This document shows, one piece after another, positions 1 through 62,670 of a stretch of DNA of 62,670 nucleotides; positions within the stretch are counted from its first letter, which is position 1, and every line of letters begins with the position of its first letter. The stretch is from Photorhabdus khanii NC19 (GTDB lineage Bacteria > Pseudomonadota > Gammaproteobacteria > Enterobacterales > Enterobacteriaceae). Where the stretch lies: NCBI RefSeq assembly GCF_000517265.1, contig NZ_AYSJ01000011.1, forward strand, positions 1-62,670. Direction: 5' to 3'. A program made the position numbers and the translations under genes. The notes under the pieces are model-generated. The model saw only the letters and a list, made by a program, of their open reading frames with translations. It ran no database searches and had not been told where the DNA came from.

Positions 1-264
1 GAAAATTGATCGTTTGATTAATCCCACAGCAAAACCCCACTTTATACTCATATATCAACAGACTTATCCACAAATGGTTAGTTGGGTTAAAATTTATCGA
101 GCATCACGCAAACGTTTTCGTTACAATTCGATGGCTAAAATCATTGCGTGGTTTTAGCTGACTGTTCTGAAATATTATTGCAGTGCCCATTTTTTATGTC
201 CTGATAATAGTGGGTTCTTCCCAATAACATGTTATTGCCTTATAAAATCCAAGGGATCAAACCA
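1..264. other. purH upstream region
   Basis: Non-coding, AT-rich leader in front of purH. It holds a near-perfect PurR operator (listed separately) and one perfect DnaA-box-like nonamer at 64-72. In E. coli an rrn operon lies beyond purH; none is visible here because the window begins. I see no RNA gene in this stretch. Confidence 0.6.
106..121 (+). promoter_or_regulatory. PurR operator (pur box) upstream of purHD
   Basis: The 16-mer ACGCAAACGTTTTCGT matches the PurR consensus ACGCAAACGTTTNCGT. It lies about 145 bp before the purH start, as expected for a purine-repressed purHD operon. PurR with hypoxanthine or guanine as corepressor should bind here. Seen directly; the regulatory role is inferred from the known pur regulon. 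Confidence 0.88.
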
Positions 265-1854
265 ATGCAACAGCTTCGTCCAATCCGTCGTGCCCTACTT
301 AGTGTTTCCGATAAATCAGGGATTGTTGAATTTGCAAAAGCCTTATCTCAACGCGGTGTTGAATTACTTTCTACTGGCGGAACAGCCCGTTTACTGGCTG
401 ACTCTGGTCTGAAGGTTACTGAAGTTTCAGATTACACCGGCTTTCCTGAAATGATGGATGGACGCGTTAAGACCCTGCATCCTAAAGTACATGGCGGAAT
501 CCTTGGTCGCCGCAGGCAAGATGATGAGATCATGGAACAACACCAAATCTCACCAATTGATATGGTAGTTGTGAATCTATATCCATTCGCTCAAACCGTT
601 GCCAGACCAGATTGCACTTTGGAAGACGCTGTTGAAAACATTGATATCGGCGGACCAACGATGGTTCGCTCTGCGGCTAAGAACCACAAAGATGTCGCGA
701 TCGTAGTTAATAGTAATGATTATGAAAAAATCATTGAAGAGATGGATAACAATCAAGGTTCACTGACACAATCGACCCGTTTCGATTTAGCCATTAAGGC
801 ATTTGAACACACCGCTGCTTATGACAGCATGATTGCTAACTATTTTGGCAAACTGGTTCCGCCTTATTACGGTGACATCACTCAACCATCAGGACGCTTC
901 CCTCGTACCCTGAATCTGAATCTCACTAAAAAGCAGGATATGCGTTATGGCGAGAACAGTCATCAGGACGCCGCTTTCTATATAGAAGAGAATATCTCTG
1001 AAGCGTCTATCGCAACGGCAACTCAATTACAAGGTAAAGCGCTTTCCTATAATAACATTGCAGATACAGATGCAGCTTTGGAATGTGTTAAAGAATTTGC
1101 AGAGCCTACCTGTGTTATCGTTAAGCACGCTAACCCATGCGGTGTAGCAATAGGTAAAGATATTCACGAAGCCTATAATCGCGCATTCAAAACAGACCCT
1201 ACCTCAGCTTTCGGCGGTATTATCGCGTTCAACCGCGAACTTGATACTAAAACTGCACAAGCCATTATCGATCGCCAATTCGTTGAGGTAATTATCGCTC
1301 CTTCAATAAATGAAGATGCATTACCCGTATTGGCTACCAAGCAAAATGTCCGTGTTCTGGTCAGTGGAGAATGGGAAACCCGCGTTGCTGGTCTTGATTT
1401 CAAACGTGTTAATGGCGGCCTACTGGTACAAGATCGCGATCTTGGTATGGTAACTACAAATAGCTTACGTGTAGTTTCCAAACGTCAACCCACTGAACAA
1501 GAAATGAAAGATGCCCTGTTCTGTTGGAAAATCGCTAAATTTGTCAAATCAAATGCAATTGTTTATGCAAAAAATGATATGACCATCGGTATCGGTGCAG
1601 GTCAAATGAGCCGCGTCTATTCTGCAAAAATTGCTGGAATTAAAGCCGCCGACGAAGGTTTGGAGGTTCAGGGGTGTGCAATGGCTTCTGACGCATTTTT
1701 CCCATTCCGTGACGGCATTGATGCAGCAGCGGCTGTCGGTGTGAGCTGTGTTATCCAACCAGGCGGTTCTATCCGTGATGACGAAATCATTGCAGCGGCT
1801 GATGAACACGGTCTCGCCATGATTTTTACTGGCATGCGCCATTTCCGCCACTAA
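265..1854 (+). CDS. purH: Bifunctional AICAR transformylase / IMP cyclohydrolase
   Basis: PurH carries out the last two steps of IMP synthesis: formylation of AICAR with 10-formyl-THF, then ring closure of FAICAR. The N-terminal MGS-like cyclohydrolase domain (about residues 1-145, with the STGGTARLL and [14 protein letters not shown] stretches) is followed by the transformylase domain with the catalytic VKHANPCG motif near residue 265. I chose the ATG at 265, giving 529 aa starting [13 protein letters not shown], because this matches the E. coli length and N-terminus; the in-frame ATG at 229 would add 12 unmatched residues. It is first in an operon with purD (21-bp gap) behind a PurR box. 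Confidence 0.97.
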
Positions 1855-1875
1855 TCAATAGCAGGAGTGAACTAA

Positions 1876-3159
1876 ATGAATATTTTAATTATTGGTAGCG
1901 GTGGACGCGAGCACGCTCTGGCATGGAAAGCAGCTCAGTCTCCTTTGGCTGATAAAGTCTATGTCGCTCCAGGAAATGCAGGAACTGCACTGGAAAGCAA
2001 TCTGGAAAATATTGATATCTCCGCGACAGATATCAATAACCTGTTAGCATTTGCACAAAGCCATAATATCGGGCTGACTATCGTTGGTCCTGAAGCGCCA
2101 TTGGTCATTGGTATTGTCGATGCATTCCAAAAAGCAGGGTTGACTATCTTTGGCCCAACTCAAGCAGCTGCTCAATTAGAAGGCTCAAAAGCATTCACCA
2201 AAGATTTCCTGGCACGCCATCAGATCCCAACGGCGGCTTATCAGAATTTTACAGAAATCGAACCGGCTCTCGCCTATCTGGATAAAGTCGGCGCACCTAT
2301 TGTCATAAAAGCTGATGGGTTGGCTGCGGGTAAAGGTGTGATTGTTGCAATGACTCTGGGAGAAGCTCAGTCCGCCATAAAAGATATGCTGGCTGGAAAT
2401 GCATTTGGTGATGCAGGCCATCGGATTGTTATTGAAGAATTTTTAACTGGCGAAGAAGCGAGTTTTATTGTTATGGTCGATGGCAAGAATGTTGTTCCTA
2501 TGGCAACCAGCCAGGATCATAAGCGCCTAGGTGACGGTGACACGGGTCCGAACACTGGGGGAATGGGGGCCTATTCACCCGCTCCGGTCGTCACCGATGC
2601 AATCCACCAACGTATTATGGAAGAAATTATTTATCCTACTGTTAATGGTATGGCTGCTGAAGGTCATATCTATATGGGTTTTCTTTATGCCGGGTTGATG
2701 ATCAACCAGAATGGCGAACCGAAAGTGATTGAATTTAACTGTCGCTTTGGTGATCCGGAAACCCAACCAATCATGATGCGAATGCGTTCCGATTTAGTTG
2801 AACTTTGTTTGGCCGGTGCAAAAGGCAAGCTTGCGGGTAAAACTTCTGATTGGGACGAACACCCTGCTCTGGGTGTAGTGCTGGCTGCCGGCGGATATCC
2901 TGCTGATTATCACAAAGGGGATATTATTCATGGCTTGCCCCAACAAGAAAATGAAAGTAGCAAAGTTTTTCATGCAGGTACGGTACTGAAAGATGGTGAT
3001 GTTATTACCGCAGGTGGACGTGTTCTGTGTGTTACCGCCTTGGGAGAAACCATTGCCGATGCACAGAAAAATGCTTACCAGCAAGCAGAAGAGATTGAAT
3101 GGAGTAGCTGTTTTTATCGCAAGGATATTGGATACCGGGCAATTAACCGGCTGAAATAA
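1876..3159 (+). CDS. purD: Phosphoribosylamine-glycine ligase (GARS)
   Basis: PurD joins phosphoribosylamine and glycine using ATP, the second step of de novo purine synthesis. The 427-aa protein has the N-terminal GSGGREHALAWK motif, an ATP-grasp core (KADGLAAGKGV around residue 145) and the metal-binding FNCRFGDPETQ signature near residue 288. Length is that of the enterobacterial family. It sits 21 bp after purH with its own AGGAG ribosome-binding site and is probably co-transcribed and PurR-controlled. It converges with yjaH. Confidence 0.97.
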   Translation: MNILIIGSGGREHALAWKAAQSPLADKVYVAPGNAGTALESNLENIDISATDINNLLAFAQSHNIGLTIVGPEAPLVIGIVDAFQKAGLTIFGPTQAAAQLEGSKAFTKDFLARHQIPTAAYQNFTEIEPALAYLDKVGAPIVIKADGLAAGKGVIVAMTLGEAQSAIKDMLAGNAFGDAGHRIVIEEFLTGEEASFIVMVDGKNVVPMATSQDHKRLGDGDTGPNTGGMGAYSPAPVVTDAIHQRIMEEIIYPTVNGMAAEGHIYMGFLYAGLMINQNGEPKVIEFNCRFGDPETQPIMMRMRSDLVELCLAGAKGKLAGKTSDWDEHPALGVVLAAGGYPADYHKGDIIHGLPQQENESSKVFHAGTVLKDGDVITAGGRVLCVTALGETIADAQKNAYQQAEEIEWSSCFYRKDIGYRAINRLK

Positions 3160-3177
3160 TCACAAAACTGACGGAGG

Positions 3178-3879
3178 TCAGAGGCTGTCCTTCGTCGGTT
3201 CCCAACGGCAGAAGTCGTTATTGGCTACCAACAGTAATTCACGGCCAGCCGAAGCTTCCAACCAGGCAATTGTTAATTGACCGTAACTGCTTTTTTCGCG
3301 CTGTTCAAGCCATGACCTCGCGTAAGGTTCAAACTCGACGGCAATCGTGTCACCTGCACAGGTAGTGACCTTGCCGTTATGCCAGTGCCCTTGCATCAAA
3401 CGCACATTTCCCACGATCAACGCATCACTTAACTCAAGAACCCGTTTAGCATCAAACTGCATGCGAACAATATCATCACTGGAAAGTGGTTCACGCCGGG
3501 TTTTTGACTGCTTTTGCATAAAAATCACATCACCGGATTTATCTAAACGAAGTTGTTCAGCCAATGGATTTTCATTATGCAGAATTTCACGACGAATTTG
3601 GCGTAAATCGCCCTGTTTATATTCATAAAAAGTCACGATGGTATTGCCATTACGGTAAGGGCTGTAAACACTCATTAGAACCAGAGGCTTACTATTTTGA
3701 TCGTTGAGGCGCCACAAGCGGACAACGCCATCATCTGCGATGAATCCACTTGCACTAAAAGAAGGTTCTTTTGGTTGATTGGTACAGGCGCTGAGCGCGA
3801 AGACGAATCCTAGTGTCATCAGCCCCTGACGAACCAACAAAAGGGGATAAATACCCCTTCTATCTTTTCTTTTTTGCAA
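3178..3879 (-). CDS. yjaH: Predicted lipoprotein, YjaH (DUF1481) family
   Basis: 233 aa with a basic N-terminus, a hydrophobic segment and a lipobox ending in LSAC at about residues 29-32, so probably an outer-membrane or periplasmic lipoprotein. Sequence and position directly after hupA match E. coli YjaH, whose function is unknown. The start at 3879 gives a basic n-region (QKRKDRR) and lies only 5 bp after hupA; an internal ATG at 3819 would leave a signal without positive charges. The first codons overlap a small GC hairpin that may end hupA transcripts. Confidence 0.8.
   Translation of the reverse strand: MQKRKDRRGIYPLLLVRQGLMTLGFVFALSACTNQPKEPSFSASGFIADDGVVRLWRLNDQNSKPLVLMSVYSPYRNGNTIVTFYEYKQGDLRQIRREILHNENPLAEQLRLDKSGDVIFMQKQSKTRREPLSSDDIVRMQFDAKRVLELSDALIVGNVRLMQGHWHNGKVTTCAGDTIAVEFEPYARSWLEQREKSSYGQLTIAWLEASAGRELLLVANNDFCRWEPTKDSL
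3841..3859 (-). terminator. Weak hairpin after hupA, inside the yjaH leader
   Basis: Read on the minus strand, AAGGGG and CCCCTT form a 6-bp stem with a 7-nt loop, followed by TTG. It lies about 26 nt past the hupA stop, within the first codons of yjaH. It could be a leaky hupA terminator, but the stem is short and the U tract weak. Confidence 0.35.
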
Positions 3880-3884
3880 TGAAA

Positions 3885-4157
3885 TTATGTAACTGCGACA
3901 TTCAGGCCCTTGCCAGCAGAGAAAGCAGGTACGTTCGCAGCAGCGATTGTAATTTCTTTACCGGTTTGAGGGTTACGGCCAGTACGCTCTGCGCGATGGT
4001 TAACTTTGAAAGTACCAAAGCCCACCAGTTGTACTGAATCACCTTCTTTCAGGGATTCAGTAATTGCATTCAAAGTTGATTCCAGAGCAGCCTTCGCCTG
4101 AGCTTTGGTCAGGTCTGCGCTTTCTGCGATTGCATCAACTAATTCAGTCTTATTCAT
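3885..4157 (-). CDS. hupA: Nucleoid protein HU subunit alpha
   Basis: HU is a small DNA-bending nucleoid protein. The 90-aa product starts [20 protein letters not shown] and carries the DNABII signature [20 protein letters not shown] at about residues 46-65. Sequence at the N-terminus and the yjaG-hupA-yjaH context identify it as the alpha rather than the beta subunit. The 186-bp spacer to yjaG probably holds its own strong promoter. Confidence 0.97.
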
Positions 4158-4343
4158 AGATTATCCTTACAGTGTGTTTATCGTTTGCAAAGCATCGAGT
4201 GCGACGGATATGCCGAATGACAGCACCCCTGCATACACGCACCGATAGCCACTTCTTTTCACCCCCCAAATGTAGAACAGAGTGGGGGCAAAAGTGAAGC
4301 CTTTGAACATGGCATTTAAAGCATTAAATCACGTTTTTTCACT

Positions 4344-4934
4344 TTACTGCGTTAAATTTATGCCTATGTTGCTAATTCCTGACTCCCGGAGGTCAGCTTT
4401 CAATCCTTTAATCAACTCAATATCCCGCTCTTCACAGCCGGCCAATAAGCGATAAATTTCCCATTGAATGTCCCACTCTTGTTCAATGGCAGGTAATACT
4501 CTTAATTCTTCATCGGTCATTTCTTTCCCGGCATGAGTCATTTCAAGCATAGCAACGGTGCGAATTGAAATTTCACTCACTGCAATTGTATGCTCCAATG
4601 TTTCACCACTCAGACGGGAATGGATAACTTCCCCTAACGCAATACACGCATCAATTGCCGGGTACACACCGTAAATATCGTAATCATCGGCTGACGGAAT
4701 AATTTGTTCCAACTTTTCCAGCTGATTATCAAAATTAACCTTGGCATCTTTTACAACTAATATTTCCCACACCAAATCCAAGATACGGCGGTAAAGAGCA
4801 GGTTCTGCAAACGCTGTCTGACGACAGAACATCTGGTAATTTGGATACATCCGTTCGCATAAACTCGCCATGAAAGTCAGATGCTGCCAGCTTTCAAGTT
4901 TTTCCAGCCGTAAATGTATCGGGTTTCGTAACAT
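4344..4934 (-). CDS. yjaG: YjaG family protein (DUF416)
   Basis: 196-aa predicted soluble, mainly alpha-helical protein starting MLRNPIHLRLEKLESWQHLT. It matches the DUF416/YjaG family in length and in the acidic middle (YDIYGVYPAIDACIALGE). No biochemical role is known to me. It sits between nfi and hupA exactly as in E. coli, about 77 bp after the nfi stop. Confidence 0.88.
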   Translation of the reverse strand: MLRNPIHLRLEKLESWQHLTFMASLCERMYPNYQMFCRQTAFAEPALYRRILDLVWEILVVKDAKVNFDNQLEKLEQIIPSADDYDIYGVYPAIDACIALGEVIHSRLSGETLEHTIAVSEISIRTVAMLEMTHAGKEMTDEELRVLPAIEQEWDIQWEIYRLLAGCEERDIELIKGLKADLRESGISNIGINLTQ

Positions 4935-5011
4935 TAGTTCTTACTCATTAATGCATAATTTGCTTCGCAGTTTACCTGAAATTCAAGAAGATCCACACGC
5001 TTACACCGAAT

Positions 5012-5680
5012 TTAAGGATTTTTCTGCATCATTTGTTCAAAAAACGCCCTATTTGAGGCGATACCATCCGCCCAACGGGTAGTTTCAGGTAGGCGATAAC
5101 CTCTCACACAACGCTCTACCCATAGCAATGCACTATCAAGACTGATTCTGTGTCCTGTAGAAATATACAATGGATTACAACGTTTTTTACTTCGCCATAC
5201 CCAACCAATCTGCTCCTCTTTATCAATCAAAGGCTGGCAACTGCCGGGTTGCTCACCCAATGGTTCACTTTCACCACATAAACGACGTTTTGCCACGCCA
5301 ATCGTAGGTACATTCGCCAATAAACCAAAATGGCTGGCAACGCCTAAACGACGTGGATGAGCAATACCATGGCCATCCACCATGACCAGATCAGGTGTAT
5401 GTTTCAGCGACTGCCAGGCAGCCATCAATGCAGGATATTCACGAAAAGAGAGTAAACCAGGGATATAAGGAAGTGTAGTTTCAATTCGGGCTATCTGATA
5501 CTCCACCAGTTCAAGGGCAGGATAAGAGAGAACAGCGATAGCTGCGCGGGTAACCGTTCCCTGCTGTTCAAAGCCCACATCAGCACCAGCAATCAATTTT
5601 GGTGAGGAAAAATCATCATAATGGATGACTTGCTGAGCCTTTTCTATTTGTTCCTGACGTAATGCTTTCGTGTTAATCAT
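5012..5680 (-). CDS. nfi: Endonuclease V (deoxyinosine 3'-endonuclease)
   Basis: Endonuclease V cuts DNA one phosphodiester 3' of deoxyinosine and other deaminated bases. The 222-aa protein has the IAGADVGF motif (catalytic Asp about residue 34) and [15 protein letters not shown] around residue 110. The true start is the ATG at 5680 ([11 protein letters not shown]), 4 bp after the hemE stop; extending to 5857 would translate part of hemE in another frame. It is in the hemE-nfi-yjaG run and probably translationally coupled to hemE. Confidence 0.95.
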
Positions 5681-5684
5681 ATTC

Positions 5685-6749
5685 TTACTGATGATATTTA
5701 GCTGAAAGTTTATGTACCGCTTCAACAAATACACCAGCATGTTCCGGCGATACATCTTGATGGATACCATGACCAAGGTTAAAAACATGACCAGAACCCG
5801 CACCAAAACCTTGCAAAATTGTCGAAACTTCCTGCTCAATCCGCTCTGGAGAGGCATATAACATAGATGGATCCATGTTGCCCTGCAAAGCCACTTTACT
5901 CCCTACACGACGACGTGCATCAGCAATATCTGTCGTCCAGTCCAAACCAAGGGCATCACAACCCGTTTCAGCCATTGCTTCCAGCCATTGCCCACCGCCT
6001 TTGGTAAACAATGTTACCGGCACACGGCGACCTTCATTTTCACGGATCAGGCCATCAACAATTTTGTGCATATAACGCAGGGAAAACTCGCGATAATCCC
6101 GCCCCGTCAGCACGCCTCCCCAAGTATCGAAAATCATCACGGACTGAGCGCCCGCTTTAATCTGGGCATTAAGATAAAGAATAACACTGTCTGCCAGTTT
6201 ACCCAGCAATAGGTGCATGACAGCGGGTTCGGCATACATCATTTTTTTGATTTTAGTGAATGCCTTACTACTACCGCCTTCCACCATATAAGTCGCCAGT
6301 GTCCACGGGCTACCGGAAAAGCCAATCAAAGGAACCTGACCCGCCAGTGCCTTACGGATGGTACGCACTGCATCCATCACATAACCCAGCTCCATTTCAG
6401 GATCAGGAACCGGCAGTTTTTCAACATCAGCACGACTTAAAATAGGGGACTTAAAACGCGGGCCTTCACCTGCCTCGAAATAGAGTCCCAACCCCATTGC
6501 ATCAGGAATAGTGAGAATATCAGAGAAGAGAATCGCCGCATCCAACGGATAACGCCGTAAAGGCTGTAAAGTGACTTCGCAGGCAAGTTCAGTATTCTTA
6601 CATAGAGAGATAAAATCACCTGCCTCGGTACGGGTAGCCTTATATTCCGGCAAATAGCGACCAGCCTGACGCATCATCCATACAGGTGTAACATCAACGG
6701 GTTGGCGTAGTAAGGCTTGCAAATAGCGGTCGTTTTTCAACTCATTCAT
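5685..6749 (-). CDS. hemE: Uroporphyrinogen III decarboxylase
   Basis: HemE removes four carboxyl groups from uroporphyrinogen III to give coproporphyrinogen III in heme synthesis. The 354-aa protein has both family signatures: [15 protein letters not shown] near residue 25 and [16 protein letters not shown] near residue 150. The ATG at 6749 ([17 protein letters not shown]) matches the E. coli start; an upstream in-frame ATG at 6761 would add four residues. It lies downstream of nudC (about 108 bp) and immediately before nfi. Confidence 0.97.
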
Positions 6750-6857
6750 AACAGGCTCCATTTATTTATTGGCCGCAATATTATCTGGCTGCAATGATTT
6801 GCTGCCATTGTAACATGACAGGCAAATCTCTCCCGTTGAATCGCACCAAACAGTACA

Positions 6858-7628
6858 TTACGCATTTCGGCATAAAGCAACCGTATCTTCAATCAACCGG
6901 CGGGCAATCGTATTGGCTGGCGGGATCAATGGCAGTTGATCATAGCGATACCAGTCTGCGCTAATCAGCTCTTTCGGATCATGACGGATTTCACCGCTGT
7001 CATAATCAGCCAGAAATGCCATCATCAATGAATGAGGAAAAGGCCACGGCTGAGAAGCCACATAACGTAAGTTACGGACTTTAATATTACTTTCTTCCAT
7101 TACTTCGCGGGATACCGCTTCTTCGAGTGTTTCACCTACTTCGACAAATCCCGCTAGTACTGTGTACATATTCCCGCGATGACGTTGATGCTGCGCCAGC
7201 AAAATCTGATCATTACGGCGAATACCGACAATAATGCAAGGCGCAATCTGCGGATAATAACGCTCATGGCAGTGGTTACACAAACAAGCCCATTCACTGA
7301 CACTGTGGTACATTTCATTGCCACAATAACCACAATATTGATGAGCACGATAAAACTCTGCTAGCTGTACTCCCCGACCAGCTAACTGAAACAATCCGCA
7401 CTCACTTGAAACAATTTCCCGTAGCGAAACCATATCGGAAGACATTTTTTGACGAATAAGCCAAACTTTCTCTCCCTGCCATTCACCAATAGGCAATGCT
7501 ATTTTTCCTTGCAGTGACCATTGAGCCGCTATTCCAAAGGGTAATTCACCTTTAGGGAGCCAAATACGATTTTCATAGCTAATAATCCACCAGCCACGTT
7601 CTGTACCTGTAATTTGTTGTTGCATCAT
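6858..7628 (-). CDS. nudC: NADH pyrophosphatase / NAD-cap RNA decapping enzyme
   Basis: NudC hydrolyses NAD(H) and removes NAD caps from RNA 5' ends. Visible are a zinc ribbon (CGYCG ... CLCNHC, about residues 98-120), the Nudix box [20 protein letters not shown] and the diagnostic SQPWPFPHS motif just after it. About 256 aa, the usual length. Two adjacent ATGs (7628 and 7625) are possible starts, preceded by an in-frame GTG. Its neighbour hemE follows in the same direction, as in E. coli. Confidence 0.95.
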
Positions 7629-7782
7629 CACTATGACATCTTAAATTATTCTAATATGTGTATAAATCATACGCTTTTTCATCAGAAAAAGAGTGTCTTA
7701 TTATATATTGTATTGCCTGACCAGGCAGTGACAGGCATGATTCTCAGCTATTAATGTGCTTTGACCTGAGGAACACAACATC

Positions 7783-8445
7783 ATGCCACAACCGCTTGCA
7801 GTGTTCGATCTGGATGACACCTTAATCTCCGGTGATTCCAGCGCTATATGGACAGAATTCTTATGGGAAAAAGGCATAATTACTGATCCCAGCTTTATCG
7901 AAGCAGACAAAAAAATGATGGCTGATTACAGCGCAGGTATGCTGAATATGAATGACTATCTGGCATTCAGCTTGGAAACATTACATCAGGTTCCGCTAGA
8001 GCGGGTTGATGTCTGGCTCACCGAATTTGTTAAAGAGAAAATCAGACCACGGTTTTACCCACAAGCCAAAGCTCTGCTTGAAGAGTATCAACAGCAGCAG
8101 GTTCCAGTCATGATTATTTCAGCCACCGTCTCTTTTATTGTGAAAAAGATAGCTGCCGAATTGGGTATTCACACTGCGCTGGGCATTGATATGGTAATAG
8201 AAAATGGCTGTTATACCGGCAAAATAGACGGTATTGCCACTTTTCGTGAAGGTAAAGTAAAACGAATGAAACAGTGGTTGGAGCAACAAAACAGTTATCC
8301 TGAAACTATCCGTTTTTACAGTGATTCGATTAATGATCTGCCGATGTGTCAGTTTGCCAATGAGGTGATTACTGTCAATGCCGATACTCGTTTGCAAGCT
8401 GAGGCAAAACAACATAGCTGGAAACAATTAACTTGGTCATTATAA
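7783..8445 (+). CDS. HAD-superfamily subfamily IB phosphatase
   Basis: 220-aa soluble hydrolase of the phosphoserine-phosphatase-like HAD-IB type. Motif I is FDLDDTLISGD (nucleophile Asp at residue 9), motif II IISATVSF around residue 111 and motif III/IV FYSDSINDLPMC around residue 182. The substrate is not predictable; a small phosphorylated amino acid or lipid is typical for the subfamily. It occupies the slot between nudC and thiC where E. coli has rsd, and is read toward thiC. It is separated from thiC by the riboswitch leader, so it is probably a separate unit. Confidence 0.82.
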   Translation: MPQPLAVFDLDDTLISGDSSAIWTEFLWEKGIITDPSFIEADKKMMADYSAGMLNMNDYLAFSLETLHQVPLERVDVWLTEFVKEKIRPRFYPQAKALLEEYQQQQVPVMIISATVSFIVKKIAAELGIHTALGIDMVIENGCYTGKIDGIATFREGKVKRMKQWLEQQNSYPETIRFYSDSINDLPMCQFANEVITVNADTRLQAEAKQHSWKQLTWSL

Positions 8446-8503
8446 ATACTTTCATTTATCAAGGGTTGTAGTTTTCATAATCCCTTCTATACTTATGCCT
8501 ACT

Positions 8504-8617
8504 TTCTTGTCGGAGTGCCTAGCGTAAGCTGTTTTATCGCAGCATACACAGGCTGAGACCGTTAATTCGGGATCCGCAGAACCTGATCGGGTTAATACCC
8601 GCGAAGTGGAACAAGAG
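8504..8617 (+). promoter_or_regulatory. TPP riboswitch (THI box) controlling thiC operon
   Basis: The conserved TPP-aptamer blocks are present in order: GGCTGAGA (about 8551-8558), ACCTGATCGGGTTAATACC (8581-8599) and a GCGAAGTGGA 3' part. The closing P1 helix is TCTTGT (8505-8510) with ACAAGA (8611-8616). It is about 120 bp before the thiC start. By analogy with E. coli thiC, TPP binding should block translation and/or extend termination of the thiCEFSGH mRNA. Confidence 0.95.
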
Positions 8618-8726
8618 TAATCAACCGCTGTCGGCTCACCCGGTTTTCTTACCAAGAGTCCATCCAGCCATCAATTATTACTCCCTGCGAGCTCCAGACA
8701 AGCAACTTTCCCAATAACACGGTTAG

Positions 8727-11295
<2,569 letters not shown>

Positions 11296-11317
11296 TTGAA
11301 GGTATTGAGAGGTTCTT

Positions 11318-12067
11318 ATGCTGAATGATCAAGAATTTATGCGTTACAGCCGACAACTGTTGCTGGAAGATATCGGCCCTGAAGGGCAGGAAAAACTGAA
11401 AACCAGCCGTGTACTGATTGTCGGTCTGGGAGGGCTGGGTGCCCCTGCGTCTCTTTACCTCGCCGCAGCAGGTGTGGGAACAATTTATCTCGCAGATGAT
11501 GACCAACTGCACATCTCCAATTTACAACGACAAATCCTTTACCGCACTGAGGATATCACTTCATCAAAAGCTGAACTTGCAGCTAATCAGCTCAATGCAC
11601 TGAATCCACTGGTAAAAGTAACTGTTCTTAATCAACGTCAAGATGTGGAATCCTTGAAAAAAAGCGTAAAACAGGTCGATCTGGTTCTTGATTGCTGTGA
11701 CAACATGGCAACCCGCCATGCTATCAATGCGGCTTGTGTGGCCACGCGAAAACCCTTAATCAGCGGCAGTGCCGTTGGGTTCAGCGGTCAGCTTATGGTG
11801 TTTGAACCCCCTTATCCTCATGGCTGCTATACCTGTCTCTACCCTGATCAGGAAGAACCACAGAGGAATTGCCGAACTGCGGGTGTATTAGGTCCGGTAG
11901 TCGGCGTCATCGGCACCTTGCAGGCATTGGAAGCCATCAAAATGTTAACCGGAATTCCCTCTCCGCTAAGTGGCAAACTCCGGCTGTTTGATGGTAAGCA
12001 GCAAAGCTGGAGCACGCTACAGCTCAGTCAATCGCAGCAATGCCCAATCTGCGGAAATATGGCATGA
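11318..12067 (+). CDS. thiF: ThiS adenylyltransferase
   Basis: ThiF adenylates the C-terminal glycine of the sulfur carrier ThiS. The 249-aa E1-like protein has the ATP-binding GLGGLGAPASLYLAAAGVG loop (about residues 35-53), two zinc-binding CxxC pairs (CYTCLYP near 170 and CPICG at the C-terminus), and the catalytic-cysteine region (NCRTAGVLGPVVG). It follows thiE by 22 bp and overlaps thiS by 4 bp (ATGA). Confidence 0.95.
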   Translation: MLNDQEFMRYSRQLLLEDIGPEGQEKLKTSRVLIVGLGGLGAPASLYLAAAGVGTIYLADDDQLHISNLQRQILYRTEDITSSKAELAANQLNALNPLVKVTVLNQRQDVESLKKSVKQVDLVLDCCDNMATRHAINAACVATRKPLISGSAVGFSGQLMVFEPPYPHGCYTCLYPDQEEPQRNCRTAGVLGPVVGVIGTLQALEAIKMLTGIPSPLSGKLRLFDGKQQSWSTLQLSQSQQCPICGNMA

Positions 12068-12264
12068 AAATTACTATAAATGACCAGCTGATGGAGCTTA
12101 CCGCTCCTCTGGCTCTACAACAATTACTGGAACAACTTGAATGGTCACAACCGGGAACGGCATTGGCCATTAATCAAACCATTATTCCGCGTTCGAACTG
12201 GAGTACGCACCAAGTTAATGACGGGGACAATATCCTTTTATTTCAGGCTATTGCCGGAGGTTGA
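12064..12264 (+). CDS. thiS: Sulfur carrier protein ThiS
   Basis: 66-aa ubiquitin-like sulfur carrier ending in the essential Gly-Gly (LLFQAIAGG). The glycine thiocarboxylate donates sulfur for the thiazole ring. The start is the ATG at 12064 ([12 protein letters not shown]), overlapping the thiF stop as ATGA; the upstream in-frame ATG at 12040 lies inside thiF and would add eight unrelated residues. Confidence 0.95.
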
Positions 12265-12265
12265 T

Positions 12266-13033
12266 ATGTTAAAAATCGCTGATACTACTTTTGATTCCCG
12301 TCTGTTTACTGGTACAGGCAAATTCGCTAATGCAGATTTAATGATTCAGGCTATAGCTGCCTCTGGCAGTCAGCTTGTCACGATGGCGATGAAACGCATT
12401 GATTTGCAGGGAGGTAATGACGCTATTCTGGCACCATTACAAAAACTTGGCGTCAAATTGCTGCCAAATACTTCTGGAGCCAAAACCGCAGAAGAGGCTC
12501 TGTTCGCGGCCCGTCTGGCCCGTGAAGCGTTGGCAACAAACTGGATCAAACTGGAGATCCATCCTGATGTGAAATACTTGCTGCCCGATCCGGTCGAAAC
12601 GCTCAAAGGCGCTGAAATGCTGGTCAAAGACGGATTTGTCGTTCTACCTTATTGCAGTGCGGATCCTGTTTTGTGTAAACGTCTGGAAGAAGTGGGCTGC
12701 GCGGCAGTCATGCCTTTGGGCGCGCCGATTGGCTCTAATCAGGGACTGCTAACCCGGGATTTCCTGCAAATTATTATTGAGCAAGCACAGGTGCCAGTGG
12801 TTGTCGATGCGGGCATCGGCGCACCAAGCCATGCACTGGAAGCGATTGAACTGGGTGCTGATGCCGTATTGGTCAATACCGCTATTGCCGTCGCGCATAA
12901 CCCAGTAAAAATGGCACAGGCATTTAGCATGGCAATTGCAGCAGGCGAATTATCCTATCAGGCTGGTTTAGCAAGTCGAAAACAACACGCTGTTGCATCC
13001 AGCCCATTGACTGATTTTCTGGGAACGTTCTAA
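12266..13033 (+). CDS. thiG: Thiazole synthase
   Basis: ThiG condenses DXP, ThiS-thiocarboxylate and dehydroglycine (from ThiH) into the thiamine thiazole. 255 aa, starting [20 protein letters not shown] one base after thiS. The TIM-barrel shows [21 protein letters not shown] and the phosphate-binding [16 protein letters not shown] longer open frame to 12137 would overlap thiS out of frame and is rejected. Its stop shares one base with the thiH start. Confidence 0.96.
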
Positions 13034-14172
13034 TGGCTAATCATCTTTTGAACAACAGTTTTGGTTATCGCTGGCAGCAACTGGGTTGGGATGACATTAC
13101 CCTTCGCATTAACAGCAAAACTTCGCAGGATGTCGAACGGGCATTGGGCAGCCACAAATTAAATCTGGATGACTTTATGGCACTGCTCTCACCAGCGGCG
13201 AAATCCTATATAGAACCGCTGGCACAACAGGCACAGAAATTGACTCGTCAACGCTTCGGTAATACCGTTGATTTTTATGTGCCGCTTTATCTCTCGAATT
13301 TGTGCGCCAATGATTGCACCTATTGTGGATTCTCAATGAGTAACCACATCAAGCGCAAGATACTAAATGAAGATGAAATTATTGCAGAATGTCAGGCGAT
13401 TAAAGCTCTGGGCTTTGACAATCTGCTATTAGTCACGGGAGAACATCAAAGTAAAGTAGGTATGGACTATTTCCGCCGTTATCTGCCACTTATCCGTGAA
13501 CATTTCAGTTCCATAATGATGGAAGTCCAGCCAATGACTCAGGAAGAATATTCAGAACTCAAAACGTTGGGGCTGGATGGTGTAATGGTTTATCAAGAAA
13601 CCTATCATGAACCAACTTATCGGCTGCATCATCTACGGGGTAAGAAACAAGATTTTCATTGGCGACTAGAAACACCGGATCGTCTTGGCCGGGCAAAAAT
13701 TGATAAAATTGGTTTAGGGGCATTAATTGGCCTATCTAACCACTGGCGGACAGATTGTTATATGGTGGCTGAACATTTACTCTTTTTACAACGCACATAC
13801 TGGCAAAGTCGTTATTCAATTTCATTCCCACGTTTGCGGCCTTGTGCCGGAGGTATTGAACCTGCATCATTAATGAGTGAAGCAGAACTGGTACAACTGA
13901 TTTGTGCTTTTCGTCTGTTTGCTCCAGATGTGGAACTTTCTATTTCTACCCGGGAATCCCCCTTCTTTCGCGATCACGTAATACCACTGGCAATCAATAA
14001 TGTCAGCGCAGGTTCGAAAACCCAACCCGGTGGTTACGCAGACAATAGCCACGAAGAATTAGAACAATTTACTCCGCATGATAATCGCTCCGTTTATCAG
14101 GTCGCGGATGTATTGATTAAAGCAGGGTTACAACCTGTCTGGAAAGATTGGGATAGTTATTTAGGCCGATAA
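13033..14172 (+). CDS. thiH: 2-iminoacetate synthase (tyrosine lyase)
   Basis: Radical-SAM enzyme that cleaves tyrosine to dehydroglycine and p-cresol for the thiazole ring in anaerobes and facultative bacteria. 379 aa with the cluster motif CANDCTYCGF (CxxxCxxC) around residues 94-103, and the conserved MEVQPM and QETYH stretches. The thiH route, rather than the ThiO glycine oxidase, agrees with a facultative enterobacterium. It closes the thi operon; no strong terminator is seen after it, only an AT-rich 7-bp hairpin at 14200-14217. Confidence 0.96.
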   Translation: MANHLLNNSFGYRWQQLGWDDITLRINSKTSQDVERALGSHKLNLDDFMALLSPAAKSYIEPLAQQAQKLTRQRFGNTVDFYVPLYLSNLCANDCTYCGFSMSNHIKRKILNEDEIIAECQAIKALGFDNLLLVTGEHQSKVGMDYFRRYLPLIREHFSSIMMEVQPMTQEEYSELKTLGLDGVMVYQETYHEPTYRLHHLRGKKQDFHWRLETPDRLGRAKIDKIGLGALIGLSNHWRTDCYMVAEHLLFLQRTYWQSRYSISFPRLRPCAGGIEPASLMSEAELVQLICAFRLFAPDVELSISTRESPFFRDHVIPLAINNVSAGSKTQPGGYADNSHEELEQFTPHDNRSVYQVADVLIKAGLQPVWKDWDSYLGR

Positions 14173-14740
14173 TTTAATTTTCTTTCTTCTCAAATAATTC
14201 GATTTTAAATAAAATCGCTTAACAGGCAATAACGACAAGAAATAGGATTTAATATAACAAACTGTCTGGTGATAATACCAGGCAGTAAAATACAGAAAAA
14301 TACGATAAAAAATAATTTCCATTTGAAATATCTATTTTTAATTTTAAATAAAAACTCATCCATATAGCTCTAACCAACATTAGAAAATATATTTTTTATG
14401 AATATTTTATTTCTACATAACCGTTTTATGCACAATTAAAATTTAACTTTTAACATACAAATACATTACTCGTCGATATACAAATCATCTACATAAAATA
14501 AAAATCAAAATAAAATTCCAATTAATACCAACAAATAATGAGAATAATGGCCCATGTATACTAAATATATCGAAAATTTCCCTCATTTGTTTTATTTTTA
14601 TACCAATTTTCTCAAATTACAATTCACCACCAACAAAAAATACAATTGAGTATTATCCCATTATTGATAAAGTGCCCCCCGAAAAACAAAGCGCGGAAAG
14701 AAATTAAATTCATTTCTATTTATTTAAAAAGGACTAATAT
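14173..14740. other. AT-rich spacer between thiH and the first CBM-like gene
   Basis: 568 bp of strongly AT-rich sequence with no supported gene. It starts with a weak hairpin after thiH (14200-14217) and ends in the promoter/leader of the next gene. This is the left junction where gene order departs from the E. coli thiH-rpoC arrangement; no direct repeat, tRNA or integrase is visible. Confidence 0.6.
14664..14740 (+). promoter_or_regulatory. Conserved leader/promoter of first CBM-like paralogue
   Basis: The block TTGATAAA at 14664-14671, then CCGAAAA at 14679-14685 and the untranslated end TTATTTAAAAAGGACTAATAT before the ATG are nearly repeated before the second paralogue (15457-15532). 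Conservation of upstream sequence with the gene suggests shared regulation. The sigma factor or activator is unknown. Confidence 0.55.
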
Positions 14741-15217
14741 ATGAACGTACAAGAAATCCTGAATAACGAAGATTATTCTGACAACAAGAAAAACTCTCAT
14801 AAAGAACTGGTTAACGGCTCATTCGAAGAAGGATATAACGGCTGGAGAATCCCGGCCCCTGAATCAGTAGAAATCTTATCTGAAGATGACATTCACTTTC
14901 TCAGAATCCAAAGCGTTACCGGTTCTGGCGTCATTGATCAAATTATAGAAGGATTAGAACCTAACACTAAATATAAACTAACAGCTACAGCGCGCGTATC
15001 AGCAGAATGGGCCTCATCAGCTTATTTTGGTTTACAGAGCCGTACCGATGGCCCCGAATCTTTTGCTGTAAACAGCACCGATTTTACAACGGGCTCGGTA
15101 GAATTAAGCACAGATCAAGAGGGGCTTTTACGCGTTTATTTGCTGAAAGACCAAGTTGGCCATCGACCAGACGGAGAAACCGCTGACTTTACCGGTTTTG
15201 TTTTAGAAAAAGCCTAA
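14741..15217 (+). CDS. Predicted CBM-like beta-sandwich protein, copy 1
   Basis: 158 aa, acidic, no signal peptide or membrane segment. After a polar tail of about 22 residues comes ELVNGSFEEGYNGWRIP, then a beta-rich region with GLEPNTKYKLTATARV and ending ADFTGFVLEKA. The NGSFE..GW opening and the N..YKLTA pattern are typical of carbohydrate-binding-module beta-sandwiches (CBM4/9-like), so sugar binding is likely but inferred. It is clearly paralogous to the next gene, with its own promoter, an AAAGGA ribosome-binding site and a terminator, so it may be strongly expressed as a single transcript. Exact family not recognised. Confidence 0.75.
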   Translation: MNVQEILNNEDYSDNKKNSHKELVNGSFEEGYNGWRIPAPESVEILSEDDIHFLRIQSVTGSGVIDQIIEGLEPNTKYKLTATARVSAEWASSAYFGLQSRTDGPESFAVNSTDFTTGSVELSTDQEGLLRVYLLKDQVGHRPDGETADFTGFVLEKA

Positions 15218-15247
15218 CTATTTAACTTCGAAGTAGTTTGACATTAA

Positions 15248-15282
15248 AACACACCCGGAACAGGAAGCTCCGGGTGTTTTAA
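15248..15282 (+). terminator. Intrinsic terminator of CBM-like copy 1
   Basis: ACACCCGGA (15251-15259) pairs with TCCGGGTGT (15269-15277), a 9-bp stem followed by a short T run. It ends the monocistronic unit. Confidence 0.88.
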
Positions 15283-15532
15283 TATTGGTTGAGAAAATAA
15301 ACCCAAAAATTATAAATTAATATTTTAACTGGAATATAGTTAAATTATTTTAAAACAAATTCCCATCGAAATAATTTAGCCCTATCATTTATTTTCACAT
15401 TAGTTATCACAAATATCATTTTCAATCAAAAAACACGATTTAATATTTTTTCATTGTTGATAAAATGTTTACCGAAAAGAGTCTATTAAGCAAGACTAAA
15501 TTTAATTGTTATTTATTTAAAAGGACTAATAT
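15283..15532 (+). promoter_or_regulatory. Spacer and duplicated promoter of CBM-like copy 2
   Basis: AT-rich spacer whose 3' end repeats the leader of copy 1: TTGATAAA at 15457-15464, CCGAAAA at 15472-15478 and TTATTTAAAAGGACTAATAT just before the ATG. The distances between elements are the same (8 bp between blocks; 55 versus 54 bp from the second block to the ATG). Confidence 0.55.
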
Positions 15533-16018
15533 ATGGATATGAAGAAAATGCTAAATAGCGCAGATTATTCTAATACAAAAAACGCGAATAAAGAGCTGGT
15601 TAATGGTTCATTTAACGAAGGATATCGTGGCTGGAGAATCCCAACCCCTGAAACTGTAGAAATCTTATCCGAGAATGGTGTTAACTTTCTGAGAATCCCA
15701 AGTTATTCTGATTCTGGCATCATTGATCAAATTATAAAAGGATTGGAGCCTAATGTTAAATATAGACTGACTAGTACAGCACGCTTATCAACAAAAAAAA
15801 TACCACAAAGAGCCTTGCCAGCTTATTTTGGTTTACAGAATCGTACATCTGGCCCCGAATATTTTGTTGTAGATAGCTTCAATTTTACGACCGGTTCTGT
15901 TGAATTAAATACAGATGAAGAGGGATTATTACGCGTTTACATGCTAAAAGACCAATTTGTCGCCCTCCCAGAAGAAGCAACCGCTGACTTTACCGGTTTT
16001 ATTTTAGAAAAAGCCTGA
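15533..16018 (+). CDS. Predicted CBM-like beta-sandwich protein, copy 2
   Basis: 161 aa, paralogue of the preceding gene: same NGSFNEGYRGWRIPTPE opening, same IDQIIKGLEPNVKYRLT core and same ADFTGFILEKA ending. It differs by a short basic insertion in the middle (TKKIPQRALP) and a different C-terminal loop (QFVALPEEA). No signal peptide. Likely a cytosolic or non-classically released carbohydrate-binding protein; function unproven. Own terminator follows. The conserved Trp of GYRGWRIP and the aromatic PAYFGLQ segment are candidate ligand contacts. Confidence 0.75.
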   Translation: MDMKKMLNSADYSNTKNANKELVNGSFNEGYRGWRIPTPETVEILSENGVNFLRIPSYSDSGIIDQIIKGLEPNVKYRLTSTARLSTKKIPQRALPAYFGLQNRTSGPEYFVVDSFNFTTGSVELNTDEEGLLRVYMLKDQFVALPEEATADFTGFILEKA

Positions 16019-16048
16019 ACATTTAACTTTGATATCGTTTGACATTTC

Positions 16049-16080
16049 AACACCCGAAGCTCATTGCTTCGGGTGTTTTA
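16049..16080 (+). terminator. Intrinsic terminator of CBM-like copy 2
   Basis: AACACCCGAAGC (16049-16060) and GCTTCGGGTGTT (16066-16077) form a perfect 12-bp stem with a 5-nt loop, ending in a TTTTA tract. Confidence 0.92.
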
Positions 16081-16122
16081 ACGTCTGTCTCAGCAAATGT
16101 AATTCTTCTAAAAGAATCCTAC

Positions 16123-16704
16123 CTAACTTAAATCATGCAATGGTTTCTTTATTGGTGGTGTAAGTCTGAAATCAGAAAATTTCACCTGTAACCCTTGACG
16201 TTCTGGAGAACAACACATTGCGCCAACAAAGACACGTTGTTTATCCTCAAGAAAAGGAGATAACCTTAATAATGGCCACCGTAAACCATCAATAGAATAT
16301 TGAAGCCTTAAATACCCTTCTTCACAGGTCAGACGTAACCAGAATTTACTCGCATTACCCGGAAATATTCCCATAGACCAATCAGAATGGTGGCGTGTAA
16401 GTACACTACCAATGGTGGCCTGCCCGTCAGAATATTCAACTCCCCCTTTCAACCAATGTTTTTCATCCACTAATAGCATGATTCCTGCTTGATCGTATAA
16501 ATGTTCAAAGCATCCTTCAATACAGAGTTGAAAGGTAAAATTATCCTCAATATAACGTCCAAAAACATGACCACTATGACGTTGAAAACCATACCATGTT
16601 TGTTGCCAAAAATCGGTTTTGTGATCTGTAGCAACATTAAGCCAGTCGTTTCCAGCTTGCCAATCAGATGGTTCATTAAGCCAATGATATTGTGACAAAC
16701 TCAT
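16123..16704 (-). CDS. DUF1349 family protein (concanavalin-like fold)
   Basis: 193-aa soluble protein starting MSLSQYHWLNEPSDWQ. The pattern W..WYGF.RHSGHVFG, followed by DQAGIMLLVDEKHWLKGGVEY and later WSMGIFPG and LRLTCEEGYLRLQYSIDG, matches DUF1349 proteins, a concanavalin-A-like family of unknown biochemical role. I chose the ATG at 16704 because AGGGAG precedes it at good distance; the ATG at 16722, overlapping the MFS stop as ATGA, would add six residues. It is last after the MFS gene and probably co-translated with it. Confidence 0.8.
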   Translation of the reverse strand: MSLSQYHWLNEPSDWQAGNDWLNVATDHKTDFWQQTWYGFQRHSGHVFGRYIEDNFTFQLCIEGCFEHLYDQAGIMLLVDEKHWLKGGVEYSDGQATIGSVLTRHHSDWSMGIFPGNASKFWLRLTCEEGYLRLQYSIDGLRWPLLRLSPFLEDKQRVFVGAMCCSPERQGLQVKFSDFRLTPPIKKPLHDLS

Positions 16705-16718
16705 AGGAACTCCCTCTA

Positions 16719-17870
16719 TCATCTTCCGCTTGGATTAATAAATTTATATCCTGCAAGTAAGGAAACAGAGAGTAAAGCAACACAAGCAAAAGCACCATGT
16801 AATGTCACAATATGTGCTATTCCCCCGATAATTGCAGGCCCCAGTAAGATACCTGAATATCCCATTGTAGAAACCGCCGCAACTGCCAGCGAGTCAGGCA
16901 TAATTTTCTGTTGACCGGAAGCAGTGAAAAGCATTGGGGCTATATTAGATAATCCAGCCCCCACCATCAGGAAGGAAAGTCCTAATATTATTGCTGTTGA
17001 TGCTGAGTAAATAAGGATAAATCCAGAAGTCGCTAATAAGGCACTACTGATAAAAACCCGCCGGTGTCCATAAAGGGCAATGATCTTATCCCCCAAAAAG
17101 CGACCAGATGTCATGGCAATAGCAAAAAGGGTATAACCGATTCCAGCCTGATGGCTGCTGATATTATGTACACTGGTTAATAATATACCACTCCAGTCCA
17201 GCATTGATCCTTCCATGATATAGGCAACAAAACAGAGAAAGCCCAGCAAAATAACGATGCCATGGGGCACAGCAAAGAATGGTGTATTGCCCGATTCTGC
17301 TTCGTTCAACAACCCACTCCATGCCGGCAGTAGCAATAAAACAATCAGTAATACCGCCATTGACATCACCTGAAGGGGTGATATTCCCAGAGACAATAAT
17401 GCACTGACCGAGCCTGCACCAGCTATTCCCCCCAGACTAAATAACGCGTGAAAGCCGGACATAATTGGCCGCTGAGCCATTTTTTCAACCATAACAGCGT
17501 GGATATTTACTACAACATCCATCGCACCAATACCTGCACCAAAAACAAATAAAGCGCAGGCCAGTGTCAACGGTGTAGGTAATACACTAAGACCTGGCAA
17601 CATCACTAACACCAACAGGGCACATAAAGTGAAAACTTGCCGACATCCAAAACGTGCAGCCAACATTCCTGCCATCGGCATCATGATGAAAGAGCCAATA
17701 CCGAATGCCAGCATCAGAAGCCCCATAGCGCCATTATCAAGTTGCAGCCGTTCTTTAGCTAAAGGAATGAGGGGAGCCCAACTTGCAAGACTAAAGCCGG
17801 CAATAAAAAAAGCGACGCGCGTCGCCATGATGGGTTGTTTTACCAAAGAGACCATATTCAGATCAGACAA
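16719..17870 (-). CDS. MFS transporter, YbjJ-like
   Basis: 383 aa with about 12 hydrophobic segments and the MFS loop between TM2 and TM3 (GMLAARFGCRQVF, around residue 70). It resembles E. coli YbjJ-type transporters; substrate unknown. It follows the HAD phosphatase by 60 bp, but a strong terminator lies in that gap, so it is either on its own promoter or expressed by read-through. It could export or import a product of the upstream aminotransferase/dehydrogenase/phosphatase set; that link is inferred from neighbourhood only. Confidence 0.85.
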   Translation of the reverse strand: MSDLNMVSLVKQPIMATRVAFFIAGFSLASWAPLIPLAKERLQLDNGAMGLLMLAFGIGSFIMMPMAGMLAARFGCRQVFTLCALLVLVMLPGLSVLPTPLTLACALFVFGAGIGAMDVVVNIHAVMVEKMAQRPIMSGFHALFSLGGIAGAGSVSALLSLGISPLQVMSMAVLLIVLLLLPAWSGLLNEAESGNTPFFAVPHGIVILLGFLCFVAYIMEGSMLDWSGILLTSVHNISSHQAGIGYTLFAIAMTSGRFLGDKIIALYGHRRVFISSALLATSGFILIYSASTAIILGLSFLMVGAGLSNIAPMLFTASGQQKIMPDSLAVAAVSTMGYSGILLGPAIIGGIAHIVTLHGAFACVALLSVSLLAGYKFINPSGR

Positions 17871-17892
17871 CTCATACTCCTTCTATATAAAT

Positions 17893-17924
17893 AAAAACGC
17901 CCTCCGATGTGACTCACGGAGGGC
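17893..17924 (-). terminator. Intrinsic terminator between HAD phosphatase and MFS gene
   Basis: On the minus strand GCCCTCCG (17924-17917) pairs with CGGAGGGC (17906-17899), 8-bp GC-rich stem with a 10-nt loop, then GTTTTTATTT. It closes the aminotransferase-dehydrogenase-phosphatase unit and separates the transporter. Confidence 0.9.
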
Positions 17925-17930
17925 ATTAAA

Positions 17931-18563
17931 TTATGCAAAACTAATCCTGGAAAATTGCGGAATATCTGTCAGCACTCCGATAATACGGGTTGCCTGTTGA
18001 TACTGTTCTGCAACGGATAACGCATGAGGCCAGGCATACACATAGGGAATACCTGCCTGTACTGCTGCTGTAATCCCCAAATCTGTATCTTCAATTACCA
18101 ATGTTTGATGAACATCCATCGACTTCAATTCCAACATGGCAAGATAGGGATCGGGATTCGGTTTCGTTCTTACAACATCGTCGCCGGAGATCAACGCTGG
18201 GCTTTCGCTCAATCCCAATAATCCAATATTAGCCAAACACACTTCACGCGGCGCAGTAGAGACAAAACCAAAAGGAATGCTGTGCTGTTGTAAAGCCTCT
18301 ATCAGCCTGGCAATCCCTGGGCGAAGGTAACTTTGGGACAGCTTATCTTTGTAAACAGAAACAATTTTGTCAGTGATCTCTTGCTGCTGCTGAGCTGGAA
18401 CCCCAATATAATCCAGCGTTTCTTTCAAACTCAGACCGATAAGTTGCTGCGGTTGTACATGATGTGTGTAATCAGGAGCCAACGCACAAAGAACATCAAA
18501 GTGCAATTGCTCACTATCGACAATGACCCCATCAATATCAAAAATCACATTAAATTTATCCAT
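17931..18563 (-). CDS. HAD-IA sugar-phosphatase-like hydrolase
   Basis: 210 aa of the beta-phosphoglucomutase/phosphatase-like HAD-IA group. Motif I FDIDGVIVDSE (residues 8-18), motif II STAPRE near 107, motif III lysine KPNPDPYL near 134 and motif IV IEDTDLGITAA near 156. The small helical cap follows motif I. Substrate probably a phosphorylated sugar or polyol, not determinable. It lies 13 bp after the zinc dehydrogenase and is likely co-transcribed with it. Confidence 0.85.
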   Translation of the reverse strand: MDKFNVIFDIDGVIVDSEQLHFDVLCALAPDYTHHVQPQQLIGLSLKETLDYIGVPAQQQQEITDKIVSVYKDKLSQSYLRPGIARLIEALQQHSIPFGFVSTAPREVCLANIGLLGLSESPALISGDDVVRTKPNPDPYLAMLELKSMDVHQTLVIEDTDLGITAAVQAGIPYVYAWPHALSVAEQYQQATRIIGVLTDIPQFSRISFA

Positions 18564-18576
18564 GTGAAAAACTCCA

Positions 18577-19638
18577 TTAATTGAGATCGGAAATGCGGAT
18601 CAGCACTTTACAGTTTGGAGTATAGAGCGGTTTTTGGGTTTTGCTCGCAATATCGCAACCCACAGTGAGAAAAGCCTGCAAGTAATCATTAAAATCAAAG
18701 ATCTGACTGACCAGACGACCCGCCGGAATAATACCATCACGGATCATGGTATAAGCACGTTCAAAGCTGTTATTCAGAGAATCAATAGAACCAATGACTG
18801 AAAGGCTCTTATCCGCAATTTTAAGAATATCAAGGCTGGCATGTTTATCTTTAAGCGCAACATTCAGCAATTTTCCGCCAGGCGCTAGATGTTCGAAAAT
18901 GTATTCGGTTAACTGTCCGGTAGTATCTACACATAGATCGATCAATGCCGATTTATCGCCATATTTCTGAACCAAAGCCTCATCAAAATCAGTATACAAC
19001 TCACACTCTGGGGGCAGGTTTTCTCTGGCAAACTGAACACGACTTTCATTTTTCTCGACCATGAAAGCCTTGACGCCCCTGGCATGTAAAGCCCAAATGT
19101 AGAGCATCCCCATTGGACCTGCGCCAGCCACTGCTGCACGAATATTAGTATGAGTGATACCCAGCTTATCGACACCGGTTAATGTACAACTAAGCGGTTC
19201 GGTAAGTGATGCCTCTTCCATGCTGACATGATCATCCAGTTTTATCAGTGAACTCTCTTTAGCCAGATACTGTTCAGCAAATGCTCCGTCATAGGAAACC
19301 CCAGCTTCGGTTCCCAATTTTTTTTCACAATGATTTGGGCTTCCTGTCTGGCACATCCGACAATGCCCACAGGAATAAGTTGGGTTGACCACCACGCGGT
19401 CACCCACGTTAAAACGCGTGACACTTCTTCCTATTTGAGTGACAACCCCCGTCGTTTCATGACCGAGAGTCGTCCCTGGAATCGCAACAGGGTAAGAGCC
19501 CGTGATAATCCCAACATCCGTACCACAAACGCCACAAACCGCAATATCAACCACCACATCATCAGGCTCAACACAGTGTAACGGCTCAACATCCCGGATT
19601 TGAACATCCCATACCTGATTAAATTTAAGTGCTTTCAT
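18577..19638 (-). CDS. Zinc-dependent medium-chain alcohol/polyol dehydrogenase
   Basis: 353 aa MDR-family oxidoreductase. Catalytic zinc region CGVCGTDVGIITGSYP near residue 35 and GHETTGVV near 60; structural zinc cysteines in CGHCRMCQTGSPNHC near 90-104; NAD-binding glycine motif AGAGPMGM near 171. The closest remembered types are sorbitol and threonine dehydrogenases and deoxy-scyllo-inosamine dehydrogenase, so oxidation of a polyol or amino-polyol hydroxyl is the likely chemistry. Its start shares one base with the aminotransferase stop, a tight coupling that points to a common pathway. Confidence 0.85.
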   Translation of the reverse strand: MKALKFNQVWDVQIRDVEPLHCVEPDDVVVDIAVCGVCGTDVGIITGSYPVAIPGTTLGHETTGVVTQIGRSVTRFNVGDRVVVNPTYSCGHCRMCQTGSPNHCEKKLGTEAGVSYDGAFAEQYLAKESSLIKLDDHVSMEEASLTEPLSCTLTGVDKLGITHTNIRAAVAGAGPMGMLYIWALHARGVKAFMVEKNESRVQFARENLPPECELYTDFDEALVQKYGDKSALIDLCVDTTGQLTEYIFEHLAPGGKLLNVALKDKHASLDILKIADKSLSVIGSIDSLNNSFERAYTMIRDGIIPAGRLVSQIFDFNDYLQAFLTVGCDIASKTQKPLYTPNCKVLIRISDLN

Positions 19639-20888
19639 TACGCTACCTCCTTGTTGTCCAGCATATCTAAAGTCAGCTCAGCAAAAGTCAGATCCAATTT
19701 ATGCAAAATTTCGTTTAAATGTTCCTGAGTACAAATTAATGGAGGACGAACTTTGAGTGCACGGCCCTTCCCATAACGAGAACCCCGGATGATCAAATTA
19801 TGATTGTTCGCAGTTGCAATCGCTTTTGCAGCAAATTCCGGTGATGGTGTATCAAAACCAAACATGTAACCAACGCCTCTGACACCGGTAATTTCTGGAT
19901 ATTTACGCTGTAATGCTAATAAGCCATTACGCAAATAAGCTTCGTGACTCTGCACATTCTCCAGAACATGTTCATCTTCGATAATATCGATAATTTCGTT
20001 GAGAGCTGTGAGTGAAAGAGGGTTAGCGCCTGATGTGCTGGAATGTTCGAAAGACTCTAATACATCCAATGAACTACGCATCAATACACCACCGGTAGGA
20101 ATACCTATGCCACCAGCGCCTTTAGCGAAAACAATAATATCTGGTTCTAATTCTTTGGCGTAACCAGTTGATGCGAAGAATGTTCCTGTGCGTCCAAACC
20201 CTGTCTGCACCTCATCTGCGATAATGATAATGTCATGTTTATGGCAGATATCTCTAATCTTACGGTAAAAATCAACAGGGAAAACGATATTTCCACCATT
20301 TCCTTGAATAGGTTCAATAATTAGGCAAGCAATATTGTCATTTGAGCCCAATTGAATAAATTGTTCCAGGTCAAAATACTGATTTGGTTCTGTACTCGGT
20401 TCCAATTCAGACATGACGCTGGCAGGAGTTGGCACTTTTAAAGAACCATCAATATTGACATGAAAATCTTTAATTCTAAAAGCATTACCAGAAATTTGCG
20501 CTGTAGCTAAAGACTGACCATGATGAGCCAGAAAGAAAGAGATAACCCCTGACCGCCCTGTTGCTTTTTGAGCAATACGAATGGCACATTCAACCGCCCC
20601 GGAGCCGGAAACATCCCGCAACCATATTCTATTAATTCCTTCAGGGGTATGTTTAACTAATTTATTCAGAATATATTGCGACATTTCATGAGTATAAGCT
20701 GAACTCAAATGTGTACATCTGTCGATTTGCTGTTTTAATTTTTCTGCTATTCTGCGATTAGTGTACCCAAGTGGAAGGTTAAATGTTCCCGAAGCCGCAT
20801 CAATATACTTTTCACCATCTATTTCCAGATAAGGACCGTTCCCAACAAAACGAGAAAGCATATCTTCAAACCGTTTTCCATTTTCCAT
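19638..20888 (-). CDS. Class III PLP-dependent aminotransferase
   Basis: 416 aa. Visible class III features are YIDAASGTFNLPLGYTN at the N-terminus, SGSGAVECAIRIAQ near 90, the IIADEVQTGFGRTG motif near 220 and the PLP lysine in FAKGAGGIGIPTGG near 253. Substrate unknown; omega-amino acids, diaminobutyrate and aminocyclitol ketones are common in the class. First gene of the unit, with AAGGTG before the ATG; upstream is a 728-bp regulatory-looking spacer. Downstream coupling to a zinc dehydrogenase and HAD phosphatase suggests synthesis of an amino sugar or amino alcohol. Confidence 0.88.
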   Translation of the reverse strand: MENGKRFEDMLSRFVGNGPYLEIDGEKYIDAASGTFNLPLGYTNRRIAEKLKQQIDRCTHLSSAYTHEMSQYILNKLVKHTPEGINRIWLRDVSGSGAVECAIRIAQKATGRSGVISFFLAHHGQSLATAQISGNAFRIKDFHVNIDGSLKVPTPASVMSELEPSTEPNQYFDLEQFIQLGSNDNIACLIIEPIQGNGGNIVFPVDFYRKIRDICHKHDIIIIADEVQTGFGRTGTFFASTGYAKELEPDIIVFAKGAGGIGIPTGGVLMRSSLDVLESFEHSSTSGANPLSLTALNEIIDIIEDEHVLENVQSHEAYLRNGLLALQRKYPEITGVRGVGYMFGFDTPSPEFAAKAIATANNHNLIIRGSRYGKGRALKVRPPLICTQEHLNEILHKLDLTFAELTLDMLDNKEVA

Positions 20889-21616
20889 AATCTTATCACC
20901 TTAATTAACCATTTCTAACTACAAGAAAGCACAACAATCGCGAACAGGTAAGAGAATATTTACTAAAAACTAATTTATATCAATAAAAAACCGATAAAAA
21001 CCACAAAAACATTTAAAAAATTAAAGTATTTTGTATAAAAAACATTATTATTTTGAATGCATTGCTAATTACATACTGAACTGCTAGTAAATATGGCTAG
21101 TATAGGTAATTCTGTTTAAAATCCTGTAGAACAGTCCGAAAATCTTGAATTCTGCCTCAAACGATAACCATGAGAATATTTGTATAGCCTATAACTATTC
21201 CTTATATGATAGGTGACCATCTTGATTATTTCTGATTTGTCAGAAATGATATGCTTTTTTATTGAGAATGAGTTACCAAAGAAATGAAAAAATAAAGTAA
21301 CTATTTATTTATGAAATAATTTCAAATAGAACACCTTAGAATAGAGGCTGCTAATAATCTGACATACCTTAAAAAAGTGCTGAAGCAGCCTGGTTGGTTT
21401 ACACAGTTAAGCAGCTCGTATAAAGTTCAGGTTTGAAAAAGCAGTAAAGAGTTCGGTTGTGCACGATATTTAAATAAACCTATCGCTAGTTTGAAATAAC
21501 CCGCTAATAGGATCTCTGGCATACACAAAATCTTTAATTATGCTGGAAAATCAATGCCACTGTGCCGATTTACGCACAAAACCATCACAATTTGTTGAAA
21601 TACTAAAAGAATAAAT
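20889..21616. other. Long divergent spacer with repeats
   Basis: 728 bp between the aminotransferase unit and the divergent exporter gene, AT-rich, no supported gene. It contains two direct copies of GCTAGTA at 21083-21089 and 21096-21102 (13-bp period), a possible operator, and an 8-bp inverted pair AGGCTGCT / AGCAGCCT (21345-21352, 21384-21391) that could form a hairpin with a 31-nt loop. The rest holds nothing I recognise. Confidence 0.45.
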
Positions 21617-22813
21617 ATGCGAAATTACATTTTTCTATTACTTAGTTTGGTGCTTTTCGGGCCACTAGGTATCGATCTATTTTTACCTACTATTCCCGCC
21701 ATTGCTGAAGATTTTCAGGTTAATAATGAGGTCATTCAGTCGACTATCTCTTTATTTCTGCTAATCATGGGACTGGGGCAATTAATCGCCGGACCATTGG
21801 TGGACAAATTTGGCCGTCGACCGGTTGCCTTAATGGGGATCATTTTGTATATCATTGGCTCTATGATCGCAGCACTTTCAACCAATTCCGAAATTTTTGT
21901 CGCGGCACGGATCATTCAAGGATGTGCTGTTTGCTGTACCAGTGTCGTCTGCATCAGCGGTGTACGCGACCGCCTGAATGGTGACGAGGCAGCTAAAGCC
22001 TACGGTTTTCTTAACAGTACACTGAATATTGTTCCTGCTCTCGCTCCATTGCTCGGTGGTCTTTTAGCTGAACTGTTTGACTGGCGGGCACCATTCTGGT
22101 TTTTGGTCTGCTACTCCGTTATTGTGCTGCTTATCATTGCCATTTGGCTGCCAGAAACGCGCCCCGCAAACACTAAACCAATTCATGGACTCCCGCTGAA
22201 ACAGTATTATCAAATTCTCAGTAATGCCCGGTTTATGCATTTTGCACTGGTTAACGCTGGTATCATGGCAATAATGATTACTTATGTTTCATTTGCACCA
22301 ACAGTGTTAATGACCGAAGGCCATATCTCACCACTCGTATTTTCATTGATTTTTGGTGGCAACGGACTCTGGACTATGATCGCCTTCCTGATCGCTAATA
22401 AAGTCCTTCATCGAACGGGTCGCCCTTTCTGCTTGCTGTTTGGGGCAATTCTGATGGCACTGGGCTGCCTATCTCTGTTCTCAGGAATGCATCTGCTGCC
22501 AAACGTAGCCAGCCAACACTGGCTAAGTTATATGTTACCGGTTGCTTTCGCTTGTGCTGGTTTAGCGTTTGTGATGGGGCCCGCGACCAGTTACGCTCTG
22601 GAACCTTATTCTGAAGAAGCAGGTGTCGCTTCCGCATTGATAGGGTTCATCCAGATGGCGGTTGGCTCCATTATCTCACTGGGCGCTATGGCATTACCAT
22701 TTCCGCCCAAACAATCATTGATGCTGGTGATGCTACTAGGTACCGCGCTAACCTTGTCAGCACACTTACTTAGTCGCAGCCTGAAAGGACGGATTGTCTC
22801 GCTAAAATCTTAA
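21617..22813 (+). CDS. Bcr/CflA-type MFS multidrug exporter
   Basis: 398 aa, about 12 membrane segments. The start (LFLPTIPAIAEDF at about residues 21-33), GPLVDKFGRRPVAL (about 66-79) and the antiporter motif region GCAVCCTSVVCISGVRDR are characteristic of DHA1 drug:H+ antiporters of the Bcr/CflA group. It is a single gene, divergent from the aminotransferase set and convergent with malT. Substrate not predictable; self-protection or export of a secondary metabolite is possible but not shown. The ribosome-binding site is weak. Confidence 0.88.
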   Translation: MRNYIFLLLSLVLFGPLGIDLFLPTIPAIAEDFQVNNEVIQSTISLFLLIMGLGQLIAGPLVDKFGRRPVALMGIILYIIGSMIAALSTNSEIFVAARIIQGCAVCCTSVVCISGVRDRLNGDEAAKAYGFLNSTLNIVPALAPLLGGLLAELFDWRAPFWFLVCYSVIVLLIIAIWLPETRPANTKPIHGLPLKQYYQILSNARFMHFALVNAGIMAIMITYVSFAPTVLMTEGHISPLVFSLIFGGNGLWTMIAFLIANKVLHRTGRPFCLLFGAILMALGCLSLFSGMHLLPNVASQHWLSYMLPVAFACAGLAFVMGPATSYALEPYSEEAGVASALIGFIQMAVGSIISLGAMALPFPPKQSLMLVMLLGTALTLSAHLLSRSLKGRIVSLKS

Positions 22814-22828
22814 AATCTGTCACGCAAA

Positions 22829-22862
22829 GCCATTGTTCAGTATCACTGATCAGAACAATGGC
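22829..22862. terminator. Convergent terminator-like palindrome (exporter / malT)
   Basis: GCCATTGTTC (22829-22838) and GAACAATGGC (22853-22862) form a perfect 10-bp stem with a 14-nt partly paired loop between the two convergent genes. U tracts are poor, so efficiency is uncertain. Confidence 0.7.
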
Positions 22863-22876
22863 TTGCTCACCGGAAG

Positions 22877-26014
<3,138 letters not shown>

Positions 26015-28423
26015 ATGCAACAGACCAGATTAGATAAAGCCCAGTTTCAAGCTGCGCTGACGCGTCAATGGCAGCGCTTTGGCCTCGGATCAGCCCAGGA
26101 AATGACTCAGCATCAGTGGTGGCAAGCCGTCAGTGCGGCCCTGTCAGAACTACTGCCCTCAAGCCCTGAGATCACTGCTCCTTCCGACCAACAACAACGC
26201 CATGTGAACTATATCTCTATGGAGTTTCTGATTGGCCGTTTGACTGCAAACAATCTGCTTAACCTTGGCTGGTATGAAGACGTTCAGACTTACCTGGCAG
26301 AAGAAAATATCATTCTGAGCGATCTGCTGGAACAAGAAACGGATCCCGCATTAGGCAACGGTGGACTCGGACGGCTTGCCGCCTGTTTTCTCGACTCTAT
26401 GGCAACCGTTGGCCAATCAGCAATCGGCTACGGTCTGAATTATCAATATGGCTTGTTCCGCCAGTCTTTTCAGCAGGGGCAGCAAATTGAAAAGCCGGAC
26501 AATTGGGGGCGTGAATCCTACCCTTGGTTCCGCCACAATGCTCAGTTGGATGTTGAAGTTAATTTTGGTGGCGAAGTCTTAATGACAGACGATGGGCGCG
26601 AAACCTGGGCACCTGAATTTACATTGATTGGGGAAGCCTGGGATCTACCGGTTATTGGTTATCACAACGGTGTTACCCAACCACTGCGCCTGTGGCAAGC
26701 AACACATGCTGATCCATTTGATCTCGACAAATTCAACAACGGTCAATTCCTGGCAGCAGAACAGCAAGGTGTTGAAGCAGATAAGCTGACGAAAGTTCTC
26801 TATCCGAATGATAACCATCAGGAAGGCAAACGCCTGCGCCTGATGCAACAATATTTCCAATGCGCCTGTTCTGTGGCGGATATCCTGCGTCACCATCATC
26901 TGGCGGGACGCAAAATAGAAGATCTGCCAAAGTATGAAGTTATCCAGCTTAACGATACCCACCCAACGATTGCCATTCCTGAAATGATGCGCATTCTGCT
27001 GGATAAACACCAAATGAGCTGGGAAGCAGCATGGGAGATAACCAGCCATACTTTCGCCTATACTAACCACACGCTGATGCCGGAAGGGCTGGAATGCTGG
27101 GATGAACATCTGGTTAGCCACCTGTTGCCACGCCATTACAACATCATTCAAGAAATTAACCGCCGTTTCAAAAATCTGGTGGAGAAAACCTGGCCGGGCG
27201 ATCAAGCCGTATGGGAAAAATTGGCGGTACATTATAACCATCAGGTGCGGATGGCGAACCTTTGCGTCGTCGCCGGCTTTGCCGTGAACGGGGTAGCGGC
27301 GCTGCACTCAGAACTGATCGTTAAGGATCTTTTCCCAGAATATCATCAACTGTGGCCGAACAAATTCCATAACGTGACGAACGGTGTTACCCCGCGTCGT
27401 TGGATCAAACAGTGTAACCCAGCCTTGTCAGGGTTGATCGACCGGACGCTTAACCGTGAATGGATTAACGATCTTAATGCACTTAAAGAGCTTGAACCCT
27501 ATGCAGATGACGCTGCTTTCTGCGAGGAGTATCGGGCGGTCAAACAGGGCAACAAAATCCTCCTGTCCAATTATGTGAATAAAGTAATGGGGCTTAAGCT
27601 GGATCCAAACGCCATTTTCGATGTACACATTAAGCGCCTGCACGAATATAAGCGTCAGCATCTGGACCTGCTACACATCCTGTCGCTCTATAAGCAAATT
27701 CAGGAAAATCCGGCGCTGGATATCGTTCCACGCGTATTCCTGTTTGGTGCGAAAGCAGCACCAGGTTACTATCTGGCAAAAAACATTATCTCTGCGATCA
27801 ATCAAGCCGCTGAAAAGATCAATAATGATCCTATTGTTCGTGATCGCATCAAGATCGCGTTTATCCCCGATTACAAAGTTTCTGTCGCAGAGCTTATGAT
27901 CCCGGCTGCCGATGTTTCAGAACAAATCTCCACTGCCGGTAAGGAAGCTTCCGGTACAGGAAACATGAAACTCGCACTAAATGGCGCACTGACTATCGGA
28001 ACATTAGACGGAGCGAATGTCGAAATTGCCGAGCAAGTGGGAGACGACAACATTTTCATCTTCGGACACACCGTCGAAGAAGTGAAAGCTTTGAAAGCTG
28101 CCGGTTATGATCCATTGACGTTACTCAAGGAAGATAAACATCTGGACAACATACTCAAGGCACTGGCCAGCGGCGAATTCAGCTACAGTGATAAGCGGGC
28201 ATTTGACATGCTGCTGCACAGCTTGATTGAAGGTGGAGACCCTTATCTGGTACTGGCTGATTTTGCCTCCTATTGCAATGCCCATAAGCGGATCGATGCC
28301 TTGTACCGTGATACTCAAGGCTGGACACGCAGCGCCATTCTGAATACCGCCCGAATGGGCATGTTCAGCTCTGACCGGACAATCCGGGATTATCAACAAC
28401 GTATCTGGCAAGCAAAGAGATAA
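26015..28423 (+). CDS. malP: Maltodextrin phosphorylase
   Basis: MalP phosphorolyses maltodextrins to glucose-1-phosphate. The 802-aa GT35 enzyme shows [17 protein letters not shown] near residue 115, [16 protein letters not shown] near 310 and the PLP-lysine region [20 protein letters not shown] near 645. Length fits E. coli MalP (797). It is followed 9 bp later by malQ, together forming the cytoplasmic maltodextrin-degrading operon activated by MalT. Confidence 0.97.
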
Positions 28424-28432
28424 GGAAAAATC

Positions 28433-30520
28433 ATGGAGGATAAGAGCCTCGATCATTTAGCGACCGAGGCTGGCATTGTTGCCAGCTATATCAATGCTTA
28501 TGGAAAACCACAGGCGATTCCCGCAGACACCAGGCACCGCCTGTTAGATGCCATAAATGTAAACAAACCGGCCAACGAGCCGGTTTCCCCCGTACCGATA
28601 GTAAAAGTTTTTACTCAAGGGCAGCACTTCACTATCACCCTGAAAGACGACAGGAACTACCAATGGCAGATACGGACAGAACAAGGAGAAGAATTTCAGG
28701 GACATGGCAGCCATCAACTGACTTTTCCTGATACCCTTGCTCAGGGATACCATCACCTTACTCTGACGCAAGGCAGCCAATGCTGGTCTATACAAATTAT
28801 AGTCGCGCCCAAACGCTGCTATGAGCCAAATGCGCTGTTAAAGGGGGAAAAACTTTGGGGTGCCTGTGTACAGCTCTATACACTGCGTTCAGAAAACAAT
28901 TGGGGAATCGGAGATTTTGGCGATCTGAAATACATGCTGAAAGAGATGGCGGCACGCGGGGGTTCCTTTATCGGATTGAATCCATTGCATGCGCTGCATC
29001 CAGCTATGCCAGAAAGCGCCAGTCCCTATAGCCCCTCTTCACGCAACTGGCTTAATGTGATTTACATTGATGTTAATCAGATTGAAGATTTCAAACACAG
29101 TGAAGAAGCGCAGAAGTGGTGGCAAACTCAGACGACTCAGCGCATGTTACAACATGCCCGCAGCACAAAATGGGTGGATTACACCACAGTCATGGCGTTG
29201 AAAATGGCAGCACTGCGTCTGGCATATCAACAGTTCAATACCCGTTCAGAAGCTGACTCCCAACAGGTCTCTTTTCGCCAATTCGTCATTCAAGGTGGTG
29301 AAGGCCTCTACTATCAAGCCGTCTATGACGCCCTGCACTGTTTGCTATACGCTAAAAATAACAGCTGTTGGGGCTGGCCTGTATGGCCGGAAGAATATAG
29401 CGATCCACACGGCGAAGCCGTACAAACATTTTGCCAGTCTCACCCGCAAGAAGTGGAATTCTTCCTCTGGCTACAGTGGCTGGCCCATACTCAACTTGCA
29501 GACTGCTTTGCACAAAGTCAAGCCAGTGAAATGCCGATTGGGCTTTACCGAGATTTAGCCGTTGGCGTAGCCGAAGGAGGATCGGAAACCTGGTGCAACC
29601 GGGCTGTCTACTGCACCAAAGCATCAGTGGGAGCGCCACCGGATGCCCTGGGGCCATTGGGTCAAAACTGGGGCCTGCCACCAATGAATCCTCATGTTTT
29701 ACAAACCCAGGCTTACCAACCATTCATTGAGCTGCTGCGCACAAATATGACCTATTGCGGCGCCCTACGCATTGACCACGTTATGTCGATGCTCAGGCTC
29801 TGGTGGATCCCCTATGGCGAAACCGCCGACAAAGGGGCATATGTACACTACCCAGTTGATGATCTGCTGGCAATTCTGGCACTGGAAAGTCAACGTCATC
29901 GATGCCTGGTCATTGGTGAAGACTTGGGTATCGTGCCGGAAGAAATTGTGAGCAAACTGCGCGACAGCGGTGTCTATTCTTATAAAGTGCTCTACTTTGA
30001 GCGTAATGGACAGGGAGAAGTCCGTGCACCGAATGATTACCCAGTACAAGCAATGGCAACGATAACCACCCATGATCTGCCTACTTTGCGCGGATTCTGG
30101 CAAAGTGCCGATTTGACACTTGGGGAATCACTCAAGCTATATCCTGATAAAGATCTTCTTCAAAGGCTATATACCGAACGTCAGGCAAGCAAACAAGAGT
30201 TATTAGAGGGATTGCATCGCTACGGCTGTATTCCGGAACATATCGGCCACACTGCGAAAGAGGTGGCAATGTCACCCGAGATAAACCAGGGATTACATCG
30301 CTATATTGCCCACAGCACCTGCGCACTGCTGGGACTGCAACCCGAAGACTGGCTGGATATGGATAAACCCGTCAATATTCCAGGTACTACAATGGAATAT
30401 CCCAACTGGCGACGTAAATTAAATACCACACTGGAAACGATGTTCAGTGATGATCATGTAAACCAATTACTGAATGATTTGAATACATGTCGTAAAAAAG
30501 CAGGGGCAGCCGAGAACTGA
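28433..30520 (+). CDS. malQ: 4-alpha-glucanotransferase (amylomaltase)
   Basis: MalQ transfers glucan chains between maltodextrins, releasing glucose. The 695-aa GH77 protein has the catalytic regions ALRIDHVMSM (nucleophile Asp), VIGEDLGIVPEE (acid/base Glu) and TITTHDLPTLRGFW (transition-state Asp). N-terminus MEDKSLDHLATEAGI is as in enterobacterial MalQ. Second gene of malPQ. The end is not followed by a clear terminator; a palindromic repeat sits about 75 bp downstream. Confidence 0.97.
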   Translation: MEDKSLDHLATEAGIVASYINAYGKPQAIPADTRHRLLDAINVNKPANEPVSPVPIVKVFTQGQHFTITLKDDRNYQWQIRTEQGEEFQGHGSHQLTFPDTLAQGYHHLTLTQGSQCWSIQIIVAPKRCYEPNALLKGEKLWGACVQLYTLRSENNWGIGDFGDLKYMLKEMAARGGSFIGLNPLHALHPAMPESASPYSPSSRNWLNVIYIDVNQIEDFKHSEEAQKWWQTQTTQRMLQHARSTKWVDYTTVMALKMAALRLAYQQFNTRSEADSQQVSFRQFVIQGGEGLYYQAVYDALHCLLYAKNNSCWGWPVWPEEYSDPHGEAVQTFCQSHPQEVEFFLWLQWLAHTQLADCFAQSQASEMPIGLYRDLAVGVAEGGSETWCNRAVYCTKASVGAPPDALGPLGQNWGLPPMNPHVLQTQAYQPFIELLRTNMTYCGALRIDHVMSMLRLWWIPYGETADKGAYVHYPVDDLLAILALESQRHRCLVIGEDLGIVPEEIVSKLRDSGVYSYKVLYFERNGQGEVRAPNDYPVQAMATITTHDLPTLRGFWQSADLTLGESLKLYPDKDLLQRLYTERQASKQELLEGLHRYGCIPEHIGHTAKEVAMSPEINQGLHRYIAHSTCALLGLQPEDWLDMDKPVNIPGTTMEYPNWRRKLNTTLETMFSDDHVNQLLNDLNTCRKKAGAAEN

Positions 30521-30594
30521 ACACCGTAACATCAGGTTCTCCTCTGAAAGTGCGATCTTTTCCCATTTAATAACTTAATGAAATTATGATTTTC

Positions 30595-30637
30595 AAGGAT
30601 GGTTTATAATCTAAACCATCCTTAAGATTGCTGACTT
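30595..30637. repeat. Palindromic repeat, left copy
   Basis: AAGGATGGTTTA (30595-30606) and TAAACCATCCTT (30612-30623) form a perfect 12-bp palindrome around TAATC, followed by AGATTGCTGAC. The same composite unit occurs in inverted orientation at about 32057-32099. The two copies bracket the YefM-YoeB genes. It might also act as a terminator for malPQ. Confidence 0.8.
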
Positions 30638-30718
30638 TTGGCTCCTCGACTATCACTGCTGAGTTTTCACCAAAACATTTTCTGATATCGCACAGCAAGG
30701 AGCATCAATAAGGTTTTA

Positions 30719-30973
30719 TTAATAGTGATAGCGGCATTGCACAATAATGATTGTTTCGTCTGTCACCTTGTAAACTAGGCGATGTTTTCGATCAATCCGC
30801 CTGGACCAATATCCCGACCAATTATGCTTTACTGGTTCTGGACCACCAAGACCACCAAAGGGCTGCCGTTTAACATCTTTAATTAGCGTATTTACGCGCT
30901 TTAGGGTTTTTTTATCGGTTTGTTGCCAATGCAGATAATCCTCCCATGCCATTTCCGCCCAAGATAAAATCAT
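30719..30973 (-). CDS. yoeB: YoeB/Txe-family mRNA endonuclease toxin
   Basis: 84-aa RelE-fold toxin that cleaves mRNA on the ribosome. Diagnostic features are MAWEDYLHWQ at the N-terminus, QPFGGLGGPEPVKHN in the middle, WSRRID..HRLVYKV, and the C-terminal QCRYHY with the catalytic His and Tyr. Length and ending match YoeB. It overlaps the yefM stop by 4 bp (ATGA), the standard coupled arrangement. Confidence 0.93.
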   Translation of the reverse strand: MILSWAEMAWEDYLHWQQTDKKTLKRVNTLIKDVKRQPFGGLGGPEPVKHNWSGYWSRRIDRKHRLVYKVTDETIIIVQCRYHY

Positions 30974-31224
30974 TCTTCCAATAACCCTTTCTCAACGGTT
31001 TTACCGGCCTCCACTTCCACGATAGCTTGGTTCAAACGAACAGCATTTTTGGGGCTGGCCATCAAGTAGGCCGTCTCTTCGTAAGACTGGAAATCTTCCA
31101 GGCTAATAACGACTGCTGGTTTACCGTTCTGGCGAGTGATGATAACGGGCTTGTGGTCATCATTCACTTTATCCAAGGTTCTGGCCAAGTTAGCCCGGAA
31201 TGCTGAATAACTCATCGTATTCAT
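30970..31224 (-). CDS. yefM: YefM-family antitoxin
   Basis: 84-aa Phd/YefM antitoxin: an N-terminal DNA-binding part (MSYSAFRANLARTLDKV, then PVIITRQNGKPAVVISLEDF) and an acidic toxin-wrapping C-terminus. I chose the ATG at 31224 (MNTMSYSAF) because GAGG lies 8 nt before it; an ATG at 31230 and a longer frame to 31260 are less well placed. The antitoxin precedes the toxin and should autoregulate the pair. Confidence 0.92.
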   Translation of the reverse strand: MNTMSYSAFRANLARTLDKVNDDHKPVIITRQNGKPAVVISLEDFQSYEETAYLMASPKNAVRLNQAIVEVEAGKTVEKGLLEE

Positions 31225-31256
31225 AGTCATTACCTCACAATGTTGTACCCATAACT

Positions 31257-31289
31257 GCACTTGTGCAAATATGAGTACGCAAGTGTTGC
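31257..31289 (-). promoter_or_regulatory. Candidate YefM-YoeB operator
   Basis: Two short palindromes, GCAC-TT-GTGC and GCAA-GTG-TTGC, lie 33-65 bp before the yefM start. YefM-YoeB autoregulates at paired palindromes, but the family core TGTACA is not present, so this is tentative. Confidence 0.3.
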
Positions 31290-32056
31290 GCTAACAATAT
31301 TTCTGTATACCATCAGGGCTGGCTTCCTCATTTTAGAGACGAAATCATATCTGGATAAATTATAAATAAAGTGGAATCCCACCTTGGGCGCTAAAAAGGG
31401 TAAAAACAATTGCTAAAACCTTATACCGATTAAAACCAAAAGTTAAAAAAATGACGTTTAATAACAGTTCAAAACCTACCCATCATAAAACTATCAGTGA
31501 AAAATGAAAACTTTATTAATGCTCATCTCTCTGGAAAAAAGATAAATAAGAATATGAATAACTTAATCATAAAATCTATTTTACCAAAGAAACCGACTTT
31601 AATAATGTTTTCAACTGACAATAAACTTTGTCATAAATAAATTACAGTCTCTAAGCAAATGATTTAACAGAATATAAATCGGATTACTTACAGTACTATT
31701 ATTTTGCAATTTATTATGTAAAACTGCAATGCCTTAAATACGCCAGATTAAACTTGCTTTACACTGCTTTAATCAATCTGGTCTGCGATTTGATTTAAAC
31801 CATACCTCTTTTTATGCCTTTAATGTGATTTAACGCTAAAATCAATTCATACCGTTACTTTCCAAAATATTTTCGCGCTCTGTTAACGCTTAAATATCTG
31901 CCCAACTGTTATCACCTTTCTGGCTGATTAATCTGCCAAACCTTTTATCATCGTTGATGCAATAAACTGTTATTAGATAAGAGAAAACTAATCAGCCGAC
32001 AACACGCTATCTGAAATTCTCAGTGAAACGAAAACACCTATTTTTAAAAATGGTTT

Positions 32057-32099
32057 TGTCAGCAATCTAAAAGATGGCTTATAATCTAAACCATCCTTT
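32057..32099. repeat. Palindromic repeat, right (inverted) copy
   Basis: The unit GTCAGCAATCT, then AAAGATGGCTTA-TAATC-TAAACCATCCTTT, is the reverse-complement counterpart of the repeat at 30595-30637, with a few changes in the first palindrome arm. The palindrome arms have two mismatches here, versus perfect in the left copy. Confidence 0.78.
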
Positions 32100-32266
32100 C
32101 TCAATCGATTTTGTCTGGACCTTGGTCAGACCTGCTGTTTACTGCAAAAAATGTCTAATAAAATAACCTAACATTAGGATAGGCAATCATTTACTAAATA
32201 AGCTAGGATCTTTACCCATAAAATACCAAATTAATCTTACTAATCCATTCTAATTAAGAAGGCATT

Positions 32267-34282
32267 ATGTGGTTTCCCAGATTTAAACAGGCTTTTATCG
32301 CTCTTTTACTTCCCTGGCTGCTGGCTGTATCAATACAAATGGCGGGAAGAATCTATCTTCTCCTCACTTATGGCAGCCATCAGCTCCTTGCTGACTCTAT
32401 TCAAGATGTAGAACGAATGTTCTGGATTGGCGGGCTGTTTGATATCCGTATTGCCAGTCTGCTATTTGTTCCCTGTCTGCTGATTGCCGGCTTATTTGCC
32501 ATTCACAAAAACAGTTTCAGCCTATGGCAGCGTTGCTATCCGTGGCTGGCTGCAATACTCAATACACTGGTCGGGGCTTTAACTGTAAGCAATGTTTATT
32601 ACTATGCCACTTATGAACGGTCGATTGATATTTTCATCTTCGGTTTGGTGGAAGATGATACGAAAGCCGTGTTACATACTCTGTGGAATGACTATCCCAT
32701 TATCCGTGGCTTACTGTGCTTAGTTCTGTTTACCGCTTTCGTCTTCTGGCTTTGTCTCCGCTGGCAACGCCACCTTACCTTACGTACAGCACGCAAAACC
32801 AGTTTGCCAATTTCTGCTATAGCGACACTGGCTATTTTGGCTATCTGCTTCGTTGGAATGCGCGGCTCCATAGGGACCTTTCCACTGCGTCAGTCCAATA
32901 CACAAGTTTCAGAAGTTAAGATACTTAATATGCTGACACCTAATGGTCCAATGGCATTGAACTGGGCCTTTAATGATCATGACAAAAACAGCTATTTCCC
33001 AGAAGCAACGGATGAGCAAGGTAGCAAGCTATTAAGCCAATTTCTGGATAATCCAACGCCGGCTAGTCTGTCGCCGTTTATGGCTAAAACCGCCGACAAT
33101 CCTGTCGCTCAGAAAAAACCACCCCATGTAATATTTAACGTGATGGAAAGCATGGGCTATCACCTGCAAAGCCTGGATCGTCCAAACCTTGATGTTTTTG
33201 GCGCCCTGCGTCAGCACTGGCAAAACGATTGGCGTTTTGAACGTTTTGTTTCTGAAGGGGACGGCACTATTGACAGTTTGAGCCGCTTCCTGGTCCGTAG
33301 CCCGAACAGTGCAATCAGCCAATCCACTGCCCAAAATCTCGATTTCACCAGCAATATGTTTAAACCCTATCTGGCGAATGGTTACAAGATTATCTTCGTT
33401 ACATCCGGTAACGGAGCATGGCGTAATTTGAATCAGTTCCTGCCAAATCTGGGCGTCAGTGAATTTATCGATCAGAATGGGCTGAAAAAACGCTACCCGG
33501 AAGCCAAATTCGGTACTTGGGGTGTACCTGACGAGTTTATGTTCCGTTATATTGAAGAACGCCTGACTCAGGCAGAGAAGAACGGAGAACATGTTCTGAT
33601 TCTGTCATTGTCTACTACCCATCACCCACCGTATAAGTCACCAAAAGGCTATCAGAAAACCGACATTAAGCTAAACGATGCAGAGAAACAACGCCTAAGC
33701 CATCTGGCTAGCGGTGATGAGTTACAAGAGGTCTTCCATACTCTGCGTTATACCAACGATCAGTTGGGGCAGTTTATCAGTTGGGTAAAATCTCAGTCAC
33801 TGGCTTCCCATACTATTATTGCAGCAACCGGTGACCATAATATGCGGGGTATCAGTTATCCAGATGCCCATGAACTGGCAATTGGTCACGGCGTACCACT
33901 TTATCTCTACGTGCCGCCTGATTATCGCTATAACACGACTTTTGATGCGACCAGAGTCGGCAGCCATAAAGATATCTGGCCAACTCTCTATCATTTAAGC
34001 CTATCAAATACGACTTATTACCGTACCGGCTGTAATTTGCTGACTGAACATCTGGACCCTATCTGGTGTCAGGGATATAACCCGGAAGTGACTATTACAC
34101 CGCAAGGGGCCTATATCATGATAGGCAAAGGTGAATTTCGACCGTGGGCAAATCAAACGGGATTATTATTAGGTGAACCACAGCCAATGACAGCAGAGCA
34201 GACTAAACAGTTTCATCGCTGGCAGGTATTTACTGATTTACTGTCATGGCAGTTAAACCGTCAAGTTCACCACCAGCAATAA
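32267..34282 (+). CDS. LtaS-type sulfatase-superfamily membrane enzyme (phosphoglycerol-transferase-like)
   Basis: 671 aa with about five N-terminal membrane helices (residues 8-200) and a large periplasmic alkaline-phosphatase-fold domain (about 280-620). Metal and catalytic motifs fit LtaS/OpgB/EptA-like enzymes: NVMESMG (metal Glu), EGDGTIDSLSRFL (candidate nucleophile Thr), LSLSTTHHPPY and ATGDHN (metal Asp-His). The family transfers phosphoglycerol or phosphoethanolamine onto envelope polymers. It is a lone gene ending at a long convergent terminator with malG. Which substrate it uses in this Gram-negative cannot be told from sequence. Confidence 0.82.
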   Translation: MWFPRFKQAFIALLLPWLLAVSIQMAGRIYLLLTYGSHQLLADSIQDVERMFWIGGLFDIRIASLLFVPCLLIAGLFAIHKNSFSLWQRCYPWLAAILNTLVGALTVSNVYYYATYERSIDIFIFGLVEDDTKAVLHTLWNDYPIIRGLLCLVLFTAFVFWLCLRWQRHLTLRTARKTSLPISAIATLAILAICFVGMRGSIGTFPLRQSNTQVSEVKILNMLTPNGPMALNWAFNDHDKNSYFPEATDEQGSKLLSQFLDNPTPASLSPFMAKTADNPVAQKKPPHVIFNVMESMGYHLQSLDRPNLDVFGALRQHWQNDWRFERFVSEGDGTIDSLSRFLVRSPNSAISQSTAQNLDFTSNMFKPYLANGYKIIFVTSGNGAWRNLNQFLPNLGVSEFIDQNGLKKRYPEAKFGTWGVPDEFMFRYIEERLTQAEKNGEHVLILSLSTTHHPPYKSPKGYQKTDIKLNDAEKQRLSHLASGDELQEVFHTLRYTNDQLGQFISWVKSQSLASHTIIAATGDHNMRGISYPDAHELAIGHGVPLYLYVPPDYRYNTTFDATRVGSHKDIWPTLYHLSLSNTTYYRTGCNLLTEHLDPIWCQGYNPEVTITPQGAYIMIGKGEFRPWANQTGLLLGEPQPMTAEQTKQFHRWQVFTDLLSWQLNRQVHHQQ

Positions 34283-34293
34283 TTGATACTTCC

Positions 34294-34331
34294 GTGAATC
34301 CCTTTAATCTCAATCTATTAAAGGGATTCAC
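34294..34331. terminator. Convergent bidirectional terminator (LtaS-like / malG)
   Basis: GTGAATCCCTTTAAT (34294-34308) and ATTAAAGGGATTCAC (34317-34331) form a perfect 15-bp stem with an 8-nt loop between the two convergent stops. Confidence 0.85.
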
Positions 34332-34348
34332 ACTGATAAGTGTCACAA

Positions 34349-35239
34349 TCAGCCTTTTACTCCCCCAGCGGTCAAACCACTAACCAACCAGCGCTGAGCA
34401 ACCAAGAAAACAATGGTAATCGGGAGTGCCGAGAGCACAGCGGCGGCGGCAAAATCTCCCCAAAGATAGTTTTGTGGATTAAGGTACTGCTGCATGCCCA
34501 CAGCCAGAGTGTAATTATTCACATCCCGCAGCAGCAGTGAAGCAACAGGCACTTCCGTAATCACGCCAATAAAGGAAAGAATGAACACCACGGCCAAAAT
34601 CGGTACAGAGAGCGGTAACAAGACCATACGAAAAGCCTGCCACGGTGTCGCGCCATCAAGCGCAGCAGCCTCTTCCAGAGAGCCGTCAATGGTTTCAAAA
34701 TAACCTTTAATCGTCCAGACATGCAACGCAATGCCCCCCAGATAGGCAAAGATAACGCCGCCGTGAGTATTGAGGCCGATAAACGGTATATACTCCCCCA
34801 ATCGGTCAAACAAGGCATATAACGCCACTAAGGAAAGAACTGCCGGGAACATCTGAAAAATCAACATACCTTTCAGCAAGGTGGTTTTACCGCGAAAACG
34901 CATACGGGCAAAAGCATAAGCACAGGTGGTTGATAACGTAACGATACCTACAGCGGTAATAAAGGCAACCTTCACAGAGTTCCAAAGCCATAGCATAACC
35001 GGGAAAGGTGGTGGAGTAACACGACCATCCGATGAGACCACGCTGTAGCCAAGCGCCAATTTCCAGTGCTCCCAAGAAATATTTTCTGGGATCAAACTAC
35101 CCGTGGCAAAATTCCCCGGCCGCAGGGAGATGGTAATAACCATCAACATCGGGAATAAAATCATGGCAATAAAGGTTAACATCAGCAAATGCGTCGCCCA
35201 CAAACGCCATTTCTGTGATTTGGGTTGAACCATCGCCAT
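34349..35239 (-). CDS. malG: Maltose ABC transporter permease MalG
   Basis: 296 aa inner-membrane permease, start [11 protein letters not shown] as in E. coli, six predicted TM helices, and the EAA loop [22 protein letters not shown] that docks to MalK near residue 190. The C-terminus ends GLTAGGVKG, the tail that reaches into the MalF substrate path. Last of malEFG, 12 bp after malF. Confidence 0.97.
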
Positions 35240-35251
35240 TGCATTCCCTCC

Positions 35252-36808
35252 TTAGTCAAATTTAATACGGGTGGTTTTTAGATTGATAATGGCCAGTGCA
35301 CCAACTAGCAAAAAGATAACGGTGGCAATCGCCGCAGCCAATCCAAAGTCCTGGCCACCACCCCCTTCGAAAGCAATACGATAGGTATAGCTCACCAGTA
35401 AATCGGTATAGCCCGCCGGCGTCGTAGTGCCAATGTGATCCGGCCTGCCATAAGTCAACAATTGAATCAGAACAAAATTGTTGAAATTAAAGGCAAAACT
35501 GGCAATCATCAGCGGCATCAACGGCTTAATCAGCAGCGGGAAGGTAATCTTAAAAAAGTTCTGAAACGGGCCAGCACCATCCATCGCCGATGCTTCATAC
35601 AGATCATCTGGTATTGCCTTCAACAAACCCATACAGAGGATCATCATGTAGGGATACCCCAACCAGGTATTCACCACAATCAGCATGGTTCGCGCCAGTG
35701 TCGGATCAGTAAACCAAGCGGGCTTAATACCAAACAGGCCGTTAAGCAACAGGTTGATTTCACCAAAACTCTGGTTAAATAACCCCTTAAAAATCAAAAT
35801 AGAAATAAACGATGGCACGGCATACGGCAAGATTAACAGCACGCGATAAACAGCACGGCCTTTCAATGCTTCCCATTGCACAACACAGGCCAAGACCATG
35901 CCGACAGCAACAGTCAGTACCACAGTGAACAGAGCAAACACAACCGTCCAAACGAAAATAGAGAGAAACGGCTTCTGAATACCTTCATCCTGTATCACAC
36001 GCAGGAAATTTTTCCAGCCAATGGAAACAGTAAATCCCGGCGTTAACGTCTCATTTCCCCATTGCTCCTCAGCATTAACAGACTGATAGAAACCGGTATC
36101 GGTATTAGGGCGATAAAGCGTGCCTGTTTGATTGTTAGTAAGAGTCTTGCCATCTTCCCCAAGAGAGTATTGAGGATGTACACCAGAGAATTGACGAAGC
36201 GAACTCATTCTCAGTTGCTTACCATCTGGTAAAACGGCAACCAACTGGTTCAGCGCCTGTCGATTCTGGGTGATAATACGCAATGTCGCCGCTTCACCAC
36301 TCTGGGCGTTGTCCTGTTCATGCAAATGTAAAGTCGTTTCTTCCGCTACTGACAGAGAAAACGGCTCCGATACCAGTTGCTTAGTCTGGCCCGGTGCATC
36401 CAATGCCAGAATCCATAGATCGGATTTTGGATAGAGCCTGAAAGTGAATGTTTGCCCTGACTGATACTGACGGCTCATCAGGACAGATTGTGCACGTTCA
36501 AAAGTCAGTTGATTCGTACTGCTATAGTTGGTAAAGGCAATGGCAATAGTGCAAATGAGCGGAAACAACACAAACAGCCCCATTCCCGCGATGCCCGGAT
36601 AAGCATAACGCCAGGCATAAGTATTGCGGTTAGCGAAAACGTAAATCCCCGTTCCCAACAATACCAACGTCAGCATTGCGAACAGATACTCTCCCTGTGA
36701 GTACATCAAGACCACCAGATAACCGGTAAAGAGTATACACAGGCTCACTGCAAGCCATTTCAGAGCAGAATACTGCCACCATGATATTTTTTTGAGCGTC
36801 GCTGACAT
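35252..36808 (-). CDS. malF: Maltose ABC transporter permease MalF
   Basis: 518 aa inner-membrane permease with eight predicted TM helices and the large periplasmic P2 loop between TM3 and TM4 (about residues 95-275) that contacts MalE. The EAA loop YEASAMDGAGPFQNFFKITFPLL is near residue 400. Length close to E. coli MalF (514). It lies 123 bp after malE, with a strong hairpin in that gap. Confidence 0.97.
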   Translation of the reverse strand: MSATLKKISWWQYSALKWLAVSLCILFTGYLVVLMYSQGEYLFAMLTLVLLGTGIYVFANRNTYAWRYAYPGIAGMGLFVLFPLICTIAIAFTNYSSTNQLTFERAQSVLMSRQYQSGQTFTFRLYPKSDLWILALDAPGQTKQLVSEPFSLSVAEETTLHLHEQDNAQSGEAATLRIITQNRQALNQLVAVLPDGKQLRMSSLRQFSGVHPQYSLGEDGKTLTNNQTGTLYRPNTDTGFYQSVNAEEQWGNETLTPGFTVSIGWKNFLRVIQDEGIQKPFLSIFVWTVVFALFTVVLTVAVGMVLACVVQWEALKGRAVYRVLLILPYAVPSFISILIFKGLFNQSFGEINLLLNGLFGIKPAWFTDPTLARTMLIVVNTWLGYPYMMILCMGLLKAIPDDLYEASAMDGAGPFQNFFKITFPLLIKPLMPLMIASFAFNFNNFVLIQLLTYGRPDHIGTTTPAGYTDLLVSYTYRIAFEGGGGQDFGLAAAIATVIFLLVGALAIINLKTTRIKFD

Positions 36809-36900
36809 AATGCTCTTATTCCTTTTACTACGACTGTAACAGCTTTGCTGATAATTGGATCAATCTTCCGCAAGTAACATCCTTAGTCGTTACGGGAAAG

Positions 36901-36926
36901 AGACACCCTTTCAGAAAAGGGTGTCT
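36901..36926 (-). terminator. malE-malF intergenic hairpin
   Basis: On the minus strand AGACACCCTTT pairs perfectly with AAAGGGTGTCT (11-bp stem, 4-nt loop) directly after the malE stop, then CTCTTTCC. It is in the position of the E. coli malE-malF palindromic REP elements that protect malE mRNA and limit malFG expression. Partial terminator and/or 3' stabiliser. Confidence 0.8.
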
Positions 36927-36931
36927 ACAGG

Positions 36932-38131
36932 CTACTTGGTCATACGGGCTTCTGCGTCACTCAGTGCGGCATCAATAGTCTGACGGCCGGTCAACGCATT
37001 AACAACAGCGTTACGCATGGCATACCAAAAACTGCTCATTTGCGAGATGTTCGGCATGATTTCGCCTTTTTGAGCATTTTCCATCGTGGCAGAAATGCGC
37101 GGGTCCTTAGCCAGAATATCGTGATAGGATTTCAGCGCCACGGCCCCCAGCGGTTTATCCTTATTCACCATTGCCAGCCCCTCATTGGTCAGCAAATAGT
37201 TTTCCAGGAACTCCTTCGCCAACTCTTTATTCGGGCTGGCGGCATTAATACCTGCCGTCAATACGCCAACAAACGGCTTGGATGGATGACCTTTAAACGT
37301 CGGCAATAACGTCACGCCGTAATTTATCTTGCTCTTGTCGATGTTGGCCCACGCCCACGGACCATTGATAGTCATAGCCGTTTCACCTTTGTTGAACGCT
37401 GCTTCGGCAATGGAATAGTCGGTATCCGCATTCAGATGCTTATTTTTTACCAAATCGACAATAAAATTCAGCCCTGCTTTGGAACCGGCATTATTAACCC
37501 CGACGTTCTTAGCATCATATGCACCATTTTCCATTTTGAAAGCATATCCTCCATCAGCAGCAATCAGCGGCCAGGAGAAATAAGGCTCTTGCAGATTAAA
37601 CATAAGAGCGCTTTTGCCCTTACCCTTCAATTCCTTATCCAGAGCAGGGATCTCTTCCCAAGTTTTGGGTGGTGTCTTTACAAGGTCTTTATTGTAAATA
37701 AGGGAGAGGGCTTCAACTGCAATAGGATAACCAACTAATTTACCGTCGTAACGCACAGCATCCCAAGTGAATGGAAACAGTTTGTCCTTAAGGTTTTGAT
37801 CCGGCGTAATTTCCGCCACCAGACCCGACTGTGCATAACCACCAAAACGGTCATGAGCCCAGAAAATAATATCCGGCCCATCACCGGTTGCCGCAACCTG
37901 CGAATATTTCTCTGCAAGCTTGTCCGGATGTTCAACAGTAACATTGACACCCGTATCTTTTTCAAATTTCTCACCAACTTGCGCCAGGCCATTGTAGCCT
38001 TTATCGCCGTTGATCCAGATAACCAGCTTACCTTCCTCAATTTTTGCCAAAGCAGAGGCAGAAAGCACAAGAGTAGCTAAAACAGAAAGCGCCAGGGTAC
38101 GGGCGCCCACTTTCAAGTTTGTTTTTGTCAT
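36932..38131 (-). CDS. malE: Periplasmic maltose/maltodextrin-binding protein
   Basis: About 399 aa. A Sec signal peptide ending LSASALA precedes the mature start [20 protein letters not shown]. Sugar-contact residues are conserved, for example the Trp of [18 protein letters not shown] and of [12 protein letters not shown], and of [11 protein letters not shown] near the end. Two consecutive ATGs (38134, 38131) follow AAGGACGGA; the second is better spaced. First gene of malEFG, divergent from malK. Confidence 0.97.
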
Positions 38132-38232
38132 CATTCCGTCCTTTACTTATAGTGTGAATAGGTTCAGGGTGAACTGTTTTGTTACATTGGCGGAGGGTAC
38201 GAAGCTAGTGTGCAACCGACAATAGAAATACT

Positions 38233-38243
38233 CATCCTCCCCC
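38233..38243 (-). promoter_or_regulatory. MalT box (malE-proximal)
   Basis: CATCCTCCCCC, on the minus strand GGGGGAGGATG, fits the MalT consensus GGGGAKGAGG. It lies about 100 bp before malE. Confidence 0.7.
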
Positions 38244-38267
38244 GCTCTACGCCCCAACTGAGATGGG

Positions 38268-38283
38268 TGTGATCTACATTACA
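38268..38283. promoter_or_regulatory. CRP-cAMP site 1 in malEK region
   Basis: TGTGATCTACATTACA matches the CRP consensus TGTGA-N6-TCACA with one difference. Confidence 0.75.
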
Positions 38284-38330
38284 AAAACAGAGGAACCGTG
38301 TTGTTGACCACAAAAAGAGACACCTCTTTT

Positions 38331-38346
38331 TGTAGTAAAGATCACA
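38331..38346. promoter_or_regulatory. CRP-cAMP site 2 in malEK region
   Basis: TGTAGTAAAGATCACA has a perfect right half TCACA and a left half TGTAG, close to the CRP consensus. Confidence 0.7.
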
Positions 38347-38390
38347 CTTTATCCAGCAGCTCATACCTAACCGCCTCAACAACTCCTATC

Positions 38391-38435
38391 TCATCCTCCT
38401 GACTCCTCCCCCATAAAAAACTTGGGCATGGAGGA
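38391..38435. promoter_or_regulatory. MalT boxes (malK-proximal)
   Basis: TCATCCTCCT (38391-38400) and GACTCCTCCCCC (38401-38412) are two adjacent MalT boxes in the same orientation, and GGAGGA occurs at 38430-38435 in the other. Arrays of such hexamer cores are the hallmark of MalT-activated promoters. Confidence 0.75.
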
Positions 38436-38513
38436 TTTACTCAACCACTATCTTAAACACACTCTGATTTATTATTTTTCACCGTGGATTGCGGTGATAG
38501 TCCGGGGGAACAC

Positions 38514-39623
38514 ATGTCGAGCGTCACACTACGTAATGTATCTAAGGCTTATGGTGAAACTATTATTTCTAAGAACATCAACCTTGAGATACAGGAAGGA
38601 GAATTCGTGGTTTTTGTCGGTCCATCAGGATGTGGAAAATCGACACTATTAAGGATGATTGCAGGTCTGGAAGATATTACTTCTGGTGATTTGCTGATCA
38701 ACAATATACGTATAAATGATGTACCACCAGCCAAGCGTGGCGTTGGAATGGTTTTTCAATCCTATGCACTGTACCCCCACCTGTCTGTTGCAGACAATAT
38801 GTCGTTTGGTATGAAGCTGGCCGGCGCCAAAAAAAGTGACATTCAGCAGCGCGTAAAGCAAGTTGCGGAGATGCTTCAACTCGCTCATCTGCTTGATCGC
38901 CGCCCTAAAGCACTATCAGGCGGCCAACGCCAGCGGGTCGCCATTGGCCGTACTCTGGTCGCTGAACCGAATGTTTTCCTATTGGATGAACCACTTTCCA
39001 ATCTGGACGCCGCACTGCGCGTCCAAATGCGCATTGAAATTTCACGCCTACACAAACGCCTGCAACGTACGATGATTTATGTCACCCACGATCAGGTTGA
39101 AGCAATGACGCTGGCCGACAGAATCGTGGTACTGGATGGCGGGGATGTTGCCCAGATCGGCAAACCACTTGAGCTTTACCACTATCCCGTTAATCGTTTT
39201 GTTGCCAGCTTTATTGGCTCACCCAAAATGAATTTCCTGCCAGTTAAAGTCACGGCCACCGCCGTCGATCAGGTGCAAATTACTCTGCCTAATCGCCAGC
39301 AAATCTGGCTTCCCGTAGAAAGCCAAGGGGTAAAAGTAGGCAGCAATGTATCTCTGGGTATACGCCCAGAACACCTCCTTCCTAGTGATATCGCAGATGT
39401 CACGCTGGAAGGCATAGTTCAGGTTGTTGAACAGCTGGGAAATGAAACCCAGGTTCACATTGAAATCCCGGCTATTCATCAAAATCTGGTTTATCGCCAG
39501 CCTGATGTTGTGCTCGTGGAAGAAGGGGCCTCCTTCACTATCGGATTACCTCCCCACCGCTGCCATTTGTTCCGGGAAGACGGAACCGCATGCCAGCGTT
39601 TGCATAAAGAACCCGGTGTTTGA
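38514..39623 (+). CDS. malK: Maltose ABC transporter ATPase MalK
   Basis: 369-aa ATPase of the MalFGK2 complex. Walker [10 protein letters not shown] near residue 36, signature [13 protein letters not shown] near 135, Walker [13 protein letters not shown] near 155, switch His in THDQVEAM, and a C-terminal OB-type regulatory domain (about 240-369) that can bind MalT and EIIA-Glc. I chose the ATG at 38514 ([14 protein letters not shown]) by match with E. coli; an upstream frame to 38484 adds ten unmatched residues. First of malK-lamB-malM. Confidence 0.97.
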
Positions 39624-39656
39624 GCCTGAGCTAATTACAAAACGACAGGAGAATAA

Positions 39657-40952
<1,296 letters not shown>

Positions 40953-41013
40953 TGCCATTAAAAACGGCTGGTTTTAGGCCAGCAAGATTATTTAGCTACT
41001 TTTAGCGCCTTGG

Positions 41014-41053
41014 ACTGATATGCCTTTTGCCCGTGGGTATCAGTCTCTTTTTT
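41014..41053 (+). terminator. Terminator-like hairpin between lamB and malM
   Basis: ACTGATA (41014-41020) pairs with TATCAGT (41038-41044), extended by GCC/GGG pairing in the loop, followed by CTCTTTTTT. It probably attenuates transcription so that malM is made at a lower level than lamB. Confidence 0.75.
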
Positions 41054-41073
41054 CAACCGGACAAGGGTAAAAA

Positions 41074-41991
41074 ATGAAAATTAAACTGCTCTCATTCTGT
41101 CTTAGTGCCTTACTCTGTAGCGCAGCTCCTTTGATAAGCTATGCAACACCTATCACTACAACAGCTAAGGCAACCACGACACAGGATGCTGTTGCACCTT
41201 CCCTCTCAACAGCAGCACTGCAAAAACTGAACTGGCAGCCAGTTAACCCAAACGATACGCAGACCATTATCCTCAATGCCACATCCCAGCACCTTAATGA
41301 AGGAAATATTCAGGGGCCAATCGCTGCATTCGCCATTCCGGCAAATCGGGGCTCACTGGACATTATGCTGAGCAGTTTAGTACAAGATAAACAAGTTTAT
41401 GCGCCAAATGTTTTGGTACTTGATCAGGGATTACGCCCCGCAGCATTTTATCCAAGTGACTACTTTCCGTATGAACGTCCGGGGGTTATGTCTACAGATC
41501 GGTTGGAAGGCACATTAAAGCTGACGCCAGCATTAGGACAACAGCAAATTTATGTGCTGGTCTATACCACTCGTACCGATTTGCAAAAATCAACACAAAT
41601 GATTGATCCCGCCAAAGCTTATGCTCAAGGAGTCGGCAACGCCGTTCCCGCCATTCCTGATCCCGTTGCCCGCCATACAGAAACCGGTACATTGAAGCTG
41701 AAAGTGAAATCGGAACAAAACACCGGTAACATCACTATTGGTCAGGTCTTATCAGGCCCGGCACTGGAGCCTGTCGTTGTTGGGCCAACACAAGCTACCG
41801 CAACACAGCGCACTCCACTGAAAACCAAACCTGTCCTGAACGACACAGAACGTTATTTCAGTGATGCAATTAAAAACGAAATTAATAACGGCAATATTGA
41901 TAAGGCGCTGAATCTGCTGGATGAAGCAGAACGCCTGGGATCTTCAACTGCACGAGAAACGTTTATTAACAGTATCAAAAACAAGAGATAA
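41074..41991 (+). CDS. malM: Periplasmic maltose operon protein MalM
   Basis: 305 aa with a signal peptide (MKIKLLSFCLSALLCSA, cut near ISYA). MalM is a periplasmic protein of unknown mechanism always found at the end of malK-lamB. The central region NRGSLDIMLSSLVQDK...VLVLDQGLRPAAFYPSDYF and the low-complexity Thr/Ala region after the signal are typical. Identity from sequence and position; function unresolved in the family. Confidence 0.9.
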   Translation: MKIKLLSFCLSALLCSAAPLISYATPITTTAKATTTQDAVAPSLSTAALQKLNWQPVNPNDTQTIILNATSQHLNEGNIQGPIAAFAIPANRGSLDIMLSSLVQDKQVYAPNVLVLDQGLRPAAFYPSDYFPYERPGVMSTDRLEGTLKLTPALGQQQIYVLVYTTRTDLQKSTQMIDPAKAYAQGVGNAVPAIPDPVARHTETGTLKLKVKSEQNTGNITIGQVLSGPALEPVVVGPTQATATQRTPLKTKPVLNDTERYFSDAIKNEINNGNIDKALNLLDEAERLGSSTARETFINSIKNKR

Positions 41992-42050
41992 ATCATTTAC
42001 CTATGTTGGCTATATAGTAAGTGCACCATTAGTTTGTTCAATGCAAAACA

Positions 42051-42075
42051 AATGCTCTCCGAAGAGGAGAGCATT
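42051..42075. terminator. Bidirectional terminator (malM / glycosyltransferase)
   Basis: AATGCTCTCC (42051-42060) and GGAGAGCATT (42066-42075) make a perfect 10-bp stem with a 5-nt loop between convergent malM and the GT4 gene. The U-rich side (TTTGTTTT) faces the minus-strand transcript. Confidence 0.85.
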
Positions 42076-42112
42076 AAGTTTAACTCTCATAATATGTTAC
42101 GACAGGAGATAC

Positions 42113-43186
42113 TTACCGATGGAGAGATAAAGCGTTAGTAATTCTTAACAGGAAATTGTCTTCATAAAGAAAGGCAATAGAATTTTTTATTGCATAATGA
42201 TCTCTTATTTTATATCCATCAATAATGAGTTGTAATTTTTTAGACAACTCAAGAATACTACCTGATTTATAAAGCTCGCCATTTAAATCGTTGATAATAT
42301 CATTCGGACCACACTTACAATCTGAACTTATACAATAGATACCATAGGATATTGCTTCCGCTAATACCATGCCAAAACCTTCATATTTTGATGTTAAAAT
42401 AAAAGCGGATACTTCTTTTATGCTACTCATTACAAATTCCCAAGGCTGATCTTGCCAACCGTGCCAAATAATATTGTTATTTATATTGAGTTGTGAAGAT
42501 AATTTTTTTAAGTAACTCTCATCATCACCAGAACCTACCATATGTAATTCCCAATGACCATGTAATTGAGAAAGCGCTAAAAATAGTTCAGTTAGATTTT
42601 TTGACTTATAGGCAAGAATTCTTCCAACATATAATAATCTAGCTATGTGTTTTGGTTGAGGAATTATAAAGGGATTCATTTTGATAGGATTGAAAATAAG
42701 ATGAAGTTTCTCTGTTTTTATCCCAAAGGATAACATTTGATCTCGTAAACCAGAACTGATTACAAGGTGCTCGTCGGCACAGCATAAATCTTTAATTTTC
42801 TGTGGGGTAGGATTTCTAATGGAAGTATGCAGCCAAGAGTAAGTTTTTACTGGGAAATTAATTTTTTCACAGGAAAGTCGAGCAATATTACAGGATGTTG
42901 TGTCTAAACTTATTAGAATCTCAGGGTAAAATCTTGCTAATATCAAGGATAATTCGCATGCAATATCCTGGCGAGATTTGTAATTGCTTGATGCTAAGGA
43001 TATATGTTGAGCATTAGATAACCAAGCATGATTTTCAATTCTGTTTATCTCATTTAAGGATATGAAAATGAAATCAATTTCAATGTTGGCACGGTTAATT
43101 AAACTTATTAAACTCGAACATACCATTTCTACCCCACCATATCCATTTAAGAAAAGATCATGGTATATTATAAATATTTTTTTCAT
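42113..43186 (-). CDS. GT4-family glycosyltransferase
   Basis: 357 aa retaining glycosyltransferase of GT-B fold. The N-terminal GYGGVEMV loop (residues 14-21), LLYVGRILAYKSKN near 190 and the EX7E motif region KYEGFGMVLAEAISYG near 280 are classic GT4. No signal or TM, so cytosolic. Donor and acceptor unknown. It is the last of a minus-strand run behind the PIG-L deacetylase (10-bp gap); GT4 plus PIG-L recalls MshA/MshB and BshA/BshB. Very AT-rich compared with the mal genes next door, suggesting horizontal transfer. Confidence 0.88.
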   Translation of the reverse strand: MKKIFIIYHDLFLNGYGGVEMVCSSLISLINRANIEIDFIFISLNEINRIENHAWLSNAQHISLASSNYKSRQDIACELSLILARFYPEILISLDTTSCNIARLSCEKINFPVKTYSWLHTSIRNPTPQKIKDLCCADEHLVISSGLRDQMLSFGIKTEKLHLIFNPIKMNPFIIPQPKHIARLLYVGRILAYKSKNLTELFLALSQLHGHWELHMVGSGDDESYLKKLSSQLNINNNIIWHGWQDQPWEFVMSSIKEVSAFILTSKYEGFGMVLAEAISYGIYCISSDCKCGPNDIINDLNGELYKSGSILELSKKLQLIIDGYKIRDHYAIKNSIAFLYEDNFLLRITNALSLHR

Positions 43187-43196
43187 TGTTAATCTT

Positions 43197-43976
43197 TCAT
43201 TTAATTAACCAAAAACGTTCTTGTATTTTGATTTTGTTAATAGATTGATGATATTTTCTCAATGAGACTAAAAGATTTGATTTGTTACCAAACAGAGGTT
43301 CTAATTGAGACTCATAAAATAAAATATTTTGCATTTTTTCTTTTAAATCAATATCTAACAATATAGCTCGCTTATCAAATTTGTTATTTCTTAATAAAGA
43401 ATTTTCCACACTATCGGGATTAATAATAGGATATTCACCTAAAACATAAGGGAAATCTTCATAAAGTAATATTTTTAACTTACGTGAACCTGTTATATTA
43501 TGTACAAGATTATTTATTATAATATGGTCCACATGTCGACCTATTCCCAAAGGGGCATATATATAATCAGGCTGATAATTTAACAATGTTTTGTCGATGA
43601 GATCTTGAGCCATATCGGATGCATAATCTGATTTATGTACCAGACCACTATAAATCATGGCAGAATTTTTATACATAAGTTCACCGCATTGATCAGTTCT
43701 GTAAATGCAATCTAAAATTCTACCATGTATTGGAATCGCTGATAATTTATTACAAAAGGCGATATCCTCATTAGCTCGCTTTGAATAAAGTTTTATAAAT
43801 GAATTCATATTATCATTATTCGCAGAGTATAAGTAATGAGATGCAATATTTTTGTCATACTCAGTAAAAAATGTTAAAATAACTACCTTTTGATTTTCTG
43901 AAACTAATTTATGTATTAAACCGCCAGCGCTTAAAGCTACATCATCTAAATGGGGTGATAGAAATAAATGTATCAT
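43197..43976 (-). CDS. PIG-L family N-deacetylase
   Basis: 259 aa zinc-dependent deacetylase (LmbE/PIG-L). The zinc motif SPHLDDVALSAGG is at residues 7-19 and the second metal region GIGRHVDHIIINN near 149. Family members remove acetyl groups from GlcNAc-type conjugates (mycothiol, bacillithiol, GPI, teicoplanin). The motif reads H-L-D-D-V instead of H-P-D-D-E, a common variant. One base separates it from the upstream RyR-like gene, and it precedes the GT4 gene. Confidence 0.9.
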   Translation of the reverse strand: MIHLFLSPHLDDVALSAGGLIHKLVSENQKVVILTFFTEYDKNIASHYLYSANNDNMNSFIKLYSKRANEDIAFCNKLSAIPIHGRILDCIYRTDQCGELMYKNSAMIYSGLVHKSDYASDMAQDLIDKTLLNYQPDYIYAPLGIGRHVDHIIINNLVHNITGSRKLKILLYEDFPYVLGEYPIINPDSVENSLLRNNKFDKRAILLDIDLKEKMQNILFYESQLEPLFGNKSNLLVSLRKYHQSINKIKIQERFWLIK

Positions 43977-43977
43977 T

Positions 43978-44724
43978 TCAAACCTCCATGTAAAGGCGGT
44001 TATATTTTATTTCCATGAGTACAATATAAATAGCGGCTAAATCAATGCGTATCCCATCCCTGTTTTTTATAAAATCTGAGTTGTTAATATTTAGCTTTTC
44101 TTTTGATTGGACTCTTTCATCATCGGCATAAAATTCTTTCATTATATCAAACCAACTGGCATGGATTTTTTCTGCTGCAATTTCTATTATACTGTCACTG
44201 TGGCCTAATATTGTCATTAAATCTGAAAAAATAGCATCGTTTGTAGAAAGTAACATCTCATAATTAAAATTACCAGATGCAATATTGTCATCGTATAAAT
44301 AAATACTTTTCATTATCTCTGATATAATACTCAAGTCGCTCTTGATTAACCTTTTCTCAAACTTCTTCTCTTTTTCTGTGAATGCTTGATAAGGTTTTAA
44401 AAAATTGACTTGCAAATTGTATTCAATTTCAAGTTTTGTTATTGAATCTTGCGTAGCAGTTCTATTATCGATTAAATATTTTGCACACCATAAATCGTGT
44501 ATGCAAGAGGCAAGAATATCTAAATTACCGTCCTGCTCCAAGAACGCACATATCTCAGAAAATAATTTAATTTGTGAACCATCTAGCTGGGAATTTAAAG
44601 TTATATCACCAGGATTAAATATAAATGAAGCTTGTTTTAATCTTCTCTGAATCTCTTTGGTTAAATATGTTGAATTTAAATTAACTTCGTTATCCAGCAG
44701 ATTTTTGTGATTTTCTTTATTCAT
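43978..44724 (-). CDS. Protein with possible RyR-type repeats
   Basis: 248 aa, soluble, helical. Two segments look alike: LDILASCIHDLWCAKYLIDN (about residue 78) and IIEIAAEKIHASWFDIMKEF (about 178). The first is followed about 36 residues on by PYQAFTEKEKKFEKRLI (about 131), reminiscent of the RyR-domain pattern IH..W......GW...L.PY..L...EK..DR. I therefore suspect two divergent RyR-like units, a domain found in ryanodine receptors and in bacteria, possibly binding small nucleotides. This is by eye only; otherwise a protein of unknown function. It follows the nucleotidyltransferase by 13 bp. Confidence 0.5.
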   Translation of the reverse strand: MNKENHKNLLDNEVNLNSTYLTKEIQRRLKQASFIFNPGDITLNSQLDGSQIKLFSEICAFLEQDGNLDILASCIHDLWCAKYLIDNRTATQDSITKLEIEYNLQVNFLKPYQAFTEKEKKFEKRLIKSDLSIISEIMKSIYLYDDNIASGNFNYEMLLSTNDAIFSDLMTILGHSDSIIEIAAEKIHASWFDIMKEFYADDERVQSKEKLNINNSDFIKNRDGIRIDLAAIYIVLMEIKYNRLYMEV

Positions 44725-44737
44725 GATTTATCTCCTT

Positions 44738-45361
44738 TTATTTATTCATTAACCTTATTTCTGTTGATGATATATCTAATCGGAATAGACTTTCTGGAAT
44801 AGATTCAAATAAAAAACGATGCTCCTTTCTAATATTTACCAAATCATCAACTGCATGATATTTATTATTAAAAAAACGGCCAGCCACAAGAAATCTACAA
44901 TCATTATTCTTAATTGTCATAAGAGATTTTTTTAATCCCTCTTCACCGCCATAATAAATAGGGTTATTAATTTCTTGACATAAATCAGCACCAATTACGA
45001 AAATTGCTCCTTGATAAATATGCGATTTATCAGTAAAAAACGTAGCATCGCTTAAAATTATATTACCTTTATCCTTGAATTGCTCTATCCTTTTGAAAAC
45101 TTCATCGGTTGGAATGGTAAGTTTTACCGCATTCTTAATTGACAGTTCATAATAGGGTTTTCTTTTAGTCATCATTGTAGCGATTTCTTTTAATTCTTCA
45201 TGACCTTTATGAAGTGGATTGAAAGAACCCGATAAAATTAACGCATTTTTCCAGTCTATGTTTGTATTGCTAAAGTCCCCTTTTCTATCAATATGTATAT
45301 AATTCAACCTGCCATCAATTAAATTGTTTATATAACGCTCATTGTTGTTAGGTATATTCAT
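44738..45361 (-). CDS. HxGH-motif nucleotidyltransferase (cytidylyltransferase/NadD-like)
   Basis: 207 aa of the nucleotidylyl-transferase superfamily. The nucleotide-binding motif SGSFNPLHKGHEEL (residues 44-57) contains HKGH, and the C-terminal LDISSTEIRL is the ISSTxIR motif typical of NadD/CoaD-type enzymes. The middle has VIGADLCQEINNP in the position of the NadD GxD region. It could adenylylate or cytidylylate a phosphorylated small molecule. First gene of the downstream four-gene unit; a 265-bp spacer upstream probably carries its promoter. AT-rich. Confidence 0.82.
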   Translation of the reverse strand: MNIPNNNERYINNLIDGRLNYIHIDRKGDFSNTNIDWKNALILSGSFNPLHKGHEELKEIATMMTKRKPYYELSIKNAVKLTIPTDEVFKRIEQFKDKGNIILSDATFFTDKSHIYQGAIFVIGADLCQEINNPIYYGGEEGLKKSLMTIKNNDCRFLVAGRFFNNKYHAVDDLVNIRKEHRFLFESIPESLFRLDISSTEIRLMNK

Positions 45362-45626
45362 ATATGTTCCTATATGTTATTATTGTTAATAAAATATATA
45401 TTAATTTCTTATAATTCCATATATTTATAAAATTCTATCCTTGTATTATTTACTAATGGTGATTAATGACACATCTTTATTTTCTTGAAATAAATATCAA
45501 ATTAATTTACTTGACTATTCATCAGCAGCGAATCCTTTTGTTTTAACATTAAGGTTATGAAATTTAAATGTTTTATTCACAGTTCCACTTATTATTAAAT
45601 TGCGTAAGTTATCTGAGCTCCTCTCA
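45362..45626. other. Spacer between the two halves of the AT-rich cluster
   Basis: 265 bp, extremely AT-rich, with no gene. It likely contains the promoter of the nucleotidyltransferase-RyR-PIG-L-GT4 unit and the end of the aminotransferase unit; no clear terminator hairpin was seen. Confidence 0.5.
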
Positions 45627-46787
45627 TTAATTATCAGTATTTCCTTCACAACTTCCTTCAGTGATTTCAATCAAGGCAGATTTTATTTTTAAAATATCTT
45701 CCGCTGTATGCGACGTATCAAGGCTAACTCGAACAGTACCATCAGGGTAAGTGCCAAATTTTTTATGGGCTAATGGTGCACATTGCAACCCAGGACGTGT
45801 AATAATATTGTATTTGTTCTCGAGTATATAAGAAACTTCTCCGGGATGATAACCTTCCACTGTAAGAAGAATTGTTGGTAAGCCAACATTATGTTTACAG
45901 ATTAGCTTGATTTTATTTAATTGTGATAACTCATCTATAAGAGTGGTACGCAGAGTTTGTAATTGATTTTGAATGTTCTCTATCCCAATTTTTTTTAAAC
46001 GCCTTATAGACGCCAACAATGAAAGTATGCCAATAGTGTTTTGTGTTCCCGATTCATACTTGTATGGTATTCCAGTTGGTTGTGTTGTTAATCTTGATAA
46101 TACACCTGTCCCACCCTGGATTAATTCATTATGAGAAAATCCATTATCAAGAATAAAATATCCCCCAATACCTGATACTCCTCCTAAACTTTTGTGCCCA
46201 CTAAAAACAAAGTAATCAATATTACCTTTCGATAAATCAATTAATTGTGAACCAAAAGATTGTGAACCATCAACTAAAACCATTGCTCCGTATAAATGTG
46301 CCAGTTTTCCTACCTCATCTATATTACAAAATGTACCAATAGTATTCGAGCAACTATGAACTACTAGTAGCTTAGTTTTCTTATTCCTTAATAAAATCTC
46401 CAAATGCGATATATCAATTTCACCATCTGTCACATCGATCAATTGACTACTTACTCCAATATCTTTTAAATGGTTTATGGGTCTAAGTACTGAATTATGT
46501 TCTAAATGGGTAGTAATGACATTATCACCCGGTTTAAGCGTACCTTTTATACATTCATTGAGTGAGTACGTTGCTCCTGAGTTAAAAATGACTGTCCCAT
46601 GACCATTTAATTTCGTTTGTTCGATTAATTCATGTCGGCACTCTTCAATGAGTTCGGTAACCTTTTTAGATTGTTGCGATAAAGATCGCCCTGGAGTTAC
46701 TCCAAGAGTGTCTAAATACATATTTATCATGTCTTTCACTTCTTGTGACTTTGGCCATGAGGTAGAAGCTGCATCTGCATATAACAT
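45627..46787 (-). CDS. Class V aminotransferase, cysteine-desulfurase-like (EF2568 type)
   Basis: 386 aa PLP enzyme. YADAASTSWPKSQEV at the N-terminus, HLEHNSVLRPI near 95, VDGSQSFG near 176 and the PLP lysine in FSGHKSLGGVSGIGG near 202. The C-terminal GLQCAPLAHKKFGTYPDG contains the candidate sulfur-accepting Cys and closely follows the EF2568-type subfamily, as does the WPK...GVTPGRS beginning. May deliver sulfur or remove an amino/sulfur group from a metabolite. Its start shares one base with the HIT stop, so the two are coupled. Confidence 0.85.
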   Translation of the reverse strand: MLYADAASTSWPKSQEVKDMINMYLDTLGVTPGRSLSQQSKKVTELIEECRHELIEQTKLNGHGTVIFNSGATYSLNECIKGTLKPGDNVITTHLEHNSVLRPINHLKDIGVSSQLIDVTDGEIDISHLEILLRNKKTKLLVVHSCSNTIGTFCNIDEVGKLAHLYGAMVLVDGSQSFGSQLIDLSKGNIDYFVFSGHKSLGGVSGIGGYFILDNGFSHNELIQGGTGVLSRLTTQPTGIPYKYESGTQNTIGILSLLASIRRLKKIGIENIQNQLQTLRTTLIDELSQLNKIKLICKHNVGLPTILLTVEGYHPGEVSYILENKYNIITRPGLQCAPLAHKKFGTYPDGTVRVSLDTSHTAEDILKIKSALIEITEGSCEGNTDN

Positions 46788-47443
46788 TATCCAATCTCCA
46801 TATGGTTATTAATATATAATTTGAATTTTTTAGCAGTCGCATTCATCTCCTTTATTCCTTCATTAGCTCTCCAATCGGATCTTTCTGGCATATTTAAACT
46901 ATTTGCCAATACTGTTCTTATCATTCCTCTCTCAATGAAATCTGATTCACCTATCGTAAAAATATATTTATTACCACTATCTTCAACATAGATATAGGGG
47001 CCAGCCTCACCGAACATTTTCAGTTCATCTAATGAGTCTATTGTATGCATTTTAAATTGATTCTTTAATTTATTATGAAGATCAATCTCAGTAGGGAAAC
47101 AACATAAATGTGCATGATAACAGTACTTTTGATTTGGATCCATGACGATACAACCACCAGCTCGCCCATTTTCATAACAAATAGGATGACTTATATTGTA
47201 ATATTCGCGATAAAAATCATTTATTATATTCTTAAACTGTTTCAATTCTTTTATTGCTTCTTCATCGTATATTTCTGCAAAGCACCGATATCCCCCTAAA
47301 TCAGTATTACATTTGTTAGTGGCAATAATTATATAACCTTCAATTATCTGGCCTTTAGGTACAAAAGCATAGAAATATTTTCCTTGTAAAAGTATTTTAT
47401 CTTTTTCAAAGGAAGATTCTGGGTGACAAAAAATACATCCCAT
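46787..47443 (-). CDS. HIT-superfamily nucleotide hydrolase/transferase
   Basis: 218 aa. N-terminal CIFCHPESS has the zinc-type CxxC typical of HIT proteins, and the active-site stretch YCYHAHLCCFPTEID (about residues 107-121) gives H-x-H-x-C: the two first histidines, including the nucleophile, are kept, but the third is a cysteine. HIT enzymes hydrolyse or transfer nucleotidyl groups via a His-NMP intermediate. About 100 residues longer than a minimal HIT domain. Between the 298-aa unknown gene (11 bp upstream) and the class V aminotransferase. Confidence 0.82.
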   Translation of the reverse strand: MGCIFCHPESSFEKDKILLQGKYFYAFVPKGQIIEGYIIIATNKCNTDLGGYRCFAEIYDEEAIKELKQFKNIINDFYREYYNISHPICYENGRAGGCIVMDPNQKYCYHAHLCCFPTEIDLHNKLKNQFKMHTIDSLDELKMFGEAGPYIYVEDSGNKYIFTIGESDFIERGMIRTVLANSLNMPERSDWRANEGIKEMNATAKKFKLYINNHMEIG

Positions 47444-47454
47444 TTTAAACTCCT

Positions 47455-48351
47455 TTATCGTTTGTCGATTTTATTGATAAATATATCTTCATGACATAAA
47501 TTGAAATCTTCTTCGGTATGCCAGGCAATCATCATGCTAAACTTATTTATAATATTATGTTTACTTAGCCTACTTTGTAGTTCAGAATAAATAGGATTTG
47601 GTAAAATTATTCTGCATTTCGTCCTAATAGCAAAACAAGCGTTAATTATAGATATAATTGTACGGGGAGATGTATTTGACAAACCTATCACTTCCACCGT
47701 GGTATCATCAAAACCCAATATCGCTAATTCTTTCCCAACAGTTAACAACTTAATATACTTGTAGCAAGGACACTGCTTTGAGTAAGCGATCCAATCTCTA
47801 TTTACTTCTCTGCCGAAAAAATTGATTTTACTAATATTATCTATTTCATTAAAATCACTCAGGTCTACATCGATTTTGGTAGCTCCTTCTACTATTATTT
47901 CTGTAAAATCAAAAACGTTCACTCTGTCACATATGTATTTTTCGAAAATCTTTGAATAACATTTGATCTTTCTTTCATCTGAGTAACATACCGTCGCATC
48001 CACATCATTACGATGTGTCTGTTTAGCACTTTCTATTATCAAAGTTCGCGATTTTACACATTCATCTATGCCAAAATCGCTAAGCATATTAATGGATACT
48101 TGCCTATGTTTAAGACTAAATTCACACTTTCTTGCTATAACAATTGACAAGTATGTATCGTTTCTTTTAAGCGAAAATGCTTTTATTTCACTAGAGATAT
48201 TATATTTTTTTTCTTTAATATTCTTCCAAATAAAGTAGTCTAAGCTTCCTATATTACGCTTATAAAGATTATTTAACAGGATATAATTATCCTCCGTTAC
48301 GTCCTCGCAGACCAAGATTACTCCATTTTTCCTGTCTTCAATATTCTCCAT
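47455..48351 (-). CDS. Unknown 298-aa protein, first gene of AT-rich cluster
   Basis: 298 aa, soluble, no motif I can name with confidence. The second half (NRDWIAYSKQCPCYKYIKLL, then LAILGFDDTTVEVIGLSN, a helix-rich stretch IISIINACFAIRTKCRIILPN and the ending WHTEEDFNLCHEDIFINKID) has a rhythm reminiscent of a GNAT-type acyltransferase C-terminus, but no acetyl-CoA loop is evident. If it were an acyltransferase, it would complete a GT4 / PIG-L / acyltransferase set; I cannot assert that. It leads the minus-strand cluster. Confidence 0.6.
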   Translation of the reverse strand: MENIEDRKNGVILVCEDVTEDNYILLNNLYKRNIGSLDYFIWKNIKEKKYNISSEIKAFSLKRNDTYLSIVIARKCEFSLKHRQVSINMLSDFGIDECVKSRTLIIESAKQTHRNDVDATVCYSDERKIKCYSKIFEKYICDRVNVFDFTEIIVEGATKIDVDLSDFNEIDNISKINFFGREVNRDWIAYSKQCPCYKYIKLLTVGKELAILGFDDTTVEVIGLSNTSPRTIISIINACFAIRTKCRIILPNPIYSELQSRLSKHNIINKFSMMIAWHTEEDFNLCHEDIFINKIDKR

Positions 48352-48833
48352 TATCTTATCTCGTTATTTTATATTGGCGCTAATTGCCTCTCATTTTCAG
48401 TTTATATTTATTTTCGAGTATATGAACATGAAATATTGTATTTTATGACCTGTATCATGATTTAAAGATTCAGCAGCAGTACAAACCGTAATTCGTTATC
48501 CTGAAAGATTAAATTAAAGTCGCCTTTAATGATATAAGAACACCGGTAAAAATAGGTTCTTTAAAGAAGAATATTTCATAAATTCTATATGGTGTGACTT
48601 TAAATAAAATAATCATATTGACCAGCCATCTGAATTAAACACGATGAACTATTTCTGCATGCCAAATAATATCTATTGTATGTTTAAGGTGATTTTGTCG
48701 GAACTGCTCATAGACAAATCAAGTTCAATACTTTTACACATGAAAGTTCACACCCTCGTACAAGATACCGATTTTTCTTGACTATAGATTTTCACCTATA
48801 TAGCATTTAACCTATATTGAGTAAGGAGTAGTT
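48352..48833. other. AT-rich spacer before the HigBA-like module
   Basis: 482 bp between two divergent units. It should carry the promoter of the seven-gene cluster (minus strand) and that of the toxin-antitoxin pair (plus strand). An AAGGAG ribosome-binding site is at 48823-48828. No gene or strong repeat recognised. Confidence 0.5.
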
Positions 48834-49184
48834 ATATGGGCTATAGAAACGACGGACACCTTTGATGCATGGTTCGATGCTTTGGATGATACCGATAGGG
48901 CCAATATGCTAGCTTCAATAATAGCGCTTCGAGAAAGAGGCCCTATGTTGCCCAGGCCATACGCAGACACTGTGAACGGTTCATGCTACAGCAACATGAA
49001 AGAATTGCGCGTCCAAAGCAAAGGCGACCCGCTCCGAGCATTCTTTGCGTTCGACCCCAAGCGGAGAGGAATTTTGCTTTGCGCTGGTAACAAAACCGGA
49101 GACGAGAAACGGTTTTATCAAACAATGATTCCGATTGCTGATCGTGAGTTCACGGCACATCTGGAAAAGCTAAAAAAGGAGTAA
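48834..49184 (+). CDS. HigB/RelE-like toxin with missing standard start codon
   Basis: The open frame encodes WAIETTDTFDAWFDALDDTD, then ANMLASIIALRERGP and ELRVQSKGDPLRAFFAFDPKR, a HigB/Gp49-type mRNA-interferase toxin of about 116 aa. In the expected start position the in-frame codon is ATA (48834-48836), 5 nt after AAGGAG; the nearby ATG (48836-48838) is in another frame and gives a 9-residue peptide. The first standard in-frame start is TTG at 48882, which would remove the first beta/alpha elements. So the toxin may be weakly made, truncated or dead. Its base composition is GC-richer than its surroundings, suggesting plasmid or other foreign origin. Antitoxin follows by 7 bp. Confidence 0.72.
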   Translation: MWAIETTDTFDAWFDALDDTDRANMLASIIALRERGPMLPRPYADTVNGSCYSNMKELRVQSKGDPLRAFFAFDPKRRGILLCAGNKTGDEKRFYQTMIPIADREFTAHLEKLKKE

Positions 49185-49191
49185 ACATACT

Positions 49192-49494
49192 ATGGCAAGA
49201 ACGCTTGATCAAATATTAGCAAATGAAAAGCCCGAAGTTGTTGCCAATGCACAAGCTGCGGCAACAGAAATGTTATTAAACATCCATCTGGCAGAACTTC
49301 GTGAGCGGGTACAGAAGACCCAAAGCGAAATAGCTCTGGCTCTTGGTATCAAGCAACCCACGGTTTCTGACATGGAGAAGCTTGGCCGCGACTTGAAACT
49401 GTCTTCCCTCAAACGTTACGTTGAGGCAACAGGTAGCAAGCTGCGCCTCGATATCGAGTTGCCCGACGGCACCCACTACGGATTTTCCGTTTAA
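49192..49494 (+). CDS. HigA-like antitoxin (XRE-family HTH)
   Basis: 100 aa with a Cro/C1-type helix-turn-helix (TQSEIALALGIKQPTVSDMEK, about residues 43-63) and the ending LRLDIELPDGTHYGFSV common in HigA antitoxins that follow HigB-type toxins. It should bind and neutralise the upstream toxin and repress the pair. Intact, with a GGAG site 13 bp before the ATG (49177-49180). Toxin-first order supports a HigBA-type module. Confidence 0.88.
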   Translation: MARTLDQILANEKPEVVANAQAAATEMLLNIHLAELRERVQKTQSEIALALGIKQPTVSDMEKLGRDLKLSSLKRYVEATGSKLRLDIELPDGTHYGFSV

Positions 49495-49765
49495 CTACGA
49501 ACGCCCCGGTAACACTCACAGATATATTCAGAATCAATGTCTGCATCGACTTTTTTACGCGCCAGATGATTGTGAGGAACAAGGTCTTCAAATTGAACTC
49601 TTTTCAGAAAGAAAAATTGGGCGAGAGGATTCGTGGCGGCAAGCTCCATTTAGTGAACGGAACTCGATTAAAACAGAGCACCAAGTAAAAAATTGGTACG
49701 TTATCAATAGGTTGAAATGCCCTCCAAAAAGGAGGGCATTTAATTAGCTATGGTACTCTACAGAA
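49495..49765. other. Spacer between higA-like gene and rpoC
   Basis: 271 bp. The right end carries the rpoC terminator. A frame open from about 49494 to 49688 (40 codons from ATG 49566) has no recognised homology and no ribosome-binding site, so I do not call it. This is the right border of the accessory region next to rpoC. Confidence 0.5.
49715..49741. terminator. rpoBC operon terminator
   Basis: AAATGCCCTCC (49715-49725) and GGAGGGCATTT (49731-49741) form a perfect 11-bp stem with an A5/T5 loop about 24 nt past the rpoC stop. It can also stop transcription from the toxin-antitoxin pair. Confidence 0.88.
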
Positions 49766-52700
49766 TTACTTCTTATCGCCACCAAAACCAGCATTCAGCA
49801 GTTCTGCCAGGTTTGCAGTTGCTTCATCTACACTCACTTGTGGTGCTTCAGAAGGCTCATTCAACTGACGACGACGCATACGGTCCTGATGGTAAGCATA
49901 ACCCGTACCGGCTGGGATCAGACGACCTACGATGACGTTCTCTTTCAAGCCACGCAGTTCATCACGTTTACCCGCAACCGCCGCTTCTGTCAGCACGCGG
50001 GTCGTTTCCTGGAACGATGCCGCAGAGATGAAGGATTCAGTCGCCAGAGACGCTTTGGTGATACCTAACAGATCACGTCCATAAATTGCAGGGACTTTAC
50101 CTTCCTGTTCCAGCTTACGGTTTGCCACTTTAACGCGGGCATATTCAACCTGTTCGCCTTCCAGGAATTCGGAACTACCTGCACTTTCGATGGTTGCTTT
50201 ACGCAGCATCTGACGCACGATAACTTCAATGTGTTTATCGTTAATCTTAACCCCTTGCAGGCGGTAAACTTCCTGAACTTCGTTGGTGATGTAACGGGTA
50301 ACCGCATGAACGCCACGCAGACGCAAGATGTCATGTGGAGACTCTGGACCATCGGAGATCACATCACCACGCTCAACAACCTCACCTTCGAATACGTTGA
50401 GCTGACGCCATTTAGGGATCATCTCTTCGTAAGCATCACCACCATCTAATGGGGAGATAACCAGACGGCGTTTACCTTTGGTTTCTTTACCGAAGGAGAC
50501 AATACCACTGACTTCAGCCAGGATTGCAGGTTCTTTCGGACGACGCGCTTCGAACAGGTCAGCAACACGTGGCAGACCACCGGTAATATCTTTCGTACCG
50601 CCGGATTCCTGAGGAATACGCGCTAAGGTATCACCCGCAGAGATGCTGACACCATCGTCTAACTGAACAATTGCTTTGCCTGGCAGGAAATATTGAGCAG
50701 GCATATCAGTACCTGGGATCAATACATCGTCACCCTTGGCATCAACGATTTTCAGTGCCGGACGCAAGTCTTTACCACTACCGGTACGCTCTGCACTATC
50801 CAGAACAACCAGTGAAGACAGACCCGTCAGCTCATCCGTCTGACGGGTAATGGTCTGACCATCTACCATATCGGCGAAACGGATGATACCGGATACTTCA
50901 CTGACTACTGGCATGGTATGTGGATCCCAGTTAGCAACAGTTTCGCCGCCGTTAACTGCTTCGCCATCACCTTTACCCAATACCGCACCGTAAGGCACTT
51001 TATAACTTTCTTTAGTACGGCCAAATTCGTCGATCAAGCACAATTCGGTGTTACGGGAAGTAATCACCAGTTTACCTGCGGAGTTGGTAACGGATTTCGC
51101 GTTAAACAGTTTCAGGCTACCTTTGTTACGAACCTGAATGCTGGATTCCGCTGCTGCACGGGATGCCGCACCACCGATGTGGAACGTACGCATCGTCAGC
51201 TGTGTACCCGGCTCACCAATTGACTGCGCCGCAATAACACCAACAGCTTCGCCTTTATTGATGATGTGTCCGCGAGCAAGGTCACGACCATAACAGTTCG
51301 CACAAACACCAAAGTCAGTTTCACAACTTACAACAGAACGTACTTTAATGCTGTCAACAGAGCTCTCTTCTAACAGATCACACCATTTTTCGTTCAGCAG
51401 GGTGTTACGTGGAACCAGAATGTCAGCAGTACCCGGCTTGAGAACATCTTCTGCCGTTACACGACCCAATACACGCTCACGCAGTGGCTCTTTAACATCA
51501 CCACCTTCAATGACCGGCGTCATCAGAATACCGTCGTGCGTACCACAGTCGTCTTCTGTAACAACCAGATCCTGTGCAACGTCAACCAGACGACGAGTCA
51601 GATAACCAGAGTTCGCCGTTTTCAGTGCGGTATCCGCCAAACCTTTACGGGCACCGTGGGTTGAGATGAAGTACTGGAGTACGTTCAAGCCTTCACGGAA
51701 GTTCGCGGTGATTGGGGTTTCGATAATGGAACCGTCTGGTTTAGCCATCAGGCCACGCATACCTGCCAACTGGCGGATCTGAGCGGCGGAACCACGCGCG
51801 CCAGAGTCAGCCATCATAAAGATGCTGTTGAAGGAGACCTGTTGTTCTTCTTCACCGTTACGGTTAATGACTGTCTCAGTGGACAGGTTTTCCATCATTG
51901 CCTTAGCTACACGCTCGTTTGCTGCGGCCCAGATATCGATAACTTTGTTATAACGTTCGCCAGCAGTTACCAGACCAGACTGGAACTGTTCCTGTATTTC
52001 AGCAACTTCTGCTTCTGCTTCCGTGATGATCCCAGCTTTTTTCTCTGGGATAACCATGTCATCAATACCAACAGATGCACCTGAACGCGCAGCGTAGGCA
52101 AAACCGGTGTACATGATCTGGTCAGCGAAGATAACTGTTGGTTTCAGGCCCATAACACGGTAGCAAGTGTTCAGCATTCTGGAGATAGCTTTTTTACCCA
52201 GTGGTTGGTTAACCAGAGAGTAAGGCAGACCTTTTGGCACGATCATCCACAGAATTGCACGACCAATAGTAGTATCAACCAGACCAGTACTGGTGGTGAT
52301 ATTACCCTCGCCATCTCTCACTTCTTCTGAGATACGAACTTTAACACGAGCATGCAGAGAAGCCAGACCTGCGCGGTATACGCGTTCTGCTTCTTTAGGC
52401 CCGGTCAGCACCATACCTTCGCCTTTAGCGTTAACACAGTCACGGGTCATGTAATACAGACCCAGAACAACGTCCTGAGATGGCACGATGATTGGCTCAC
52501 CACTCGCAGGAGACAGGATGTTGTTAGTAGACATCATCAATGCACGCGCTTCTAACTGGGCTTCCAGTGTCAGCGGTACGTGAACAGCCATCTGGTCACC
52601 ATCGAAGTCGGCGTTATATGCCGCACACACCAATGGGTGCAACTGAATCGCTTTACCTTCGATCAGAACCGGTTCGAATGCCTGAATACCCAAACGGTGA

Positions 52701-53986
52701 AGTGTTGGTGCACGGTTCAGCAGAACCGGGTGTTCACGAATCACTTCATCCAGGATATCCCATACCACCGCCTCTTCACGCTCAACCATCTTTTTGGCTG
52801 CTTTAATCGTCGTCGCTAAACCACGCAGTTCCAGCTTGCCATAGATGAATGGCTTGAACAGTTCCAGCGCCATCTTCTTAGGCAAACCACACTGATGCAG
52901 ACGCAGGTAAGGACCTACGGTGATTACAGAACGGCCTGAGTAGTCAACACGTTTACCCAGCAGGTTCTGACGGAAACGACCCTGTTTACCCTTGATCATG
53001 TCAGCCAGGGATTTCAGAGGACGCTTGTTAGAACCGGTAATGGCACGACCGCGACGACCGTTATCCAACAGGGCATCAACCGCTTCCTGCAACATACGTT
53101 TTTCGTTGCGAACGATGATATCCGGTGCAGCCAGATCCAGCAGGCGTTTCAAACGGTTGTTACGGTTAATAACACGACGATATAGATCGTTCAGATCCGA
53201 CGTTGCAAAACGGCCGCCATCCAATGGAACCAGTGGACGTAAATCAGGCGGCAGAACTGGCAGAACGGTCAGAACCATCCATTCTGGTTTGTTACCGGAC
53301 TGAATAAATGCTTCCAACAGCTTAATACGCTTGGTCAACTTCTTACGTTTAGTTTCAGAGTTAGTTTCATTTAACTCTTCACGCAGAGTTTCACACTCAT
53401 TTTCCAGATCGAGATTTTTCAGCAAAGACTGGATAGCTTCCGCACCCATCTTCGCATCAAATTCATCGCCGAACTCTTCCAGTGCATCCAGGTATTGTTC
53501 TTCTGTCAGGATTTGACTGCGTTCAAGGCTGGTCATACCGCCTTCTACAACCACATAGGATTCGAAGTACAGTACGCGCTCAATATCACGCAGAGGCATA
53601 TCCAGCAATAAACCGATGCGGGATGGCAATGATTTCAGGAACCAAATGTGTGCAGTTGGAGAAGCCAGTTCGATGTGACCCATACGCTCACGACGAACTT
53701 TAGTCTGGGTAACTTCTACGCCACACTTCTCACAAATCACACCACGGTGTTTTAAGCGCTTGTATTTACCACACAAACACTCATAGTCTTTTACCGGTCC
53801 GAAAATACGGGCACAGAAAAGGCCGTCACGCTCAGGTTTGAACGTACGGTAGTTAATAGTTTCCGGCTTTTTCACTTCACCAAATGACCACGAGCGGATC
53901 ATATCTGGTGAGGCCAGAGCAATTTTGATCGCATCAAACTCTTCGGTCTTAGTTTGCGCTTTCAGAAACTTCAATAAGTCTTTCAC
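49766..53986 (-). CDS. rpoC: RNA polymerase subunit beta-prime
   Basis: 1406 aa, starting with GTG ([18 protein letters not shown]) at 53986, as in E. coli. Zinc site 1 [19 protein letters not shown] at about 70-88; catalytic [12 protein letters not shown] near residue 460; zinc site 2 [17 protein letters not shown] near 895; bridge helix and trigger loop conserved ([13 protein letters not shown]). An upstream ATG at 54061 is in the rpoB-rpoC spacer. No unusual insertions or truncation. Confidence 0.98.
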
Positions 53987-54116
53987 GAAATGGCTCCTGT
54001 CGGAGTTAGACCTGTCAGGAGAACGGCCCATGCCACTCTCCCCTATGACCAGTGCAACCACTGGCTGGTAAACTGCCCGTCATATCCATTCAGGGCAGTA
54101 CCAGCGGGAATACGGT

Positions 54117-57100
54117 TTATTCGTCTTCCAGCTCGATGTTAATACCCAGAGAGCGGATCTCTTTCAACAATACGTTGAAGGATTCCGGCATCCCTGGCTC
54201 CATCTGGTGGTTGCCATCCACGATGTTTTTATACATCTTGGTACGGCCGTTAACATCGTCGGACTTGACGGTGAGCATTTCCTGCAAGGTGTACGCGGCA
54301 CCATATGCTTCCAATGCCCACACTTCCATCTCACCGAAGCGTTGACCACCGAACTGCGCCTTACCACCCAGCGGTTGCTGAGTAACCAGGCTGTACGAAC
54401 CTGTTGAACGAGCATGCATTTTGTCATCCACCAGGTGGTTCAGTTTCAACATATACATGTAGCCAACTGTAACCTGACGTTCGAATTGCTCACCAGTACG
54501 ACCATCAAACAGGGTAATTTGCCCAGAAGTTGGCAAGTCACCCAGTTTCAGCAGTTCTTTAATTTCTTTCTCTTTCGCACCATCAAATACTGGTGTTGCA
54601 ATTGGCATACCTTTTTTCAAGTTTTCCGCCAAACGCATAACTTCTTCATCAGAGAAAGTGTTCAGATCAACTTTCTGACGGGTTTCATCACCCAGGTCAT
54701 AAGCTTTCTGGATAAATTCACGCAGTTTGGCGACTTCCTGCTGCTGTTTCAGCATCGCGTTAATCTTGTCACCAATACCTTTCGCAGCCATCCCCAGGTG
54801 AGTTTCCAGGATCTGACCAATGTTCATACGTGATGGTACGCCCAGTGGGTTCAGTACGATATCTACCGGAGTGCCGTTTTCATCGTAAGGCATATCTTCG
54901 ATCGGGTTGATCTTGGAGATAACACCCTTGTTACCGTGGCGGCCCGCCATCTTATCACCCGGCTGAATCTGCCGCTTAACCGCCAGATAAACTTTAACGA
55001 TCTTCAGCACGCCCGGTGCTAAGTCATCGCCCTGCGTGATCTTACGACGTTTAGCGTCCAGTTTTTTCTCGAACTCAGTTTTCAGTTCGTCATACTGTTC
55101 AGCCAACTGTTCCAACTGATTCTGTTTTTCTTCATCAGCCAGACCCAGTTCTAACCAACGCTCACGAGGCAGCTTATCCAATTTCTCAGCTTCGATGCCG
55201 CCAGAAATCAGGACAGAACGGATACGGGCAAACAAGCCAGCTTCAAAGATCCGCAACTCTTCTGTCAGATCTTTCTTAGCCTGACGCAGTTGCATCTCTT
55301 CGATTTCCAGAGCACGTTTATCTTTTTCAACGCCGTCGCGGGTAAATACCTGTACGTCGATAACCGTACCGGATACGCCATTTGGTACGCGCAGAGAAGA
55401 GTCTTTAACATCAGACGCTTTCTCACCGAAGATAGCACGCAGCAGTTTTTCTTCTGGCGTCAGCTGAGTTTCACCTTTAGGTGTCACTTTACCAACCAGA
55501 ATGTCACCGCCAGTCACTTCCGCACCAATATAAACAATACCGGATTCATCCAGTTTGGAAAGTGCCGCTTCACCCACGTTAGGGATGTCAGCAGTGATCT
55601 CCTCAGGCCCTAATTTGGTATCACGAGACACACAAGCCAGTTCCTGGATGTGAATAGTTGTAAAGCGATCTTCCTGGACAACACGCTCAGAAACTAAGAT
55701 GGAGTCCTCGAAGTTATAACCATTCCACGGCATGAACGCTACGCGCATGTTCTGACCCAGAGCCAATTCACCCAAGTCAGTGGATGGACCATCGGCCAGT
55801 ACGTCACCGCGTTCTACAGGTTCACCCAGAGAAACACATGGCATTTGGTTAATACAGGTGTTCTGGTTAGAACGGGTGTATTTAGTCAGGTTATAGATAT
55901 CGATACCTGCTTCACCCGGATACATTTCGTCTTCGTTTACTTTGATAACGATACGGGATGCATCAACGTACTGAACCACGCCACCGCGTTTAGCAACGGA
56001 AGTGACACCTGAGTCAACCGCAACAGCACGTTCCATACCTGTACCTACCAGCGGCTTGTCAGCACGCAGTGTAGGAACAGCCTGACGTTGCATGTTTGCA
56101 CCCATCAATGCACGGTTTGCGTCATCGTGTTCCAGGAATGGGATCAGGGAAGCACCGACGGAAACCACCTGTTGAGTGGAAACGTCCATATATTCAACCT
56201 GTTCACGGTTGAATAAGCTGGATTCGCCATAATTACGGCAGGTTATCAGATCTTCAACGAAGTGACCTTCATCGTCCAATACGGTGTTTGCCTGTGCGAT
56301 AACGAAGTTACCTTCTTCAATCGCAGACAAGTAATGAATTTCATCAGTGACAACACCATCACGAACCAGACGGTATGGGGTTTCAAGGAAACCATACTCG
56401 TTAGTCTGCGCATAAACAGACAATGAGTTAATCAGACCGATGTTCGGACCTTCCGGGGTTTCGATTGGACATACACGACCATAGTGAGTTGGATGTACGT
56501 CACGCACTTCAAAGCCCGCGCGCTCACGAGTTAAACCACCTGGGCCTAACGCAGAAATACGGCGTTTGTGAGTGATTTCAGAAAGTGGGTTGTTTTGGTC
56601 CATAAACTGAGACAGCTGGCTGGAACCAAAGAATTCTTTCACTGCGGCGGAAATTGGCTTAGCGTTGATCATATCCTGAGGCATCAGAGTATCCAGATCA
56701 CCCAGAGACAGACGCTCTTTAACCGCACGCTCAACACGTACCAGACCAACACGGAACTGGTTTTCTGCCATTTCACCCACGGAACGGATACGACGGTTAC
56801 CTAAGTGGTCAATATCGTCAACTTCACCTTTACCGTTACGGATGTCAATGAGCTTCTTCATGACATCAGTGATGTCATTTTTACTCAGAATACCGGAGCC
56901 TTCAACTTCTTCTCGGCTCAGTGAACGGTTGAATTTCATACGACCAACCGCAGAAAGATCGTAACGATCTTCTGAGAAGAACAGATTTTCAAACAGATTT
57001 TCTGCTGCTTCACGCGTTGGCGGCTCACCAGGACGCATCATGCGATAGATTTCAACCAATGCACCTAAACGATCGTTGGTTGGATCAACACGAAGAGTCT

Positions 57101-58145
57101 CGGAGATATATGCACCGTGATCCAAATCGTTGGTAAACAGGGTTTCGATAGATTTATGACCAGCCTGGCTCAAACGTGCCAACAGATCCAAAGAGAGTTC
57201 CATGTTAGCCGCACAGATAATTTCACCCGTATTGACATCAATGTAATCTCTTGCAACAACTTTACCCGCGATGTATTCAACCGGAACCTCAATACGGTTC
57301 ACTTCGTCTTTTTCTAACTGACGGATATGACGTGCGGTAATACGACGGCCTTTTTCAACATAAACTTTGCCGTTTGCTTCAATATCAAAAGAAGCCGTTT
57401 CACCACGCAGACGCTCTGGCACCAGTGTCATCTGGAGTTTGTTGTCACGAATTTCGAAAACAGTCTTACTGAAGAACAGGTTCAGAATGTTTTCAGTGCT
57501 GTAATCCATTGCGCGCAGAATAATGGTTGCCGGCAATTTACGGCGACGGTCAATACGCACAAACAGGTTATCTTTTGGATCGAATTCGAAATCTAACCAA
57601 GAACCACGGTAAGGGATAATACGTGCGTTATACAGCACTTTACCGGATGAGTGAGTTTTACCCTTATCGCTGTCAAAGAATACACCAGGACTACGATGTA
57701 ATTGGGAGACAATAACCCGCTCAGTACCATTGATAACAAAAGTACCGTTGTCAGTCATGAGCGGAATTTCACCCATGTAGACTTCTTGTTCTTTGATGTC
57801 TTTGACTGTGCCTTCCGGTGCTTCACGTTCATAGATGACCAGACGCAGTTTAACGCGCAGAGGTGCAGAATAAGTGACACCACGAATCTGGCACTCTTTA
57901 ACATCAAACACTGGCTCACCAAGACGGTAGCTAACGTATTGCAGCTCCGAACTGCCACTGTAGCTCTGAATTGGGAATACAGAACGGAATGCCGCTTCTA
58001 AACCATTCTGGCCTTCTGGATCTTGCTCGATAAATTTCTGGAACGAGTCAAGTTGGATAGAAAGGAGATAGGGTACATCCAAAACTTGTGGACGCTTACC
58101 AAAATCCTTACGAATACGTTTTTTCTCGGTATAGGAGTAAACCAT
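54117..58145 (-). CDS. rpoB: RNA polymerase subunit beta
   Basis: 1342 aa, the same length as E. coli RpoB. The rifampicin pocket reads [20 protein letters not shown] followed by [10 protein letters not shown], which is wild type at Asp516, His526 and Ser531 (E. coli numbering), so no target-based rifampicin resistance is visible. C-terminal [20 protein letters not shown] and the SNINLELEDE-like end are conserved. Between rplL (with an attenuator) and rpoC. Confidence 0.98.
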
Positions 58146-58484
58146 AGGGTTCCTCAGCTCGCTGATCAGTGACCCACTCTGCCCGCCCTAAAGGACAGCT
58201 CTTTACGACACTGTTTTTTCGAACAGAAAATTGAATTATTTTCCGTAATACTCATTGCTATTACTCTTAAATCATTTCATTGCGCTACCTTACTACCGAG
58301 CTACCCGAGTGGATCGTAGCTGAGAACGCAGTATATTAAGTCGTCAATAGGAAAAAGTATTTGGGGGTTAATTAGCAGCCAAACAGTGGAAATGCTACTA
58401 ATGCCCTACAGCGCAAAAAGGCTGGTGATTAAAAAATCACCAGCCGTCAGCCTGTAAAGTCAGGCTGCTAACTCAAAACTGAAC
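58146..58484 (-). promoter_or_regulatory. rplL-rpoB intergenic region with attenuator
   Basis: 339 bp in the place of the E. coli rplL-rpoB attenuator and RNase III processing site. Two hairpins lie directly after rplL: CAGCCTG / CAGGCTG (58448-58467) and a strong terminator at 58415-58445. The attenuator allows higher expression of L7/L12 than of RNA polymerase. Confidence 0.8.
58415..58445 (-). terminator. rplL-rpoB transcriptional attenuator hairpin
   Basis: On the minus strand GGCTGGTGATT and AATCACCAGCC (58445-58435 with 58430-58420) make a perfect 11-bp stem with a TTTT loop, then TTTTT. Leaky in this position by analogy with E. coli. Confidence 0.88.
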
Positions 58485-58850
58485 TTACTTAATCTCAACA
58501 GAAGCACCAGCTTCTTCCAGAGATTTTTTCAGTGCTTCAGCGTCATCTTTGCTGATAGCTTCTTTCATTACAGCTGGAGCGCTTTCAACCAAGTCTTTCG
58601 CTTCTTTCAGACCCAGGCCAGTTGCACCGCGTACTGCCTTGATAACAGCAACTTTGTTAGCGCCGATAGAAGACAGAACAACGTCAAACTCAGTTTGTTC
58701 TTCAACAGCTTCAGCAGCGCCAGCAACTACAGCTACAGCCGCAGCAGCAGAAACGCCGAATTTGTCTTCCATTGCAGTGATCAGTTCAACAACATCCATA
58801 ACGGACATGCCTGCAACTGCGTCCAGAATTTGTTCTTTATTGATAGACAT
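58485..58850 (-). CDS. rplL: 50S ribosomal protein L7/L12
   Basis: 121 aa stalk protein that recruits translational GTPases. N-terminal dimerisation part, an Ala-rich hinge ([17 protein letters not shown], about residues 34-50) and the C-terminal [20 protein letters not shown] domain. 63 bp after rplJ in the same direction. Confidence 0.97.
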
Positions 58851-58913
58851 AACAAGTGTTCCTAAAATTCAGAAATAATTTATACGTTAAAAAGCAACGA
58901 AGGAAATCGGCAA

Positions 58914-59420
58914 TTAAGCTACTTCTTTCTGCTCGCGTGACTCGCGTAACGCAGCCAGAGTACGAACCAGTTTGCCAGCAACGGCTTCTTTCATGGTTGA
59001 CATCAGGCGTGCGATTGCTTCTTCGTAAGTCGGGAGTGTTGCCAAACGGTCAATATTGGCCGCAGGAATGAACTCACCCTCAAAGGCTGCTGCTTTAATC
59101 TCAAATGCCGGATTCGCTTTCGCGAACTCTTTGAACAGACGAGCAGCTGCGCCCGGATGTTCTTTAGAGAAAGCAATCAAGGTCGGACCAATAAACGCTT
59201 CTTTCAGGCACTCATATTCAGTACCTTCAACAGCACGGCGGATCAGTGTGTTACGAACAACACGGATGTAAACGCCAGCTTCGCGACCTGCTTTACGCAG
59301 TTCAGTCATTTTACCTACAGTAACGCCACGGGAATCCGCAACAACCGCAGACAGCGCGCCTTTGGCTACTTCGCTGACTTCAGCAACAATCGCTTGTTTG
59401 TCTTGAAGATTTAGTGCCAT
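58914..59420 (-). CDS. rplJ: 50S ribosomal protein L10
   Basis: 168 aa, starting [21 protein letters not shown]10 anchors two L7/L12 dimers at the stalk and, with them, represses its own translation through the upstream leader. A few residues longer at the C-terminus than E. coli L10 (165). Confidence 0.97.
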
Positions 59421-59727
59421 TAGCTTCTTGCTCCTGGATTAACCGGGAAGAACCCGGAACTCACATCACTCATAACACCAGATGTGTCTGAGCTCTAAAA
59501 CACGGTGAGCAGAATCCAGAAATGAATTTCATTTGGCTCTGTCACCGTCTACGCAGGGATATTAAGTAATCATTTACACCTGCGGTCTTGGACGGGGCTT
59601 GGATTAGGCCAAGCTCCAACCGAAAATTGTTTGTTTAGCTAATAAATAATCTACCAGCCAAACATAAGGCGCCAAATTTTAGACAAATCTGACGCCAAGG
59701 TAAAGCGATAATCACGTCCAGTTCAAA
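59421..59727 (-). promoter_or_regulatory. rplA-rplJ intergenic leader (L10 autoregulation region)
   Basis: 307 bp before rplJ. The E. coli counterpart contains the rplJ promoter and the L10-(L12)4 binding leader. Here a stable hairpin lies near the rplA end: GGCGCCAAATTT (59668-59679) with AAATCTGACGCC (59685-59696), a 12-bp stem with two G-U pairs in the minus-strand RNA. The exact L10 site was not resolved by eye. Confidence 0.6.
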
Positions 59728-60912
<1,185 letters not shown>

Positions 60913-60945
60913 TCATTTCAGCCCCGCCGTTTCAGGCCAGACCAC

Positions 60946-60985
60946 TAAAAACAAAAGGCGCGAAATTGTATGTTAATTTCACGCC
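60946..60985 (-). terminator. secE-nusG operon terminator
   Basis: On the minus strand GGCGTGAAATT pairs with AATTTCGCGCC (11-bp stem, one wobble pair, 7-nt loop), then TTTTGTTTTT. It separates nusG from the rplK promoter. Confidence 0.85.
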
Positions 60986-61018
60986 TATTGCAAGCCAGCT
61001 AGAAGATATGCCTAGAAA

Positions 61019-61564
61019 TTAAGCTTTCTCTACCTGACTGAAATCCAGCTCAACGGGTGTAGCACGACCAAAGATAGAAACCGATACCTTCAGGCGGCTT
61101 TTCTCGTAGTCGACTTCTTCCACAACACCATTGAAGTCTGCAAATGGGCCATCGCTGACACGGACCATTTCGCCTGGTTCGAACAATGTTTTTGGCCGTG
61201 GTTTATCACCAACCTGCTGAAGACGATTCATAATCGCATCAACTTCTTTATCACTGATTGGTGCCGGGCGGTCAGATGTGCCACCGATAAAACCCATGAC
61301 ACGCGGTACGCTGCGAACAAGATGCCATGTTGCATCGTTCATGATCATTTGTACCAGCACATACCCAGGGAAGAATTTGCGTTCACTTTTGCGACGCTGG
61401 CCGCTACGAATCTCAACAACTTCCTCTGTTGGCACCATCACTTCGCCAAAAGAATCTTCCATATCATGCAGTTTGATATGTTCACGTAAAGATTGTGCAA
61501 CACGACCTTCAAACCCGGAGAATGCCTGTATGACATACCAACGTTTTTTTGGGGAATCTGACAT
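61019..61564 (-). CDS. nusG: Transcription termination/antitermination factor NusG
   Basis: 181 aa. N-terminal NGN domain ([29 protein letters not shown]) binds RNA polymerase; the C-terminal KOW domain ([21 protein letters not shown]) binds Rho or S10. One base after secE. Confidence 0.98.
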
Positions 61565-61565
61565 C

Positions 61566-61949
61566 TTAGAACCTCAGGCCTGTAATAAATGAAACTAAAC
61601 GCACCAGGATGCCGTCAAGACCCCAGAGGATCAAAGACATCAATGCAGTCACTGCCGCCACAATCAAAGTTGTGTGCAACGCTTCCTGGCGAGTTGGCCA
61701 AATGACTTTGCGCATTTCAACGCGGGCTTCACGGGCAAAAGCCAGTGTGGTTTTACCTTTAGCTGTCCAGAGCGCAACCGCTCCCGCAAGAGCAACAATA
61801 ACAACAACCGCTATCGCGCGCAAAGGAAGGCTATACTCCCGATAAAGGTAGTTACCAACGATAGCAGCCGTTAATAAAGCTGCCACTAATAGCCATTTCA
61901 TTACCTCAAGACCGCGCCTGCTTTCTTGAGCATCGCTATTCGCACTCAT
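61566..61949 (-). CDS. secE: Preprotein translocase subunit SecE
   Basis: 127 aa with three membrane segments, as in the long enterobacterial form; the conserved amphipathic helix and C-terminal TM ([20 protein letters not shown]) match SecE. Part of SecYEG in the inner membrane; operon with nusG. Confidence 0.96.
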
Positions 61950-62222
61950 AAACCAACCTGTAACTATGATTTAAATAGATAGCCAGCTTGCCTCGCAAGA
62001 GCAAAACAAATCAGACCGAACCAAAAAATTTGAGTGATTGTATCTGACTTGGCGCCATAATTCAGTATGACATTGTATATCTGAGAGATATATAGCCAAT
62101 TCGTTGTATCAGAGCCTATCTCACCAATAATTAAAAACAACTCTTGATGAGATAGGTTCTTATAAAACAACGTACAAAAAGGGCATCAGTTGATGCACTT
62201 TTACAGTAATCACATCAAAAAA
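61950..62222. other. secE upstream region
   Basis: 273 bp between secE and the tuf pseudogene. It should hold the secE-nusG promoter. It contains the inverted repeat listed next. A 68-codon minus-strand frame here has no recognised homology and is not called. Confidence 0.5.
62111..62160. repeat. Imperfect inverted repeat between tuf pseudogene and secE
   Basis: AGAGCCTATCTCA (62111-62123) and TGAGATAGGTTCT (62148-62160) are inverted with one mismatch, 24-nt loop. Either an old tuf terminator-like structure or a miniature-element or IS-end remnant; no target duplication is evident. Confidence 0.6.
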
Positions 62223-62670
62223 CTATGCCACATTGCTTTAACTACAACACCCTGACCTACTGTACCGGCACCTTCACGGACCGCGAGTGGTGACCCTGGT
62301 CCATCGCGATTGGTGCTTCAGGGCCACAATCATCTGAATGGGTCACCTGTCATCACCATTTCTACACAATCTGATACTTCGAGAGGCCCGGATGCGTCAG
62401 TTGACCGGAAGTGGAACTGCGGGCGGTAGCCTTTGAAGAACCCAGTATGACGGCCGCCTTCGGCTTTGCTCTGGTATAAACTTCTGATTCGAAAGTGGTG
62501 TGTGGACTAATTGAACCTGGCTGTGCCAATACCTGACCACGTTTCATTTCATCACCTTGTTCCTGAACCAATGTAACACGCACGACCACGACTACCTGGT
62601 CTAACTGGATGAGATGGAAGAGCATTTCTACCTCTGTCCAAGTTATTTTCCCGGCGACTATGATCCCCAC
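62223..62670 (-). pseudogene. tufB: Decayed tufB (elongation factor Tu) C-terminal part
   Basis: Minus-strand translation in shifting frames gives EF-Tu fragments: [22 protein letters not shown] (compare [22 protein letters not shown]), then degraded versions of [41 protein letters not shown] and a stop at 62223-62225. Several frameshifts and substitutions break the reading frame. The position directly upstream of secE is that of tufB in enterobacteria. The remainder lies beyond the window edge. Confidence 0.88.

Follow-up and report, generated by a model that had tools for sequence, protein, structure and literature searches.

A conserved gene cluster of Photorhabdus that joins a desulfurase-type PLP enzyme and a long HIT protein to nucleotide- and sugar-type enzymes: a possible pathway to a glycosylated metabolite

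What might a glycosyltransferase and a PIG-L deacetylase make in the company of a nucleotidyltransferase, a HIT protein, a PLP enzyme and a RyR-like protein? The question is raised by positions 42113..48351 of a 62,670-nucleotide stretch of Photorhabdus khanii NC19 DNA (contig NZ_AYSJ01000011.1; hereafter, the window), where the minus strand carries seven ORFs, here called, in order of transcription, p7, hit, plp, nt, ryr, pigl and gt. An initial annotation, made from the sequence alone, had described seven close-set, markedly AT-rich minus-strand genes with the same outer coordinates and one 265-bp break, and this description holds: the intergenic gaps in the direction of transcription are 11, -1 (a one-base overlap), 265, 13, 1 and 10 bp, so that the distances other than the break range from -1 to 13 bp, and the G+C content is 0.307 versus 0.454 for the remainder of the window, in which no non-overlapping stretch of equal length falls below 0.399. 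The break (45362..45626, minus strand) is apparently decaying non-coding sequence; a short peptide gene within it was rejected because the possible reading frame is interrupted in most of the aligned species. Its length varies, being only 11 bp in P. thracensis (L021), so the 265-bp break is not fixed, and the spacers of two other genomes (L017 and L018) carry repeat-like insertions. A terminator-like hairpin with a 10-pair stem (42051..42075, minus strand) lies directly 3' of gt, as placed by a consensus scan only, which gave 5 sites in the region versus 2.6 expected from shuffles; an Rfam search of positions 41000-50000 gave no match at E 0.1. The seven genes may constitute a single transcription unit or its two halves.

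The cluster is more than a chance arrangement, because its genes are conserved throughout the genus with median dN/dS of 0.105-0.203 per gene (9 to 11 sequences each), indicating purifying selection on all seven. Gene order is conserved across the window and 11 fetched Photorhabdus neighbourhoods; the cluster is apparently intact in 10 of these 12 genomes and decaying in two, and it is positioned between malM and rpoC in 10 of the 12. The expectation that the seven genes travel together in other genomes was thus borne out within Photorhabdus, and in the samples searched the complete set was seen nowhere else; the species scan relied on two peptide patterns taken from near-identical Photorhabdus rows and therefore could find close relatives only. 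In two Photorhabdus genomes, according to Table 3 of PMC3091717, malM and rpoC border genomic islands. In several species the cluster is flanked by AbiE, toxin-antitoxin-like and transposase-like genes, among them an AbiEi protein in L017, an AbiEii protein in L018, an adjoining Gp49/HTH pair and MazEF-like pairs (assigned by eye); these neighbours were also counted against assignment of the cluster to a metabolite pathway. A phage origin was considered and rejected: neither p7 nor hit matches anything in the phage records, and among five proteins scanned, pigl alone matches a PHROG (E 2.2e-5; function unassigned there).

The product of plp (45627..46787, minus strand; 386 aa) is a class-V PLP enzyme of the cysteine desulfurase / selenocysteine lyase type (Pfam Aminotran_5, E 1.3e-64) that possesses the residues expected of a class-V cysteine desulfurase, the PLP lysine (K199) and the active-site cysteine (C336), both invariant in 7 diverse sequences. 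It scores 333.8 bits against the model of EF2568 desulfurases (TIGR01977), below the cut-off of 377, and three relatives of plp that were examined are located near selenium genes such as selD, selA/selB or yedF. The neighbouring gene, hit (46787..47443, minus strand; 218 aa), encodes a long HIT/CwfJ-like nucleotide-binding protein with the motif HAHLCCFP; its Pfam match is through CwfJ_C_1 alone (23.2 bits, cut-off 21), a CWF19-like protein is matched in the PDB (E 0.0011), and both histidines of the H-x-H motif characteristic of the HIT superfamily are conserved in all eight aligned rows.

The sulfur and nucleotide part of the initial annotation gains support from outside the genus, where a long HIT protein is again paired with a class-V PLP enzyme in other phyla, with nucleotide genes alongside in several cases. 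Long HIT and cysteine desulfurase genes also adjoin in Lactococcus, Streptomyces and Rhizobium: a class-V desulfurase is located beside the HIT gene or one gene off in five of the eight plasmid records matched by long HIT, namely in 5/5 records with at least 80% query cover and 0/3 below 80%. The positive records are Lactococcus pUC06C (the query's own record), pUCCL635A (a broken copy), two Streptomyces plasmids and R. leguminosarum pRL1. The desulfurases of these pairs belong to two subfamilies, EF2568-like (the Lactococcus partner, at 388.9 bits, exceeds the TIGR01977 cut-off) and NifS/DndA-like; therefore, the pairing is not simply one inherited block. Nucleotide and ribose genes near long HIT genes encode DCD-like, TrpD, PfkB, ThyX and HD proteins, and the Lactococcus pair is followed by an EamA-like transporter (28.1 bits, just under the cut-off of 28.2). 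Viewed from the desulfurase, 76 plasmid records contain a plp relative, and a HIT gene is present in one of the seven neighbourhoods examined (pUC06C) and absent from six. A widened HIT profile matches eight of 247 genomes, full-length only in the window and in genome G493, and no class-V PLP gene lies within ~1.5 kb of the seven non-window loci; no desulfurase occurs in the stretches read around the long HIT genes of G493 (L025, a 14.2-kb contig) and Parabacteroides (L150). The two long-HIT loci without a desulfurase, the six plp neighbourhoods without HIT and the score of plp below the TIGR01977 cut-off were likewise counted against a metabolite pathway. No recognizable account of the cluster or of the HIT-desulfurase pair was found in the literature covered, which lies largely outside the subscription journals.

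Downstream of the break, nt (44738..45361, minus strand; 207 aa) encodes an HxGH nucleotidyltransferase resembling NMNAT/NadD, with a match to CTP_transf_like (E 1.4e-6; 28.9 bits, cut-off 21), a match to TIGR00482 that is below cut-off (E 4.9e-6), and the motifs GSFNPLHKGH and ISSTEIR, invariant in 11 sequences. A scan of viral contigs with nt yielded 75 loci that match just 19-31 residues around GSFNPLHKGH, with no other cluster gene at these loci at E 1e-4. The next gene, ryr (43978..44724, minus strand; 248 aa), encodes a protein with a RyR-like domain at residues 50-134 that scores just below the gathering cut-off of PF02026 (26.0 bits, E 1.1e-5; cut-off 27.4), and in which H76, W79 and E123 are invariant in 11 sequences. 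When the ligand residues of the phage protein RyDEP are placed on it by eye, H75/W78 are kept as H76/W79 in 11/11 sequences, H100 (the HP histidine) corresponds to V or I106, and D117 to Glu. A duplication of RyR within the protein, suggested by two HxxW motifs, is not claimed because the hhalign probability is just 0.1. Structure predictions rested on alignments of 10-11 near-identical rows, and from the AF2 model of ryr (pLDDT 46) no usable fold match was obtained. RyR domains in seven other genomes are located within open frames of 317-852 aa, with no cluster gene nearby in the short loci fetched, and nt, p7 and ryr have no plasmid relative at the limits used. In PMC13232231, phage RyR proteins are described as binding or cleaving cyclic ADP-ribose signals, one of them being encoded within an NAD-synthesis operon.

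Of the putative sugar enzymes, gt (42113..43186, minus strand; 357 aa) is a GT4 glycosyltransferase (PF00534, E 2.1e-27) that belongs to the WaaB family, scoring 463.5 bits against NF007396 (curated cut-off 385) and matching WaaB structures in the PDB (5n7z, 5n80, 6y6i) at E 2e-60; three further matches in the same genome are 26-28% identical to it. In three plasmid records of Lactococcus and Lactiplantibacillus, proteins also carry the WaaB name, and since these are organisms without LPS, the name does not fix the acceptor of gt. Plasmid records matching gt number 17, and none of the other cluster genes is beside the relative in the one neighbourhood tested (Proteus, L147). The adjacent pigl (43197..43976, minus strand; 259 aa) encodes a PIG-L family deacetylase with the motif PHLDD (PF02585, 60.5 bits, cut-off 28.2, E 3e-16), nearest among solved structures to the glycopeptide-antibiotic deacetylases Dbv21 (E 2e-12) and teicoplanin deacetylase Orf2 (E 5e-11); it matches 14 plasmid records, and the four neighbourhoods read, all rhizobial, contain sugar-transport and catabolic genes. 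At the other end of the cluster, p7 (47455..48351, minus strand) encodes a 298-aa orphan protein with no Pfam match, weakly GNAT-like and tentatively a two-domain GNAT acyltransferase. WecD is found at rank 8 of its Foldseek rows and mycothiol synthase 2c27 at rank 35 (E 0.54, from a weak model); the GNAT call stays tentative because RNA polymerase subunits are also present among the VIA-align rows at nearly equal Z.

The explanation that we prefer, and advance tentatively, is that the cluster encodes a pathway to a glycosylated, sulfur- and nucleotide-derived metabolite, although its individual reactions, like the functions of all seven proteins past family level, are predictions. The product would be a small, glycosylated, sulfur-bearing compound made via a nucleotide-type intermediate: plp, given its conserved K199 and C336, would transfer sulfane sulfur from cysteine to its own active-site cysteine; hit and plp, which are observed to pair, may cooperate in the transfer or removal of a nucleoside monophosphate at a sulfur-bearing intermediate; nt, to judge from its motifs, would join AMP (or CMP) to a phosphorylated precursor, yielding an NAD-like or ADP-ribosyl-like compound; ryr, by analogy with the phage RyR proteins, may bind or process that compound; gt would add a hexose; pigl would deacetylate an N-acetylated sugar to expose its amine; and p7 might acylate this amine. 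The HIT-desulfurase pair would be the core that recurs across phyla, and the remaining five the tailoring genes of Photorhabdus, fixed prior to the radiation of the genus. This pathway is supported by the conserved order and purifying selection in Photorhabdus, by the pairing in all high-cover HIT plasmid records, with desulfurases of two subfamilies, by the nucleotide- or ribose-handling neighbours of long HIT genes and by the similar layout of a 6-thioguanine operon (see below); against it, the cluster lacks an exporter and any thiolating enzyme, PP-loop or other, and only HIT and PLP are seen outside the genus, so that the other five genes could belong elsewhere. A more specific proposal, which we think unlikely as a whole, is that desulfurase and long HIT constitute a horizontally spread, undescribed sulfur-to-nucleotide module, making or unmaking, for example, a nucleoside phosphorothioate or thio-nucleotide, and that in Photorhabdus it feeds the NMNAT-like enzyme, the RyR-type ADP-ribosyl-binding protein and the sugar-tailoring enzymes, resulting in a genus-wide sulfur-containing NAD-like glyco-metabolite.

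The WaaB-type glycosyltransferase, which suggests an LPS acceptor, also counts against the metabolite pathway. A somewhat unlikely alternative is the decoration of a surface glycan, in which gt would galactosylate the LPS core or another glycan, pigl would deacetylate an amino sugar, p7 would N-acylate it as WecD does, nt would make the activated donor, and plp and hit would perform a separate small task. The equivalog-level score of gt, its structural matches, its distance from the next glycosyltransferases of the genome and the WecD row of p7 all favour such a role; however, the seven include no O-antigen gene, flippase or further LPS gene, the WaaB name extends to LPS-less organisms, and the HIT-desulfurase pairing in four lineages is left unexplained. 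Defence or counter-defence acting on NAD-like signals, with ryr sensing or sequestering an ADP-ribosyl signal, NMNAT-like nt rebuilding the dinucleotide and the rest modifying nucleotides or DNA, appears quite improbable. The activities and operon setting of phage RyR proteins, the island-bordering malM and rpoC, the Abi, Gp49/HTH and MazEF-like neighbours, and the PADLOC scores of plp (133.8 bits to SspA, 127.7 to DndA) are consistent with it, but the core is found almost throughout the genus instead of being patchily distributed, the phosphate-contacting histidine of ryr is replaced and the catalytic Asp position is Glu (by eye), and PIG-L and GT would have no obvious role. Membership in a known anti-phage system was rejected, as PADLOC has no match for the other six proteins.

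The initial annotation had also recognized in GT4 plus PIG-L the core of mycothiol and bacillithiol synthesis. This did not survive comparison with curated models, on whose scores membership was rejected: gt reaches 37.3 bits against BshA (cut-off 273.7), with MshA absent among its best 25 matches listed, and pigl reaches 26.4 against BshB1 (cut-off 182.5). What stands of the glycosylated, thiol- or nucleotide-linked metabolite envisaged there is the co-inheritance of sulfur, nucleotide and sugar enzymes. A similar thiol might be made by non-orthologous enzymes, with GT4, PIG-L, HxGH and GNAT proteins in the places of MshA, MshB, MshC and MshD; the roles match on paper and mycothiol synthase is among the p7 rows, yet we regard this as highly improbable, given that nt is NMNAT-like and not a cysteine ligase, that the desulfurase would use up the cysteine needed for such a thiol, and that the model of p7 is too weak to be taken into account.

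The insect-killing bacterium Photorhabdus has been mined extensively for natural products. The Pfam matches of the cluster include no NRPS or PKS domain, and mining based on these domains would therefore miss it. The HIT-desulfurase pair, which occurs in four lineages and involves desulfurases of two subfamilies, points to a single unassigned reaction, amenable to testing with just two purified proteins.

Comparison with known systems places the cluster near several of them. It shares adjacent GT4 and PIG-L deacetylase genes with the mycothiol and bacillithiol pathways, but differs in possessing a desulfurase and a WaaB-type GT, in a PIG-L far from BshB1, and in that neither the Pfam matches of the seven nor the nine NCBIfam matches obtained for nt include an MshC/BshC cysteine ligase. 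By curated cut-off gt is a full-length member of the family of WaaB, the LPS 1,6-galactosyltransferase, but none of its six companion genes matches an LPS family. The nearest curated models for plp among the matches listed are those of the SclA/EF2568 selenium genes, although the cluster has no selenium gene; Dnd/Ssp DNA phosphorothioation employs a cysteine desulfurase of the same superfamily, but no partner protein of that system is among the seven. According to PMC7994395, the 6-thioguanine operon of S. chromogenes combines a desulfurase, a nucleotide hydrolase and a small exporter; the tgs operon and its E. amylovora counterpart, ycf, have in common with the present loci a class-V desulfurase accompanied by nucleotide hydrolases, and a small membrane transporter such as follows the Lactococcus PLP-HIT pair. 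Their PP-loop sulfur transferase (TgsB/YcfA type) is absent from the Pfam matches of the Photorhabdus seven, which have HIT instead of NUDIX, in addition to GT, PIG-L, nucleotidyltransferase and RyR-like genes. Finally, ryr differs from phage RyDEP in scoring below the Pfam cut-off, in its lost HP histidine and in its Glu for Asp, and is a 248-aa chromosomal protein encoded beside an NMNAT-like gene; with RyR-domain (R12) proteins it shares the HxxW signature, a PYxxFxxxEK stretch and a predicted helical fold (low-confidence model), and it may place in bacterial metabolism a RyR-type nucleotide-binding domain that has to date been characterised as an anti-defence protein of phages.

The initial annotation's seven ORFs, their minus strand and their coordinates (42113-48351) are all borne out by ORF reading of the window. 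In transcription order these genes encode a 298-aa orphan protein (p7), a long HIT/CwfJ-like protein (hit), a class-V PLP enzyme of the cysteine desulfurase type (plp), an HxGH nucleotidyltransferase (nt), a RyR-like (PF02026) protein (ryr), a PIG-L deacetylase (pigl) and a WaaB-type GT4 (gt), with gaps of 11, -1, 265, 13, 1 and 10 bp. A consensus scan places a terminator-like hairpin 3' of gt. The G+C fraction of the cluster is 0.307 versus 0.454 outside it, and the lowest other stretch of equal length reaches 0.399. A second AT-rich patch (14741-16018, G+C 0.31-0.35) holds two adjoining small ORFs, each with a CBM_4_9-like domain.

When patterns taken from the HIT alignment are run against 84,980 species genomes, 11 loci emerge, all Photorhabdus and 91-95% identical; the patterns derive from close relatives, so that distant ones would escape. 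The genus search matches p7 in 12 of 12 genomes (one match split in two pieces, one a mere remnant), and in the window and 11 fetched neighbourhoods the order of the genes present is constant. Both malM and rpoC flank the cluster in 10 of these 12; locus L024 retains rpoC only, and in P. tasmaniensis (L015 and L032, one species) neither lies within ~5 kb of gt or ~9 kb of p7 of the intact cluster, so that either the cluster has relocated or a larger insert occupies the malM-rpoC site. Reading frames appear intact in the window and L014-L022, with plp a few residues shorter in L014 and L018; pigl and p7 are broken in L023; and in L024 nt and hit are gone, plp, ryr and p7 survive as fragments, and gt has two stops. 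All seven genes are detected by tblastn in a further species (L033), and the cluster is cut off at a contig end in L031. Median dN/dS is 0.105 for plp, 0.115 for hit, 0.167 for nt, 0.174 for ryr, 0.176 for gt, 0.185 for p7 and 0.203 for pigl, compared with 0.110 for malM. Thus, the set has long been part of the genus, where selection maintains it, and some strains can do without it. In L022 and L033, ryr and nt DNA is 92-93% identical to the window versus 85% for p7, possibly a recombination mosaic inside the cluster.

In Table 3 of PMC3091717, malM and rpoC are the flanking sites of two genomic islands, GI12 of P. luminescens TT01 and GI10 of P. asymbiotica, and for X. bovienii they are given as core genome. 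The genes surrounding the seven differ among loci: AbiEi in L017, AbiEii in L018 and, named by eye, MazEF-like pairs in L014 and L020 and a transposase-like ORF in P. thracensis (L021). In the window, a Gp49-like/HTH toxin-antitoxin-like pair of normal G+C (48882-49494, plus strand) separates the cluster from rpoC; in relatives it is whole, partial or unmatched. The constancy of the seven genes within this variable site marks them as a unit.

In genome samples, on which these rarity figures rest, nt matches 0 of 393 other genomes of the order and its profile 0 of 397 of the phylum; hit matches 1 of 397 other genomes, the distant G493; and the pigl profile has no match among 149 genomes of the family beyond the window, one congener and a single weak, partial one. 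E. coli genomes contain no near match at the DNA level. In G493 the stretch at 418-5682 of L025 lines up the distant HIT relative with genes for an unknown 428-aa protein, an HD-domain protein that weakly matches dGTPase, a DNA methylase and a ThiL-like AIR synthase, on a contig that also bears an integrase-looking ORF (by eye).

Pairing of the HIT and desulfurase genes recurs on plasmids. A tblastn search of 72,556 plasmids with hit finds two records, both Lactococcus: pUC06C, where the HIT gene and a class-V PLP gene overlap, an EamA-like transporter (28.1 bits, cut-off 28.2) comes next and IS elements lie nearby, and pUCCL635A, where both copies are broken. The Lactococcus HIT protein as query matches eight records including its own, five with at least 80% cover (these two, two Streptomyces plasmids and R. 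leguminosarum pRL1), and in 5 of 5 a desulfurase adjoins HIT or lies one gene off. The Streptomyces loci encode a DCD-like protein, HIT, an unknown 313-aa protein and a NifS-type desulfurase; pRL1 encodes PfkB, a NifS/DndA-type desulfurase, HIT, TrpD, a methyltransferase and PhyH. Regular repeats adjoin one Streptomyces locus (L148, ~11810-12740; translation GSSPRVRGA/GVIPAGAGS), CRISPR-array-like by eye. No desulfurase appears in the 8-18 kb read from the three lower-cover records (Parabacteroides 79%, Sulfitobacter 51%, Listeria 50%). Alignment assigns the Parabacteroides and G493 proteins to the long HIT family, so that, of six lineages, four show the pairing (Photorhabdus, Lactococcus, Streptomyces and Rhizobium) and these two do not. 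Viewed in reverse, 76 plasmid records match plp, and HIT occurs in one of seven plp-relative neighbourhoods tested (pUC06C); the plp family is large, with many jobs, and the HIT-partner desulfurases fall into two subfamilies. Chance adjacency should be rare, because the window genome has 8 plp-similar places in 5.2 Mb. Plasmids of Vibrio lentus and V. nigripulchritudo have in common a cluster that looks like a nucleotide natural-product locus: besides a plp relative (33-35% identity), it encodes two OMP decarboxylase-like proteins, a dTMP kinase-like protein, a GT-A, an adenylation domain, an acyl carrier protein and a MATE transporter.

The nearest curated model to plp is TIGR01977 (333.8 bits, cut-off 377), and its PLP lysine K199 and C336 are invariant across seven diverse sequences; both motif histidines of hit, which is HIT/CwfJ-type, are present in 8 of 8 aligned rows. 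The nt protein is NMNAT-like by motif and a weak TIGR00482 score, and ryr scores 26.0 bits for the RyR domain (cut-off 27.4). As described in PMC13232231, the phage protein RyDEP, whose gene sits within an NAD-synthesis operon, cleaves cyclic ADP-ribose signals, and other phage relatives bind them without cleavage; by eye, H76 and W79 of ryr align with their counterparts in RyDEP, whose HP histidine and Asp are not kept. Because nt and ryr adjoin, 13 bp apart, we propose that the pathway may include an ADP-ribosyl-like intermediate. The pigl and gt proteins are members of their families and, by curated scores, fall outside BshB and BshA; p7 is perhaps GNAT-like.

The analysis demonstrates conservation, selection and the HIT-desulfurase pairing; together, these features are best read, tentatively, as a pathway that depends on sulfur and nucleotides and yields a glycosylated metabolite, with HIT and desulfurase as its core and every reaction predicted. 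Decoration of a surface glycan is a less probable role. An NAD-type defence role appears more doubtful still, and is kept alive by the position of the seven genes in a variable site with AbiEi/AbiEii, MazEF-like and Gp49/HTH neighbours. For the favoured metabolite pathway, the nearest worked example is the 6-thioguanine operon, which, as described in PMC7994395, unites a desulfurase, a nucleotide hydrolase and an exporter; that operon has a PP-loop thiolase, whereas the Photorhabdus cluster does not.
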